Below, piece by piece: positions 1-64,000 of a stretch of DNA of 64,000 nucleotides. The translations under genes were made by a program, and so were the position numbers. The DNA comes from Oxalobacter sp. OttesenSCG-928-P03 (GTDB taxonomy: Bacteria > Pseudomonadota > Gammaproteobacteria > Burkholderiales > Burkholderiaceae_D). How positions within the stretch are numbered: position 1 is the stretch's first letter; every line of letters starts with the position of its first letter. The notes beneath the pieces are model-generated. The model saw only the letters and a program-made list of their open reading frames with translations. It had not been told where the DNA came from and did not search any database. The stretch lies in contig JAJDFZ010000003.1 of NCBI GenBank assembly GCA_030269625.1, forward strand, positions 1 to 64,000. Direction: 5' to 3'.

Positions 1-932
1 GCAATGGCGACCAGGGTTTCGTTTTTGAGTGGTTTTTTCTGTTTTTTGCGCTGCTCGACATAGGCCTTGACGCCGGCTACCGTCAGTGCACCTGCCGGTT
101 CGAGAATGCTGCGGGTATCCAGAAACATATCCTTGATGGCGGCGCAGACATCATCTGTCTCGACTTCGATGATTTCATCGACATATTTCCTGGCCAGGCG
201 GAAAGTCTCTTTTCCTACCTGCTTGACAGCGGTTCCGTCTGAAAACAGGCCGACATCGGAGAGGATGACGCGGCGTTTGGCTTTCAGGCTTTTTGCCATG
301 GCATTGGAGTCTTTTGTTTCAACGCCGATGATGCGAATTTCAGGGCGCACCTGCTTGATGTAGGCGGCAACGCCGGAAATCAGGCCGCCGCCGCCGATGG
401 CAACAAAAACGGCATGAATCGGGCCGGGATGCTGGCGCAGGATTTCCATGCCGATCGTGCCCTGGCCGGCAATGACGTAGGGATCATCGAATGGATGGAT
501 AAACGTCATTTTGTGCTTTTTTTCAAGCGAGATGGCGTGTTCGCAGGTATCGGAAAAGGAATCACCGTAAAGGACCACTTCGACGTTGGGCCCGCCGTGC
601 TCCCTGACGGCTTCAATTTTGACGGGCGGTGTCGTGGTCGGCATGACAATCATGGCGCGGCAGCCCAGGCGGTTGGCGGCAAGGGCGACACCTTGCGCAT
701 GGTTGCCGGCTGAAGCACAGATGACGCCTTTCTTCAATTGTGACGGCGACAGGTGGGCCATTTTATTGTATGCGCCGCGCAGCTTGAAACTGAAGACGCT
801 TTGCATGTCTTCACGCTTGAAGAGCACCTGGTTGCCGGTGCGTTGGGAAAGCTGGGGCGCAGGCTCCAGCGGCGTTTCAAAGGCAACATCGTAAACGCGT
901 GCAGTGAGGATTTTTTTCAGATAGTCAGTCAT
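1..932 (-). CDS. ilvA: Threonine dehydratase, 5' part (runs out of window)
   Basis: PLP-dependent deaminase converting threonine to 2-oxobutyrate, the entry step to isoleucine. The first 310 codons are visible on the minus strand, starting at ATG 932. The PLP lysine lies near residue 50 in the motif SFKLRGAYNK, followed by the SAGNHAQG substrate loop and the glycine-rich phosphate loop AIGGGGLISG. The gene continues past base 1, so the presence of a C-terminal ACT-like regulatory domain cannot be judged, and biosynthetic and catabolic forms cannot be separated on length. It is divergent from the YqaA-like gene. Confidence 0.95.
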   Translation of the reverse strand, partial: MTDYLKKILTARVYDVAFETPLEPAPQLSQRTGNQVLFKREDMQSVFSFKLRGAYNKMAHLSPSQLKKGVICASAGNHAQGVALAANRLGCRAMIVMPTTTPPVKIEAVREHGGPNVEVVLYGDSFSDTCEHAISLEKKHKMTFIHPFDDPYVIAGQGTIGMEILRQHPGPIHAVFVAIGGGGLISGVAAYIKQVRPEIRIIGVETKDSNAMAKSLKAKRRVILSDVGLFSDGTAVKQVGKETFRLARKYVDEIIEVETDDVCAAIKDMFLDTRSILEPAGALTVAGVKAYVEQRKKQKKPLKNETLVAI

Positions 933-1075
933 AATGAGGCTGAGCAAGGCATATTGGTTTGCGGGACATTATAATCCAGTCCGAATGACTTGTTTTGCTG
1001 TTTGAATATTGCGCCGGCCATGGCGGCGGTTTTTTTGTCTGCCGGCAACGGGGGTGTTTCTTTGACAGGCCTGAA

Positions 1076-1567
1076 ATGATTGAATCTGCTGTTCACTGGT
1101 TATTGGGGTATCTCGCTGTTCCCGAGATCGGACTGACGTCAGTTTTCATCATCAGTTTTGTTTCTGCGACTCTTCTGCCGATGGGATCCGAGCCGGCCGT
1201 TTTTGCCGTGATCTCGGCGGACGGCACGCTTTTCTGGCCGGTGATGGCGGTGGCGACAATCGGCAATACCCTGGGAGGGGTGCTGAATTACTGGATCGGC
1301 CTGGGGACGCGTGAAGCTTTCGCAAAAGAGAGGGAGACGCGATGGTTCGGCTGGCTCTCCCGTTATGGGGCCAAAACCATGCTTTTGAGCTGGCTGCCGG
1401 GTATCGGCGACCCGATCTGCTCACTGGCAGGCTGGCTGAGACTGCCTTTCTGGCCCAGTGTGTTTTACATGGCAGTCGGCAAGTTTTTGCGCTATCTCAT
1501 CATGACAACCCTGCTTTTACATATTCCACAGGAATACTGGCGCAGTATTGCCGGCCTGCTCGGATGA
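1076..1567 (+). CDS. YqaA/DedA-type (SNARE-associated) inner-membrane protein
   Basis: A 163-residue polytopic membrane protein. Hydrophobic segments alternate with a conserved stretch containing GSEPAVF near the N-terminus and GNTLGG..NYWIG in the middle, typical of the YqaA branch of the DedA superfamily. The C-terminal half has the FGWLSRYGAK...LPGIGDP signature. ATG 1076 was chosen because the 27 codons upstream in frame have no family similarity. DedA proteins are linked to membrane homeostasis and lipid flipping; the exact substrate here is unknown. The HIT gene starts 22 bases downstream. Confidence 0.85.
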   Translation: MIESAVHWLLGYLAVPEIGLTSVFIISFVSATLLPMGSEPAVFAVISADGTLFWPVMAVATIGNTLGGVLNYWIGLGTREAFAKERETRWFGWLSRYGAKTMLLSWLPGIGDPICSLAGWLRLPFWPSVFYMAVGKFLRYLIMTTLLLHIPQEYWRSIAGLLG

Positions 1568-1589
1568 TGGCGGAAAAGGAGTGAATGCC

Positions 1590-2033
1590 ATGAAAAAAAA
1601 CTGCATATTGTGTGAGCCGGGCGCAAGGGAAAAGGTTGTTCTTCACGGCGGAAAATGGCGGATCATTCTGGCTGATGAAGCCTGGTATCCCGGTTTTTGC
1701 CGGGTTATCTGGGCAGCGCATGTGGCGGAAATGACCGATCTGGAGGAAAAAGACCGGCAGGAAATAATGACGGTAGTTTTTGCCGTGGAACAGGCCATCC
1801 GTCATGTCATGCGTCCTGACAAGGTCAATCTGGCCAGTTTTGGCAATATGGTGCCGCACCTGCACTGGCACGTGATTCCCCGGTTTTCCGATGACGCGCA
1901 TTTTCCCGAATCAGTATGGGGGCAAAAGCAGCGTGAGCCGGATCCTCTCGTGCTGCAAAACCGCCGTGCGCTGTTGCCGGAACTGGAGAGGCTTATCCGG
2001 CAAATACCGGATAAGCCGGTAAAGGCTTTATAA
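1590..2033 (+). CDS. HIT family nucleotide-binding protein
   Basis: A 147-residue histidine-triad protein, a family of small cytosolic nucleotide hydrolases/transferases. The triad HLHWHVIPR lies near the middle, preceded by the LASFGN segment typical of the family. A CxxC pair near the N-terminus (NCILC) could bind metal. ATG 1590 has AAAAGGAG about eight bases upstream; the longer in-frame extension lacks such a site. ubiE starts 31 bases later on the same strand, so they may be co-transcribed. The natural substrate cannot be read from sequence. Confidence 0.88.
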
Positions 2034-2064
2034 TGGCAGCCTTGCATCCGGTATAACAGAATTC

Positions 2065-2799
2065 ATGCACAAGAAAACCCATTTCGGCTACAGCGAGGTT
2101 GATGAGCAGGAAAAAGCGAAAAAGGTGGCTGGCGTATTCAGCCAGGTTGCTGATCGCTATGATCTGATGAATGACCTGATGTCCGCTGGCATGCACAGGG
2201 CATGGAAAGCTTTTACGGTTCTTCAGGCAGGTATCCGTAAAGGGTTCAGGGTGCTGGATATTGCTGGCGGGACCGGTGATCTGGCGCTTTCCTTTGCCCG
2301 GCAGGCAGGAGACAGCGGGCAGGTGTGGCTGACCGATATTAATGAACCCATGCTGCATCTGGGGCGGGACAAACTGCTCAACCAGGGATATATCGTACCG
2401 GTTCTGCTGTGTGATGCCGAACAGTTGCCTTTTCCGGACAATTATTTTGACAGGGTATCGGTTTCCTTTGGTCTCAGGAACATGACGCACAAGGAAGTGG
2501 CGCTGTCTGAAATGAGACGGGTGCTGAAGCCCGGCGGCAAATTACTGATCCTGGAATTTTCAAGGATTTGGAAACCCCTGCAAAGCCTGTATGATAGCTA
2601 CTCTTTTTCCGTCCTGCCCTGGCTGGGCAGGCACATTGCCGAAGATGAGGACAGCTACCGTTATCTGGCAGAGTCCATCCGGATGCATCCTGACCAGGAA
2701 TCCCTTCTGCAGATGATGCAGGAAGCAGGGTTTGTTGGTGTGAATTATTTCAATCTGACGGCAGGAATTGCAGCTTTGCATACCGGCATGAAACTGTAA
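2065..2799 (+). CDS. ubiE: Ubiquinone/menaquinone biosynthesis C-methyltransferase
   Basis: SAM-dependent C-methyltransferase acting on the benzoquinol ring of ubiquinone precursors (and demethylmenaquinol where present). The 244 residues match the family length. The N-terminal signature [17 protein letters not shown] motif [13 protein letters not shown] (about residues 67-78), the central [12 protein letters not shown] stretch and the C-terminal signature [13 protein letters not shown] are all present. It heads a ubiE / Tim44-like / ubiB series. The accessory lipid-binding gene ubiJ, often between ubiE and ubiB, is not in this interval. Confidence 0.97.
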
Positions 2800-2818
2800 C
2801 TGTAATGATAGAGAGTTT

Positions 2819-3757
2819 ATGAAGAAAATATTACTTGCTTTTGTACTGATGGCCAGCCTGTCCACCATGGTGGTATCGGAGGCTTATGCGCGGCGTTTTG
2901 GTGGTGGTTCTTTTGGCCGGCAGTCGGCCAATGTCAGCCGGATGGCTCCCATGCAGCGCAGCCAGCCGGCCGCAAATCCAGCACAGCAGAAGCAGGCGGC
3001 AGCAAACCAGCAGTCAAAGCAGGGTGCCAATGCCGCAAGACCGGGAGGCCGTTTTGGCGGCATGCTGGGAGGTGCATTGCTCGGGCTGGGACTGGGTGCG
3101 CTGCTTGCCCATATGGGAATCGGGGGTGAGCTGGCAGGCATGATCAGCACGATCCTGATGATCACGCTGATTTACTTTGCCGCCAAGATGCTTTTCCGCA
3201 TGTTTTCAAGAAGGCAGCAGCCCGCTTACCAGCAGCCGGCCAATCCGGCAGGCTATTACAATATGCCGGATTCAGGCAATACGCCACAGATCGGTTCCGG
3301 CCTGTCACAGCCGTCAGCCTTTCAGTCTGCTGAACCGGCACCGATGGGCACAACTGAGGCCGAACTGCCTTTTACCTGGGATATCCCGGCGGATTTTGAA
3401 GTGAATTCCTTTATCCGGAATGCCAAATCCTATTACATCCGGATGCAGGCGGCGTGGGACAAGGCGGATATTGATGATATCCATGAGTTCACGACCCCCG
3501 AGATGTTTGCTGAAATGAAACTGCAACTGCAGGAACGCGGGCCGGGACCGAATGTGACAGATGTGGTTTCGCTCGATGCCGACCTTTTGGGTATTGAAAC
3601 CATCGGTGACGAATATTTTGCCAGCGTGAAATTCACCGGCACGGTCAGGGAAGACAAAAATGCCGATCTCACGGCGTTTTCCGAGGTGTGGAACCTGACG
3701 CGCCCGGTTTCCCGCAAGGAGGGCTGGGTGCTTGCCGGGATTCAGCAGTTATCCTGA
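2819..3757 (+). CDS. Tim44-like domain membrane protein
   Basis: A 312-residue exported or membrane protein. Residues 1-24 form a signal peptide ending near EAYA. A Gln/Ala/Pro-rich low-complexity linker follows (about 40-75), then a glycine-rich stretch and hydrophobic segment (about 80-125), a second disordered linker, and a C-terminal Tim44-like domain (about 195-312). The family is named after the mitochondrial import component, but bacterial members have no settled role. Its place between ubiE and ubiB is seen in other betaproteobacteria; a function in quinone synthesis is only inferred from position. Confidence 0.85.
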   Translation: MKKILLAFVLMASLSTMVVSEAYARRFGGGSFGRQSANVSRMAPMQRSQPAANPAQQKQAAANQQSKQGANAARPGGRFGGMLGGALLGLGLGALLAHMGIGGELAGMISTILMITLIYFAAKMLFRMFSRRQQPAYQQPANPAGYYNMPDSGNTPQIGSGLSQPSAFQSAEPAPMGTTEAELPFTWDIPADFEVNSFIRNAKSYYIRMQAAWDKADIDDIHEFTTPEMFAEMKLQLQERGPGPNVTDVVSLDADLLGIETIGDEYFASVKFTGTVREDKNADLTAFSEVWNLTRPVSRKEGWVLAGIQQLS

Positions 3758-3790
3758 CAATGACGACGGTATTATCCGTGCCGATATGTC

Positions 3791-3826
3791 AAAACCGCCC
3801 GCATCACTTTTGCGGGCGGTTTTGTT
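3791..3826 (+). terminator. Intrinsic terminator after the Tim44-like gene
   Basis: ACCGCCCGC and GCGGGCGGT form a nine-base-pair GC-rich stem with an eight-base loop, flanked by an A-run on the left and TTTTGTTTTG on the right. It lies 33 bases after the Tim44-like stop and before ubiB, suggesting ubiB has its own promoter. Confidence 0.85.
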
Positions 3827-3930
3827 TTGAAAAAGAGACGCTTTGCTGTAATGTTGTGCCTGAAAAGCGCTTTTACAGCAGAGAGGTTGCTGTGCGGGGT
3901 TTGTGATAACAGACAGGGAGTTGCCGGATC

Positions 3931-5499
3931 ATGCGGAAAATTTGGCGGCTGTTGACCATTTCATGGGTGGCCATTCGATACGGGCTGGATGACGTTATGG
4001 TTTCCAGCACGGGCGGTCCCCGCTACTTTGTGCTGTTTCGCTATCTTTTTTTCTGGCGCAACCTGTCCAGGCCGCGGGGTGCAAGGCTGCGGCTGGCGCT
4101 GGAAACGCTGGGGCCGATTTTTATCAAGCTGGGGCAGGCACTTTCCACGCGCCGTGACCTGATGCCGGAGGATATTGTCGAGGAGCTGTCCCTGTTGCAG
4201 GACAGGGTGCCGCCCTTTGATTCCGATCTGGCTGTCAGGCAGATAACCGAATATCTCGGTGCCCCGCCGGAAGAGCTGTTTGCCCATTTTGACCGGGTTC
4301 CCGTTGCCTCCGCTTCGGTTGCGCAGGTGCATTTTGCTATTCTCCATAGCGGGGTTGAAGTCGCCGTCAAGGTGTTGCGTCCCGGCATGAAAAAGTGGAT
4401 TGACCGGGATATCGAACTGATGCGGGCGATTGCTAACTGGAGCGAAAGACTCTGGGAGGATGCGCGCCGCCTGCGTTTGCGTGACGTCATTGATGAATTC
4501 GACAAGTCGCTCCAGGATGAACTGGATTTGATGCGTGAGGCGGCAAACTGCAGCCAGTTCAAACGCAATTTCGCCGATTCTTCCCTGTTGATCGTGCCGG
4601 AGATTTACTGGGAATACTGCTCAACCGGGGTGATTGTCATGGAGCGGGTGCGGGGTATTCCGGTTTCACAGACAGACCGCCTGGTGGCAGAAGGGCTGGA
4701 TCTGAAAAAACTGGCGCAAAATGGCGTGGAAATTTTCCTGACCCAGGTTTTTCGGGATGGCTTTTTCCATGCGGATATGCACCCGGGCAATATATTTATT
4801 TCGGTCGAAATGCCGACCTATGGGCGCTATGTCGTGATTGATTTCGGCATTGTCGGCACGCTGAACAATTTTGACAAATCCTACCTGGCTGAAAATATCC
4901 TGGCCTTTTTCCACCATGATTACCGGCGGGTTGCCGAAGCTCACATTGAGTCCGGCTGGGCACCGAAAAATACCCGGGTGGAAGAGCTTGAGGCGGCGGT
5001 GCGCACCTGTTGTGAGCCGATTTTTGACAAGCCGCTGAAGGATTTTTCTCTTGGCCAGTTGCTTATGCGCCTTTTCCAGACTTCCCGCCGCTTCAATATC
5101 GAAATCCAGCCTCAACTGGTGATGCTCCAGAAAACCATGCTGAATATTGAGGGGCTGGGCCGCCAACTGGACCCTGACCTGGACTTGTGGAAAACCGCCA
5201 AGCCGATCCTGGAAGAGTGGATGAAAGAGCAGATCGGCTTGAAGGGCATGGCCAAACAGTTCCGCCAGGAGGCGGTGCGATATGGTCATATTTTCCCGCA
5301 GTTGCCGCGCCTGGTTCAACAGGCGCTGATCAGGATTGCCGAGCCGGATGCGGCAAAAGAAGCGCTTTTAAGAGAACTTGTCGCCGAACAAAAGCGGACG
5401 AGACGCCTTTTAAAGGGCATTATTTATTTCGGATGCGGCCTTTTGGCAGGAGTTTTGTGTCTCCGTTTCTGGGGTAGCGTGCCGTGGCCTCTTTTCTGA
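3931..5499 (+). CDS. ubiB: UbiB, ABC1-family atypical kinase/ATPase for ubiquinone synthesis
   Basis: Membrane-associated protein-kinase-like ATPase needed for ubiquinone biosynthesis. 522 residues. The KxGQ motif appears as [10 protein letters not shown] (about residues 67-76). The nucleotide-binding ASVAQVH segment, the catalytic-loop equivalent HADMHPGN and the metal-binding IDFGIVG are all present. The C-terminus has one clear hydrophobic span followed by a short aromatic tail, where many UbiB proteins have two membrane helices. It follows a terminator and probably forms its own unit. Identification is firm; the biochemical role is known from the family. Confidence 0.95.
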
Positions 5500-5652
5500 C
5501 GTTTCCCGCACCTTACTTTTACCTGTAAGCCCTTAAAAACAAGAGAAATAGTGCTTTTCCGGCCGGGCAAAAAAAAGTCGCAAAAAACAGGCAGCCTGCC
5601 TTTATAATTGCGAATCTTTTTTCCCGGCTGTTTACATTGTTTTTTCGCTTGC

Positions 5653-7095
5653 ATGGACACACTCATCTGGTTTGTTATTTTGTACTGGGTCATTTCTGTT
5701 GGCATCGGTATGTACGCCGCGCGTTATGTCAGGAATTCCAGGGATTTCGCGGTTGCCGGCAGGGCATTGCCCATGTCAGTGGTGACAGCGACGGTTTTCG
5801 CCACCTGGTTTGGTTCTGAAGCGGTTCTCGGTATTCCGGCGACATTTGTTGAAGAAGGGTTTCGGGGCGTTATAGCGGATCCTTTCGGTTCGGGGTGCTG
5901 CCTGGTGCTGGTCGGCATTCTTTTTGCACGGCGCCTGTACCGGATGAACCTGATGACAATCAGTGATTATTACCGGAACCGCTTCGGGCGGGCGGTCGAG
6001 GTGATTGTGACCCTGTGTATCGTGGTGTCCTATCTCGGCTGGGTTGCCGCACAGATCAAGGCGCTGGGTCTGGTCTTCAATGTCGTGTCCGGCGGTTATA
6101 TTTCCATGAATATCGGCATGATTATCGGGGCGGCCAGCGTGCTGATCTATACCCTGATGGGCGGCATGTGGTCAGTCGCGATCACGGATTTTCTGCAGAT
6201 GATTATTATTGTCATCGGTATCCTGTATATCAGTTGGGAAGTGTCCGGTATGGTAGGGGGTGCGCATGTCGTGATCCAGCATGCGGCCGAAGCGGGCAAG
6301 CTCAACCTCTTTCCCAAGGCGGAGTTGCGGGACATCCTGTGGTTTTTTGCCGCCTGGTTTACCCTGATGTTCGGTTCCATGCCGCAGCAGGACGTTTTCC
6401 AGCGGATTGCCTCTTCACGGACAGAAAAAATCGCGCGGAATGCATCGATCCTGGGTGGCGGCCTGTATGTCCTCTTTGCCCTGGTACCCATGTTCCTGTG
6501 CTATTCCGCCACGATCATTGATCCGGCTATGGTGGCCGAACTGATGGAAAAAGATTCACAGCTCATTTTGCCAACCATGATCATGACCAGGATGCCGGTG
6601 TTTGCCCAGATCATGTTTTTTGGCGCGCTGCTTTCGGCGATCAAGAGCTGTGCCAGCGCGACGCTTCTGGCGCCATCGGTGACCTTTTCCGAAAACGTGA
6701 TGAAGGAACTGATGCCCAAAATGAGCGACAAACAGTCTCTTTTCATGATGCGGGTGGTTGTCCTGGTATTTGCCGCTATCGTGACCGGTTTTGCCATGAG
6801 CACCGATTCCAACATTTTCCAGATGGTTGAAAATGCTTATAAGGTTACGCTGGTGGCGGCATTTGTTCCGCTGATTTTCGGTTTTTACTGGAAGCGGGCA
6901 AACAGCCGTGGCGCACTGACGTCCATGATTCTCGGCCTGGTGACGTGGATAGCCATGGAGCTGATTGATCCGGAAGGGCTGATGCCGCCCCAATTGCTGG
7001 GGCTGGCGATGTCGCTGATCGGCATGATTGCCGGGTCACTCCTTTTCAGGCCCGCATCACTGGCGTCGCCTGATTCCGGACAGGTATCCGCATAA
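5653..7095 (+). CDS. Sodium:solute symporter family transporter
   Basis: Inner-membrane secondary transporter of 480 residues with about 12-13 hydrophobic helices. The SSS family pattern is visible: an N-terminal helix followed by GRALPMSVVTATVFATWFGS, the region SYLGWVAAQIKALG, and a central FGSMPQQDVFQRIASSR. It resembles proline/pantothenate-type members, but the substrate cannot be assigned. Start ATG 5653 was chosen because the helix begins directly after it; an in-frame ATG at 5608 would add 15 unrelated residues. The 153-base gap after ubiB holds no other gene. Confidence 0.88.
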   Translation: MDTLIWFVILYWVISVGIGMYAARYVRNSRDFAVAGRALPMSVVTATVFATWFGSEAVLGIPATFVEEGFRGVIADPFGSGCCLVLVGILFARRLYRMNLMTISDYYRNRFGRAVEVIVTLCIVVSYLGWVAAQIKALGLVFNVVSGGYISMNIGMIIGAASVLIYTLMGGMWSVAITDFLQMIIIVIGILYISWEVSGMVGGAHVVIQHAAEAGKLNLFPKAELRDILWFFAAWFTLMFGSMPQQDVFQRIASSRTEKIARNASILGGGLYVLFALVPMFLCYSATIIDPAMVAELMEKDSQLILPTMIMTRMPVFAQIMFFGALLSAIKSCASATLLAPSVTFSENVMKELMPKMSDKQSLFMMRVVVLVFAAIVTGFAMSTDSNIFQMVENAYKVTLVAAFVPLIFGFYWKRANSRGALTSMILGLVTWIAMELIDPEGLMPPQLLGLAMSLIGMIAGSLLFRPASLASPDSGQVSA

Positions 7096-7149
7096 ACAGG
7101 AGAAAAACAATTTATAATTACAGGTTTCCGGATTGATTGGAGTAAAGAG

Positions 7150-7371
7150 ATGCCCATTTATGCTTATCGTTGTGAAGATTGCGGGCATGCAAAGGATGTG
7201 CTGCAGAAGCTGTCTGATGCGCCGCTGACAGAATGCCCTTCATGTGGCAAGGAAAGTTTCAAAAAACAGCTCACGGCTGCCGGTATCAATACCGGTGCTG
7301 CGGGTTCTTCTTCGGATTTTGCATCGCCCTGCATGTCATGTCCGATAGGACACGGCGGTCCTTGCGGTTAG
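7150..7371 (+). CDS. FmdB-type putative regulatory zinc-ribbon protein
   Basis: A 73-residue protein. MPIYAYRCEDCG followed about 20 residues later by CPSCG gives two CxxC knuckles, which together form the zinc ribbon of the FmdB/CxxC_CxxC_SSSS family. The serine-rich stretch after the ribbon and the C-terminal CMSCP...CG add more cysteines. Family members are named for a putative regulator of formamidase operons, but the role is not established. AspRS follows after a 199-base gap, as often seen in Burkholderiales. Confidence 0.85.
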   Translation: MPIYAYRCEDCGHAKDVLQKLSDAPLTECPSCGKESFKKQLTAAGINTGAAGSSSDFASPCMSCPIGHGGPCG

Positions 7372-7432
7372 ACGGAAGCGGGCTGATTCAGGCCTTTGGC
7401 ATGACCCAGGCAGGTCATGCATAAATATTTGT

Positions 7433-7453
7433 GCCCGGCCATCTGGTCCGGGC
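7433..7453 (+). terminator. Hairpin downstream of the FmdB-type gene
   Basis: GCCCGG and CCGGGC pair across a nine-base interval that can itself form two more pairs. The following bases are TCCTGTTT, a weak U-tract. A second smaller hairpin (GGGAG/CTCCC) follows near 7471-7486. Both lie in the 199-base gap before aspS and could end the fmdB transcript. Confidence 0.35.
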
Positions 7454-7570
7454 TCCTGTTTGTATCAATGGGAGCCGTTTCTCCCGGGGCAGGACAAACG
7501 CCGCTGTCGCCCGGACAGGGGTATACCTCGTAACTGATTGGATAACAGAAAGATAGATAGGCAGAACAAC

Positions 7571-9388
7571 ATGTCGATGCGAACAAACTATTGCGGCCTC
7601 ACCACAGAGGCACTTATGGGCCAGACCGTCAGCCTTTGCGGCTGGGTGCACAGAAGGCGTGACCATGGCGGGATCATTTTTATCGATTTGCGTGACCGCG
7701 AAGGCCTGGTGCAGATCGTGTGCGACCCGGACCGGCCGACTGTTTTTTCAACTGCCGAATCCATTCGCAATGAGTACTGTATTCGCGTGACCGGCACGGT
7801 TCGCGAGCGTCCTGAAGGGACGGTCAATCCCAACCTGCCTTCAGGCAAGGTCGAGGTTTTCTGTGAAGCGCTCGAAATTCTTAATGCCTCGGTTACGCCG
7901 CCTTTCATGCTGGATGACGAGCATCTGTCCGAAACAACGCGCCTGACCCATCGCGTTCTGGATTTGCGCCGTCCCCCGATGCAGTACAACATGCGCCTGC
8001 GTTACAAGGTGACGATGGAAGTTCGCAAGTTTCTGGATGAAAACGGCTTTATTGATATCGAAACGCCCATGCTGACCCGATCCACTCCGGAGGGAGCGCG
8101 TGATTATCTGGTTCCTTCCCGCGTGAATGCCGGTGAATTTTATGCCCTGCCGCAGTCGCCGCAGCTTTTCAAGCAGTTGCTGATGGTGTCCGGATTTGAC
8201 CGTTATTACCAGATTACCAAGTGTTTTCGTGACGAGGATCTGCGTGCGGATCGCCAGCCGGAATTCACGCAGATCGACTGCGAAACCTCTTTCATGGATG
8301 AAGAGGAAATCCGGGCGCTGTTTGAAAATATGCTTCGGGTTGTTTTCAGGAATGCGATTGATACCGAGCTGCCGACACCTTTCCCGGTTATGCCGCATGC
8401 CGAGGCCATGGCCCGCTATGGTTCGGACAAGCCGGATCTGCGCGTGAAGCTGGAGCTGACGGAACTGACCGATGTAATGAAAAATGTCGAGTTCAAGGTA
8501 TTCAGCAACGCGGCCAACCTGCCGAATGGCCGGGTGGCCGCTCTCCTGGTGCCGGGTGGTGCGAAGGAGGGTTCGGGCATGCCGCGCTCGGAAATTGATG
8601 CCTATACCCAGTTTGTCGCGATTTATGGCGCCAAGGGCCTGGCCTATATCCGGGTCAATGAGATGGAAAAAGGTGCCGCCGGATTGCAGTCGCCTATCGT
8701 GAAAAACCTGAGCGACGAAGCATTGAAAGAGATCCTGGAGCGGACCGGTGCCCAAAATGGCGACCTGATTTTCTTTGGCGCGGACAAGGCAGGTATTGTT
8801 AACGATGCCATGGGAGCGCTGCGTGTCAAGATCGGCCATTCCGAGTTTGGCCAGAAAAACGGCTTGCTGGAAGAAGGATGGAAGCCGCTCTGGATCGTTG
8901 ACTTCCCCATGTTCGAGCATGACGAGGAAGCCAACCGCTGGGCTGCTGTGCATCATCCCTTTACCTCACCCAAGGACGGACACGAAGATTATCTGGAAAC
9001 CGATCCGGGGCGCTGTCTTGCCAAGGCCTATGACATGGTTCTCAATGGCTGGGAACTGGGAGGAGGGTCCGTCCGTATTCACAAGCAGGATGTCCAGACC
9101 AAGGTTTTCCGCGCACTCAAGATTGATGATGCGGAAGCGAGAGAAAAATTCGGTTTCCTGCTTGATGCGCTGCAGTATGGCGCGCCGCCGCATGGCGGGC
9201 TGGCGTTTGGACTGGACCGTATTGTGACACTCATGACGGGTTCTGAATCCATCCGTGATGTGATCGCTTTCCCGAAAACGCAGCGGGCACAGGATTTGCT
9301 TACCCAGGCGCCATCGCCGGTAAATGAGCGCCAGTTGCAGGAACTGCACATCCGGCTGCGCAAGACAGAGCCGCCAAAAACGGCCTGA
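7571..9388 (+). CDS. aspS: Aspartyl-tRNA synthetase
   Basis: Class IIb aminoacyl-tRNA synthetase charging tRNA with aspartate in the cytosol. 605 residues, the size of bacterial AspRS with the GAD insertion domain. The N-terminal OB-fold ([22 protein letters not shown]) recognises the anticodon. Motif 2 is [16 protein letters not shown] and motif 3 is [12 protein letters not shown] 7571 fits the family N-terminus (MSMRTNYCG); an upstream in-frame ATG adds 11 unrelated residues. Discriminating and non-discriminating forms cannot be separated here with certainty. nudB follows 27 bases later. Confidence 0.97.
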
Positions 9389-9415
9389 GCCGGGTGACAG
9401 ACCGCCGGACATGTT

Positions 9416-9901
9416 TTGAAAACGTACAAGATACCCGAATCCGTGCTCGTTGTGATTTACAGCAGCGAGCTTGATGTCCTCCTGATAGAAAGGGCAGGCA
9501 ATCCCGGGTTCTGGCAGTCGGTGACCGGATCACGCGCAACACCGCAGGAGTCGCTTTTTGAAACGGCAGTCAGGGAAGTGGGCGAGGAAACCGGTATCCG
9601 GGTGATTTCTTCCGGAATGACTGCGGAAAATGAGGTATCGCAGGATAACCTGCATGACTGGCAGGTGACCAATCGTTATGAAATTTATCCTTCCTGGCGA
9701 TACCGCTATGAGCCGGGGGTGACCATGAATACGGAACATGTTTTCGGCCTGTGTGTCCCGAGAGATATCCAGATACTGCTGGAACCCCGGGAACACCTTC
9801 GGTATGTCTGGCTGCCTTATCTTGAGGCGGCAGACCGGTGTTTTTCATCATCGAATGCCGAGGCTATCCTGCAGCTTCCGAGAAGGATACGGCCGACATG
9901 A
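9416..9901 (+). CDS. nudB: Dihydroneopterin triphosphate diphosphatase (Nudix), TTG start
   Basis: Nudix hydrolase that removes pyrophosphate from dihydroneopterin triphosphate in folate synthesis. 161 residues. The Nudix box is visible as a glycine-containing start (GSRATPQESLFETAVREV) followed by GEETGI, and the opening PESVLVVIYSS matches NudB. The start must be TTG 9416: the frame is closed by a stop at 9395 and has no ATG or GTG before it. An out-of-frame ATG-TTT-TGA at 9411-9419 overlaps the TTG. In many betaproteobacteria nudB also follows aspS. Confidence 0.88.
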   Translation: MKTYKIPESVLVVIYSSELDVLLIERAGNPGFWQSVTGSRATPQESLFETAVREVGEETGIRVISSGMTAENEVSQDNLHDWQVTNRYEIYPSWRYRYEPGVTMNTEHVFGLCVPRDIQILLEPREHLRYVWLPYLEAADRCFSSSNAEAILQLPRRIRPT

Positions 9902-9904
9902 AAC

Positions 9905-9944
9905 AAAAAAAGCCGGACAGAATGTGATATGTCCGGCTTTTTTG
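9905..9944. terminator. Bidirectional intrinsic terminator between nudB and the parvulin gene
   Basis: AAAAAAGCCGGACA and TGTCCGGCTTTTTT are perfect inverted repeats around a short loop, with an A-run on one side and a T-run on the other. The site lies just after the nudB stop and just after the minus-strand parvulin stop (9958), so it can serve both convergent transcripts. Confidence 0.92.
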
Positions 9945-9957
9945 ATGGCGCTACGCT

Positions 9958-10734
9958 TTATTTGATCTTGGCTTTTTCGCGAAGCGTCCTTGTGTAGGCA
10001 TCCCAGCGCTGTTCCTGGATACTCTGGGTGATACCGGGTTTCAGCTCTTCCACGGTAGGCACTTTCAGCGGACGGGTGTCTTCGACCATGATAATGTGGT
10101 AACCAAAGCTGGACTGGACCGGCTCCTGGGAATATTCGCCTTTTTTCAGCTTGACGAGAGCCTGTGCAAACGGGTCAACATACACATGCGGCGCACTCCA
10201 TCCCAGATCACCGCCTTTGTCTGCAGTCGGGGTATCAATGGATTTTTCCTTGGCCAGTTCATCGAATTTGCTGCCGCCTTTCAGTTGTTCGACGATTGCC
10301 TTGGCCTCTTCTGCGGATTTGACCAGGATATGGCTGACTTGGTATTCCGTATCGCCAGCCAGCGCTTTCATGCGGTTATATTCTTTCTGGATTTCGGCAT
10401 CGCTGACCGGGTTCTTGTTGATAAAGTCATTCATCAGGGCACGTACCATAATGTTTCTGCGCGTGATTTCGATCTGTGATTTCACGGCCGGCTGTGCGGC
10501 GAGTTTTTGTTTTTCGGCTTCCTGTACCAGCACTTCGCGCATGATCAGGTTTTCCTTTATGGTGGCACGCAATTCCGGCGTGTCGGCCTGTCCCTGCTGG
10601 ACAACTTCGCTGACGATGGCGTTCACATGCGAGGCGGGAATGGGTTTTCCGTTAACGACGGCCGCATTCTGTGCAAATACCGGCAGGCTGACCGCGGCGA
10701 TCAGTGGAAGCAGAAATCGGGTTGTTCTTTTCAT
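9958..10734 (-). CDS. Periplasmic peptidylprolyl isomerase, parvulin (PpiC/SurA-like)
   Basis: A 258-residue exported folding factor. Residues 1-21 are a signal peptide ending PVFA before QNAAVVNGKP. A helical N-terminal chaperone part (about 25-130) is followed by one parvulin domain (about 130-225) with YQVSHILVKSAEEA, DKGGDLGW and SSFGYHIIMVEDTRP, the hallmarks of the PpiC rotamase fold. It would catalyse cis-trans isomerisation of Xaa-Pro bonds in the periplasm. It stands alone between convergent nudB and the divergent peptide-transport operon. Confidence 0.92.
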   Translation of the reverse strand: MKRTTRFLLPLIAAVSLPVFAQNAAVVNGKPIPASHVNAIVSEVVQQGQADTPELRATIKENLIMREVLVQEAEKQKLAAQPAVKSQIEITRRNIMVRALMNDFINKNPVSDAEIQKEYNRMKALAGDTEYQVSHILVKSAEEAKAIVEQLKGGSKFDELAKEKSIDTPTADKGGDLGWSAPHVYVDPFAQALVKLKKGEYSQEPVQSSFGYHIIMVEDTRPLKVPTVEELKPGITQSIQEQRWDAYTRTLREKAKIK

Positions 10735-10970
10735 TGTATGGATCCTGGTGAAAAAGATCAGGCCGCCCGTTTTTTCAGGACGGCCAGATACGGGTTATTC
10801 AATGCATCCGGGAAGGGAGAAACCTCAATCCTTTTGCGTCAGACAACTTGCTTACGGCACAGTAGCATATTCTGTGCGCAAAAGCGAAATTTTCATGCCG
10901 TGTAACAGGGACTGGGCTTTTTCGTGAAATGCCGATAAGCTTTGTTCCTGAAGGAGAAAAGACAGGCAGA

Positions 10971-12785
10971 ATGAAAACGACAAACCGAAACCATAAAAGA
11001 GGCTGGACAGGCTTTATACTCCTGTTTCTTGCCTTTTTCGTTTGTACACACGTGCAGGCAGCTGATCCGGAGAAAGTCCTGCGCTATGTTTTTCCGGCGC
11101 CGGAAACCGGGTTTGATCCGGCGGTTGCCCATGATCTTTATTCTTCCCAGGTTATCCGTTCCATCTGCGAGCCGCTTTATACCTATGATTATCTGGCCCG
11201 GCCTGCAAGACTGGTTCCCCTGGTGGCTGAGGGGATGCCGGAAATCAACGGGAATGGAAAAATCTATACGGTCAGGATCAAAAAAGGCATTTTCTTTTCC
11301 GGGGATGCCGCCTTTGGCGGCAGACCGCGCGAACTGGCTGCGGCTGATTTTGCCTACGCCATCAGGCGCCTGGTTGATCCGAATGTCCGTTCGGCATGGG
11401 GATGGCTGGTTGAGGACAAGGTTGCAGGGTTAAGTGAACTGGCCAGAAATGCGGTGCAATCTGGCCGGCTGGATTATGGAAAGCCCGTAAAAGGGCTGGA
11501 GCTGCCGGATCGCTATACCTTGCGGATATATCTGAACAAGCCGGATTACAACTTTACCCATATTCTTGCGCATTACCCTACCTGCCCCGTTGCCCGGGAG
11601 GTGGTTGAAAAATACGGTGATGCCAGTACCCATGTCATGGCCAACCCGGTCGGAACCGGGCCATATACGCTTGCGGAATGGAAACGAGGATCGAAAATCG
11701 TGCTGGTGGCCAACCCGGATTTTCGCGGCCTGGTCTGGGACTTTGAGGCGGGCAGTGATGCCGGGGATGCCGCCATTGTCGAAAAGATGAAGGGCAAGGC
11801 CCTGCCACAGATCGGCCGGGTGGAAATCAGTGTGATCCCGGAAGACCAGTCGCGCTGGCTGGCTTTCCAGAGCGCCGAGGTGGACATGTTCAACCTGGAC
11901 GGACCGCTTGCTCCCAAAGCGCTGGCAGAGGGCCGGCTGCGGCCGGAACTGCTGGCAAGGGGAATCCAGCTTTCCCGGACGATTGATCCAGAATTGAGTC
12001 ACTATTATTTCAATATGCAGGATCCGGTGCTGGGCGGCATGGAGAAAGAAAAAATTGCCCTGAGACGTGCCATCGCCATGGCGCATAACGTGGATGAGGA
12101 GATCCGGGTTGTCTGGAATGGGGAAGCCATTCGCCTGGAATACCCGATTCCACCGGGCATGGTGGGGCATGATCCGGCCTATAAAAGCAGCGTGAAATAT
12201 GAGCCGGCTGTTGCCAATGCGCTTTTGGACCGGTTCGGCTACAAAAAGGATGCCGATGGCTGGCGCGTGCAGCCGGATGGCCGTCCGCTGGAGATCGTGT
12301 TTTCGGCGAGGGCGGATTCAACCGGACAGCAGCAGAGCGAAATGTGGAAAAAGACATTTGATTCGCTCGGCATTCGCATGAAAAGTGATAAGCGCCTGTT
12401 CCCGGACCTGCTCAAGGCTGAAAAACAGTGTCAACTGATGATGCGGACGAGCGCGTGGGTCGCGGATTATCCGGATGGTGAAAATTTCATGCAGCTTTTC
12501 TACGGACCGCATACCGGCCAGAGCAATAACGGCTGCATGAAGATTCCTGAGTTTGATGCGTTGTATGAGCAGTCTGTTGTGTTGCCGGATGGAGAGGAGC
12601 GAAACCTGCTTTATCACAGGATGGCACGTATTCTGGAGGTGTATGCGCCGACCCGGATCGGTTATGCCCGTTATCGCAACATGCTGTTGCATCCCTGGAT
12701 TATCGGCTACAAAAAACATCCCGTGATGTACAACGAATGGATTTACATGGATATCGACAGAAAAGAAAAGCAGGGAAAGAAGTAG
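10971..12785 (+). CDS. ABC transporter periplasmic binding protein, family 5 (peptide type)
   Basis: A 604-residue extracytoplasmic solute-binding protein, first gene of a peptide-import operon. The N-terminus has basic residues, a hydrophobic core and a cut site near CTHVQA. Family 5 features are the opening FPAPETGFDPA, VGTGPYTLAEWKRGSKIVL and a C-terminal DYPDGENFMQLFYG segment. Start ATG 10971 places the signal peptide at the N-terminus; AAGGAG lies 14 bases upstream, rather far. At about 600 residues it is longer than many DppA/OppA proteins (about 540). The ligand is inferred as oligopeptide. Confidence 0.9.
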   Translation: MKTTNRNHKRGWTGFILLFLAFFVCTHVQAADPEKVLRYVFPAPETGFDPAVAHDLYSSQVIRSICEPLYTYDYLARPARLVPLVAEGMPEINGNGKIYTVRIKKGIFFSGDAAFGGRPRELAAADFAYAIRRLVDPNVRSAWGWLVEDKVAGLSELARNAVQSGRLDYGKPVKGLELPDRYTLRIYLNKPDYNFTHILAHYPTCPVAREVVEKYGDASTHVMANPVGTGPYTLAEWKRGSKIVLVANPDFRGLVWDFEAGSDAGDAAIVEKMKGKALPQIGRVEISVIPEDQSRWLAFQSAEVDMFNLDGPLAPKALAEGRLRPELLARGIQLSRTIDPELSHYYFNMQDPVLGGMEKEKIALRRAIAMAHNVDEEIRVVWNGEAIRLEYPIPPGMVGHDPAYKSSVKYEPAVANALLDRFGYKKDADGWRVQPDGRPLEIVFSARADSTGQQQSEMWKKTFDSLGIRMKSDKRLFPDLLKAEKQCQLMMRTSAWVADYPDGENFMQLFYGPHTGQSNNGCMKIPEFDALYEQSVVLPDGEERNLLYHRMARILEVYAPTRIGYARYRNMLLHPWIIGYKKHPVMYNEWIYMDIDRKEKQGKK

Positions 12786-12869
12786 CCGGCCCTGGCATGA
12801 CTTAAACGCAAGCGGGGGGTTTGCCTTTAAAATCGACTATTTGAGATGCAAACCCGATAATTGGATCTG

Positions 12870-14900
12870 ATGATGAAAACAACACGCCCACCTTCCTTCG
12901 TGACACGCCTTTCTTTTGCCGCCCTTTTTGCCTTGCCGTTTCTTTTCATGGCGCCGGTCACGGCCGGGACAGCACGGGCAACGGTTCCTGTTTTAGGGGC
13001 GGAGGAAATTGATGCGATGTGTTCAGCGGGGCTGGATGACTGGAAAGCGCGGGTGGGCCGGCTGGAGGAAATCAGGGCTTATACGCCGAAGGGATCGATT
13101 GAGTTTGTTGAGGAATGGAACCGCCTGCTGATTGCGATGGATGATGTGCATGGCCCGGTTTATCTGCTGAGCCAGGTTTCTCCCGACGAGCATATCCGGC
13201 GCAGTGCGGAAAGCTGTGATACCCGGGTTCGCGCTTTCAATACGGATTTGTACCTGAACAAGAAGCTTTACACGAACGTCCGGGTTTCGCGCACAACCGA
13301 CAATGTGGAGAGGAAACTGCGCAGGGATACGCTGAATGATTTCGAGGATGCCGGCATTACCCTGATGGCCAAAAAACAGGAACGGATGCGGGAAATCCGG
13401 ATCAGGCTGGATGCCATCCAGCAGGAATTTTCGCGCAATATCCGCGACAACAAGACTCGTGTCGTTTTTACGCCGGAGCAGATGCGGGGATTGCCGGAGG
13501 ATTATCTGGCGAAAATTAAACGTGACGCAAGCGGAAATTACCTGCTGGATTTTTCCTATCCGGTCTATATCCCTTTCATGCGGTATGCGGATGACAGCGA
13601 GGCACGCCGGCAGTACCAGTTTGAGTTCCTGAACCGGGGCACGCCAGGAAATCTGGAGCTGCTGCAGGAAGCCATTATCCTGCGCCACGAGATGGCGACA
13701 CTGGCCGGCCATCGCAGCTACGCCGATTACAAGTTGCGGCGCCGCATGGCGAAAAAACCGGGCAAGGTTGAGGACTTTCTCGACCAGGTCCAGAAGGCAA
13801 TCCGGGTGGCAGAAAGGAACGAACTGGAGGATTTGCGCCAGTACAAGGCGCGCTCACTGGGTATTTCCTTGTCCGAAGCGGTCATTGACCGCTGGGATGT
13901 GATGTACTGGCAGGAAAAGGTGAGAAAAGAGCGGTTTGATGTAGATCAGAATGAACTGCGCCGTTATTTCCCGACTGATGCCGCCGTGCGCTGGACACTG
14001 GGCATTTCCGAGTCGTTGTATGGCATCCGGTTTGCGAAGGCGGATGTGCCTGTCTGGCATGAGGATGTGGCGTATTTTGATGTGTATGACAAAAGCACCG
14101 GTGAGCGCCTGGGCGGCATTTACCTGGACCTCTTTCCGCGCGAAGGCAAATACGGCCATGCCGCTGCTTTTCCGGTAAGAGGGGGCAGTACGCTGGAGGG
14201 GCGCAAACCCATATCGGTACTGGTGACCAATTTCAACCGGACCGGGCTGGACGGCAATGAACTGGAAACCCTGCTGCATGAGTTCGGTCATGTGCTGCAC
14301 GGCGTGCTTTCAAAGACCCGCTATGTGGAACAGTCCGGTACCAGCGTGGAACGCGATTTTGTCGAGGCGCCTTCACAGATGTTTGAGGAGTGGGCTCACG
14401 CAAAACAGCCTCTGGCACAGCTTCCCGGTTATTGTTCCCCTTCCTGCCCGGCGGTGGATGATGCACTTTTAAAGCGGATCAACCAGGCGAGAAAATACGG
14501 CAAGGGCACATTCTACGCGCGCCAGTTGCTGTATGCGCGGTATGACATGGCGCTTTATAACGAGCACAGGAAAAATGCCATGGCGCTGTGGGAAGAGATG
14601 GAAAGAAAAACCCTGCTGGGCCATACCGGCGGCACACAGTTCCCGGGCCAGTTCAACCATACCATCAGCGGTTATGCGGCCGGGTATTACGGTTATCTGT
14701 GGTCGGAAGTGCTGGCAGTGGATATGCTGTCGCAGTTTGGTTCCAACCTGATGAATCCGCAGATGGGGATGCGTTACAGAAAAGCGATTCTGGAGCGCGG
14801 TGGCGAAGCTTATGCGGATGAACTGGTGCGGGCATTTCTGGGAAGGGCTCCCAACAGCAAGGCTTTTTACCGGGAAATTACCGGAAATGCGGACGAATAA
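12870..14900 (+). CDS. Exported M3-family zinc metallopeptidase (thimet oligopeptidase type)
   Basis: A 676-residue peptidase of the M3 family. The zinc site HEFGHVLHG starts near residue 470, and the third ligand is expected in the following E-rich stretch (VEAPSQMFEEWAH). The C-terminal YYGYLWSEVLAVDM motif is typical of M3 enzymes. The N-terminus looks like a Sec signal peptide (basic residues, then a strongly hydrophobic core and an Ala-rich cut region about 33-40), whereas most M3 peptidases are cytosolic. The gene lies inside the peptide-importer operon, 84 bases after the binding protein and 39 before the permease. Starts at 12870 and 12873 are equivalent. Confidence 0.92.
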   Translation: MMKTTRPPSFVTRLSFAALFALPFLFMAPVTAGTARATVPVLGAEEIDAMCSAGLDDWKARVGRLEEIRAYTPKGSIEFVEEWNRLLIAMDDVHGPVYLLSQVSPDEHIRRSAESCDTRVRAFNTDLYLNKKLYTNVRVSRTTDNVERKLRRDTLNDFEDAGITLMAKKQERMREIRIRLDAIQQEFSRNIRDNKTRVVFTPEQMRGLPEDYLAKIKRDASGNYLLDFSYPVYIPFMRYADDSEARRQYQFEFLNRGTPGNLELLQEAIILRHEMATLAGHRSYADYKLRRRMAKKPGKVEDFLDQVQKAIRVAERNELEDLRQYKARSLGISLSEAVIDRWDVMYWQEKVRKERFDVDQNELRRYFPTDAAVRWTLGISESLYGIRFAKADVPVWHEDVAYFDVYDKSTGERLGGIYLDLFPREGKYGHAAAFPVRGGSTLEGRKPISVLVTNFNRTGLDGNELETLLHEFGHVLHGVLSKTRYVEQSGTSVERDFVEAPSQMFEEWAHAKQPLAQLPGYCSPSCPAVDDALLKRINQARKYGKGTFYARQLLYARYDMALYNEHRKNAMALWEEMERKTLLGHTGGTQFPGQFNHTISGYAAGYYGYLWSEVLAVDMLSQFGSNLMNPQMGMRYRKAILERGGEAYADELVRAFLGRAPNSKAFYREITGNADE

Positions 14901-14939
14901 TCTCGTGAGAGTTTGACGGAAAGCGAACAGGAAATACCG

Positions 14940-15878
14940 ATGTCAGCCTACCTGATACGCCGGTTGTGGCAGATGGTTCCGACAATGCTCGGGGTGCTTC
15001 TGCTGGTTTTTCTCCTGTTTAACTGGGTCGGGGGGGATCCTGCCTATATTCTGGCCGGCAAGATTTCCAATCCGGAGCAGATTGCCAATATCCGCCGGCA
15101 GCTTGGCATTGACGAGCCATACTATGTCCAGCTCTGGATTTTCATCAAGCAGGTCCTTACCTTTGATTTCGGCAATAGCTGGAGCACGGGCGAGCCGGTT
15201 TCGCAGATCATTGTCACCCGCCTGGGGCCGTCTTTGACCCTTCTTGCTCCCCTGACGATACTGGAAACGATCATTGCTGTCGGCCTGGCGCTGGCGGTTG
15301 CCTATGTGCGCGGTTCATTGACAGACCGCATGGTCATGATGGTCTGCACCATCGGCATGTCCATCAGTATTCTGGTATATATCATCGTGTTCCAGTACTG
15401 GTTTGCCTACAAGCTGGGACTTTTCCCCGTGCAGGGATGGGGGGACAGTCTTTCACAGAACCTGTTTTATTACTCGCTGCTTCCAGTCATCATTCTGCTG
15501 GCGGTCAGTCTTGCTCCCAACCTTCGGCTTTTCAGGACGTTTGTGCTGGATGAGACCGGGCAGGATTATGTCCGGACAGCGCGTGCGAAAGGGCTGGGTG
15601 AGGGCCGGATCATGTGGGTGCATGTCTTGCGCAACGCCGCCATCCCGATTATTACCTACGTGATGTCCAATCTGCCGGCGCTTCTGATCGGCGCCTTTCT
15701 CGTGGAACGCTTTTTCTCGATCCCCGGTATCGGACGTGAAGTGATCCTGGCTGTGGAAAGAAGTGATTTTCCGGTGATCAAGGCGATTACCGTTCTGGTG
15801 GCGGCGGCCACGATGCTTTTCAATCTGCTGGCGGATCTGCTTTACCAGATGGTGGATCCCCGCGTGCAGCTGAGGTAG
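14940..15878 (+). CDS. Peptide ABC transporter permease, DppB type
   Basis: Inner-membrane permease of 312 residues with six predicted helices. The N-terminus MSAYLIRRLWQMVPTMLGV and the helix-1 end GGDPAYILAG are typical of DppB/OppB. The EAA-type coupling motif is seen as DYVRTARAKGLGEGRIMWVHVLRNA (about residues 205-230), which contacts the ATPase. ATG 14940 matches the family start; the upstream in-frame TTG adds nine residues. It forms the translocation pore with the next gene, three bases away. Confidence 0.95.
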   Translation: MSAYLIRRLWQMVPTMLGVLLLVFLLFNWVGGDPAYILAGKISNPEQIANIRRQLGIDEPYYVQLWIFIKQVLTFDFGNSWSTGEPVSQIIVTRLGPSLTLLAPLTILETIIAVGLALAVAYVRGSLTDRMVMMVCTIGMSISILVYIIVFQYWFAYKLGLFPVQGWGDSLSQNLFYYSLLPVIILLAVSLAPNLRLFRTFVLDETGQDYVRTARAKGLGEGRIMWVHVLRNAAIPIITYVMSNLPALLIGAFLVERFFSIPGIGREVILAVERSDFPVIKAITVLVAAATMLFNLLADLLYQMVDPRVQLR

Positions 15879-15881
15879 GCC

Positions 15882-17003
15882 ATGACAGAAACACGGACAC
15901 AGGTATCTCCGGGTTTGTGGGCGATGACATTCAAACGTCTGCGTACCGATATCGTGTCGATGGTGTCGCTGGCGGTTGTCGTTCTCTTCATGGTTATGCT
16001 GGTCTTGTCGGCAACGGGCCTGATTGCATCCGACTGGGCAGATGAAGTGGGCGTTCACTATGCGCCTCCCGGTTTTATCGGTGCCGGTTCGGCCTCCGGT
16101 GTGCAGGTTTTGCCGGAGCAGGTCAGGGGTGATGCCCGGCCTGAAAATCCGGTTGATCCCCTGCGCGATATTATTCGGCAATTAAGGGCTGAAATGGCGC
16201 AAACACCGCAGGCGGCAGTGGTGAATGACTATGGCATTGCTGATCCGCTTGAGAAGGAATTGACGGAAATCCGTGCTGCGATGAAGGATGCCGGCATGGC
16301 GGGCACGGATGAACGGAAGGCGACACTTCCTTTCGGCGCTGACAAGTGGGGGCATGACATCATCAAGAAAACCATCAAGGGTGCCGAAACTTCTATCGTG
16401 GTCGGCCTGGTGGCGGCTTTGCTGGCAACGGTTATCGGCACGGTGCTGGGTGCCTTTGCCGGTTATTTCGGGGGGAAAGTGGATGATTTTTTCAACTGGT
16501 TTTACAGCATCTTTACCTCCATCCCCTATCTGCTTCTGATCCTGGCGGTAGCGGCGGTCCTGCAGAAAAAAGGGGTGCTGACCATTATCCTGATTCTGGG
16601 GCTGACCGGGTGGACCGGTGTTTTCCGGCTGGTCAGGGCCGAGTATATCCGTCACAAGGAGCGTGAATATGTTCTGGCGGCAGGCTCCATAGGCGCATCG
16701 CACGGGCGCCGCATGTTTTCACACATCTTTCCGAATGTCAGCCATATTCCGCTTGTCCAGATGTCGATTCTGGCTGTCGGGTTCATCAAGTCGGAAGTGA
16801 TCCTGAGTTTTCTGGGATTCGGCGTACCGGTCGGGGTTGTGTCATGGGGCAGCATGCTCAATGAAGCCCAGAATGAACTGATTTTAGGCAAGTGGTGGCA
16901 ACTGACGGCGGCAACGCTGGCGATGGCGTTACTGGTCACTGCATTTTCACTGTTTACGGATGGTCTGCGCGATGCGCTTGATCCCCGTCTCAGGGAGTCG
17001 TGA
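15882..17003 (+). CDS. Peptide ABC transporter permease, DppC type, with enlarged periplasmic loop
   Basis: The second pore subunit, 373 residues, where DppC/OppC proteins are usually near 300. The first membrane helix spans about residues 24-48. The conserved entry to the permease core, LPFGADKWGHDIIKK (the DDxGRD-like site), only starts near residue 149. The roughly 100 residues between include a charged, possibly helical segment. The EAA loop (EREYVLAAGSIGASHGRRMFSHI) is intact. Its stop overlaps the start of the ATPase gene, implying translational coupling. Confidence 0.93.
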   Translation: MTETRTQVSPGLWAMTFKRLRTDIVSMVSLAVVVLFMVMLVLSATGLIASDWADEVGVHYAPPGFIGAGSASGVQVLPEQVRGDARPENPVDPLRDIIRQLRAEMAQTPQAAVVNDYGIADPLEKELTEIRAAMKDAGMAGTDERKATLPFGADKWGHDIIKKTIKGAETSIVVGLVAALLATVIGTVLGAFAGYFGGKVDDFFNWFYSIFTSIPYLLLILAVAAVLQKKGVLTIILILGLTGWTGVFRLVRAEYIRHKEREYVLAAGSIGASHGRRMFSHIFPNVSHIPLVQMSILAVGFIKSEVILSFLGFGVPVGVVSWGSMLNEAQNELILGKWWQLTAATLAMALLVTAFSLFTDGLRDALDPRLRES

Positions 17004-18706
17004 TGGAGACGGGTGAAACAGCGCTTTTGCAGGTCAGCAACCTCCAGGTCGCCTTCAGGGTTGACCGGCACACGACCTTTGAAGCGGTCAGGCATATTTC
17101 ATTTACGATTCCGCGCAACCGGACGGTGGCGCTGGTAGGCGAATCAGGAAGCGGGAAATCGGTCAGCAGTCTTGCCATCATGGGGCTGCTGCCGCCCGAA
17201 ACCACACTGATCAATGCGGATGCCAGCATCATCTTCGATGGCAGGAACCTGCAGGGGATATCAGCGCGTGAGCGCCGCCGCCTTTGCGGCAGTGACATTT
17301 CCATGATTTTCCAGGAGCCGATGTCGTCATTGAATCCGGTCTTTACTGTCGGCTTCCAGATTGCCGAGGTTTTGCGCATTCATATGGGTATGGATGCGAA
17401 ACAGGCGAGGCAAAGAGCGATCGCGCTTCTGGATGAAGTCGGGATACCGGATCCTGCCATCCGGGTGGATGCTTTTCCCCATCAGCTATCCGGCGGGCAG
17501 CAGCAGCGTGTCATGATAGCCATGGCGATTGCCTGTGAACCCAAGCTGCTGATTGCCGATGAGCCGACAACGGCGCTTGATGTGACCATACAAAAGCAGA
17601 TTATTGATCTGATCCGTACATTGCAGCAGACACATCACATGTCGGTACTTTTTATCACGCATGACCTGCAACTGGTATCCGAGATTGCCGATCAGGTGAT
17701 TGTGATGCGGCATGGTGAAATCCAGGAAACGGGTACAGCCGAACAGGTTTTCCTGCATCCGGCCCATCCGTACACAACGGCACTTCTGGAGTGTCGCCCG
17801 CCACTGGATTCCCGTCCCTGGCGGCTGCCTGTTATCGAAGATATTCTGGCGCCGGAAGCCGGGAAGGAGACGGTGCATGATCAGCGGGAACGCGGCTATG
17901 CGGACAGTGACAGGCCGCTTCTGGACGTGCGGCATTTAAGCAAGAGTTTTTTCAGCCGGGAAGGGCTTTTCGGCAAAAAGGAATTCAGGGCGGTCAAGGA
18001 TGTGTCCTTTACCCTGCCCAAAGGCAAGACGCTGGGTGTGGTTGGTGAATCAGGCTCCGGCAAGACGACAGTAGGCCTGACGCTGTTGCGCCTGCATGAA
18101 CCGACCGGTGGCCAGGCTTTTTTTGATGGCCGGGATTTGTTTGCCATGCCGGAAAAGGAATTTCTTGCCTATAAAAGACGTATCCAGATTGTGTTCCAGA
18201 ATCCGTTTGCCTCGCTGAACCCGCGCTTTACCGTGGGTCAGATACTGATGGAACCCATGAAAATTCACGGAATCGGTTCAGATGACAAGGAGCGGATGGC
18301 GCTGGCGTTCCAGTGGCTGAAAAGGGTCGGATTGCCGGAAGTCGCATTTTACCGTTATCCGCACGAATTTTCGGGAGGGCAGCGACAGCGTATTGCCATT
18401 GCGCGCTGCCTGACCCTGCAGCCGGAGGTTCTGGTTTGCGATGAATCGGTTTCGGCACTGGATGTCTCCGTGCAGGCGCAGGTGCTGAATCTTCTGCAGG
18501 ACCTGCAGGATGAATTCGGCATCAGTTATCTTTTCATTTCACACGATCTCTCTGTCGTCAAATACATGGCTGACCAGGTTATGGTAATGCAGCATGGTGA
18601 AGTGGTTGAAATGGCGGATTCGGACGAAATTTATCTTCATCCCGGACATGCCTATACCCGAACCCTTCTGGATGCGATTCCTCGCGGCCTGCATTTTTCC
18701 CGGTGA
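17003..18706 (+). CDS. Fused double ATPase of a peptide ABC transporter (DppD-DppF type)
   Basis: A 567-residue protein with two complete ABC cassettes, supplying both nucleotide-binding sites that separate genes often provide. The first half has Walker A GESGSGKS, signature LSGGQQQR and Walker [13 protein letters not shown]. The second half has [17 protein letters not shown] and [12 protein letters not shown], where the usual proline after DE is serine. The linker is near residues 260-300. ATG 17003 overlaps the permease stop and has CAGGGAG just upstream; an adjoining GTG at 17000 is an alternative. It completes the importer operon begun at 10971. Confidence 0.95.
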
Positions 18707-18751
18707 GGTCACCAGAGCAGGATTTTTACCTTTTTCAGAAAGCAGCGAAAA

Positions 18752-19303
18752 ATGGCACTGGCAGCCACTATTTTCAAGGCAGAGGTGGATATTTCAGACA
18801 TCGACCGCCATCATTACCGGCATTATGCACTGACGCTGGCGCGGCATCCTTCGGAAACCAGTGAGCGGATGATGGTGCGTCTTCTGGCTTTTCTGCACCA
18901 TGCGGATGAGCAGCTGAAATTTACCAGAGGGCTTTCCGAAACCAGCGAACCGGATTTGTGGCTGAAAGACATGACAGGGCAAACACAACTCTGGGTAGAG
19001 ACCGGGATGCCGGAGTCCCGCCGTTTGACGCAGGCTTCAGGCCGTGCGGGAAAGGTGGTTGTCTACGCATATGGCCGTAATGCGCCCCAGTGGTGGAAGC
19101 AGACGGAAAAGGCGGTGGCGAGACGGGACAATCTGGTGGTTTATATCCTGCCGCTTTCCGTTACCCGGGCGTTGTCGGAGATGGCGGCACGTTCCATGCG
19201 GCTTGTCTGTTCGATACAGGATGGCCAGCTTTACCTCACGAATGATGATCATACTTTGCATATTGATCTGCCGGCCTGCCTGATCCGGGATGCATCGCCA
19301 TGA
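18752..19303 (+). CDS. yaeQ: YaeQ family protein
   Basis: A 183-residue conserved cytosolic protein. The N-terminus MALAATIFKAEVDISDIDRHHY and the segments HPSETSERMMVRLLAFL and GLSETSEPDLWLKD identify the YaeQ family, which has a fold related to the PD-(D/E)xK nucleases. In enterobacteria YaeQ was reported as a suppressor of loss of the elongation factor RfaH, but its biochemical role is unclear. It lies 45 bases after the peptide-transport ATPase and may be on the same transcript; no functional link is evident. Confidence 0.9.
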   Translation: MALAATIFKAEVDISDIDRHHYRHYALTLARHPSETSERMMVRLLAFLHHADEQLKFTRGLSETSEPDLWLKDMTGQTQLWVETGMPESRRLTQASGRAGKVVVYAYGRNAPQWWKQTEKAVARRDNLVVYILPLSVTRALSEMAARSMRLVCSIQDGQLYLTNDDHTLHIDLPACLIRDASP

Positions 19304-19360
19304 AAAAACAAAGCCGCTGCAACCCTTCGGCGGCAACGGCCTGTTGACAGGAAAAAGTAA

Positions 19361-20035
19361 TCAGGCCAGGAGGCGGCGCAGCCAGGCACTGATGTCATTC
19401 AGTTCTTCCAGGGAAAGGGTATGGGTGATGGGATACTCATGCCATTCCACGTTGTAATTGAGTTGCTCAAGCAGTTTGTGCGCATCTTCTGCACGGCTGA
19501 AGGGAACGACTTCATCATGTGTGCCATGCCCCAGGAAAACAGGCGTGTCCTGGTTGATCGGGTTGCGGTCATCCGGGAACTGCCTGATCAGCGGGATATA
19601 ACCGGAAAGGCCGATGACACCGCCCATTTTTTCCGGGCTGCAAAGTGCCGTGTAAAGCGCCATGGCAGCACCCTGTGAAAAACCGGCAAGAATGATTTTT
19701 TCTGTTGGAACCCCGCGCGCTTTTTCCTGGTCGATAAGCTGGGTGATCAACCCCTGGGCTTCTTTCACGCCTTCGGTATCTTCTTTGTCCGAAGCGTCAA
19801 AGCCGCCGTAGATGTCAAACCAGGCACGCATTTCGAAGCCCATGTTGACGGTGACCGCGCGTTCCGGGGCATGGGGGAAAATAAAGCGGATCGGGGGGCA
19901 GCCTGCAAGATCAAAGTACTGAACCAGCGGGACGAAGCTGGAGCCATGGTCACCCAGACCGTGCATCCAGATAATGGAAATTTGAGGATCGCTGCCAGTA
20001 TCAACCTGATTGTAATCCAGTCTAAGTCTACTCAT
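19361..20035 (-). CDS. Alpha/beta hydrolase, carboxylesterase/phospholipase family
   Basis: A 224-residue serine hydrolase of the small carboxylesterase (EstB / acyl-protein thioesterase-like) family. The oxyanion loop is WMHGLGDHGSSFVPL near residues 23-37. The nucleophile is in GFSQGAAM, the acid in GTHDEVVP, and the histidine in YPITHTLSLEE near the C-terminus. The triad is complete, so the enzyme should be active on short-chain esters or thioesters; the substrate is not known. It is followed downstream by convergent yaeQ. mogA lies about 60 bases upstream on the same strand. Confidence 0.92.
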   Translation of the reverse strand: MSRLRLDYNQVDTGSDPQISIIWMHGLGDHGSSFVPLVQYFDLAGCPPIRFIFPHAPERAVTVNMGFEMRAWFDIYGGFDASDKEDTEGVKEAQGLITQLIDQEKARGVPTEKIILAGFSQGAAMALYTALCSPEKMGGVIGLSGYIPLIRQFPDDRNPINQDTPVFLGHGTHDEVVPFSRAEDAHKLLEQLNYNVEWHEYPITHTLSLEELNDISAWLRRLLA

Positions 20036-20095
20036 CTTTTCTCTCTTCAGTTATCGGTTTTTCAAATCCTTTTCACGGAGAAAAGGGGGGCTGGT

Positions 20096-20701
20096 TCAGG
20101 TATTCCTGCGCTTTTCCGTACCGGGTCGCCAGGTCCTGCTGATATCCTCATTGGTTTCGATTCGTGGTCCGCCAATCAGGTCAATGCAATAAGGAATGGC
20201 CGTAAAGATGCCTTCAACCCGCAGTGTGCCGTCAGGGGCCCTCACACCTTCCAGGGTTTGCTGAATGGCCTCAGGCCTGCCGGGCAGGTTCAGGATCAGT
20301 GCCGCATGATCCGTATCTTCGCGAATGACGGCCACCTGCCTTGATAATACCGCAGTTGGCACGAAATGCAGACTGATCTGGCGCATTTGTTCGGCAAAAC
20401 CGGGCATTTCCTTTGTGCCGATTGCCAGCGTGGCTTCCGGCGTGACGTCACGGCGCCCCGGTCCGGTGCCGCCCGTGGTGAAAATCAGTGAGCAGCGGTT
20501 TTCCTCGATCAGTTCAAGCAGTGTTTTTTCAATCTGTTCCTTTTCGTCGGGAATCAGGCGGGTTTCAAACCAGCAGGGAGTGGTGATGGCCGCAGAAAGC
20601 CATGTTTGCAGGGCGGGGATACCCTTGTCGACATACGTGCCGTCATAGGCGCGATCGGAGATGGAAACCAGGCCGATCATAATGGTGCCGGAATTACTCA
20701 T
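20096..20701 (-). CDS. mogA: Molybdopterin adenylyltransferase
   Basis: Activates molybdopterin with AMP before molybdenum insertion. 201 residues. The MoaB/Mog fold is shown by GLVSISDRAYDG near the N-terminus, the substrate-binding TTGGTGPGRRDVTPEA and the C-terminal NLPGRPEAIQQTLEGV. ATG 20701 lies inside the last codons of darP and has GGAGG about nine bases upstream. An ATG at 20707 is too close to that site, and longer in-frame versions are not family-like. The overlap implies translational coupling with darP. Confidence 0.93.
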   Translation of the reverse strand: MSNSGTIMIGLVSISDRAYDGTYVDKGIPALQTWLSAAITTPCWFETRLIPDEKEQIEKTLLELIEENRCSLIFTTGGTGPGRRDVTPEATLAIGTKEMPGFAEQMRQISLHFVPTAVLSRQVAVIREDTDHAALILNLPGRPEAIQQTLEGVRAPDGTLRVEGIFTAIPYCIDLIGGPRIETNEDISRTWRPGTEKRRNT

Positions 20702-21278
20702 CTTCATCTTCCTCCGTTGGTTCAGGCTGTGCGGATGGTTCGGTATGCAGCTGTTTGAGAATCTGGAAAATTTCCCGGTAAGCTTTGGGCGGTTTGCCTT
20801 CAGCCTGCTCTTTTCTTGCATTGCGTATCAGGTTGCGCAGATGCTGTGCATCAGTTTGCGGATGCTCGGACAAAAGCGCAGTCAGGGCGCTATCCTCTGC
20901 CAAAAGCCGGTCACGCTGGCGTTCCAGTGCGTGCATGGCGGCGGTTTCCGCTTTGGACTGTCCGCGCCAGCTTTCGACGGCCTTGTTTATCAGGGCAACA
21001 TCCGCGTCATCCAGCCCGCGCATGATTTTTCCGATAAACTGGAGTTGCCGTCTCCTGCCTTCATGACTTTTTATTTTGCGGCATTCTTCAATCGCCGTTT
21101 TGAGGTTTTCGGGAAGGTCAATGCGTTTGACACGGTCAGCAGGTGCGTCGACCAGCTGCTGCCCCAGTTTTTGCAGCGCCGTCATGTCGCGCTTGCGCTG
21201 GGATTTGGAGGGCTTTTCATATTCCTGCTCGAATTCGGCGGATTGAAAGCCGGTGGAACCTCGGTTTGAGTTGGGCAT
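20694..21278 (-). CDS. darP: Ribosome biogenesis factor DarP (YjgA)
   Basis: A 194-residue, highly charged protein of the YjgA/DarP family, which in E. coli associates with late 50S assembly intermediates. Recognisable stretches are KSQRKRDMTALQKLGQQLV near the N-terminus and RRQLQFIGKIMRGLD in the middle, with a run of Glu and Asp at the C-terminus. ATG 21278 matches the family start; upstream in-frame codons overlap the divergent pmbA gene. Its stop codon overlaps the mogA start region. Confidence 0.92.
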   Translation of the reverse strand: MPNSNRGSTGFQSAEFEQEYEKPSKSQRKRDMTALQKLGQQLVDAPADRVKRIDLPENLKTAIEECRKIKSHEGRRRQLQFIGKIMRGLDDADVALINKAVESWRGQSKAETAAMHALERQRDRLLAEDSALTALLSEHPQTDAQHLRNLIRNARKEQAEGKPPKAYREIFQILKQLHTEPSAQPEPTEEDEDE

Positions 21279-21345
21279 AAGGCGTTCTGCGAAAGCGCAC
21301 AAAATCATTTTGAATTGGCTGTTATCATAACAGCCTTGACCTGCC

Positions 21346-22716
21346 ATGAAAAAGAGAATGATCATGAATGATGCCGTTTTCGTCCATACACAGGACCAGT
21401 TAAAGCAGATTGCCGCTGATGTGCTGCGCTATGCAAAGGAAAAAGGGGCCACGGCTGCTGCCGTAGGAGCCAGTGATGGCAATGGCCTGACCGTGAGCGT
21501 GCGAAAAGGCAATGTTGAAACCATTGAGCGAAACCAGGACAAGGCTGTGGGGGTAACGGTTTATATCGGGCAGCGCCGGGGTAATGCCACTTCTTCGGAT
21601 TTTTCTGAAAGCTCGCTTAGGGCAACGGTGGAGGCAGCCTATAACATCGCGTCATTTACGGCAGAAGATGAAAGTGCCGGTCTGCCGGATGAGGATATGA
21701 TCGAGCGCAACCCTCTTGATCTGAAACTGTATTATCCCTGGCGGGTTACCGCAGATGAGGCCGTGGAAATTGCCGGGCGCTGTGAAGCGGCTGCATTTGC
21801 CGTGGACAAGCGGGTGAAAAACAGTGAGGGTGCAACCGTAACGGTTCAGCATTCTCATTTCATCACAGCTGATTCGCAGGGTTTTCTAGGGGGGTATCCC
21901 TACACGCGGCATGCGATTTCCGTGGCGCCGATTGCCGGGAAAGGGACCGGGATGCAACGCGATTACTGGTATACCGCCTCACGCAATCCGGACAGGCTGG
22001 AGTCGCCGGAATCGGTTGGCAAATACGCCGCCGAGCGGGCACTGGCCCGGCTTAATGCCCGCCAGATCGAAACACAGCGTTGCCCTGTCCTTTTTGAAGC
22101 GCCGCTGGCAATTGGCCTGGTGAGTGCTTTTATCAATGCTATTTCAGGCGGCGCGCTTTATCGTAAATCCAGCTTCCTGGTGGATTCGCTGGGCAAAAAA
22201 GTCTTTCCTGACCATATCAGCCTGCTTGAGGACCCGCACATTATCGGTGCGACAGGGTCTGCGCCTTTTGATGATGAGGGGGTTAAAACGACACGCCGTG
22301 ATGTTGTGAAAGAGGGCGTGGTGCAGGGCTATTTTCTGTCCTCTTATTCTGCGCGCCGTCTCGGAATGAAAACAACAGGGAATGCCGGTGGCGCGCATAA
22401 TCTCTTTTTTACTTCCGCGCAGACGGAAAAAACGGATGACTTTGCCGCCATGCTGAAAAAACTCGACAGGGGGCTGGTGGTGACTGACCTGATGGGGCAG
22501 GGTGTGAATTATGTGACCGGGGATTATTCCCGTGGCGCATCCGGATTCTGGGTCGAAAATGGCGTAATCCAGTATCCCGTGCAGGAAATCACCATTGCCG
22601 GCAATCTGAAGGACATGTTTGCCCGGATTGTTGCGGTGGGCGCCGATGTGCTGAATCGGGGCGGCAGGGAGTCCGGCTCAATTCTCATCGAGAATATGAC
22701 AATTGCGGGGAACTAG
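21346..22716 (+). CDS. pmbA: Metalloprotease PmbA (TldE)
   Basis: Partner subunit of the TldD/TldE protease, which matures ribosomally made peptides and degrades the CcdA antitoxin in E. coli. 456 residues, a normal length. Family features include the N-terminal YAKEKGATAAAVGASDGNGLTVSVRKG, the central YTRHAISVAPIAGKGTGMQRDYWYT and the C-terminal NYVTGDYSRGASGFWVENG. TldE itself lacks the zinc-binding HExxxH found in TldD. Starts at 21346, 21358 and 21364 are all possible. It is divergent from darP, as commonly found. Confidence 0.94.
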   Translation: MKKRMIMNDAVFVHTQDQLKQIAADVLRYAKEKGATAAAVGASDGNGLTVSVRKGNVETIERNQDKAVGVTVYIGQRRGNATSSDFSESSLRATVEAAYNIASFTAEDESAGLPDEDMIERNPLDLKLYYPWRVTADEAVEIAGRCEAAAFAVDKRVKNSEGATVTVQHSHFITADSQGFLGGYPYTRHAISVAPIAGKGTGMQRDYWYTASRNPDRLESPESVGKYAAERALARLNARQIETQRCPVLFEAPLAIGLVSAFINAISGGALYRKSSFLVDSLGKKVFPDHISLLEDPHIIGATGSAPFDDEGVKTTRRDVVKEGVVQGYFLSSYSARRLGMKTTGNAGGAHNLFFTSAQTEKTDDFAAMLKKLDRGLVVTDLMGQGVNYVTGDYSRGASGFWVENGVIQYPVQEITIAGNLKDMFARIVAVGADVLNRGGRESGSILIENMTIAGN

Positions 22717-22736
22717 GCCTGCCGCCGGGTTGACTG

Positions 22737-22756
22737 AAAGACAGGGCCTGTCTTTT
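22737..22756. terminator. Hairpin between convergent pmbA and the XAC2610-like gene
   Basis: AAAGACA and TGTCTTT flank a GGGCC loop; the stem is followed by another T on the + strand and by a short U-rich end on the minus strand. It sits at the junction of two convergent genes, overlapping the last base of the minus-strand gene, so it may act in both directions. Confidence 0.6.
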
Positions 22757-23475
22757 CAGGATGCGTTATCCGTCTTTTTTTCAGGGCTTTCTTCAGGATA
22801 GTATTCGGCTGTCGGCACTTTTTTTGTTTCAATGACCCATTTCCCTTTCACGAGGGTGCGGCTTGTTACTTCGACATAGTCGCCCGAAGCCGTTATGCCT
22901 TCTTCAAATTCATGAACCTTGAGCAGGCCCTTGCGTGGTACGACTTCATATTCGGTTCTCAGATGCCAGCAGCAGCCGGATTTGCTGAAAGTAATCAGGC
23001 GTTTCCTTTCATGATCAACATGAAACATGCCCAGATTGTCGAAGGCCAGTGCCGTCAGTTCTTTTGAGGGCATGAATTTTTCACGCGTGATGTTGTAGAC
23101 GTAGACATCATAGGAAGGGCCTCCATAGCCGGACTGGTTGCCGTTCCGGATGGCAAGGTCTTCATGACCGTCAAAATTGAAATCGTCGAAAATCAGTACG
23201 CTTTGTTCGCCATAGAGCTCGACGACATTGACCGAGGGCTGGCCATTCTGTTCCGGAAAGAAAAAGAGATCATCAGAGTGGAACGTCTGGAAGCGTTTTC
23301 CGGTTTTTTTGCTGAAGAGCCTGACTTCCCCGGGGCCGCTGCATTCGTCTTTGCCGCATTTGACGGTCATCTCGGCGTCATAGTGTTTGGAGGCGTCACT
23401 GATCCGGAAGGTGGTCTGCGCCAGAACGGTATTGACACAGCAGAGGAAAAAAAGCATACAGGTCAGGCGTTTCAT
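22756..23475 (-). CDS. Exported XAC2610-like protein with a DxNxDGxxD calcium-type loop
   Basis: A 239-residue protein with a signal peptide (about 1-19, ending NTVLA). The centre has DFNFDGHEDLAIRNGNQSGYGGPSYDVYVYN, shown here by its ends DFNFDG and YDVYVYN, as in XAC2610 and FG-GAP-like proteins where acidic residues bind calcium. It is likely periplasmic or secreted; its function is unknown. ATG 23475 or 23478 both follow AAGGAG. It starts 11 bases after pabC and ends a long co-directional run, but folate synthesis gives no obvious reason for it. Confidence 0.75.
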   Translation of the reverse strand: MKRLTCMLFFLCCVNTVLAQTTFRISDASKHYDAEMTVKCGKDECSGPGEVRLFSKKTGKRFQTFHSDDLFFFPEQNGQPSVNVVELYGEQSVLIFDDFNFDGHEDLAIRNGNQSGYGGPSYDVYVYNITREKFMPSKELTALAFDNLGMFHVDHERKRLITFSKSGCCWHLRTEYEVVPRKGLLKVHEFEEGITASGDYVEVTSRTLVKGKWVIETKKVPTAEYYPEESPEKKTDNAS

Positions 23476-23486
23476 CATTATCTCCT

Positions 23487-24290
23487 TCAATTGGAAAAAG
23501 GGGCGTGGATCGGGCGGAGAAAGCGGGAATGGAGTGTTTCCTGCCATTCATCGCGATCAGTATGAACGGGTGAATGCCATGGCGCAAGCGGCCAGTCAGC
23601 AGCCGACCGGATGCCGTGAAGGGCGTTGACGACCCATGTCCTGCAGCCATTGAGCTCATGGTAACGCTTAAAGCGGAAAGCAACCGGAATACCGCGGTCT
23701 GCTGCGATCTGCCGGACAAGTTTTGCCGTGACAGAAGGCAGGATGCGTCTGGAAAGCGGTGTCTGGCAGAGTGTTTCCCCTTCCCACCACATGATGGTGC
23801 TGAAAAGCCCCTCAAGCAGGTACTGTGAAGGGGTGCACAGGATACCTTCATCAGCCCCCATGTCTGCCGCAGTATTTCGCCGGGCGGTCAGCCAGGTGAT
23901 ATCGGGTCCCTTGTGTCTTGGCCGCGCTCTTTTGTCCGGTGTGCCGCAAAGAATCAGGCGGGCCTCGTTTCGCCGGGCGGGTGCCGGACGGAGACGAATC
24001 TGGAGGGCGGGCTGTTTTTTTGAAAAGAGAAGTTCCACGCGGGGAAACCACTGCCCCGTTGCCGGGATTGCCTGCATGGCGAGTTGCCAGAAACGGTCAA
24101 GTTCCCGGGCGGGTATGCCGGCAAGTATTTTACTGCTTTCGATAAAGCGGTTCCTGTGCAGTTCAGGGGCGCGCGCCAGGCCGTTATCGACGAAAAAGGA
24201 ATCCGCAACAAGCAGCTTTTCCGGCATATCTTCGACAGGGCGCAACTGTCCTTCAGGATGGTAACGATAAACGGTTTGTGGCTTGTCCAT
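23487..24290 (-). CDS. pabC: Class IV aminotransferase, probable aminodeoxychorismate lyase
   Basis: PLP enzyme of 267 residues, expected to split 4-amino-4-deoxychorismate into p-aminobenzoate and pyruvate for folate. The cofactor-fold segment GADEGILCTPSQYLLEG is followed by a FSTIMWWEGE strand and TPLSRRILPSVTAK. A lysine in RHKGPD lies at the spacing expected for the PLP lysine of PabC. Its start is 14 bases after the pabAB stop, which strongly supports the role. Sequence around the lysine (usually HKT..R) is divergent, so the assignment rests partly on context. Confidence 0.8.
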   Translation of the reverse strand: MDKPQTVYRYHPEGQLRPVEDMPEKLLVADSFFVDNGLARAPELHRNRFIESSKILAGIPARELDRFWQLAMQAIPATGQWFPRVELLFSKKQPALQIRLRPAPARRNEARLILCGTPDKRARPRHKGPDITWLTARRNTAADMGADEGILCTPSQYLLEGLFSTIMWWEGETLCQTPLSRRILPSVTAKLVRQIAADRGIPVAFRFKRYHELNGCRTWVVNALHGIRSAADWPLAPWHSPVHTDRDEWQETLHSRFLRPIHAPFSN

Positions 24291-24304
24291 GATTTTCCTG
24301 CCAG

Positions 24305-26419
24305 TCAGTCGGAGAAGGGAAAGTCCGTGTCGAAAAGTGAGAGAAAAGCCTGTGCCTTGACACGGGTTTCCTCAAATTCTTCTTTAGCATCTGAAAGTGC
24401 GGTGATGGCGCCACCGACACCAAATGACAGGTGTGTTCCGGCGACAACCAGGGTTCTTATGATAATACTCAGGTCAACGGCGCCGCAAAGGGAAAAATAA
24501 CCCAGCACGCCGGAGTAAATCCCCCTGGGACCGTTTTCAAGGCAGTCAATGATCTGCAGGGTTCGCCGTTTGGGCGCGCCCGTCATGGATCCTCCGGGAA
24601 AGGCCGCGCGAACGCACTGGCTGGCGGAAATCCCGTCCTGTATCCGCGCTCTCACCGTGCTGACCATCTGATGAACGGTCTGGTAGGATTCAATGTCAAA
24701 AAGCCGGGGGACGCTGACCGAGCCGGGTTGTGCGATACGGCCAAGGTCATTGCGGACCAGGTCGACAATCATCAGGTTTTCTGCGCGCTCTTTTTCACTT
24801 TCCGACAGTTCCTCTTTCAGTTGCCGGTCCAGCGCGGCATCTGCCGAGCGGGGGCGTGTGCCTTTTATTGGCTTGGATTCAATGATACGGTCACGCGAGA
24901 TGCGGAGAAAACGCTCAGGGGAGCAGCTCAGGACGGCAATATCATCCAGTTGCAGATAGGCGCCGTAAGGTGCCGGATTGGTTTGCCGCAGCATGCGCCA
25001 GATTGTCCAGGGATCGGCAGAGATGTCGGCATAAGCCATGTTGGTCAGGCAGATTTCATAGCTTTCGCCCTGTATCAGCGCTTCCTTGCACGCGGTAATG
25101 AGGTTGAGATAGGCGGTCTTGCCGTGGCGCAGTTTCAGAGGGCTTTCAAGGGCCAGCCTGTCCGGTAATGGCGCCAGAACAGGCCATTGGTCTTTGGGCT
25201 CACGGAGTTTTTCGGCTGTTTTTTCCAGCCACGTGCGGGCGGCGTCCTGGCATGACGACGAGGATAATGCCAAAAGCCAGATGTCGTTTTTTTCATGGTC
25301 GATGACCAGGGCGCGGTCACAGAAAACCAGGCAGGCATCCGGCGTGGACGAAGGCGGTCCTGTTACGGTTTCTGAGAGCGCCTTCATTTCATAGCCGATA
25401 TAGCCAATCCAGCCCAGGGCAAATTCGAACGGGGTGTCGGGTAGATCAATATGATGCTGATCCAGGTCTTTTTCCAGCCAGTCAAAAAAATCATCATGGA
25501 TATGCCTGGTTTTTCCCTGTACGGTGACAGAGACAAGCTGTTTTTGGACATCCGCTTTGGCGGTTCGCCCGAGAGGACCGCTCGCATCACACATCATGGA
25601 AAAACGGCCGGAACCGTATTCCTGGCGGCTGCTGTCCAGCCAGATGGCGTACGGGTTTTTCCGGAAAAACAGGTCAAACAGGGTTTCGGCTGGCATGGTA
25701 CACGCGAGTTGCCGGTGTAATACGGTGTAATGGTTTGTTTGCTCTTTTTCTCCCTGTTTTTTCAGCATGTAAGGGTAAGCCGAAAGGACGTTATCCAAAA
25801 GCGGGAGCGAAGGCGGTATCCGGTTCTCCTGCCGCCATTTTCGTGTGATTGCCAGGAAATTGGCGAAGAGGGTTTCGCCATGTTCTGTACAGATGGATTC
25901 AGGATGGAACTGTACGCCGAACTGTGGTTTTGTACGATGCCGGGCTGCCATGATGAGACCGTCTTCCGACCAGGCGATGGCCTCCATTTCTTCAGGCAGG
26001 TCATAGGCGGCAAGAGAATGATAGCGGACGGCCGAAAAAGGGGAGGGAATGTCTTCAAATAGCCGGGAAGAGCCATGCGTGATGGCGGATAGGCGTCCAT
26101 GACGCGGTTCGGGGGCGAGATCAATGCGCGCACCATATTGTGCGCAGATTCCCTGATGCCCCAGGCAGATACCCAGTATGGGGATATCGGCTGTCCGGAT
26201 GATGTTGCTGCATATGCCAAAATCAGCCTGTCTTTGTGGTCTGCCGGGGCCCGGAGAAATGACGACGTTGTCAAAATACCGCAGATGTGCCTCTTGCCAT
26301 GCCGTTTCGTCATTGCGTATCACGACAGGTGGCATGCCATTGACGCGGGTGATGAGGTGGTACAGGTTGTGGGTGAAGGAGTCGTAATTATCAATAAGCA
26401 GGGTTCTTGCCGATGTCAC
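24305..26419 (-). CDS. pabAB: Fused aminodeoxychorismate synthase, glutaminase and synthase halves
   Basis: Makes 4-amino-4-deoxychorismate from chorismate and glutamine. 704 residues. The N-terminal class I glutamine amidotransferase (about 1-190) has the nucleophile in GICLGHQG and the His-Glu pair in QFHPES. The C-terminal component I domain (about 235-700) has ESKPIKGTRPR, where lysine marks PabB rather than anthranilate synthase, followed by LIVDLVRNDLGR-like and FPGGSMTGAPKRR signatures. In E. coli the two halves are separate proteins. pabC follows directly, and the methyltransferase gene lies 10 bases upstream. Confidence 0.95.
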   Translation of the reverse strand: MTSARTLLIDNYDSFTHNLYHLITRVNGMPPVVIRNDETAWQEAHLRYFDNVVISPGPGRPQRQADFGICSNIIRTADIPILGICLGHQGICAQYGARIDLAPEPRHGRLSAITHGSSRLFEDIPSPFSAVRYHSLAAYDLPEEMEAIAWSEDGLIMAARHRTKPQFGVQFHPESICTEHGETLFANFLAITRKWRQENRIPPSLPLLDNVLSAYPYMLKKQGEKEQTNHYTVLHRQLACTMPAETLFDLFFRKNPYAIWLDSSRQEYGSGRFSMMCDASGPLGRTAKADVQKQLVSVTVQGKTRHIHDDFFDWLEKDLDQHHIDLPDTPFEFALGWIGYIGYEMKALSETVTGPPSSTPDACLVFCDRALVIDHEKNDIWLLALSSSSCQDAARTWLEKTAEKLREPKDQWPVLAPLPDRLALESPLKLRHGKTAYLNLITACKEALIQGESYEICLTNMAYADISADPWTIWRMLRQTNPAPYGAYLQLDDIAVLSCSPERFLRISRDRIIESKPIKGTRPRSADAALDRQLKEELSESEKERAENLMIVDLVRNDLGRIAQPGSVSVPRLFDIESYQTVHQMVSTVRARIQDGISASQCVRAAFPGGSMTGAPKRRTLQIIDCLENGPRGIYSGVLGYFSLCGAVDLSIIIRTLVVAGTHLSFGVGGAITALSDAKEEFEETRVKAQAFLSLFDTDFPFSD

Positions 26420-26429
26420 GATTCACCTG

Positions 26430-27665
26430 TTATTTTTTTCCGGAATCCGCTTCGGTTGTGTTAATGCTGCCGGCAGGCTTGCGCCGGTTTGAGCCGGCTA
26501 TCATGTCAAAGCGAAAGAGGCGGCACTCGATTGCGCCATTGTAAAAAGGGGTTTTTCTCGATTCTTTAAGGCGCAGCATGCGGGGGACATCCAGGTCAGC
26601 CGTAAAGAGGTAGACCTGCCATCCGGCAAAACGCTGCTTGAGGGTGGTTCCCAGGGCGTTGTAGAAAAGCCCGGCCATTTCTTCTGCAGCCTGGGTGCGG
26701 TCACCGCGGACTCCAATGCGTTCGCCATAAGGCGGGTTGGTCAGGATGATGCCGGGTATATCGGTGGGCGGCTGGACTTCCTGTGCCTCGATCTGCTTGA
26801 GGGGGACATCGATAGGGATGCCTGCAGCGGCAATATTGTGGCGGGCCATGGAGATCATGTCACCGGAGATATCGCTGCCAAAAAGGGTGGGTTCGGCAGG
26901 CAGTGGCCGGGGTTTGCAGGCGGCCTTCATGGCTTCCCATTTTTCCGGGGCAAACCCTTTCAGATTCTCAAAGGCAAAGTGACGGTTCATGCCGGGCGGA
27001 ATACCTGCCAGTATCTGGGCGGCTTCTGCCAGGATGGTGCCGGAACCGCACATCGGATCGAACAGGATCATACCGGGTTTCCAGCCGGCCACGCGCAAAA
27101 GGCCTGCGGCCAGGTTTTCGCGCAGTGGCGCGTCGCCTGTACGGGTGCGCCAGCCGCGCTTGAAAAGCGATTCGCCGGAGGTATCAATATAGAGGGTGAC
27201 ATGGCTGGCATTCAGAAAGGCGGCGATGCGGACGTCCGGTGTTTTGGTGTCAATGGAGGGGCGCTTGCCGAAACGGTTGCGGTAATGGTCGACAACGGCA
27301 TCCTTGATTTTCAGTGTGGTAAAGCTGATGCTTTTCAGTGGCGATTTGATGGCGGTGACATCAATCCGGATGGTGCAGTCCACGTCGAACCAGTTTTCCC
27401 ATTTCTGGGCAAGGGCCAGGTTGTAGATATCATCCTCATGCCGGTAAGAGCCTTGCGCGATACGAAGCAGAACACGTGAAGCGATCCGGGCATGCAGGTT
27501 GATGAGCCAGCCATCTTCCATGCTGCCGGAGCAGTGCACACCGCCCGGAACCTGGGCATGGATTTGCAGTGAGGTGCTTTTTTCGGCGATTTCGCCCAGT
27601 TCTTCTGCAAGCGGGGCTTCCAGTCCGCGTGGACAGGTGCAGAAGTAGGAATAGTTGACTGACAT
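26430..27665 (-). CDS. THUMP-domain class I RNA methyltransferase (RlmL/RlmKL N-half type)
   Basis: A 411-residue SAM-dependent methyltransferase, probably acting on guanine of 23S rRNA. The N-terminal ferredoxin-like and THUMP part (about 1-165) starts YSYFCTCPRGLEAPLAEEL. The catalytic part has FDPMCGSGTILAEAA for SAM binding, GSDISGDM for the ribose site and NPPYGER for the target base. It equals the first half of E. coli RlmKL, without the second methyltransferase domain. ATG 27665 has AAAGGG six bases upstream. It lies between proA and pabAB on the same strand. Confidence 0.9.
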   Translation of the reverse strand: MSVNYSYFCTCPRGLEAPLAEELGEIAEKSTSLQIHAQVPGGVHCSGSMEDGWLINLHARIASRVLLRIAQGSYRHEDDIYNLALAQKWENWFDVDCTIRIDVTAIKSPLKSISFTTLKIKDAVVDHYRNRFGKRPSIDTKTPDVRIAAFLNASHVTLYIDTSGESLFKRGWRTRTGDAPLRENLAAGLLRVAGWKPGMILFDPMCGSGTILAEAAQILAGIPPGMNRHFAFENLKGFAPEKWEAMKAACKPRPLPAEPTLFGSDISGDMISMARHNIAAAGIPIDVPLKQIEAQEVQPPTDIPGIILTNPPYGERIGVRGDRTQAAEEMAGLFYNALGTTLKQRFAGWQVYLFTADLDVPRMLRLKESRKTPFYNGAIECRLFRFDMIAGSNRRKPAGSINTTEADSGKK

Positions 27666-27689
27666 GGTGAACCCTTTTTCCGTAAAGAC

Positions 27690-27710
27690 GGGATTCAACC
27701 GCTGAATCCC
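27690..27710 (-). terminator. Hairpin between proA and the methyltransferase gene
   Basis: GGGATTCA and TGAATCCC form a perfect eight-base-pair stem with a five-base loop. On the minus strand it is followed by GTCTTT, a poor U-tract, so it may partly reduce read-through or stabilise the upstream proA transcript. Confidence 0.5.
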
Positions 27711-27722
27711 GTGGTATTTGAC

Positions 27723-28988
27723 TTACTTCCTGATTTCGCCGTGCCCCAGCACGACATACTTTTGTGAGGTCAGGCCTTCAAGGCCGACAGGCCCGCGTGC
27801 GTGCAGCTTGTCATTCGATATCCCGATTTCAGCGCCCAGCCCGTATTCGAAACCATCGGCAAAACGGGTGGAGGCGTTGACCATGACCGAGGCGGAATCA
27901 ACTTCACGAAGAAAGCGTGTGGCATGGCTGTAATTTTCTGTGATGATCGAGTCGGTATGCCGGGATGACCAGGTGTTGATGTGATCGATGGCTTCATCCA
28001 GTCCCTCCACCACGCGGACAGCGAGAATCGGGGCAAGGTATTCGGTTTGCCAGTCTTCTTCTGTGGCGGCTTTCAGGTAGGGATAGCCTTTGAGAATTCC
28101 CATGGCCGTTTCGTCGCAGCGCAGCTCGACCTTTTCTGTTTCATAAAGTTTTGCCAGCTCGGGCAGAACCTGTGCTGCCATGTTGCGGGAGACAAGAAGC
28201 GTTTCCATGGTATTGCAGGTGCCGTACCGCTGGCATTTTGCATTGAAGGAAACAGTCAGTGCCTTGGCAATATCGGCCGTGTCGTCAATATAGACATGGC
28301 AGATGCCGTCCAGGTGCTTGATCATCGGAACACGGGAATCCCGCATCAGGCGTTCAATCAGGCCTTTGCCGCCACGCGGAACGATGACGTCAACATATTC
28401 CGGCATGGAAATCAGTTCTCCCACAGCAGCCCGGTCAGTGGTTTCGACAACCTGCACAGTCGTTTCAGGCAGGCCGGCGCTGGCAAGGCCTTCGCAAACC
28501 AGTGCTGCCAGCGCCTGGTTGCAATGGATCGCTTCGGATCCGCCACGCAAAATGGTGGCATTGCCGCTCTTGATGCAAAGCCCGGCAGCATCAACGGTTA
28601 CATTGGGGCGGGCTTCATAAATAATGCCGATGACACCCAGCGGTACGCGCATCTGGCCGACCTGGATGCCGCTTGGGCGGTATTTGAGGTTGGTGACTTC
28701 GCCAACAGGATCCGGCAGGGCCGCTATTTGCTCAAGTCCTTCTGCCATGGTGGCAATGCCGGCCGGTGTCAGTGTCAGGCGGTCAAGCAATGCTGCTTCC
28801 AGACCATTGACACGGGCAGCGGCAAGGTCTTTTTCATTGGCTGCCAGCAGAAGGGAGGCATCACGCCGGATGGCGGAAGCAATGGCGGCAAGCGCCTGGT
28901 TTTTGACAGCCGTATCGGCTTTTGCCATGACACGGGATGCCTGGCGTGCCTGCCTGCCGATTCGGCTCATGTATTCCCGGATATCCAT
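27723..28988 (-). CDS. proA: Gamma-glutamyl phosphate reductase
   Basis: Reduces gamma-glutamyl phosphate to the semialdehyde with NADPH in proline synthesis. 421 residues, the expected size. ALDH-fold features are visible: [17 protein letters not shown], the cofactor region [16 protein letters not shown], and the catalytic cysteine region [16 protein letters not shown]. The C-terminal [26 protein letters not shown] is diagnostic. The kinase gene proB is not adjacent. holA lies 55 bases upstream on the same strand. Confidence 0.97.
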
Positions 28989-29043
28989 AATTCAAGTCAG
29001 GCGGTTGCCTGTGATAAGCAATAAAAACAAGATTGTACGCGTT

Positions 29044-30075
29044 TTAGGCGTTTTTTGTGCCACTTTGGGTTATCGTCAGGCCCAATTGGAGCAGGGCATC
29101 CCAGGCGTCATCCACCAGCGTATCAACACGAAGGCCCTTGACGATTTTATCAACCTGGGCTGCCTGTTGCAGTGCCTGGCGGAGCGTTTCTCCTCTCAGG
29201 CGGCGAAGCGCCGTTGTGAGCAGTTTTTCACGCGGGCCCCAGATACGCAGGCTTTTCATCAGCGGCCCGGCCGCCTGGCCCTGTGCGATGCCGGTCTGAA
29301 GTCTCAACAGCATGCGGATTTCTTCCGTGATTGCCCACAGGACAAGGGGAAGCGGCTCACCTTCGCCCTTTAGCCCCTCCATCATCCGGACAAAGCGGGA
29401 AGTGTTGCCCGTCAGCATGGCTTCGTTGAGTTTGAATACATCATAACGTGCCACGTTCAGGACGGCATCCCTGATTTGTTCAAAATCAAGGCGGCCTTCC
29501 GGATAGAGAAGGCCAAGCTTGCGGATTTCCTGATGGGCCGCCAGCAGGTTGCCTTCAACCCGGTTGACGAGAAATTCGATGCTTTTGGTGTCTGCGCTCT
29601 GCTTTTGGGACTGAAGGCGGGATGCGATCCATCCACCCAGCTGTGCGCGTTCAACAACCGGAATATCAATGTAGACAGCGGCTTTTTGCAGGGCGCTGAC
29701 CCAGGCGGATTTCTGTGTTGCCCAATCCAGCTTCGGCAGGGTGATCAGGGTGACATTGTCCGGGTGCAGTTCGGCAGCATAATGCTGCAGGGCCTGGCTG
29801 CCTTCTTTTCCGGGGCGACCTGTCGGGATACGCAGTTCGATCAGTTTTTTGTCACCGAAAAGCGACATGGCACTGTTGGCAGCCTGCAGCTCGCCCCATT
29901 TGAAACTGCGCTCAACCGTCAGGATTTCGCGCTCGGTACAGCCGTGTTTCCTGGCGGCTTCCCGGATTTTGTCTGCGGCTTCCAGCAAAAGAAGATGCTC
30001 GTCGCTGGTGATGACATACAGCGGGGCCAGTTCCTTCTGAAGGTGGGCATCGAGGGCTTCCGGTCTCAGTTGCAT
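29044..30075 (-). CDS. holA: DNA polymerase III, delta subunit
   Basis: Clamp-loader subunit that opens the beta sliding clamp. 343 residues. The N-terminus MQLRPEALDAHLQKELAPLYVITSDEHLLLLEAADKIR, recognised by its core YVITSDEHLLL, is typical. Later come FFGDKKLIELRIPTG-like (here SLFGDKKLIELRIPTG) and the domain III segment RFVRMMEGLKGEGEPLPLVLWAI. Sequence conservation in this family is low but the pattern is clear. It starts 25 bases after lptE, in the usual Gram-negative order leuS-lptE-holA. Confidence 0.95.
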   Translation of the reverse strand: MQLRPEALDAHLQKELAPLYVITSDEHLLLLEAADKIREAARKHGCTEREILTVERSFKWGELQAANSAMSLFGDKKLIELRIPTGRPGKEGSQALQHYAAELHPDNVTLITLPKLDWATQKSAWVSALQKAAVYIDIPVVERAQLGGWIASRLQSQKQSADTKSIEFLVNRVEGNLLAAHQEIRKLGLLYPEGRLDFEQIRDAVLNVARYDVFKLNEAMLTGNTSRFVRMMEGLKGEGEPLPLVLWAITEEIRMLLRLQTGIAQGQAAGPLMKSLRIWGPREKLLTTALRRLRGETLRQALQQAAQVDKIVKGLRVDTLVDDAWDALLQLGLTITQSGTKNA

Positions 30076-30100
30076 GCGATTGCGTCAGGTCAAAGCGGTT

Positions 30101-30643
30101 TTACAGTTCGGGTTCGCGGCCTGCGGACAGGCCCCTGTCCACCTCGATATTGGCCAACCGGCGGATGACCTGCAGCATGACATCATTTTCCATGTCTTCG
30201 TACAGCATATCTTCTTCTTTTTGCTTGGCGTAGGCCTGTGATTCGCTGTAGGTCAGGGTACGTCTCAACCGGATTTGTACCGTGTCCATCAGGATGTTGT
30301 TTTCGCGATCCTTGACCTGGAAGCGGAATGTATAAAATAACGCATACTCACGTGTCCGGCCTGCTGTACTGAGGGAAAGGGTTTCCCGTTCTCTTTCGCG
30401 CTCCAGGATTTCCAACTGGGCGTCGGCTTGTTTTTTGTCATTGATCACCTTGGTGCCGGTGCTCTCGATTTGCCGTTTGAGCGTCGCCCCAAACAGGTCA
30501 TTTGTCTCCACATTAATGTACAGCGTTTCAAAAGGCAGCCTGAAATCACCGGCCGAACCGCGCAGGGCAAAGCCACAGGCAGAAAGCAGGAACAGGCTGG
30601 CCACAAGGAGCAGCAGGCCGGAAATGGTGTGATAACGTCTCAT
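30101..30643 (-). CDS. lptE: LPS-assembly lipoprotein LptE
   Basis: Outer-membrane lipoprotein that plugs the LptD barrel for lipopolysaccharide insertion. 180 residues. The lipobox LLSAC follows a hydrophobic signal, and the mature protein begins CGFALRGS, matching the family's CGFxLRG signature. The C-terminal half is rich in charged residues. ATG 30643 was preferred over an in-frame start 63 bases upstream, which would overlap the leuS end. leuS ends 25 bases before. Confidence 0.95.
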   Translation of the reverse strand: MRRYHTISGLLLLVASLFLLSACGFALRGSAGDFRLPFETLYINVETNDLFGATLKRQIESTGTKVINDKKQADAQLEILERERERETLSLSTAGRTREYALFYTFRFQVKDRENNILMDTVQIRLRRTLTYSESQAYAKQKEEDMLYEDMENDVMLQVIRRLANIEVDRGLSAGREPEL

Positions 30644-30668
30644 GTGCAGGTTATCCTGTGTGTGTGCC

Positions 30669-33395
<2,727 letters not shown>

Positions 33396-33455
33396 TTAAT
33401 ATCAACCTGCTTTCGGAGAGGCTGCATGTGCCAGGCCGGGGAAGCAGAAAAATGG

Positions 33456-34259
33456 TTAGCTGTCTTTCAGGCCCAGCACATCCTGCATGTCAAAGAGGCC
33501 GGTTGTCTTGTCTGCAAGAAAACGCGCCGCCCTCAGGCTCCCAAGCGCATAGGACACGCGGCTGGCTGATTTATGGGTGATTTCAATGCGTTCACCGATA
33601 CCGGCAAAGAGAACCGTATGATCGCCAATGATGTCCCCCCCCCTTACTGTTGCAAAGCCAATCGTCGATGGATCGCGTTCGCCTGTGATGCCTTCGCGTG
33701 TAAACGTGCCGCATTCCCGCAGATCGCGGCCCAGCGCATCTGCGATGACTTCTCCCATTTTGAGTGCCGTGCCGGAAGGGGCGTCGATTTTGTGGCGGTG
33801 ATGTGCCTCGATAATCTCGATGTCGTAACCCTGCGAGAAATTCCTGGCGGCCAGTTCCAGGAGCTTCATCGTGACATTGACGCCAACGCTCATGTTCGGG
33901 GCAAAGACAATGGCAATTTTTTTTACAGCCTCCGCGATCCGTGCCTTGCCTGCATCGTCAAAACCGGTTGTGCCGATAATCATCCTGATGCCATGCTGCT
34001 CACAGTAAGCCAGATGATCCAGCGTGCCTTCCGGCCGGGTAAAGTCGATCAGGTATTCGGCATCTTTCAGGCTTTTTGAGATATCGGATTCGATCAGAAT
34101 ACCGGTTTGCCTGCCGAGAAAAAGGCCGGCATCGTTACCGATACTCGCCGAACCGGCAACATCCAGTGCACCCACCAGGGTGGCGTCTTCAGCATCCAGA
34201 ACCGTTTCGATCAGCATGCGTCCCATGCGGCCGCTGGCTCCTGCAATGGCGATTTTCAT
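33456..34259 (-). CDS. dapB: 4-hydroxy-tetrahydrodipicolinate reductase, containing a G9 run
   Basis: Reduces the heterocyclic intermediate of the lysine/diaminopimelate pathway with NAD(P)H. 267 residues. The dinucleotide loop is [10 protein letters not shown], and the substrate site is [14 protein letters not shown]. The C-terminal [17 protein letters not shown] is typical. ATG 34259 has AAGGA ten bases upstream; an ATG nine bases earlier is too close. Codons for RGG and D contain nine consecutive G (C on the + strand at 33635-33643). The gene starts 15 bases after the bamE stop, a usual order. Confidence 0.96.
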
Positions 34260-34274
34260 TGAATTCATTTCCTT

Positions 34275-35324
34275 TTACTGTGGTTGCATCAATTCGTGGA
34301 GCTGCATGGTTGAGTTGGGCGCCGCCCTGAAGTCTTCATCCGGCTCATCATCGTCCCGTGTAACCGTCGTTGCCGCTCTTCTTGGTTCGGCCTGCCTGGC
34401 CGGTTCCGGCGTATAAGTTCGAACAGGTTCAGCCCCGGTTGTCGCAGAAGTGGTTTCTGTTGTCCGGGGTGAAACAGGTTCGCTTTCCTGGCGATCCGTC
34501 TCGACCGGAGCCGCGCGATACTCGTCTGTTTGCACCGGTTGTGCTTCGGTTGTGGATGGTGCTGTTTCCCGGGGTTCGGAACGATAGGTTTCCACCGGGG
34601 TTGTTTCGGTGGTATCTGTTACCGGTTCGCCGCGATAGCCTTCATGCGACTCGGGGTCTGTCTCAGGCGTTTCGGTTGTTGCCGGTGTGGCGTCAGGGGC
34701 CAACGTTGTTGTGGTATCGGTTGAAACCGGAACAACAGCATCCTGTTCAGCGGCGGCTTTTTCGTCGCTGTCTTTTACTTTCTTCTTGGGCGCCGGTCCG
34801 GCGATGGCCTCAAGGTATTGTGTTTCATCCGGCAGCGGATCATTGACAATGCGTGTGACACGATTGTCTTCGAAATAGAGGATGACGCGATTGTTGGTGA
34901 TTTTGCCGCTCGGCTTTTGCAGGCGGAAAATATAGTCCCAGCGTGCGGCATGGAAAATGTCGGTCAGAAGCGGGGTTCCCAAGGCAAAACGAACCTGTTC
35001 CTTGGTCATGCCAGGCTGTACTTTTTCCAGCATTTCCTGCGAGACAAAATTGCCCTGCTGGATATCGATCCGGTATGGGGTAATGATATTGAGCAGCTTC
35101 TGCACGCCGGTGGCTTCGGCAGAATCCAGTGCCGGATTCCGGGCCAGTTCGCTGAAAGAGGTTTGTCCTGCGCTGTCAGATGAGATGGGGACGCCTTTGC
35201 CCGCATTTTCCTGAACCGGCTCGCCGAGGAAGGTTTTTTTCGCCGTGACACCGCAACCGGTAAGCAGAAAGGCCGCCACAAGCAGGGCTGACAGGGGCCA
35301 TTTTGAAGACAATGTTGTGTGCAT
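34275..35324 (-). CDS. bamE: BamE-like outer-membrane assembly lipoprotein with long repeat-bearing tail
   Basis: Lipoprotein subunit of the barrel-assembly machine. 349 residues, whereas BamE is usually 110-180. The lipobox LLTGC puts the lipidated cysteine at residue 24. A low-complexity linker precedes the BamE fold (about 83-165), shown by YRIDIQQGNFVS, PGMTKEQVRFALGTPLLTD and RWDYIF. From about 176 to 349 the chain is rich in Thr, Pro and Glu with recurring YRGEP, YRSEP, YRAAP, YTPEP and FRAAP units. The tail keeps the frame and ends at a normal stop, so it is not a frameshift. It is divergent from fur and precedes dapB. Confidence 0.92.
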   Translation of the reverse strand: MHTTLSSKWPLSALLVAAFLLTGCGVTAKKTFLGEPVQENAGKGVPISSDSAGQTSFSELARNPALDSAEATGVQKLLNIITPYRIDIQQGNFVSQEMLEKVQPGMTKEQVRFALGTPLLTDIFHAARWDYIFRLQKPSGKITNNRVILYFEDNRVTRIVNDPLPDETQYLEAIAGPAPKKKVKDSDEKAAAEQDAVVPVSTDTTTTLAPDATPATTETPETDPESHEGYRGEPVTDTTETTPVETYRSEPRETAPSTTEAQPVQTDEYRAAPVETDRQESEPVSPRTTETTSATTGAEPVRTYTPEPARQAEPRRAATTVTRDDDEPDEDFRAAPNSTMQLHELMQPQ

Positions 35325-35352
35325 TGTACGATTTAATCCTTGTTGCAATTCA

Positions 35353-35381
35353 TTGAGCTGGACAAACAAACACTATATGAT
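35353..35381 (+). promoter_or_regulatory. Sigma-70-type promoter for fur
   Basis: TTGAGC (35353-35358) and TATGAT (35376-35381) are separated by exactly 17 bases, 53 bases before the fur start. It lies in the 109-base gap between divergent bamE and fur. No clear Fur box is seen over it. Confidence 0.7.
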
Positions 35382-35433
35382 AAAGCAGATGGGAAAAATA
35401 GGAAGGATTTTGTGCTTTTAACCATATTTCATC

Positions 35434-35880
35434 ATGAGCAAAAACATTACTGAAAACAATAATCCGGCTGAACTCAAGGCCAGTGGACTCAAGGCGACTC
35501 AGCCCCGGCTGAAAATTCTGGAGATTTTTCAGCAGAATCCGGTTCGTCATTTGAGTGCGGAAGATATTTACCGCCTGCTGGTAGCGGATAATCTGGAAAT
35601 CGGCCTGGCGACAGTATATCGGGTGCTGACGCAGTTTGAGCAGGCGGGCCTTCTGACGCGCAATCATTTTGAGGCGGGCAAGGCCGTCTATGAGCTTAAT
35701 GAAGGGACGCATCACGATCATATCGTCTGCCTGAAATGCGGCAGGGTTGAGGAATTTCATGATGACAAGATAGAAAAACGTCAGCGTGAAATGGCGCGGG
35801 AACATGGTTTTGAAATGGTGGATCATACGCTGGCACTCTATGGCTACTGCGTTCCTGCATGTAATAAGCCAAAAAGCTAG
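35434..35880 (+). CDS. fur: Ferric uptake regulator
   Basis: Iron-responsive repressor, 148 residues. The winged-helix DNA-binding half contains [15 protein letters not shown] and the recognition helix region [17 protein letters not shown]. The dimerisation/metal half has [23 protein letters not shown] with the regulatory histidines and a CxxC, and a final CVPAC pair. The start ATG 35434 gives a slightly long N-terminus. It is divergent from bamE, an arrangement common in proteobacteria, and may control the feo genes at 42.4-44.8 kb. Confidence 0.97.
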
Positions 35881-35897
35881 CATGACAGGAATAAAGG

Positions 35898-36692
35898 ATG
35901 CGTGATCTTTTGCTTTCCGGAAAAACCTCTTTCAGCGCGCGGGCGCTTTTTGTCGGTAACCGTCTTGACCTGCGTATCATGGAGGAATCCGAGACGCTCG
36001 CATCCAATCCGCTTGCCATCCGTGCGGAAAATGGTATTGCTGTCCTGTACCGTCACGGCGTGGCGGTTTTTTTTGGCGTGGATCCGCTTTATGAGGCTGT
36101 GGTAAGGGAGCGGCTGAAGTCTCTTGTCGGCGAGCCTTACGATGATCCCGAGATGGAGGAAATTACCGTTCGTGTCGACCCGACAGAGCGCGAGGGGATG
36201 CGAGGCAATACCGTATTCATTTCGGAGGTTTCCGTTGAGCGCTTGCAGATTATTGCCGATGTCCTGGCGAAAAGCATTGTGCTGGCAGAGTATGAGGCAA
36301 AAATTGCCCAGAATTTTGATCGGATTGAGCCGCTTGCCAAGAACATGGAGCATTCCGGCCGTATCAGCGGGACAGCCAAGGAGTTATTGCAGAGCATCGG
36401 TGCAATGCTGCTTTCCGAACACCTGATGGTTGGCCGGGTCAACATCCCGGAAAAACCGGAAGTGCTGTGGGAAAATCCGGCGCTTCAGGGGCTGTACAGC
36501 CGCCTGGAGGATGAGTTTGAGATACTGGAGCGGCATGTCGCGATGGAGCGCAAGCTGAACCTGATTTCACGTACGGCGGAAACGCTGCTTGATCTGCTGA
36601 ACAATCGTCATTCCATTCGCCTGGAATGGTACATCATCATTCTTATTGCTGTTGAGATCGTCCTTAGCCTCTATTCCATTTTCCTGAGCTGA
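35898..36692 (+). CDS. RMD1/DUF155 family membrane protein
   Basis: A 264-residue protein. The region NGIAVLYRHGVAVFFGVDP, the helical segment LAKSIVLAEYEAKI and the end SIRLEWYIIILIAVEIVLSLYSIF match the RMD1 family, which is shared with yeast and human mitochondrial proteins. A single C-terminal membrane helix anchors it. In mitochondria RMND1 tethers the translation machinery; the bacterial role is unknown. It starts 17 bases after fur, so the two are probably co-transcribed, but no iron-related function is known. Confidence 0.85.
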   Translation: MRDLLLSGKTSFSARALFVGNRLDLRIMEESETLASNPLAIRAENGIAVLYRHGVAVFFGVDPLYEAVVRERLKSLVGEPYDDPEMEEITVRVDPTEREGMRGNTVFISEVSVERLQIIADVLAKSIVLAEYEAKIAQNFDRIEPLAKNMEHSGRISGTAKELLQSIGAMLLSEHLMVGRVNIPEKPEVLWENPALQGLYSRLEDEFEILERHVAMERKLNLISRTAETLLDLLNNRHSIRLEWYIIILIAVEIVLSLYSIFLS

Positions 36693-36719
36693 ACTTGCCG
36701 CCGGAGGATTTTCGGGCGG

Positions 36720-37133
36720 TTACAGCTCAGGTTTGGGCAGCATGGTCTTGATCAGGTCCCGCCAGCTGACAATGCCAACCGGCCTGAACTCATCATCCAC
36801 AACCGGAATACATGAAATCTTGTGCGTGTTAAAGAGTGCCGCCGCATCGCTGATGGAGTCGTCCGGCTTGAGGGTGATGGGTTTGCGGGACATGATCTGG
36901 TGAACCCGTTTGTTAAGCGTGGCCAGATCGCGATAGGTTACAACCATGGTTCCCAGGTTGGGACTGATTGACTTGAGAAGGTCGCGGTCAGATACAACGC
37001 CAAAGAGCTTGCCGTCATCAATCACCAGCAGATGATGAAATTTGGAGTTGTCAAAAATTTCTTTGACCAAAGACAGCTTGTCATCCATTTCAACGGTAAC
37101 GACAGACCTTGTCATGATGTCCCTGATTTTCAT
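36720..37133 (-). CDS. Two-CBS-domain protein
   Basis: A 137-residue protein made almost wholly of two CBS domains (about 1-60 and 75-135). It starts MKIRDIMTRSVVTVEMDDKLS and later has IMSRKPITLKPDDSISDAAALF and CIPVVDDEFRPVGIVSWRDL. Such pairs usually bind adenine nucleotides and sense energy state. No partner enzyme domain is fused. It is convergent with the RMD1 gene and has a 170-base AT-rich upstream gap. Confidence 0.9.
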   Translation of the reverse strand: MKIRDIMTRSVVTVEMDDKLSLVKEIFDNSKFHHLLVIDDGKLFGVVSDRDLLKSISPNLGTMVVTYRDLATLNKRVHQIMSRKPITLKPDDSISDAAALFNTHKISCIPVVDDEFRPVGIVSWRDLIKTMLPKPEL

Positions 37134-37303
37134 TTCACCTCTCTTTTTTCTAATTGCCCGTCCGATCAGGCAACGTTTGCCTGATGTTTCTTTCTGGATA
37201 GATTTATACCAGAACCTGCTCGTTTTATGTGAAAAATAATCAGAAATCGGGGTGGTTTTTCCCGGTTTTACATAAAACGGCCGCTTTTTACTCTAAAAAT
37301 CAC

Positions 37304-38503
37304 TCAGCGTGATGCATTGAGAAATTTTTCTGCCAGCCTGACCCAGTAGCTCATGCCAAGAGGCAGGATACGGTCATTAAAATCAAAGCTGGGATTGTGC
37401 AGCCGGCATGGGCCGTCGCCATGATTCGCTTCCCGGTGCTCTCCGTCGCCGTTGCCGATGAACACATAGCAGCCGGGTTTTTCTTCCAGCATGAATGAAA
37501 AATCCTCTGCTGTCATGGTGGGCAAGGCGTCGCGGACCACATTTTGTTGTCCGACCAGTGACTCCATGACTTCAATGGCGAAGGCGGTTTCAGATGGATG
37601 ATTGACGAGGGGGGGATAATTTCGCTGGAAATCAAATTCAACATGGCAGTTGAACGCAGCTGCGGTATGTTCGGCAATTTCACGCATCCGGTGCTCGATC
37701 AGGTCCAGTACGGGCGTTGTAAAGGTTCGCACAGTCCCGGCCATCATGGCTTCATCCGGCACGACATTGAAGGCGCTTCCTGTATGGATCTGGGTAATGG
37801 AAAGTGCCGCGGTATCAACGGGCGCCTTGTTGCGGGTGATGATGGTTTGCCATGCCTGGGCGATCTGCACGGCCGTCATGACAGGATCAATCGTGTGGTT
37901 GGGCTGGCCGCCATGTCCCCCGCGTCCGCGGATGGTCAGCGTAAAGGTATTGCTCGATGCCATCATCGGCCCGGTCCGGACGGCAAATTCACCGGCGGCA
38001 TAATCCGGCCAGTTGTGCATCCCGAAAATGGCATCAACCGGACACTGGTCAAAAAGCCCATCTTTGATCATGCGGACAGCACCGCCATAACTTTCTTCTG
38101 CCGGCTGGAAAATCGCGTAAACCGTGCCATCAAATTGGCGTGTTTTTGCCAGGTGAATGGCGGCTCCCAGCAGCATGGCGGCATGCCCGTCATGACCGCA
38201 GGCATGCATTTTCCCCGGGTGGCGTGATGCGTGGCCAAAACGGTTCAGTTCCTGCATGGGCAATGCATCGATATCTGCGCGCAGGCCGATACGGCGTTTG
38301 CCGGTACCGTTTTCGATTTTCCCGATGACGCCGGTTCCGCCCAGGCCGCGTAAAACCGTGATGCCGTTTTTTTCCATTCGGGCCGCAATCAGATCCGCCG
38401 TGCGCTGTTCTTCATAGGCGACTTCCGGGTGGGCGTGAATATCGCGGCGGATATCCTGTATTTCTGACAAAAAGGCAGGCGAAAAATCAATGAGTTGTGT
38501 CAT
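37304..38503 (-). CDS. M20 family amidohydrolase (hippurate hydrolase type)
   Basis: Zinc-dependent peptidase-like amidohydrolase of 399 residues. Metal ligands are visible in HACGHDGHAAM (about residues 100-110) and FQPAEESYGGA, and the C-terminal GDGPCRLHNPSFDFND supplies the last histidine. The dimerisation domain has RGRGGHGGQPN. Family members deacylate N-acyl amino acids such as hippurate. ATG 38503 gives a family-like start; an in-frame extension upstream overlaps clcA out of frame and is not real. It begins 8 bases after the clcA stop. Confidence 0.93.
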   Translation of the reverse strand: MTQLIDFSPAFLSEIQDIRRDIHAHPEVAYEEQRTADLIAARMEKNGITVLRGLGGTGVIGKIENGTGKRRIGLRADIDALPMQELNRFGHASRHPGKMHACGHDGHAAMLLGAAIHLAKTRQFDGTVYAIFQPAEESYGGAVRMIKDGLFDQCPVDAIFGMHNWPDYAAGEFAVRTGPMMASSNTFTLTIRGRGGHGGQPNHTIDPVMTAVQIAQAWQTIITRNKAPVDTAALSITQIHTGSAFNVVPDEAMMAGTVRTFTTPVLDLIEHRMREIAEHTAAAFNCHVEFDFQRNYPPLVNHPSETAFAIEVMESLVGQQNVVRDALPTMTAEDFSFMLEEKPGCYVFIGNGDGEHREANHGDGPCRLHNPSFDFNDRILPLGMSYWVRLAEKFLNASR

Positions 38504-38511
38504 AACGTGGT

Positions 38512-39912
38512 TCAGCTTTCCCCGGCAGGGTCGTCGGGCGATGATGTTGTGCGTTTTTTCTTTGGCGAAGCAGGGTAGGCATATCGCTGTGCCAGCGCAT
38601 GATACAGGGGAACCGGGCTGATAAAGCGCGATACGCCGCTGGCGATCAGGGCCGTTATCATGAGCGAGAGCAGCATGTGATTGCTTCCCGTCATTTCCAT
38701 TGTAATGATAAAGGAAGTCAGGGGGGAGCGTGTGACGCCGGACAAATAAGCCACCATAACCAGGATGATGATGGCGCCATGCGGTGCGATGGCCGGCAGA
38801 ATGGCTGACAGGGTGTCGCCCAGGCCTGCGCCGACAGAAAGGGTGGGCGCAAAAAGGCCGCCAGGAATGCCGCTCAGTGTTGAGAGCAGCGTGGCGAAAA
38901 ATTTGCAGATCCCGTAATACCATACAAAAAGACTGCCATCCGCTTCCAGTGTCATCCTTGTCGGCAGGTAGCTGGTGCCGAAAGTCAGGCCATTGGTCGC
39001 CAGGCCGAGAATGGCCACCAGCAGGCCGCATATGGCGGCAAAGACATAGGGGCTCTGGTAGATAAAGGTTCTCAGGCGCTCAGGAACCAGAAAGGTGAAT
39101 TTCTGTGTCAAGAGGCTGAAAAGGCCGCCTGCCGCACCGCCGACAATACCGCAAAGAAAAATCGCGTATACGTGCTGTGACAGATCCAGTATGACATTGG
39201 TTTTGCCGAAATAGGTATAGTTGCCCTGTATGCCAAGAGAGATCAGGCCGGCAATGATTACGGTCAGCAGGGTTGAGCTGTGGGCATTGAAAGGATATTT
39301 CTTGTTCAGTTCTTCAATGGCAAACATGACGCCGGCAAGCGGCGTATTGAATGCCGCGGCAATACCGGCGGCACCGCCTGCCAGGACAAGGGTGCGGCGA
39401 TGCTCGGCTGTCTTGAATGGGCCATACCCGTAAAAAGCATGGCTGATGGAAGCGCCAATCTGGACGGTTGGCCCTTCACGCCCGATAGATGCACCGACGA
39501 CCAGTCCGCTTAACAGCATGGCGATCTTGCCGAGAAGATTGCGTACGGAAAGCAGGTTGCTTTTCTTGCGGTCATCCGGATCGTCAATGACGGCGATGGT
39601 CTGGGGAATGCCGCTTCCCTGGGTTCCCTGAAAAAAGCGGTTTGTCAGCCAGGCAAAAAGAGCAAAAGCGGCAGGAACCAGAACGAGAAGCCACCAGTGC
39701 AGTTTTTCCTGCAGCCAGAGGTTGGCTTCGTTGGCATAGTCACTGGCGATAGCGACGCCCACACCGGTCAGGCCGATCAGTGCAGAAGCAAGAAGCCAGA
39801 TGACGATGTGTCGCCATGTGTCCCGTGTCCGGTCAATGATGCGGTTCGACGTCTGGTCCTGCTCTTCAGACGGTGTGTTTTCCGTGGGTTCCTCTGGTGC
39901 CGCTGATGACAT
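38512..39912 (-). CDS. ClC-family H+/Cl- antiporter
   Basis: Integral membrane protein of 466 residues with ClC signatures: GTQGSGIPQTIAV at the selectivity filter, GREGPTVQIGA with the gating glutamate, and GGLFAPTLSVGA in helix N. The internal proton-transfer glutamate equivalent is present in MFAIEELNKKYPF, which argues for exchange rather than a channel. In enteric bacteria ClcA supports extreme acid resistance. The N-terminus is an acidic cytosolic segment. It is probably co-transcribed with the M20 gene. Confidence 0.92.
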   Translation of the reverse strand: MSSAAPEEPTENTPSEEQDQTSNRIIDRTRDTWRHIVIWLLASALIGLTGVGVAIASDYANEANLWLQEKLHWWLLVLVPAAFALFAWLTNRFFQGTQGSGIPQTIAVIDDPDDRKKSNLLSVRNLLGKIAMLLSGLVVGASIGREGPTVQIGASISHAFYGYGPFKTAEHRRTLVLAGGAAGIAAAFNTPLAGVMFAIEELNKKYPFNAHSSTLLTVIIAGLISLGIQGNYTYFGKTNVILDLSQHVYAIFLCGIVGGAAGGLFSLLTQKFTFLVPERLRTFIYQSPYVFAAICGLLVAILGLATNGLTFGTSYLPTRMTLEADGSLFVWYYGICKFFATLLSTLSGIPGGLFAPTLSVGAGLGDTLSAILPAIAPHGAIIILVMVAYLSGVTRSPLTSFIITMEMTGSNHMLLSLMITALIASGVSRFISPVPLYHALAQRYAYPASPKKKRTTSSPDDPAGES

Positions 39913-39999
39913 GTGCAGAAAAAAGTTAGGTTTTTACCTCAATTCTCAATTATAGGGGATGCGCCGGAAATGACGAAACGGCGCGGGCAGAAGGCATGA

Positions 40000-40034
40000 A
40001 AAAACCCGCAATGCGGATGCACTGCGGGTTTTTG
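40000..40034 (-). terminator. Intrinsic terminator after groEL
   Basis: AAAAACCCGCA and TGCGGGTTTTTG form a stem of about ten pairs around a twelve-base loop. On the minus strand the stem is followed by a run of T. It lies about 30 bases past the groEL stop and ends the groESL operon. Confidence 0.85.
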
Positions 40035-40061
40035 TCAGGATTGCAGCGGTCAGGCGATGGA

Positions 40062-41738
<1,677 letters not shown>

Positions 41739-41767
41739 TTATTTATTAGTTCGGGCGTGGCCGGGAT

Positions 41768-42058
41768 TTATTTCTGAACGATGGCCATGATGTCGGACTC
41801 GTGCATCACGAGCAGTTCCTCGCCGTCAACCTTGACGGTCTGACCGGCATAGCGGCCAAAAAGAACATTGTCACCGACTTTGACATCCATCGGCAGAACC
41901 TTGCCTTCCGGGGTAATCTTGCCGTTGCCGACCGCCAGCACTTCACCCTGGTCCGGCTTTTCTGCGGCGGTTTCGGGAATCACGATGCCCGATGCGGTGG
42001 TTTTTTCCAAGTCCATGCGTTTGACAATGATGCGGTCATGTAAGGGACGAAGTTTCAT
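41768..42058 (-). CDS. groES: Co-chaperonin GroES (10 kDa)
   Basis: Heptameric lid of the GroEL chamber, 96 residues. The N-terminus [14 protein letters not shown], the mobile-loop region [12 protein letters not shown] and the [15 protein letters not shown] strand are typical. ATG 42058 is the family start with AGGAAT a short distance upstream; a longer in-frame reading runs into the control region. The operon has an untranslated leader of roughly 130-150 bases. Confidence 0.98.
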
Positions 42059-42184
42059 AACAATAATTCCTCTTAATACATTAATAATGGTTAACAAGTT
42101 CCAATGGCAGCGAATCATGGATGGTTGGGCTATCTTTTCAGCCCGGTGTTTCGTTGCGCTGTTATGCAAAGGCAGGAAGGATTA

Positions 42185-42211
42185 TTAGCACTCCCTGCCA
42201 TCGAGTGCTAA
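42185..42211 (-). promoter_or_regulatory. CIRCE element (HrcA operator) of groESL
   Basis: TTAGCACTC and GAGTGCTAA are exact inverted repeats separated by nine bases, identical to the CIRCE consensus. It lies immediately downstream of the -10 region of the groES promoter, where bound HrcA would block transcription in unstressed cells. Confidence 0.97.
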
Positions 42212-42240
42212 GTATATGGGCGGTTCTTCCGGATTTCAAG
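42211..42240 (-). promoter_or_regulatory. Overlapping sigma-32-like and sigma-70-like promoters of groESL
   Basis: Read on the minus strand, CTTGAAA (42240-42234) and CCCATATA (42220-42213) are spaced by 13 bases, an excellent sigma-32 pattern. The same bases also give TTGAAA and TATACT (42216-42211) spaced by 17, a good sigma-70 pattern. CIRCE starts at the last base. The rest of the gap up to 42394 holds no gene that I can see. Confidence 0.85.
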
Positions 42241-42393
42241 AGATGACGCAAAATTGTTTTGCCCTGATGCCCCGGGCAGAGGAGGCTTATGTAGCCTGGA
42301 GCAGGGAAGATGATGCCATCAGCGGCGGAAAAGGACTTTGCTTTTTATTAAGAAAGATCGGCCTGGGGCAGCAGGCGCAGCGTTGAAAGCAGG

Positions 42394-42663
42394 TTATCGC
42401 TTTTTGATATCCGCTATGGGTATGCGCATTTCGCACCCGGAGGGTTGAGCAGGATCAGCGCAGCCATTGCAGGCGGCGCAGCCCGCATTTGCCGATGTGG
42501 CGGTTGTTTTTGCCAGTTTTTCACCCGGCCGGCTCCAGCCCGTGATTTTAGCCAGTGGCATAAAGATACGGCAGGTCAATCTCCCGAAAAGGCGTGGTGC
42601 CATATGTCTGAAAACAATAAGGGCTGCAGCGGCCAGAATGAAAAAGACGATGGTTTCCTGCAT
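42394..42663 (-). CDS. Small FeoB-associated Cys-rich membrane protein
   Basis: An 89-residue protein. An N-terminal hydrophobic helix (about residues 4-20) is followed by a basic segment and then a cysteine cluster GCAACNGCADPAQPSGC (CxxCxxC plus one more). Such proteins accompany feoB in many bacteria and may handle iron or electrons for the transporter, but the role is not proven. The start ATG 42663 lies just 3' of the feoB stop, so the two are tightly linked. An in-frame longer version would overlap feoB and is less likely. Confidence 0.8.
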   Translation of the reverse strand: MQETIVFFILAAAALIVFRHMAPRLFGRLTCRIFMPLAKITGWSRPGEKLAKTTATSANAGCAACNGCADPAQPSGCEMRIPIADIKKR

Positions 42664-42665
42664 GG

Positions 42666-44570
42666 CTATCCTCCCGTCAAAAAGAGGCTGATGCGATAAG
42701 TGATAAACGATGCCGCATAAGCCAGCGCAAAAAGGTAGAGTGTCATGATGGCGGCATATTTCCACGAATTGGTTTCACGTTTTGTGACAATAATCATGGG
42801 AATGCATTGCGGGGCAAAAACATACCAGGCGAGGAGGGAAAGGGCGGTTGGCAGGCCCCAGCTTGCCGCAATGACAGCGGAAAGCGCTGTTGAGAGTTCA
42901 TCGCCCGTGGCTGAGAGCGCATAAACGGTTCCCAGTGCCGCAACGGATGCTTCGCGGGCAGCCATGCCGGGAATGAGTGCAATGGAGAGCTGCCAGTTAA
43001 AGCCGATGGGTTCAAACAGGTATTGCAGCAGGTGGCCGAGTTGTCCCGCAAGACTGTATCTGATAGCCGGTTCGGTGGCATTATCAGGCGCCCCGGGGAA
43101 GCTGGAAAGAAACCAGAGCAGGACCATCAGGGCGAGAATGATCGTACCGGCCCGCGTGAGGAATATTTTTGCCCGTTCCCACAGGCCAAGCAACAGGTTG
43201 CGAAGGTTGGGCCAATGATAGGCCGGCAATTCCATCATGAGGGGCTGATACTGGTTTTTTCCGACAAAGATTTTGATCAGCCAGGCAATAATCATGGCGG
43301 CAATGATGCCGCTCATGTACAGTCCAAACAGCACCAGGCCCTGCATATTGAACAGGCCGACCTTTGTATTGGGTATGAAAGCGCCAATGACAAGCAGATA
43401 GACAGGAAGTCTGGCCGAGCATGTCATGAGCGGAGCGATCATGATCGTGGCAAGGCGGTTACGCGGATCGTGAATAGTGCGTGTAGCCATGATGCCCGGA
43501 ATGGCGCAGGCAAAGCAGGAAAGCAGCGGGATAAAAGCCCGCCCCGAAAGGCCGACTGTGCGCATGATCCGGTCCAGCAGGAAAGCCGCTCTGGGAAGGT
43601 AGCCGGATTCTTCCAGAACCAGGATAAACAAAAAAAGGATCAGAATCTGCGGCAGAAACACTACCACGCTGCCGACACCGGCAAGAATGCCATCAATCAG
43701 GAGACTTTTGAGAATACCGTCTGACAGGAAACTGCCAAGAAAGTCTCCAATATGTTCTACTCCGCTTTCAATAAGTTCCATGGGGAACGCTGACCAACTG
43801 TAAACCGCCTGGAACATCCCGAAGAGGATCGCCGCCAAAACGAGATAACCGAGAACCGGGTGAAGCACGATCGAGTCAATACGGTTTCCCAGCGTATCGG
43901 TTGCCGGGGGGGTCTTGATGACGGTATTCAGGATGCGATTGATGGTTTCGCGGGCATGCTCTTTTGCGGGGGGATGCGGCACAGCAGGCGGTTGCCCGGA
44001 TAATGCTGCCGCTTGCTGTTCAATGCCGGCAATAAGCTCATGCATGCCTTCAGAGCGAATGGCCACGGTTTCAACGACAGGCATATTCAATTCGGCGGAC
44101 AGCTGTTTGGTATCAATGTCCAGGCCGCGTTTTCTCGCAATGTCCATCATGTTCAAAACGAGAATGGCCGGATAGCCCAGTTGCCTGACTTCGAGTACAA
44201 GCTGGAGGTTGCGCCGCAGATTGTTGGCGTCAGTTACCAGCACGACCATATCAATGGCGGCATCTTCCTTTCGGGTTCCCAGAAGCACTTCCCGGGTGAT
44301 GATTTCATCAGGCGACAGGGTGCTTAAGCTGTAGGTGCCGGGAAGATCAATGATTTTGCAGGGGATGTCCGTCGAGACCAGAAACCCTTCTTTCCGCTCA
44401 ACGGTGACGCCGGCGTAATTGGCAACTTTCTGGCTGGCTCCGGTCAGACGATTGAAAAGCGCAGACTTCCCGCTGTTGGGATTGCCTACCAGCGCGATAG
44501 ATATCATTCGCGGTTTATCAGTCCTGGAGGTGTCGCCGGATTCAGGTGCCTGGGGTATCCTGGGTGACAT
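42666..44570 (-). CDS. feoB: Ferrous iron transporter FeoB
   Basis: GTP-dependent Fe(II) transporter of 634 residues. The G domain has GNPNSGKS (about 29-36), the G3 DLPGTYSLS and an N-x-x-D guanine motif (LNMMD). The membrane part starts near residue 240 and includes two gate regions, among them FACAIPGIMATR. It is shorter than the about 770-residue enteric FeoB. The start is uncertain: ATG 44570 overlaps feoA by 29 bases, while ATG 44507 (MISIALVGN) gives a more typical N-terminus. Neither has a strong ribosome site. Confidence 0.96.
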   Translation of the reverse strand: MSPRIPQAPESGDTSRTDKPRMISIALVGNPNSGKSALFNRLTGASQKVANYAGVTVERKEGFLVSTDIPCKIIDLPGTYSLSTLSPDEIITREVLLGTRKEDAAIDMVVLVTDANNLRRNLQLVLEVRQLGYPAILVLNMMDIARKRGLDIDTKQLSAELNMPVVETVAIRSEGMHELIAGIEQQAAALSGQPPAVPHPPAKEHARETINRILNTVIKTPPATDTLGNRIDSIVLHPVLGYLVLAAILFGMFQAVYSWSAFPMELIESGVEHIGDFLGSFLSDGILKSLLIDGILAGVGSVVVFLPQILILFLFILVLEESGYLPRAAFLLDRIMRTVGLSGRAFIPLLSCFACAIPGIMATRTIHDPRNRLATIMIAPLMTCSARLPVYLLVIGAFIPNTKVGLFNMQGLVLFGLYMSGIIAAMIIAWLIKIFVGKNQYQPLMMELPAYHWPNLRNLLLGLWERAKIFLTRAGTIILALMVLLWFLSSFPGAPDNATEPAIRYSLAGQLGHLLQYLFEPIGFNWQLSIALIPGMAAREASVAALGTVYALSATGDELSTALSAVIAASWGLPTALSLLAWYVFAPQCIPMIIVTKRETNSWKYAAIMTLYLFALAYAASFITYRISLFLTGG

Positions 44571-44832
44571 AAATCATGGATGCCTCAAGGCGTCTCAAGG
44601 CAAATGTAGCGTTGCCGACACGTACAGCCATCGGGTCGCGTCCGGGAAAGGATTCGGCAACAATCGAAATTTTTTCTCCCTGAAAAAACCCCAGTTCCAT
44701 GAGGCGGGAACGGACAAATTCCGGTCGATTGGCGTCGGCGTCAGCCAATCCCATAATCGTGGCCGAGTCGCCTTTTCTCAGTTGGGCCAGATTACAGATT
44801 TTTTGCAGTTGGGCGTCAGGTTTAAGGGTCAT
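44542..44832 (-). CDS. feoA: Ferrous iron transport protein FeoA
   Basis: A 96-residue SH3-like protein that assists FeoB. The core SRLMELGFFQGEKISIVAESFPGRDPMAVRVGNATFALRR is recognised by RLMELGFFQGE and DPMAVRVG. It is first in the feoA-feoB-Cys-rich order, and its end overlaps the feoB start, suggesting translational coupling. A Fur-like box lies about 80 bases upstream, implying repression by the fur product in iron-replete cells. Confidence 0.94.
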   Translation of the reverse strand: MTLKPDAQLQKICNLAQLRKGDSATIMGLADADANRPEFVRSRLMELGFFQGEKISIVAESFPGRDPMAVRVGNATFALRRLEASMIYVTQDTPGT

Positions 44833-44911
44833 GTTTCAGTATCCTGCTTTTTGTGGCTGTCCAAAACAGATTGTCATGTGAAAAATACGGGCAGCCAATA
44901 CAATTACTGTA

Positions 44912-44930
44912 AATGGTAATGATTCTTAAT
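44912..44930 (-). promoter_or_regulatory. Fur-box-like operator of the feo genes
   Basis: The 19 bases AATGGTAATGATTCTTAAT match the classic Fur consensus at 14 of 19 positions. It lies 80 bases before feoA. A weaker similar stretch (TGAAAACGATTCTTGTT) is at about 44947-44963. The 295-base gap between feoA and the DUF599 gene has no other evident feature. Confidence 0.65.
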
Positions 44931-45126
44931 AAAAAAAGCAATGAAAATGAAAACGATTCTTGTTTGAATGTGTTTCTTTTTGTAAAGGCTGTACAAAAGG
45001 CCCGAAAGAATCCGAAACAAACGGGCAATTTTAAGGTAGAGGCAGTAAAATACTCACTTTGCTGAAAAGTGGCTGGAGGCGGCTGTCGGGTTTGCCGCAG
45101 CCTGTTTTTATTCTTTCAGGTAAATC

Positions 45127-45876
45127 ATGGATTGGTGGACAGAATTTTTTAATAATCCTGCCAGTCAGTGGGTCTGTATTGCGATCAGTCTGCTGATCAT
45201 GGTGGCTTACGAGATCTTTCTGGTTTTCGTGGGCAATGCGGCGCCTTACCGGATTGCACAGCGGACTCACGCGCGGATGCGGGCAACCTGGGTTCGCAAG
45301 ATCATGGCGCGTCCTGGCACAGAGGTTGTTATTGTCCAGACCTTGCGCAATGCGCTGATGGCGGCCAGCTTCATGGCTTCCACATCCATGCTGGCATTGA
45401 TCGGCATGCTGACCTTGAGCGGGTTGGGAGATACGTCCGGACACTGGAATCTGGCTTCGCTGTCGGATCTGACCACCAGGCTGATCGAGATGAAGCTGGT
45501 TTTGCTGGCACTGGTGTTTTTTGCTTCTTTTTTCTTCAATACCATGGCGGTGCGTTTTTATACGCATGCGGGTTACATGATTTCGATCGGTGTCGGCACA
45601 GATGATCCCTGGCGCCGCTCCGTTGCCATTGCCTACCTGAACCGGGCCGGCTTCCAGTACAGTATTGGTGTCAGGGCCTTTTTCTTTTGCTTTCCCGTTA
45701 TGGTCAGCCTGTTCAATACCTGGCTGATGATGCCAACGACGGTTTTTCTTGTCTTTTTGCTTTATCAGTTTGACCGGATTCCTTTTGTCAGGCCTGACGC
45801 CAGGATTGATGTGAATCCCGTGGCGCATCGGGGAGAAAAGCAGGAGGCGGATTCAACGGAAGGTCTTGACGGATGA
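45127..45876 (+). CDS. DUF599 membrane protein
   Basis: A 249-residue membrane protein with about four to five hydrophobic helices. The signature TLRNALMAASFMASTSMLALIG and the later FFFNTMAVRFYTHAGYMI and LNRAGFQYSIGVRAFFF match the DUF599 family. No function is known. Its stop overlaps the dacB start (ATGA), implying co-translation, which hints at an envelope-related role, but this is only positional. Confidence 0.82.
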   Translation: MDWWTEFFNNPASQWVCIAISLLIMVAYEIFLVFVGNAAPYRIAQRTHARMRATWVRKIMARPGTEVVIVQTLRNALMAASFMASTSMLALIGMLTLSGLGDTSGHWNLASLSDLTTRLIEMKLVLLALVFFASFFFNTMAVRFYTHAGYMISIGVGTDDPWRRSVAIAYLNRAGFQYSIGVRAFFFCFPVMVSLFNTWLMMPTTVFLVFLLYQFDRIPFVRPDARIDVNPVAHRGEKQEADSTEGLDG

Positions 45877-47345
45877 TGTGCCCAAAAGAATCGAGGCGCT
45901 GCCTGAGAAATTTTCTGCTGTGTTGCCTGCTGCCGTTCCTGCATATCCTGCTTTTGCCCGTGAACGGGTGGTCACAGGAAAAGCCGTTTCTGCCCGATCC
46001 GGTCATGCAGGAGTTGAAGAAAGCAAAGGTGCCTGTTGAGGCGGTTGGTATGTATGTGCAGCCGCTTTCTCAATCGGGCAAGCCAAGGATTTCCGGTATC
46101 CGTCTCAACGAAGGTACGCCTTATGTGCCGGCATCCACGATGAAGGTGCTGACGACCTACTCCGCTCTGGAAATACTGGGACCCGATTATCACTGGAAGA
46201 CGGCGGTCTATTCAAAAGGTGTGCAGGATGGAGAGGTGCTTGATGGCGACCTGATTTTCAGGGGAAGCGGTGATCCGAAATTCAACCTGGAAAAATTCTG
46301 GCTCCTTTTGCGCCAGATCCGTTCAAAAGGGATTCGTGAAATACGCGGTGACCTGATATTGGATCGCAGCGCATTTGAGCCGCGGCATTTTGATCCGGCA
46401 GCATTTGATAACGATCCTTTCCGGCCTTATAACGCGGGGCCTGATGCGCTGCTTTTGAACCACAAGGTCCTGGAGGTAATGTTCAGGCCCAATGGACTGG
46501 ACGGGACAGTTGAGGTACAGCTTTCCCCCGAACTGGAGGGCGTCACCATTACGCCGCCTGCCTTGAAAGATGTGGGGGAGTGCAATGGCTGGCAAAAAGA
46601 AATCAGCCTTGCTTTTTCTGAGAAAGATGCCTTGTTTGAGGGACAGTACCCGCTTTCCTGTGGTGAGCAGACCTGGCTTGTCTATCCTTATTCCATGAAT
46701 GATTCCGCTTTTTTCAGGGCGGTGTTTACCCGCTTGTGGAAAGAGCTGGGCGGGACGTTTGCCGGGGAAGTCAGGGAGGGCGCGGTCCCCCAGGATGCCA
46801 TGCTGCTGGCGGAGTGGTCGTCTCCTCCCCTGAGCGAAGTGATCCGCGATGTGAATAAATACAGCAATAATGTGATGGCCCGTCATGTGCTGATGGCTGT
46901 CGGCACAAAATCTTCCAGTGAGCCGGCGAGCCCGGAGCAGGGTGCTTTTGCGGTCCGCTCATTTCTGGCTGCCAAGGGCATTTCATTAAACGGCCTGCAA
47001 ATTGAAAACGGTTCAGGACTTTCGCGTATTGAGCGGATTTCACCTCAGACCATGGGCGATATTCTTGTTGCGGCATATCAGTCTGCCGTGATGCCGGAAT
47101 TGCTGGCGTCTTTGCCGATCGCCGGGCGGGATGGAACGTTGTGGCGAAGCATGCGGCAGACAAGTGTTGCCGGCAAAGCACATCTGAAAACCGGGGCAAT
47201 CCAGGATGTGCGGGCTATAGCGGGTTATGTGCTGGCTGTTTCAGGCGAACGGTATGCAGTCGTGTTGATGGTCAATCACCCTAATGCCGCATCGGCCATC
47301 AAGGCAAGGGATGCATTGCTGGTGTGGATTCATGATAATGGCTGA
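45873..47345 (+). CDS. dacB: D-alanyl-D-alanine carboxypeptidase/endopeptidase (PBP4 type)
   Basis: Periplasmic peptidoglycan hydrolase of the S13 family, 490 residues. A signal peptide covers about 1-36. The active-site serine is in PASTMKVL (SxxK), the second motif in KYSNNVMAR (SxN) and the third in HLKTGAIQDV (KTG). A 100-200-residue insertion between the first two motifs is typical of PBP4. It would trim stem peptides or cut cross-links. It overlaps the DUF599 gene by four bases. Confidence 0.95.
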   Translation: MMCPKESRRCLRNFLLCCLLPFLHILLLPVNGWSQEKPFLPDPVMQELKKAKVPVEAVGMYVQPLSQSGKPRISGIRLNEGTPYVPASTMKVLTTYSALEILGPDYHWKTAVYSKGVQDGEVLDGDLIFRGSGDPKFNLEKFWLLLRQIRSKGIREIRGDLILDRSAFEPRHFDPAAFDNDPFRPYNAGPDALLLNHKVLEVMFRPNGLDGTVEVQLSPELEGVTITPPALKDVGECNGWQKEISLAFSEKDALFEGQYPLSCGEQTWLVYPYSMNDSAFFRAVFTRLWKELGGTFAGEVREGAVPQDAMLLAEWSSPPLSEVIRDVNKYSNNVMARHVLMAVGTKSSSEPASPEQGAFAVRSFLAAKGISLNGLQIENGSGLSRIERISPQTMGDILVAAYQSAVMPELLASLPIAGRDGTLWRSMRQTSVAGKAHLKTGAIQDVRAIAGYVLAVSGERYAVVLMVNHPNAASAIKARDALLVWIHDNG

Positions 47346-47367
47346 TCAGCCGCATGAGCATATAAAA

Positions 47368-47481
47368 TCAGCCGAAATAGGCCTTGGCAAAGTAATAAAT
47401 ACCCATTATCAGGAAAAAAATCGCCAGTGCTCTTAAGGCCCTGGTGACAAAGGGTGCTTTGGGTTTTTCTTGGTTGGTCAT
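47368..47481 (-). CDS. Small 37-residue single-helix membrane protein
   Basis: A short ORF, MTNQEKPKAPFV...YYFAKAYFG, with a charged N-terminus, then one hydrophobic segment (about residues 18-30) and an aromatic C-terminus. AAGGA lies six bases before ATG 47481, a near-ideal ribosome site. It is convergent with dacB, 22 bases from its stop. I do not recognise a family. The strong ribosome site, the membrane-helix pattern and the isolated position make it a credible gene. Confidence 0.6.
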   Translation of the reverse strand: MTNQEKPKAPFVTRALRALAIFFLIMGIYYFAKAYFG

Positions 47482-47616
47482 GACTTTCCTTCTGTTTTCG
47501 TACCGGCTTTCTTTCAAAAAAGCGGCAGACTTTTCTTTTGGTGACTGGGAGCACCTTTTTCGTGTGCTGCCAAGGCCGCTATGATAACCCGGGTAGCGTC
47601 GCGGATGAAGAAGCAG

Positions 47617-47660
47617 CTTATATATATGTACGGCAGTTTGTCCTGCCTTATATATATGTA
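47617..47660. repeat. Paired TATA-rich direct repeat around a small hairpin
   Basis: CTTATATATATGTA occurs at 47617-47630 and again at 47647-47660. Between the copies GGCAG (47632-47636) and CTGCC (47643-47647) can pair. It lies in the 368-base gene-free gap before the tRNA cluster; I see no gene in that gap apart from the promoter near its end. Confidence 0.75.
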
Positions 47661-47804
47661 ATGATATGCAAAGGCAGGAACGAGGTGCTTTTGGCTTGTG
47701 TTGCCGTGCCGGATCGATACAGTCCTTTTCCCCTGTTTTCAGCCCGCTTTTTTTGGCGGCAAAAAATTATTTTTCAAATAAATGGCGGAATTGCATTTTG
47801 GGCG

Positions 47805-47834
47805 TTGACATGCCGATAAATCTTGCTGCATAAT
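47805..47834 (+). promoter_or_regulatory. Promoter of the tRNA-Tyr/Gly/Thr-tuf cluster
   Basis: TTGACA (47805-47810) is a consensus -35 box. CATAAT (47829-47834) follows after 18 bases. The mature tRNA-Tyr begins 15 bases later. An AT-rich stretch (47759-47784) upstream resembles an UP element. It probably drives the tRNAs, tuf, tRNA-Trp, secE and nusG. Confidence 0.75.
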
Positions 47835-47848
47835 TTGGGGTTCCTTGC

Positions 47849-47934
47849 GGAGGGGTGGCCGAGTGGTTAAAGGCAGCAGACTGTAAATCTGCCCTCTTAC
47901 GAGTACGCTGGTTCGAATCCAGCCCCCTCCACCA
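47849..47934 (+). tRNA. tRNA-Tyr (GTA)
   Basis: Acceptor arms GGAGGGG and CCCCTCC pair, followed by A and encoded CCA. The anticodon loop is CTGTAAA with anticodon GTA. A long variable arm, as expected for tyrosine tRNA, and a GTTCGAATCC T-arm are present. Confidence 0.97.
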
Positions 47935-47975
47935 CAAGAATGCACAATCAGGTTGTGACTGTAGTGGAAGATCAG

Positions 47976-48049
47976 GCGGGTGTAGCTCAATGGTAGAGCC
48001 GAAGCCTTCCAAGCTTAAGATGAGGGTTCGATTCCCTTCGCCCGCTCCA
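47976..48049 (+). tRNA. tRNA-Gly (TCC)
   Basis: Acceptor GCGGGTG pairs with CGCCCGC, then T and CCA. The D-arm is TAGCTCAATGGTAGAGC, the anticodon loop CTTCCAA gives TCC, and the T-arm contains GGTTCGATTCC. Confidence 0.97.
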
Positions 48050-48082
48050 GTTTGGCCGTGCGGATACTGGCAAGGCGGCAGT

Positions 48083-48157
<75 letters not shown>

Positions 48158-48237
48158 TTTATTTTTTTGAATAACGCAGCAGGTACAGGGAAGGCCGGGC
48201 GATGCCCGATTTCCGATTTATTCGTTAGGAGTCAATA

Positions 48238-49428
48238 ATGGCAAAGAGCAAATTTGAGCGGACGAAGCCGCACGTGAACGTAGGGACAATTGGTCACGTA
48301 GACCACGGCAAGACCACCCTGACTGCGGCGATAGCGACCGTATTATCGAGGAAATTCGGAGGCGAAGCCAAAGGCTACGACCAGATTGACGCGGCTCCCG
48401 AAGAAAAGGCGCGCGGCATCACCATCAACACCGCGCACGTGGAATACGAAACCGAAAACAGGCACTACGCCCACGTAGACTGCCCGGGCCACGCCGACTA
48501 CATCAAAAACATGATCACCGGTGCAGCCCAGATGGACGGTGCCATTCTCGTATGCTCTGCAGCAGACGGCCCGATGCCCCAGACCCGTGAGCACATCCTG
48601 CTCGCCCGTCAGGTAGGCGTTCCCTACATCATCGTCTACCTCAACAAATGCGACATGGTTGACGACAGCGAACTCCTCGAGCTCGTTGAAATGGAAGTCC
48701 GCGAACTCCTGTCCCGCTACGAATTTCCTGGTGATGACACCCCCATCATCAAAGGCTCCGCCAAAATGGCCCTCGAAGGCGACACAGGCGAGCTTGGCGA
48801 ACAATCCATCATGTCCCTGGCAGACGCCTTGGACACCTACATTCCCGAGCCTGAGCGCGCCATTGACGGTGCCTTCCTCATGCCTGTAGAAGACGTCTTC
48901 TCCATCTCCGGTCGCGGCACCGTCGTTACCGGCCGTGTAGAGCGCGGCATCATCAAAGTTGGCGAAGAAATCGAAATCGTAGGCATCAAAGAAACCGCCA
49001 AGACCACCTGCACCGGCGTTGAAATGTTCAGAAAACTGCTCGACCAGGGGCAGGCCGGCGACAACGTTGGCGTTCTGCTGCGTGGCACCAAGCGTGAAGA
49101 AGTCGAGCGTGGCCAGGTACTGGCGCGTCCTGGCTCCATCAAGCCGCACAGCCAGTTCATGGGAGAAATCTACGTACTGTCCAAAGACGAAGGCGGCCGT
49201 CATACCCCCTTCTTCAACAACTACCGTCCGCAGTTTTACTTCCGCACCACCGACGTGACTGGCTCAGTAGAGCTTCCGAAAGACAAGGAAATGGTCATGC
49301 CGGGCGACAACGTTTCGATCACCGTCAAGCTGATTTCGCCGATCGCGATGGAAGAAGGCCTGCGTTTTGCGATTCGTGAAGGTGGCAGAACCGTAGGTGC
49401 TGGCGTCGTCTCCAAAATTATTGAGTAA
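48238..49428 (+). CDS. tuf: Elongation factor Tu
   Basis: GTPase delivering aminoacyl-tRNA to the ribosome, 396 residues. The P-loop [22 protein letters not shown], and NKCDMVDD motifs are exact. The C-terminus ends [18 protein letters not shown] lies six bases before the start. Codon choice differs from the neighbouring ribosomal genes, with many GTA and C-ending codons, which may reflect a second tuf copy and gene conversion. It follows tRNA-Thr by 80 bases and precedes tRNA-Trp, the tufB-type arrangement. Confidence 0.99.
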
Positions 49429-49468
49429 TCAGGAGCGTTGGTCATATTAAAACTGTTTCATACAGAGT

Positions 49469-49544
49469 AGGGGAGTAGTTCAATTGGTAGAGCGTCGGTC
49501 TCCAAAACCGAAAGTTGGGGGTTCGAGCCCCTCCTCCCCTGCCA
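49469..49544 (+). tRNA. tRNA-Trp (CCA)
   Basis: Acceptor AGGGGAG pairs with CTCCCCT, then G and CCA. The anticodon stem TCGGT/ACCGA encloses CTCCAAA (anticodon CCA). It lies between tuf and secE, a conserved proteobacterial position. Confidence 0.97.
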
Positions 49545-49574
49545 AAGGCTGTATGGGCTTAATGTTGAGTAGGT

Positions 49575-49958
49575 ATGTCAAACCATCCGGTGCAGATTGC
49601 AGGCGTCATGAACGATAAAATTAAAGTTGTCATTGCACTTGTGGCGTGTGCTGCAGGCATCGTTGGATATTATTTGTTTGCAAGCAAACCCACCCTGATG
49701 CGGGTTGGTGTTCTGGTGGCCGGCCTGGCTGTCGGAGCGGTTATTGCGTGGTTTTCTGAAACCGGGCGCAATTTCCTGGTTTTTGCACGCGAATCCGTTC
49801 GCGAAACAAGAAAGGTCGTCTGGCCCGAGCGCAAGGACGCGCTTCGTGTGACAGCGATTGTTTTTGGTTTTTCGATCATCATGGCATTGTTCCTTTTTGG
49901 AACGGACAAGGTGCTGGAAATGGTTTTGTACGACTTCATACTCGGCTGGAATAGATAA
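49575..49958 (+). CDS. secE: Preprotein translocase subunit SecE
   Basis: Essential membrane subunit of the SecYEG channel, 127 residues. Three hydrophobic helices are visible (about 14-30, 37-56 and 95-120), as in the enteric form; many bacteria have only one. The conserved cytosolic segment [24 protein letters not shown] precedes the last helix. An alternative start at 49608 (MNDKIKVV) would lack 11 residues. nusG follows two bases later. Confidence 0.96.
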
Positions 49959-49960
49959 TA

Positions 49961-50560
49961 ATGAGCGAAAATAGCCAGGAAGATCTGAAAGCCGGTGCCG
50001 TTGCAGGTGCCGGCGATGCTGCTTCTGATAAAAAACGCTGGTATGTGGTGCATGCTTATTCCGGCATGGAAAAGAGTGTGCGCCGTTCGTTGCTTGAACG
50101 CATCGACCGTATGGGCATGAAAGACCAGTTTGGCGAAATACTGGTGCCAACAGAAGAGGTGGTCGAGGTCAAGGGCGGTCAGAAGTCGGTGACCGAGCGT
50201 CGTTTTTTCCCGGGATATATTCTCGTTGAGATGGAAATGACGGATGAAACCTGGCATCTGGTGAAAAATACGCCCAAGATCACGGGCTTTATCGGCGGCA
50301 AGTCCAACAGGCCGACGCCGATCCCGCAGCATGAAATCGACAAGCTGCTCCAGCAGATGCAGGAGGGTGTCGACAAGCCGCGGCCCAAAATCTCGTATGA
50401 GGTGGGTGAGCTGGTCCGGATCAAGGAAGGTCCTTTTGCGGACTTCAACGGTAACGTGGAAGAAGTGAATTACGAAAAATCACGTTTGCGGGTCCTGGTA
50501 ACCATTTTCGGCCGTTCCACCCCGGTTGAGCTCGAGTTCGGGCAGGTGGAAAAAGTATAA
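49961..50560 (+). CDS. nusG: Transcription termination/antitermination factor NusG
   Basis: RNA polymerase-associated factor coupling transcription, Rho and the ribosome. 199 residues; the NGN domain starts [25 protein letters not shown] and the C-terminal KOW domain has [18 protein letters not shown]. The N-terminus has about 20 extra residues compared with E. coli. It is coupled to secE and followed by the ribosomal protein genes after a 113-base gap. Confidence 0.98.
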
Positions 50561-50597
50561 GGTTTTCATGGCGCTGGTCCGGCGCGCCGCGGCCTGG

Positions 50598-50636
50598 AAA
50601 CAGGTTGTGAAGTCCGGCAAGAGGAGCCTGTTTTTT
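50598..50636 (+). terminator. Hairpin with U-run between nusG and rplK
   Basis: AAACAGG and CCTGTTT form a seven-pair stem with a 22-base loop, followed by further T residues. It could partly end the secE-nusG transcript before rplK. The long loop weakens the case. Confidence 0.4.
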
Positions 50637-50673
50637 GGGCAGGCGTTATGACTCATGACAATTAGGAAATAAA

Positions 50674-51105
50674 ATGGCTAAGAAAATTGCCGGTTATATC
50701 AAGCTGCAGGTGCCAGCTGGTAAAGCCAATCCCTCTCCCCCAATCGGCCCGGCTCTGGGTCAGCGTGGTCTGAATATCATGGAATTCTGCAAAGCCTTCA
50801 ATGCGCAGACCCAGAATTTTGAAGCAGGCATGCCCATTCCGGTTGTGATTACCGCTTATGCTGATAAGTCTTTCTCCTTTGTGATGAAGACCCCCCCGGC
50901 AACCTTCCTGATCAAGAAGGCCGCCGGCATTGAAAAAGGTTCACAAAGGCCGAATACCGACAAGGTCGGTTCTATCACCCGTGCGCAGATTGAAGAAATC
51001 GCCAAGACCAAAGAGCCTGACCTGACGGCTGCTGATCTTGAAGCGGCTGTCCGCACGATTGCCGGTTCTGCGAAATCCATGGGTATCACAGTGGAGGGCA
51101 TGTAA
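50674..51105 (+). CDS. rplK: Ribosomal protein uL11
   Basis: Binds 23S rRNA at the GTPase centre with thiostrepton-site contacts. 143 residues, starting [35 protein letters not shown], recognised by [11 protein letters not shown]. The C-terminus [12 protein letters not shown] is typical. AGGAA lies upstream of the start. Its stop shares one base with the rplA start, implying coupling; L1 autoregulates this pair in enteric bacteria. Confidence 0.99.
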
Positions 51106-51800
51106 TGGCTAAAGTATCGAAAAGAGTACGCGCATTCAAGGAAAAAGTGGATCGCAGCAAGCTGTATCCGGTTGATGAAGCGCTTTCACTGCTGAAAGAA
51201 TTTGCGACTGCCAAGTTTAACGAATCCATCGATATTGCGGTTCAGCTTGGCGTTGACCCGAGAAAATCCGACCAGGTTGTTCGCGGTTCGGTTGTTCTGC
51301 CTGCCGGGACCGGCAAGGATGTCCGTGTCGCTGTTTTTGCCACGGGCGAAAAGGCGGATCAGGCTAAAGAGGCCGGTGCGGATATCGTCGGTATGGAAGA
51401 TCTGGCAGACAGGATCAAGGCGGGCGACATGCCTTTTGACATCGTTATTGCTACGCCGGATACGATGCGGATTGTCGGTACGCTTGGTCAGATTCTCGGC
51501 CCGCGCGGCATGATGCCAAATCCGCGTGTGGGTACGGTAACGCCGGATGTTGCTGTTGCCGTGAAAAATGCGAAGGCAGGCCAGATCCAGTACAGAACGG
51601 ATCGCAACGGTATCATTCATGCCACCGTTGGACGCCGTTCTTTCTCTGATGCAGACCTGAAGTCAAACATCAATGCGCTCATTGATGCCTTGATCAAGGT
51701 GAAGCCGACCAGCAGTAAAGGTGCCTATATCCGGAAGATTTCGCTTTCATCGACCATGGGTGCCGGTGTGCGAATCGACCAGACGACACTTTCTGCCTGA
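51105..51800 (+). CDS. rplA: Ribosomal protein uL1
   Basis: Large-subunit protein at the E-site stalk, 231 residues. It starts [16 protein letters not shown] and has the [12 protein letters not shown] and [18 protein letters not shown] hallmarks. In E. coli L1 represses its own rplKA message; a binding site here is not identified with certainty. A 302-base leader follows before rplJ. Confidence 0.99.
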
Positions 51801-52102
51801 CAGAAAAGAATAAAGTCCCTGTCTGCTTAATGCGGGCAGGGCATGACTTTGGGCCGGACCGGTGTTGTTGAGCCGGTTTGGACAGTCAAAGACCGTTGGG
51901 CTGAAAACAGGATTTTCTGTTTTTGGTTAAACCGGAAGAGGGTTTTCCGGCCCAGCGCAGATGGTGAACCCAAAACAGGTTTTGCAGTTTCAGGCGGAAA
52001 TGCCGGCAGTAAACTCCTAACTTTGGACACCGTGTATTAAACCGGTGTGAGAGGCGCCTGTTTTTGAAGCAGGGACTTGAGCACTATTTTTGGAGGTTGA
52101 CC
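51801..52102 (+). promoter_or_regulatory. rplJL leader region with hairpins (likely L10 autoregulation)
   Basis: A 302-base gene-free stretch. Near its start CCCTGTCTGC and GCGGGCAGGG (51817-51841) form a ten-pair stem, two of them wobble, with a five-base loop and no U-tract. Later inverted pieces such as CCGGAAGAGGGTTTTCCGG add structure. In E. coli and related bacteria this leader binds the L10-L7/L12 complex for autogenous control. The function here is inferred from position and structure. Confidence 0.55.
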
Positions 52103-52594
52103 GTGGGTCTCAATCTGAATGACAAAAAGGCCGTTGTTTCGGAAGTCAGCGCGAAGCTGGCTGAATCGCAAACACTTGTACTGGCCGAGTATCGTGGTAT
52201 CCAGGTTGGTGACATGACGCAACTGCGCGTAAAGGCGCGCGAGCAGGGTGTTTATCTTCGTGTTCTGAAGAATACGCTTGCCCGTCGTGCTGTGGAAGGA
52301 ACGGTATTTTCCGATCTCGCTTCCGATATGACAGGACCGCTGATTTATTCCATGTCCACAGATGCCGTTGCTGCGGCAAAAGTCCTGCAGGACTTTGCCA
52401 GAACCAACGACAAGCTTGTCATTAAAAGCGGCAGTTATGCAGGAAAGCAACTCGACAAGGCCGGCGTTATCGAACTGGCCAGTATTCCAAGTCGGGAAGT
52501 TCTGCTGTCACAGCTTATGGGGGTTATGCAGGCGCCTGTTGCGAGCTTTGCTCGTGCACTGGCAGCGCTGGCAGAACAGAAAGAGTCAGCCTGA
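52103..52594 (+). CDS. rplJ: Ribosomal protein uL10, GTG start
   Basis: Base of the L7/L12 stalk, 163 residues. It begins with GTG 52103, translated as [19 protein letters not shown], with GGAGG seven bases upstream. An in-frame ATG 39 bases earlier lacks a ribosome site and family match. The core [23 protein letters not shown] is diagnostic. The C-terminal helices that bind L7/L12 dimers are present. rplL follows after 92 bases. Confidence 0.98.
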
Positions 52595-52686
52595 TCGGCT
52601 GCTTGTTTCTTGTGAAATATCAGGGACTTACCTTATAAGTGCGTCAAAACCAACAATAAGTTAATGTATTATTTTAGGAGTTTCAA

Positions 52687-53070
52687 ATGGCAATGAGTAA
52701 AGAGGACATTCTGGAAGCCGTAGGCGCCATGTCCGTTATGGAACTGAACGAGCTGGTTAAAGCTTTTGAAGAAAAATTTGGTGTGTCCGCTGCTGCCATG
52801 GCAGTGGCCGGTCCTGCAGGCGGAGCGGCAGGCGGAGCGGCAGCTGCCGGTGAAGAGCAAACCGAATTCACCATTCTCCTGGCTGATTTTGGTGCCAACA
52901 AGGTTGGCGTCATCAAGGCGGTTCGCGAAATTACCGGCCTGGGCCTCAAGGAAGCCAAGGATATGGTCGATGCAGCACCGAAGCCAGTCAAGGAAGGTGT
53001 TTCCAAGGCAGAAGCCGAAGAAGCCAAGAAAAAACTGGAAGAAGCTGGCGCAAAAGTCGAAATCAAGTAA
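52687..53070 (+). CDS. rplL: Ribosomal protein bL12 (L7/L12)
   Basis: Flexible stalk protein that recruits GTPase factors, 127 residues. The N-terminal dimer domain [20 protein letters not shown] is joined by an Ala/Gly hinge ([10 protein letters not shown]) to the C-terminal domain [28 protein letters not shown] lies six bases before the start. A hairpin lies between it and rpoB. Confidence 0.99.
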
Positions 53071-53110
53071 TTTTTGCAAATTCTTACAATTTGGCAGTAG
53101 CAGAGTCATG

Positions 53111-53139
53111 GCTGAATCACTTATAATGAGTGGTTCAGC
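53111..53139 (+). promoter_or_regulatory. Hairpin between rplL and rpoB (attenuator/processing candidate)
   Basis: GCTGAATCACT and AGTGGTTCAGC pair over 11 positions (one G-T) with a seven-base loop. No U-tract follows. In E. coli this junction holds an attenuator and an RNase III site, so a like role is plausible. The rest of the 239-base gap before rpoB shows nothing definite. Confidence 0.6.
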
Positions 53140-53309
53140 TCTGGCTCCTTTATGCATTTCATGGTCAAAAATTCCGGATTTCGTGGGGTTGTGGCCTTGT
53201 TTACTGAAATGGCTTTAGAGGATTGAGGCTTGAGTTTTCCGGTTCAATCGACGTTGTAATTGATACTGAAACCTGAATTTTCCATCCTTCAGCCACTCAC
53301 GGAGTGTCC

Positions 53310-57416
<4,107 letters not shown>

Positions 57417-57423
57417 TGTAAGG

Positions 57424-57457
57424 CCGTCAGGATGTCAGCATGATGGCATCCTGACGG
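57424..57457 (+). promoter_or_regulatory. Strong hairpin between rpoB and rpoC
   Basis: CCGTCAGGATG and CATCCTGACGG are perfect 11-base inverted repeats around a 12-base loop. Only three T residues follow, so it is a weak terminator at best. It may instead protect the upstream rpoB mRNA or slow polymerase. Confidence 0.65.
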
Positions 57458-57482
57458 TTTACTCACCCTACCGGAGTGAAAT

Positions 57483-60400
57483 ATGAAAGCACTGCTCGAT
57501 CTATTCAAGCAAGTTCAACAGGATGAACAATTCGACGCGATCAAGATTGGCCTGGCGTCGCCGGAAAAAATCCGGTCCTGGTCATATGGCGAGGTTAAAA
57601 AGCCCGAGACGATCAATTACCGTACATTCAAGCCCGAGCGCGATGGTTTGTTCTGCGCCAAGATTTTTGGCCCGATCAAGGATTATGAGTGTCTTTGCAG
57701 CAAGTACAAAAGACTGAAGCACCGTGGCGTTATCTGTGAAAAATGCGGGGTTGAGGTCACTCTGGCCAAAGTGCGCCGCGAGCGTATGGGCCACATTGAG
57801 CTGGCATCCCCTGCTGCACATATCTGGTTTCTGAAATCGTTGCCGTCCCGTCTGGGGATGGTGCTTGACATGACGTTGCGCGATATTGAGCGTGTCCTCT
57901 ATTTCGAGGCTTATGTTGTGACTGATCCGGGCATGACGCCGCTGCGCAAGGGACAGATCATGTCCGAGGATGATTATGCGGCCCGTTATGAAGAATACGG
58001 CGATGACTTTTCCGCCATGATGGGTGCCGAAGGGATTCGTGAGCTTTTGCGTTCCATTGATATCAACCGTGAAGCGGAACAGTTGCGTGGTGAGCTGCGC
58101 GATTCCCGCTCGGAAGCCAAGATCAAGAAATACGCAAAAAGGCTGAAAGTGCTGGAAGCATTCCAGCGTTCCGGCATCAAGCCGGAATGGATGATCATGG
58201 AAGTGCTGCCGGTGCTGCCGCCGGAATTGCGTCCGCTGGTGCCGCTGGATGGCGGCCGCTTTGCGACCTCTGATCTGAACGATCTGTATCGCCGCGTCAT
58301 CAACCGTAATAATCGCCTGAAACGCCTGCTGGAACTGCGTGCGCCGGAAATCATCACGCGCAACGAAAAACGCATGCTGCAGGAAGCCGTTGATTCACTG
58401 CTGGACAACGGTCGTCGCGGCAAGGCCATGACCGGCGCCAACAAGCGCCCGCTGAAATCCCTGGCTGAAATGATCAAAGGCAAAGGCGGCCGTTTCCGTC
58501 AGAATCTGCTGGGCAAGCGCGTCGACTATTCCGGCCGCTCCGTTATCGTTGTCGGTCCCCAGCTGAAGCTGCACCAGTGCGGTCTGCCGAAGCTGATGGC
58601 GCTGGAACTCTTCAAGCCGTTTATTTTCAACAAGCTGGAACTGATGGGGCTGGCTACGACAATCAAGGCCGCCAAGCGCCTGGTTGACATGCAGGAAGGT
58701 ATCGTCTGGGATATCCTGGAAGAGGTTATTCGCGAACATCCGGTCATGCTGAATCGTGCGCCAACGCTGCACAGGCTGGGTATCCAGGCGTTTGAGCCGG
58801 TCCTGATTGAAGGCAAGGCCATCCAGTTGCATCCGCTGGTCTGCGCCGCATTCAATGCGGACTTTGACGGTGACCAGATGGCGGTTCACGTTCCGCTGTC
58901 CATCGAGGCACAGCTGGAAGCCCGTGCACTGATGCTGGCCTCCAACAATATTCTGTTCCCCTCCAATGGTGAGCCGTCCATTGTTCCGTCCCAGGATATC
59001 GTTTTGGGCCTCTACTATGCGACCCGCGAAAAGATCAATGGCAAAGGCGAAGGCCTGATGTTTGCCGATGTTTCCGAGGTCCTGCGTGCCTATGACAATA
59101 AGGAAGTGGAGCTGACCAGCCGGATTACGGTTCGTATTCCCGAACTGCAGAAGGATCACGAAACGGGCGAAATGGTCAAACGCGAAGTCCGTTATGAAAC
59201 CACGGTTGGCCGTGCCATGCTCTCCGAAATTCTGCCGGAAGGCCTGTCCTATACCCTGCTCAATACCACGCTGAAGAAGAAGGAAATTTCCAGGCTGATC
59301 AATGCGTCTTTCCGTCGTTGTGGTTTGAGGGAAACCGTTATTTTCGCCGACCGCCTGATGCAGTCAGGCTTCAGGCTGGCAACCCGTGCCGGTATTTCCA
59401 TCTCGATTGATGACATGCTGGTGCCGCAAGTGAAGACCGACCTGATTGCCGCTGCAGAGCAGGAGGTCAAACAGATCGAGCAGCAGTATTCATCCGGTCT
59501 GGTAACAGCTGGCGAACGCTATAACAAGGTTGTCGATATCTGGGGTAAAACCGGTGATGATGTTGGTAAGGCCATGATGGATCAACTGAAAGTCGAGGAA
59601 GTCGTCAAGCGTGACGGTTCGATCACGACGCAGGAATCCTTCAATTCCATTTACATGATGGCAGACTCCGGCGCGCGCGGCTCAGCTGCGCAGATCAGGC
59701 AGCTGGCCGGTATGCGCGGCCTGATGGCCAAGCCGGATGGTTCCATTATCGAAACACCGATTACCGCGAATTTCCGTGAAGGCCTGAATGTACTGCAGTA
59801 CTTCATTTCCACGCACGGCGCCCGCAAGGGATTGGCCGATACCGCGCTGAAAACCGCCAATTCGGGTTATCTCACCCGCCGTCTGGTTGACGTGACGCAG
59901 GACCTGGTTGTGATCGAAGACGATTGCGGCACGACCAATGGCGCTGTCATGAAAGCCCTGATCGAGGGTGGTGAAGTGATTGAGGCGCTGAGCGACCGTA
60001 TTTTGGGCCGTGTTGCCGCTAATGATGTCATCAACCCCGAAACGCAGGAAACCCTGTATGAAGCCGGCACCCTCTTGAATGAGGATATGGTCGAGGAAAT
60101 CGCCCGTCTTGGCGTGGATGAAGTCAAGGTGCGCACGCCTCTGACCTGCGAAACCCGTTACGGCATGTGTGCCAAGTGCTATGGCCGCGATCTGGGCCGT
60201 GGCGCGCTCGTTAATGTTGGTGAGGCTGTTGGTGTGATTGCGGCGCAATCCATCGGCGAGCCGGGAACCCAGCTCACCATGCGGACGTTCCACATTGGTG
60301 GCGCGGCATCCCGTTCTGCTGTGGCATCCAACGTTGAGGCGCGTTCAAACGGTACCATTCATTTCACGTCAGCCATGCGCTATGTGACCAATGAGAAGGG

Positions 60401-61727
60401 TGACCAGATCGTGATTTCCCGCTCAGGCGAAGTTATCATTTCAGACGATCTGGGCCGCGAGCGTGAAAGACATAAAGTGCCCTATGGCGCAACCCTGCAG
60501 GCACATGACAATATGCCGATCAAGGCAGGCAAGGTGCTGGCAACCTGGGATCCGCTGACTCGTCCGATCATTACCGAATATGCGGGTACGATCAAGTTTG
60601 AAAATGTCGAGGAAGGCGTTACGGTTGCAAGGCAGCTTGATGAGGTGACGGGCCTTTCCACGCTGGTTGTTATTGACCCGAAACGTCGCGGCTCTTCCAC
60701 GAAGTCAGCCCGCCCGCAGGTCAAACTGCTCAACGATAATGGCGAAGAGGTCAAGATTGCCGGTACCGAGCATTCCGTGACCATCAGCTTCCAGATCGGC
60801 GCACTTCTGATGGTGCAGGATGGGCAGAAAGTTTCTGTCGGTGAAGTACTGGCACGTATTCCGACTGAGTCACAGAAAACCCGTGATATTACCGGCGGTT
60901 TGCCGCGCGTTGCGGAACTGTTCGAGGCGCGTTCACCAAAAGATGCCGGCATGCTGGCAGAGGTAACCGGCACGGTTGCTTTCGGCAAGGAAACCAAAGG
61001 TAAGCAGCGTCTGGAAATTACCGATATGGATGGCAATCGCCATGAGTTCCTGATCGGCAAGGAAAAACAGGTGCTGGTCCATGACGGACAGGTTGTGAAC
61101 AAGGGTGAGATGATTGTGGATGGCCCGGCCGATCCGCAGGATATCCTGAGGCTCCTGGGTATTGAGGCGCTGGCCCGCTACATTGTTGACGAAGTGCAGG
61201 ATGTTTATCGTCTGCAGGGCGTGAAGATCAATGACAAGCACATTGAAGTGATCGTTCGCCAGATGCTGCGCCGTGTCAACGTCATTGATGCAGGCGATAC
61301 CTCCTATATCACCGGAGAACAGGTCGAGCGTTCCGAACTGCTGGATGAGAATGATCGTGTCATTGCCGAAGGCAAGATTCCGGCAACTTACGAAAACGTG
61401 CTCCTGGGTATTACCAAGGCATCGCTTTCGACCGACTCGTTCATTTCCGCGGCTTCCTTCCAGGAAACCACCCGCGTACTGACGGAAGCGGCGATTATGG
61501 GCAAACGCGATGGCTTGCGCGGCCTGAAGGAAAACGTGATCGTTGGCCGCCTGATTCCGGCCGGTACCGGTCTGGCGGTTCATCGTGCCCGCAGGCTCAA
61601 AGGGGTCTGGGAGCGTGAAGAGCGTGAAGCCATGGAGCGTGAAGAGCGCGAGTCGCTTTTCAGTCCGATGCCGGCAGAGGATGCCTCATCTGAAGAGATG
61701 GGAGCAGCCAGTCCGGACCAGGTCTGA
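57483..61727 (+). CDS. rpoC: RNA polymerase beta' subunit
   Basis: Catalytic core subunit, 1414 residues. The first zinc site is [19 protein letters not shown], the active-site metal loop is [12 protein letters not shown], and the second zinc site is [13 protein letters not shown]. The acidic C-terminal tail (about 1385-1414) is moderately long. CCGGAG lies just before ATG 57483. It ends the rplKAJL-rpoBC run before a strong terminator. Confidence 0.99.
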
Positions 61728-61743
61728 TCGCGTTATCACTCGG

Positions 61744-61777
61744 AAAGGCATTCCGGATGATCCGGAATGCCTTTTTT
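61744..61777 (+). terminator. Strong intrinsic terminator after rpoC
   Basis: AAAGGCATTCCGGA and TCCGGAATGCCTTT are perfect 14-base inverted repeats with a three-base loop, followed by more T residues. It sits 16 bases past the rpoC stop and closes the rpo transcript. Confidence 0.95.
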
Positions 61778-61856
61778 GATCGCAGTTTGTTGTATTTCCC
61801 CAAAGGCGATTCTGTTGTTTTTGCGTTGTTTTTTGAAAAAACAGGATGCAGAGGAA

Positions 61857-61885
61857 TTGACTTGGGTTTTCAGGCGGTTTAGAAT
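61857..61885 (+). promoter_or_regulatory. Sigma-70-type promoter of the rpsL-rpsG-fusA operon
   Basis: TTGACT (61857-61862) and TAGAAT (61880-61885) are spaced by 17 bases. The rpsL start is 167 bases further, giving a long leader that contains a CCCGG...CCGGG hairpin (about 61987-62014). The 324-base gap between rpoC and rpsL holds only this and the terminator. Confidence 0.75.
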
Positions 61886-62051
61886 CTCTGGTTCTCAATG
61901 TATGCCTTTTGCAGATAATGGACGTAAATCATTGATATATCTGCTTTGGCACTCATCTTGCGGTCAGATAATCTCTCCGTAGAGTCCCCGGTGCATTTTC
62001 ATGTGTGGCCGGGATTGTTACATTAATTAAACTATTTAGCTGGAAAGATCG

Positions 62052-62435
62052 ATGCCAACCATCAATCAACTGATTCGTAAACCGCGTGTTTCCGTCAAGG
62101 TGAAAAGCAAGTCACCGGCACTGGAAAACTGCCCGCAAAAACGCGGCGTCTGTACGCGTGTTTACACAACGACACCGAAAAAGCCGAACTCCGCATTGCG
62201 TAAGGTCGCCAAAGTGCGCCTGACCAATGGATTTGAGGTGATTTCGTACATTGGCGGTGAGGGCCATAACCTCCAGGAGCACAGCGTTGTTCTCCTTCGT
62301 GGCGGCCGTGTAAAAGACTTGCCGGGTGTGCGTTACCACATGGTGCGCGGTTCTCTGGATACGCAGGGTGTAAAAGATCGTAAGCAGGCCCGTTCCAAAT
62401 ACGGTGCCAAGCGCGCAAAACCTGCAAAAGCTTAA
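62052..62435 (+). CDS. rpsL: Ribosomal protein uS12
   Basis: Small-subunit decoding-centre protein, 127 residues. It starts [12 protein letters not shown] and has [21 protein letters not shown], with the lysines that decide streptomycin response in the normal form, and the later [14 protein letters not shown]. The tail is lysine-rich. GGAAAG is upstream. First gene of the str operon. Confidence 0.99.
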
Positions 62436-62436
62436 T

Positions 62437-62527
62437 CCGGTTTATAAACCGGTTGTGTGTGAGTCGGCTGTATGGCCGAGTAAGTGGTGCGTCATGAGGG
62501 CGTACCATGAGTGTTTCAAGGCACTCA
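62437..62527 (+). promoter_or_regulatory. Structured rpsL-rpsG junction (candidate S7 control region)
   Basis: Four short hairpins follow in series: CCGGTT/AACCGG (62437-62452), TCGGC/GCCGA (62464-62479), GGTGCG/CGTACC (62486-62506) and TGAGTG/CACTCA (62508-62527). In E. coli S7 represses its own translation at a structured S12-S7 junction. Whether S7 binds here is inferred. Confidence 0.5.
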
Positions 62528-62550
62528 ACTGAAGATAGAAAGGAAGTGAA

Positions 62551-63021
62551 ATGCCTCGTCGTCGCGAAGTTCCCAAACGCGAAATTCTGCCTGATCCAAA
62601 ATTCGGTAACGTGGATGTTGCCAAGTTTGTCAACATCCTGATGTTGTCAGGCAAAAAATCTGTCGCAGAAAACATCATTTATGGCGCTTTTGATATTATC
62701 CAGAGCAAATCCGGCAAGGATCCGCTGGAAATTTTCATGACAGCCGTCAATAACTGCAAACCGCTCGTTGAAGTAAAGTCGCGCCGTGTCGGTGGTGCCA
62801 ACTACCAGGTGCCCATCGAGGTGAGGCCTGTTCGCCGTATGGCCTTGTCCATGCGCTGGATTCGTGAGGCTGCCACCAGGCGCAGTGAAAAATCCATGCC
62901 GCAACGTCTGGCCGGAGAATTGCTCGAGGCGGCAGAAGGCCGTGGCGGCGCAATGAGAAAGCGTGACGAAGTGCACCGGATGGCGGAAGCAAACAAAGCG
63001 TTTTCCCATTTCCGCTTTTAA
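62551..63021 (+). CDS. rpsG: Ribosomal protein uS7
   Basis: Small-subunit head assembly protein, 156 residues. It starts [19 protein letters not shown], followed by [18 protein letters not shown] and [21 protein letters not shown], all diagnostic. AGGAAG lies upstream of the start. In enteric bacteria it also controls the str operon. The ring-closing C-terminus [13 protein letters not shown] is present. Confidence 0.99.
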
Positions 63022-63030
63022 TTGAATCCC

Positions 63031-63060
63031 GCGAGCAGCAGGCGGAGGTGTGTTGCTCGC
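63031..63060 (+). promoter_or_regulatory. Hairpin between rpsG and fusA
   Basis: GCGAGCAGCA and TGTTGCTCGC pair over ten positions (one G-T) with a ten-base loop. It is followed by A residues rather than T, so it is a structural or processing element rather than a terminator. Confidence 0.6.
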
Positions 63061-63142
63061 AAAAACAATCATTGGCAGGCCGGGCACATCTGAAGAGAAC
63101 GTGGTGCTCGGTTTGTTTATCTGAAAAAAACTAGGACTGAAT

Positions 63143-64000
63143 ATGGCTCGCAAGACACCCATTGAACGCTATCGTAACATCGGTATTTCCGCGCATATTG
63201 ACGCGGGCAAAACCACGACAACCGAACGTATTCTGTTTTATACCGGCGTCAATCACAAACTGGGTGAGGTACACGACGGTGCTGCAACCATGGACTGGAT
63301 GGAGCAGGAACAGGAGCGCGGCATCACGATTACATCCGCTGCCACAACCTGTTACTGGAGCGGCATGGCCAACAACTTCCCGGAGCATCACATCAACATT
63401 ATTGATACCCCGGGCCACGTTGACTTCACCATTGAGGTCGAGCGTTCCATGCGCGTCCTGGATGGCGCCTGTATGGTGTACTGCTCTGTCGGTGGTGTGC
63501 AGCCGCAATCGGAAACGGTATGGCGCCAGGCTAACAAGTACAATGTGCCGCGTCTGGCTTTCGTCAACAAGATGGACCGTACCGGTGCAAACTTCTTCAA
63601 GGTTTATGACCAGATGCGCTCACGCCTGAAGGCAAACCCGATTCCGCTTCAGGTGCCAATTGGCGCTGAAGATACCTTCGAGGGGGTGGTTGACCTGATC
63701 AAGATGAAGGGCATTTACTGGGATGAGGCTTCCCAGGGTACCAAATTCGAGTATCGCGATGTGCCGGACAATCTCAAGGAGATTGCGCAGGAATGGCGCG
63801 AAAAGCTGCTGGAAACGGCGGCGGAAAGCAGCGAAGACCTGATGAACAAATACCTTGAAGAAGGCGATTTGTCTGAGGAAGATATCAAGATGGCGCTGCG
63901 CCAGCGTACCATTGCTGGTGAAATTGTGCCGATGATGTGTGGTACTGCTTTCAAGAACAAGGGTGTGCAGGCCATGCTTGACGCCGTGATTGAGTATCTG
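63143..64000 (+). CDS. fusA: Elongation factor G, 5' part (runs out of window)
   Basis: Ribosomal translocase GTPase. The first 286 codons are visible from ATG 63143. The P-loop is [15 protein letters not shown], the switch regions show [11 protein letters not shown] and [17 protein letters not shown], and the guanine motif is [10 protein letters not shown]. It is the third gene of the str operon. The rest of the gene and any following tuf copy lie outside the window. Confidence 0.99.

Follow-up and report, generated by a model that had tools for sequence, protein, structure and literature searches.

In the groES-groEL control region of Oxalobacter sp. OttesenSCG-928-P03, possible sites for two sigma factors and one repressor are packed into 56 bases, and the question arises whether both promoter readings are meaningful and how the operator is combined with them. 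The region (positions 42185-42240, minus strand, CTTGAAATCCGGAAGAACCGCCCATATACTTAGCACTCGATGGCAGGGAGTGCTAA) is located upstream of groES-groEL in the window, i.e., the whole stretch of 64,000 nucleotides which was analysed. A first-pass annotation had proposed a sigma-32 promoter, a sigma-70 promoter formed by the same bases, and a perfect CIRCE beginning at the -10 element; all of these were found in place on the minus strand, and the sigma-32 elements proved to be conserved in most of the beta-proteobacterial groES loci compared. The features are as follows:

42240-42234, minus strand: CTTGAAA, shared -35 element (sigma-32; as TTGAAA for sigma-70), from the sequence, with CTTGAA exact in 77/84 beta-proteobacterial groES upstream regions
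42239-42234, minus strand: TTGAAA, sigma-70 reading of the -35 element, from the sequence
42220-42213, minus strand: CCCATATA, sigma-32 type -10 element, from the sequence, with conserved C at -8/-7
42216-42211, minus strand: TATACT, sigma-70 type -10 hexamer, from the sequence and from conservation in 77/84 loci
42211-42185, minus strand: CIRCE, perfect 9-9-9 inverted repeat TTAGCACTC-N9-GAGTGCTAA, from the sequence
42059..42204, minus strand: predicted groESL leader of about 145 nt, weakly conserved within the genus
42068..42073, minus strand: AGAGGA, ribosome-binding site 9 nt 5' of the groES ATG, from the sequence
41768..42058, minus strand: groES, 96 aa, up to 98% identical to groES of relatives
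40062..41705, minus strand: groEL, 547 aa, up to 85% identical (532 aa aligned) to an Oxalobacteraceae GroEL

The spacer between CTTGAAA and CCCATATA has a length of 13 nt, that between TTGAAA and TATACT 17 nt. TATACT and the CIRCE overlap by one base, since 42211 is both the last T of the hexamer and the first T of the repeat. The CIRCE is situated 126 nt 5' of the groES ATG and, with the start position deduced from the -10 element, is predicted to extend from about -7 to +20 relative to the transcription start. A longer open reading frame beginning with TTG, which was contained in the ORF list, was set aside, and the ATG at 42058 was taken as the groES start. On the same strand as groESL and 5' of it (42394-44832), FeoA-/FeoB-like ferrous iron transport genes, named from reading their translations, and a small downstream ORF were noticed, with a weak terminator-like hairpin (42376-42361) between the feo-like genes and groESL.

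The elements differ in how readily they could arise by chance. Dinucleotide shuffling gave an expectation of 0.02 CIRCE with up to three mismatches in the window; one perfect copy is present, and it is the sole CIRCE in the window and in the 1.68-Mb genome. CTTGAAA-N11-16-CCCNTNT was matched once in the window, compared to 0.10 expected matches. The sigma-70-like pair TTGAAA/TATACT scores 10/12, and 1.1 such matches are expected by chance in the region. Thus, the pair is weak when taken alone, and it would appear credible because of its conservation rather than its single score.

This conservation was evaluated with 84 distinct beta-proteobacterial groES upstream regions, which were aligned on CIRCE. 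CTTGAA was exact in 77 of them, and its distance to CIRCE, counted in the 80 loci with near-exact CTTGAA, was 29 nt in 51 and 28 nt in 19 cases. C was found at -8 in 72 and at -7 in 69 of the 84 loci. The positions -5 to -3, which are outside of CIRCE, were among the most conserved bases (T in 72, A in 78 and T in 74 of 84, respectively), and the last base of the TATNNT-like hexamer usually coincided with the T that opens CIRCE. In 77/84 loci, four or more positions of TATAAT were matched by a hexamer with a spacing of 16-18 nt. From the genus, the groES locus was obtained from 10 of 12 other genomes, with CTTGAAA, CCC(A/C)TATA(C/A) and CIRCE in the same register in all ten; in two fragmented genomes among the 12 the groES CIRCE was not found. 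The tight overlap and its assignment to groESL, which had likewise been proposed, are shared by these ten genomes of the genus and by most of the 84 loci. The footprint of promoter and CIRCE is kept among relatives while the groESL leader varies, and judging from these alignments the layout is an ordinary, conserved arrangement in the bacterial order of the host.

An alternative which deserves consideration, albeit an unlikely one, is a plain sigma-32 promoter followed by CIRCE, with only one sigma factor involved and TATACT as a by-product of an A+T-rich -10 element meeting the TT of CIRCE. The last T of the hexamer does come from CIRCE in most loci, and sigma-70-like pairs appear by chance in this region; however, the high conservation of the bases at -5 to -3 is then not accounted for by CIRCE, and the grpE promoters of relatives provide a second argument. 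These promoters possess a clear CTTGAAA-N13-CCCCA, and a TATAAT-like hexamer at 16-18 nt was present in 3/23 of them versus 77/84 groES loci. Since CIRCE supplies the last T, the test was repeated with the first three bases (TAT) only, which were found in 5/23 grpE and 68/79 groES loci (p = 1e-8, loci not phylogenetically independent). Because the loci are related, the p-values should not be taken strictly, although the difference between groES and grpE is large. Since most sigma-32 promoters of grpE are devoid of a TATAAT-like hexamer, this result supports a sigma-32/sigma-70 hybrid at groES and, with it, the claim that the same bases may be read by sigma-70. The canonical sigma-32 -10 element of the grpE promoters (CCCCAT) is located one base later than CCCAT at this groES, which makes the relative sigma-32 strength of the groESL promoter uncertain. 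In one member of the family (L166; G022:C34, about 365208) an extra CIRCE with two mismatches was observed just 5' of grpE.

A purely vegetative promoter with HrcA, as in Gram-positive bacteria, in which the CCC would be incidental, is very improbable. In many phyla, as is established, HrcA/CIRCE is the sole control of groESL, and TATACT with TTGAAA at 17 nt would suit such an arrangement, but the frequencies of CTTGAA (77/84) and of C at -8 and -7 (72 and 69 of 84), as well as the near universal occurrence of RpoH in relatives, are against it. It is highly unlikely that the CIRCE, a perfect inverted repeat near the message start, works not as an operator but as a leader hairpin which stabilises the RNA or senses temperature: the predicted start falls inside the left arm, so that part of the repeat would be missing from the transcript, and the leader shows no conservation. 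An RNA element in the groESL leader was also searched for and dropped, there being neither an Rfam match above the gathering score nor conservation.

Very probably, then, groES-groEL is controlled by sigma-32 and the housekeeping sigma factor on superimposed promoters, both of them repressed by HrcA at CIRCE; HrcA binding, sigma usage, start site and circuit in this organism are inferred from the elements described. RNA polymerase with sigma-32 would use CTTGAAA-N13-CCCATATA, and the superimposed TTGAAA-N17-TATACT would provide basal expression by the polymerase with the housekeeping sigma factor. At normal temperature, HrcA bound to CIRCE would cover about -7 to +20 and stop initiation by either holoenzyme. 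HrcA is kept active by GroE as co-factor, which is established for Bacillus subtilis and others (review PMC6032397). When GroEL is titrated by unfolded protein, HrcA activity would be lost, and strong sigma-32 transcription of groESL could follow.

Most relatives have two CIRCE sites, one at groES and the other directly 5' of rpoH. The latter was present in 12/12 other genomes of the genus, in which no CIRCE was found elsewhere than at groES and rpoH, and in the majority of the remaining family and order members examined; in the closest relative (G001) it is located at L185:17114-17140, and 30 further loci (L230-L259) are distributed across Burkholderiales. The bases 5' of CIRCE are not conserved at the rpoH loci, and no CTTGAAA was seen there. 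The three bases 3' of CIRCE are conserved: the TAA of the right arm together with NAT yields TAAAAT in 18/32 and TAATAT in 7/32 loci, and the final T is invariant (32/32). The left arm contains TTAGCA or TTGGCA, 18 nt before TAANAT; TTGG is commoner at rpoH (7/32) than at groES (4/84; p = 0.01). Because of this TTRGCA-N18-TAANAT, it appears that the rpoH CIRCE doubles as a vegetative-type promoter, in 12/12 genus genomes and in the majority of the Burkholderiales examined. The strict composite of this sequence with CIRCE was detected in 92/200 sampled genomes of the order, and rpoH was directly downstream, in the right orientation, at 30/30 composite loci examined; outside the order it was detected in 4/145 sampled Pseudomonadota genomes, three of the four at an rpoH-like gene. 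What was directly observed is the set of elements, the extent to which they are conserved, and their position next to groESL and rpoH.

This arrangement predicts that HrcA represses both rpoH and groESL in the relatives, as a feed-forward circuit. Heat or unfolded protein would free groESL and rpoH, and the sigma-32 made in consequence would switch on groESL and grpE/dnaK; with HrcA acting also on the rpoH promoter, its loss would both raise sigma-32 and open groESL (coherent feed-forward loop). Perhaps HrcA could even command the sigma-32 response of Burkholderiales at the transcriptional level, with an order-wide and so far undescribed wiring with rpoH and groESL; we put this forward tentatively, as possible but falling somewhat short of an even chance. 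CIRCE would be fused to a vegetative rpoH promoter, with the left arm as -35 element and the right arm giving three bases of the -10 element, while at groESL a sigma-32/sigma-70 hybrid promoter would be followed by CIRCE; HrcA would control sigma-32 and the foremost of its chaperone targets jointly, and GroEL would feed back on both. In E. coli, rpoH has an RNA thermometer, and gating of rpoH by HrcA, if true, would be the transcriptional counterpart. It would also explain how sigma-32 levels are set transcriptionally in beta-proteobacteria. No report of CIRCE at rpoH in beta-proteobacteria was found in the literature searched, which is not proof of novelty; the comparative paper by Permina and Gelfand (2003), going by its title, treats control by two systems in the same bacterial group.

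Related systems are known. The groESL operon of Caulobacter crescentus possesses one promoter which is thought to serve sigma-73 and sigma-32, plus CIRCE/HrcA (PMC8119881). It thus shares the two-sigma promoter and the repression of groESL with the present case, although C. crescentus is an alpha-proteobacterium with cell-cycle control through CIRCE and the present host a member of Burkholderiales. Since triple control of groESL has been described there, the architecture is already known and the groESL finding is modest; the comparative footprint provides a clear order-wide definition of the sigma-32/sigma-70/HrcA composite promoter. In Geobacter sulfurreducens, CIRCE occurs at groESL, hrcA-grpE-dnaKJ and rpoH (PMC545781), a reported precedent for CIRCE at both groESL and rpoH, as in the relatives; in the genus studied here CIRCE was found only at groES and rpoH. 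Bacillus subtilis has the same operator and repressor family, but no sigma-32 in its system.

The first-pass annotation had regarded absence of rpoH or hrcA from the genome as evidence against its reading. In this 62%-complete genome (G000) hrcA and grpE were indeed without a match, and for rpoH only sigma-70 family matches below the cut-off were obtained. However, HrcA was found in 39/40 genomes, among them all 12 other members of the genus, and 36/40 yielded a match to the RpoH family above the cut-off; rpoH was present in 12/12 other genus genomes, one copy being truncated at a contig end. In the closest relative, hrcA, nadK, grpE, dnaK, dnaJ and rpoH are located within about 13 kb, and the 20-kb block with hrcA-grpE-dnaK-dnaJ-rpoH had no orthologous match in the present genome, only short cross-matches, one of which falls at an rpoD-like gene on contig C41. 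Since this whole block is unmatched and the genome 62% complete, an assembly gap is likelier than gene loss; true loss of hrcA and rpoH is less likely, as grpE and the entire block are likewise without an orthologous match.

Autoregulation of HrcA and sigma-32 control of hrcA were considered and rejected: hrcA of the genus has no CIRCE and is thus probably not autoregulated, and no consistent sigma-32 match was found upstream, with one near match in G005 (L046). The hrcA gene of the closest relative (L185:4389-5438, minus strand) has neither CIRCE nor a sigma-32 site, and TTGAAT-N17-TACAAT is located just upstream, which suggests constitutive expression from this sequence without autoregulation.

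Among the sigma factor matches, several genomes of the genus shared one of 244 aa to the sigma-70 family which contains a single in-frame TGA (e.g., G000:C50:1669-2391 and G001:C1:1977711-1978430); at a guess FliA-like, it could be a sigma factor in decay or have been produced artificially by the read-through search. Judged by gene content, the host is very probably Oxalobacter or closely related to it: its best named GroEL relative belongs to Oxalobacteraceae, and oxalyl-CoA decarboxylase (TIGR03254) was matched in all 13 genomes of the genus, in 12 of them above the cut-off.
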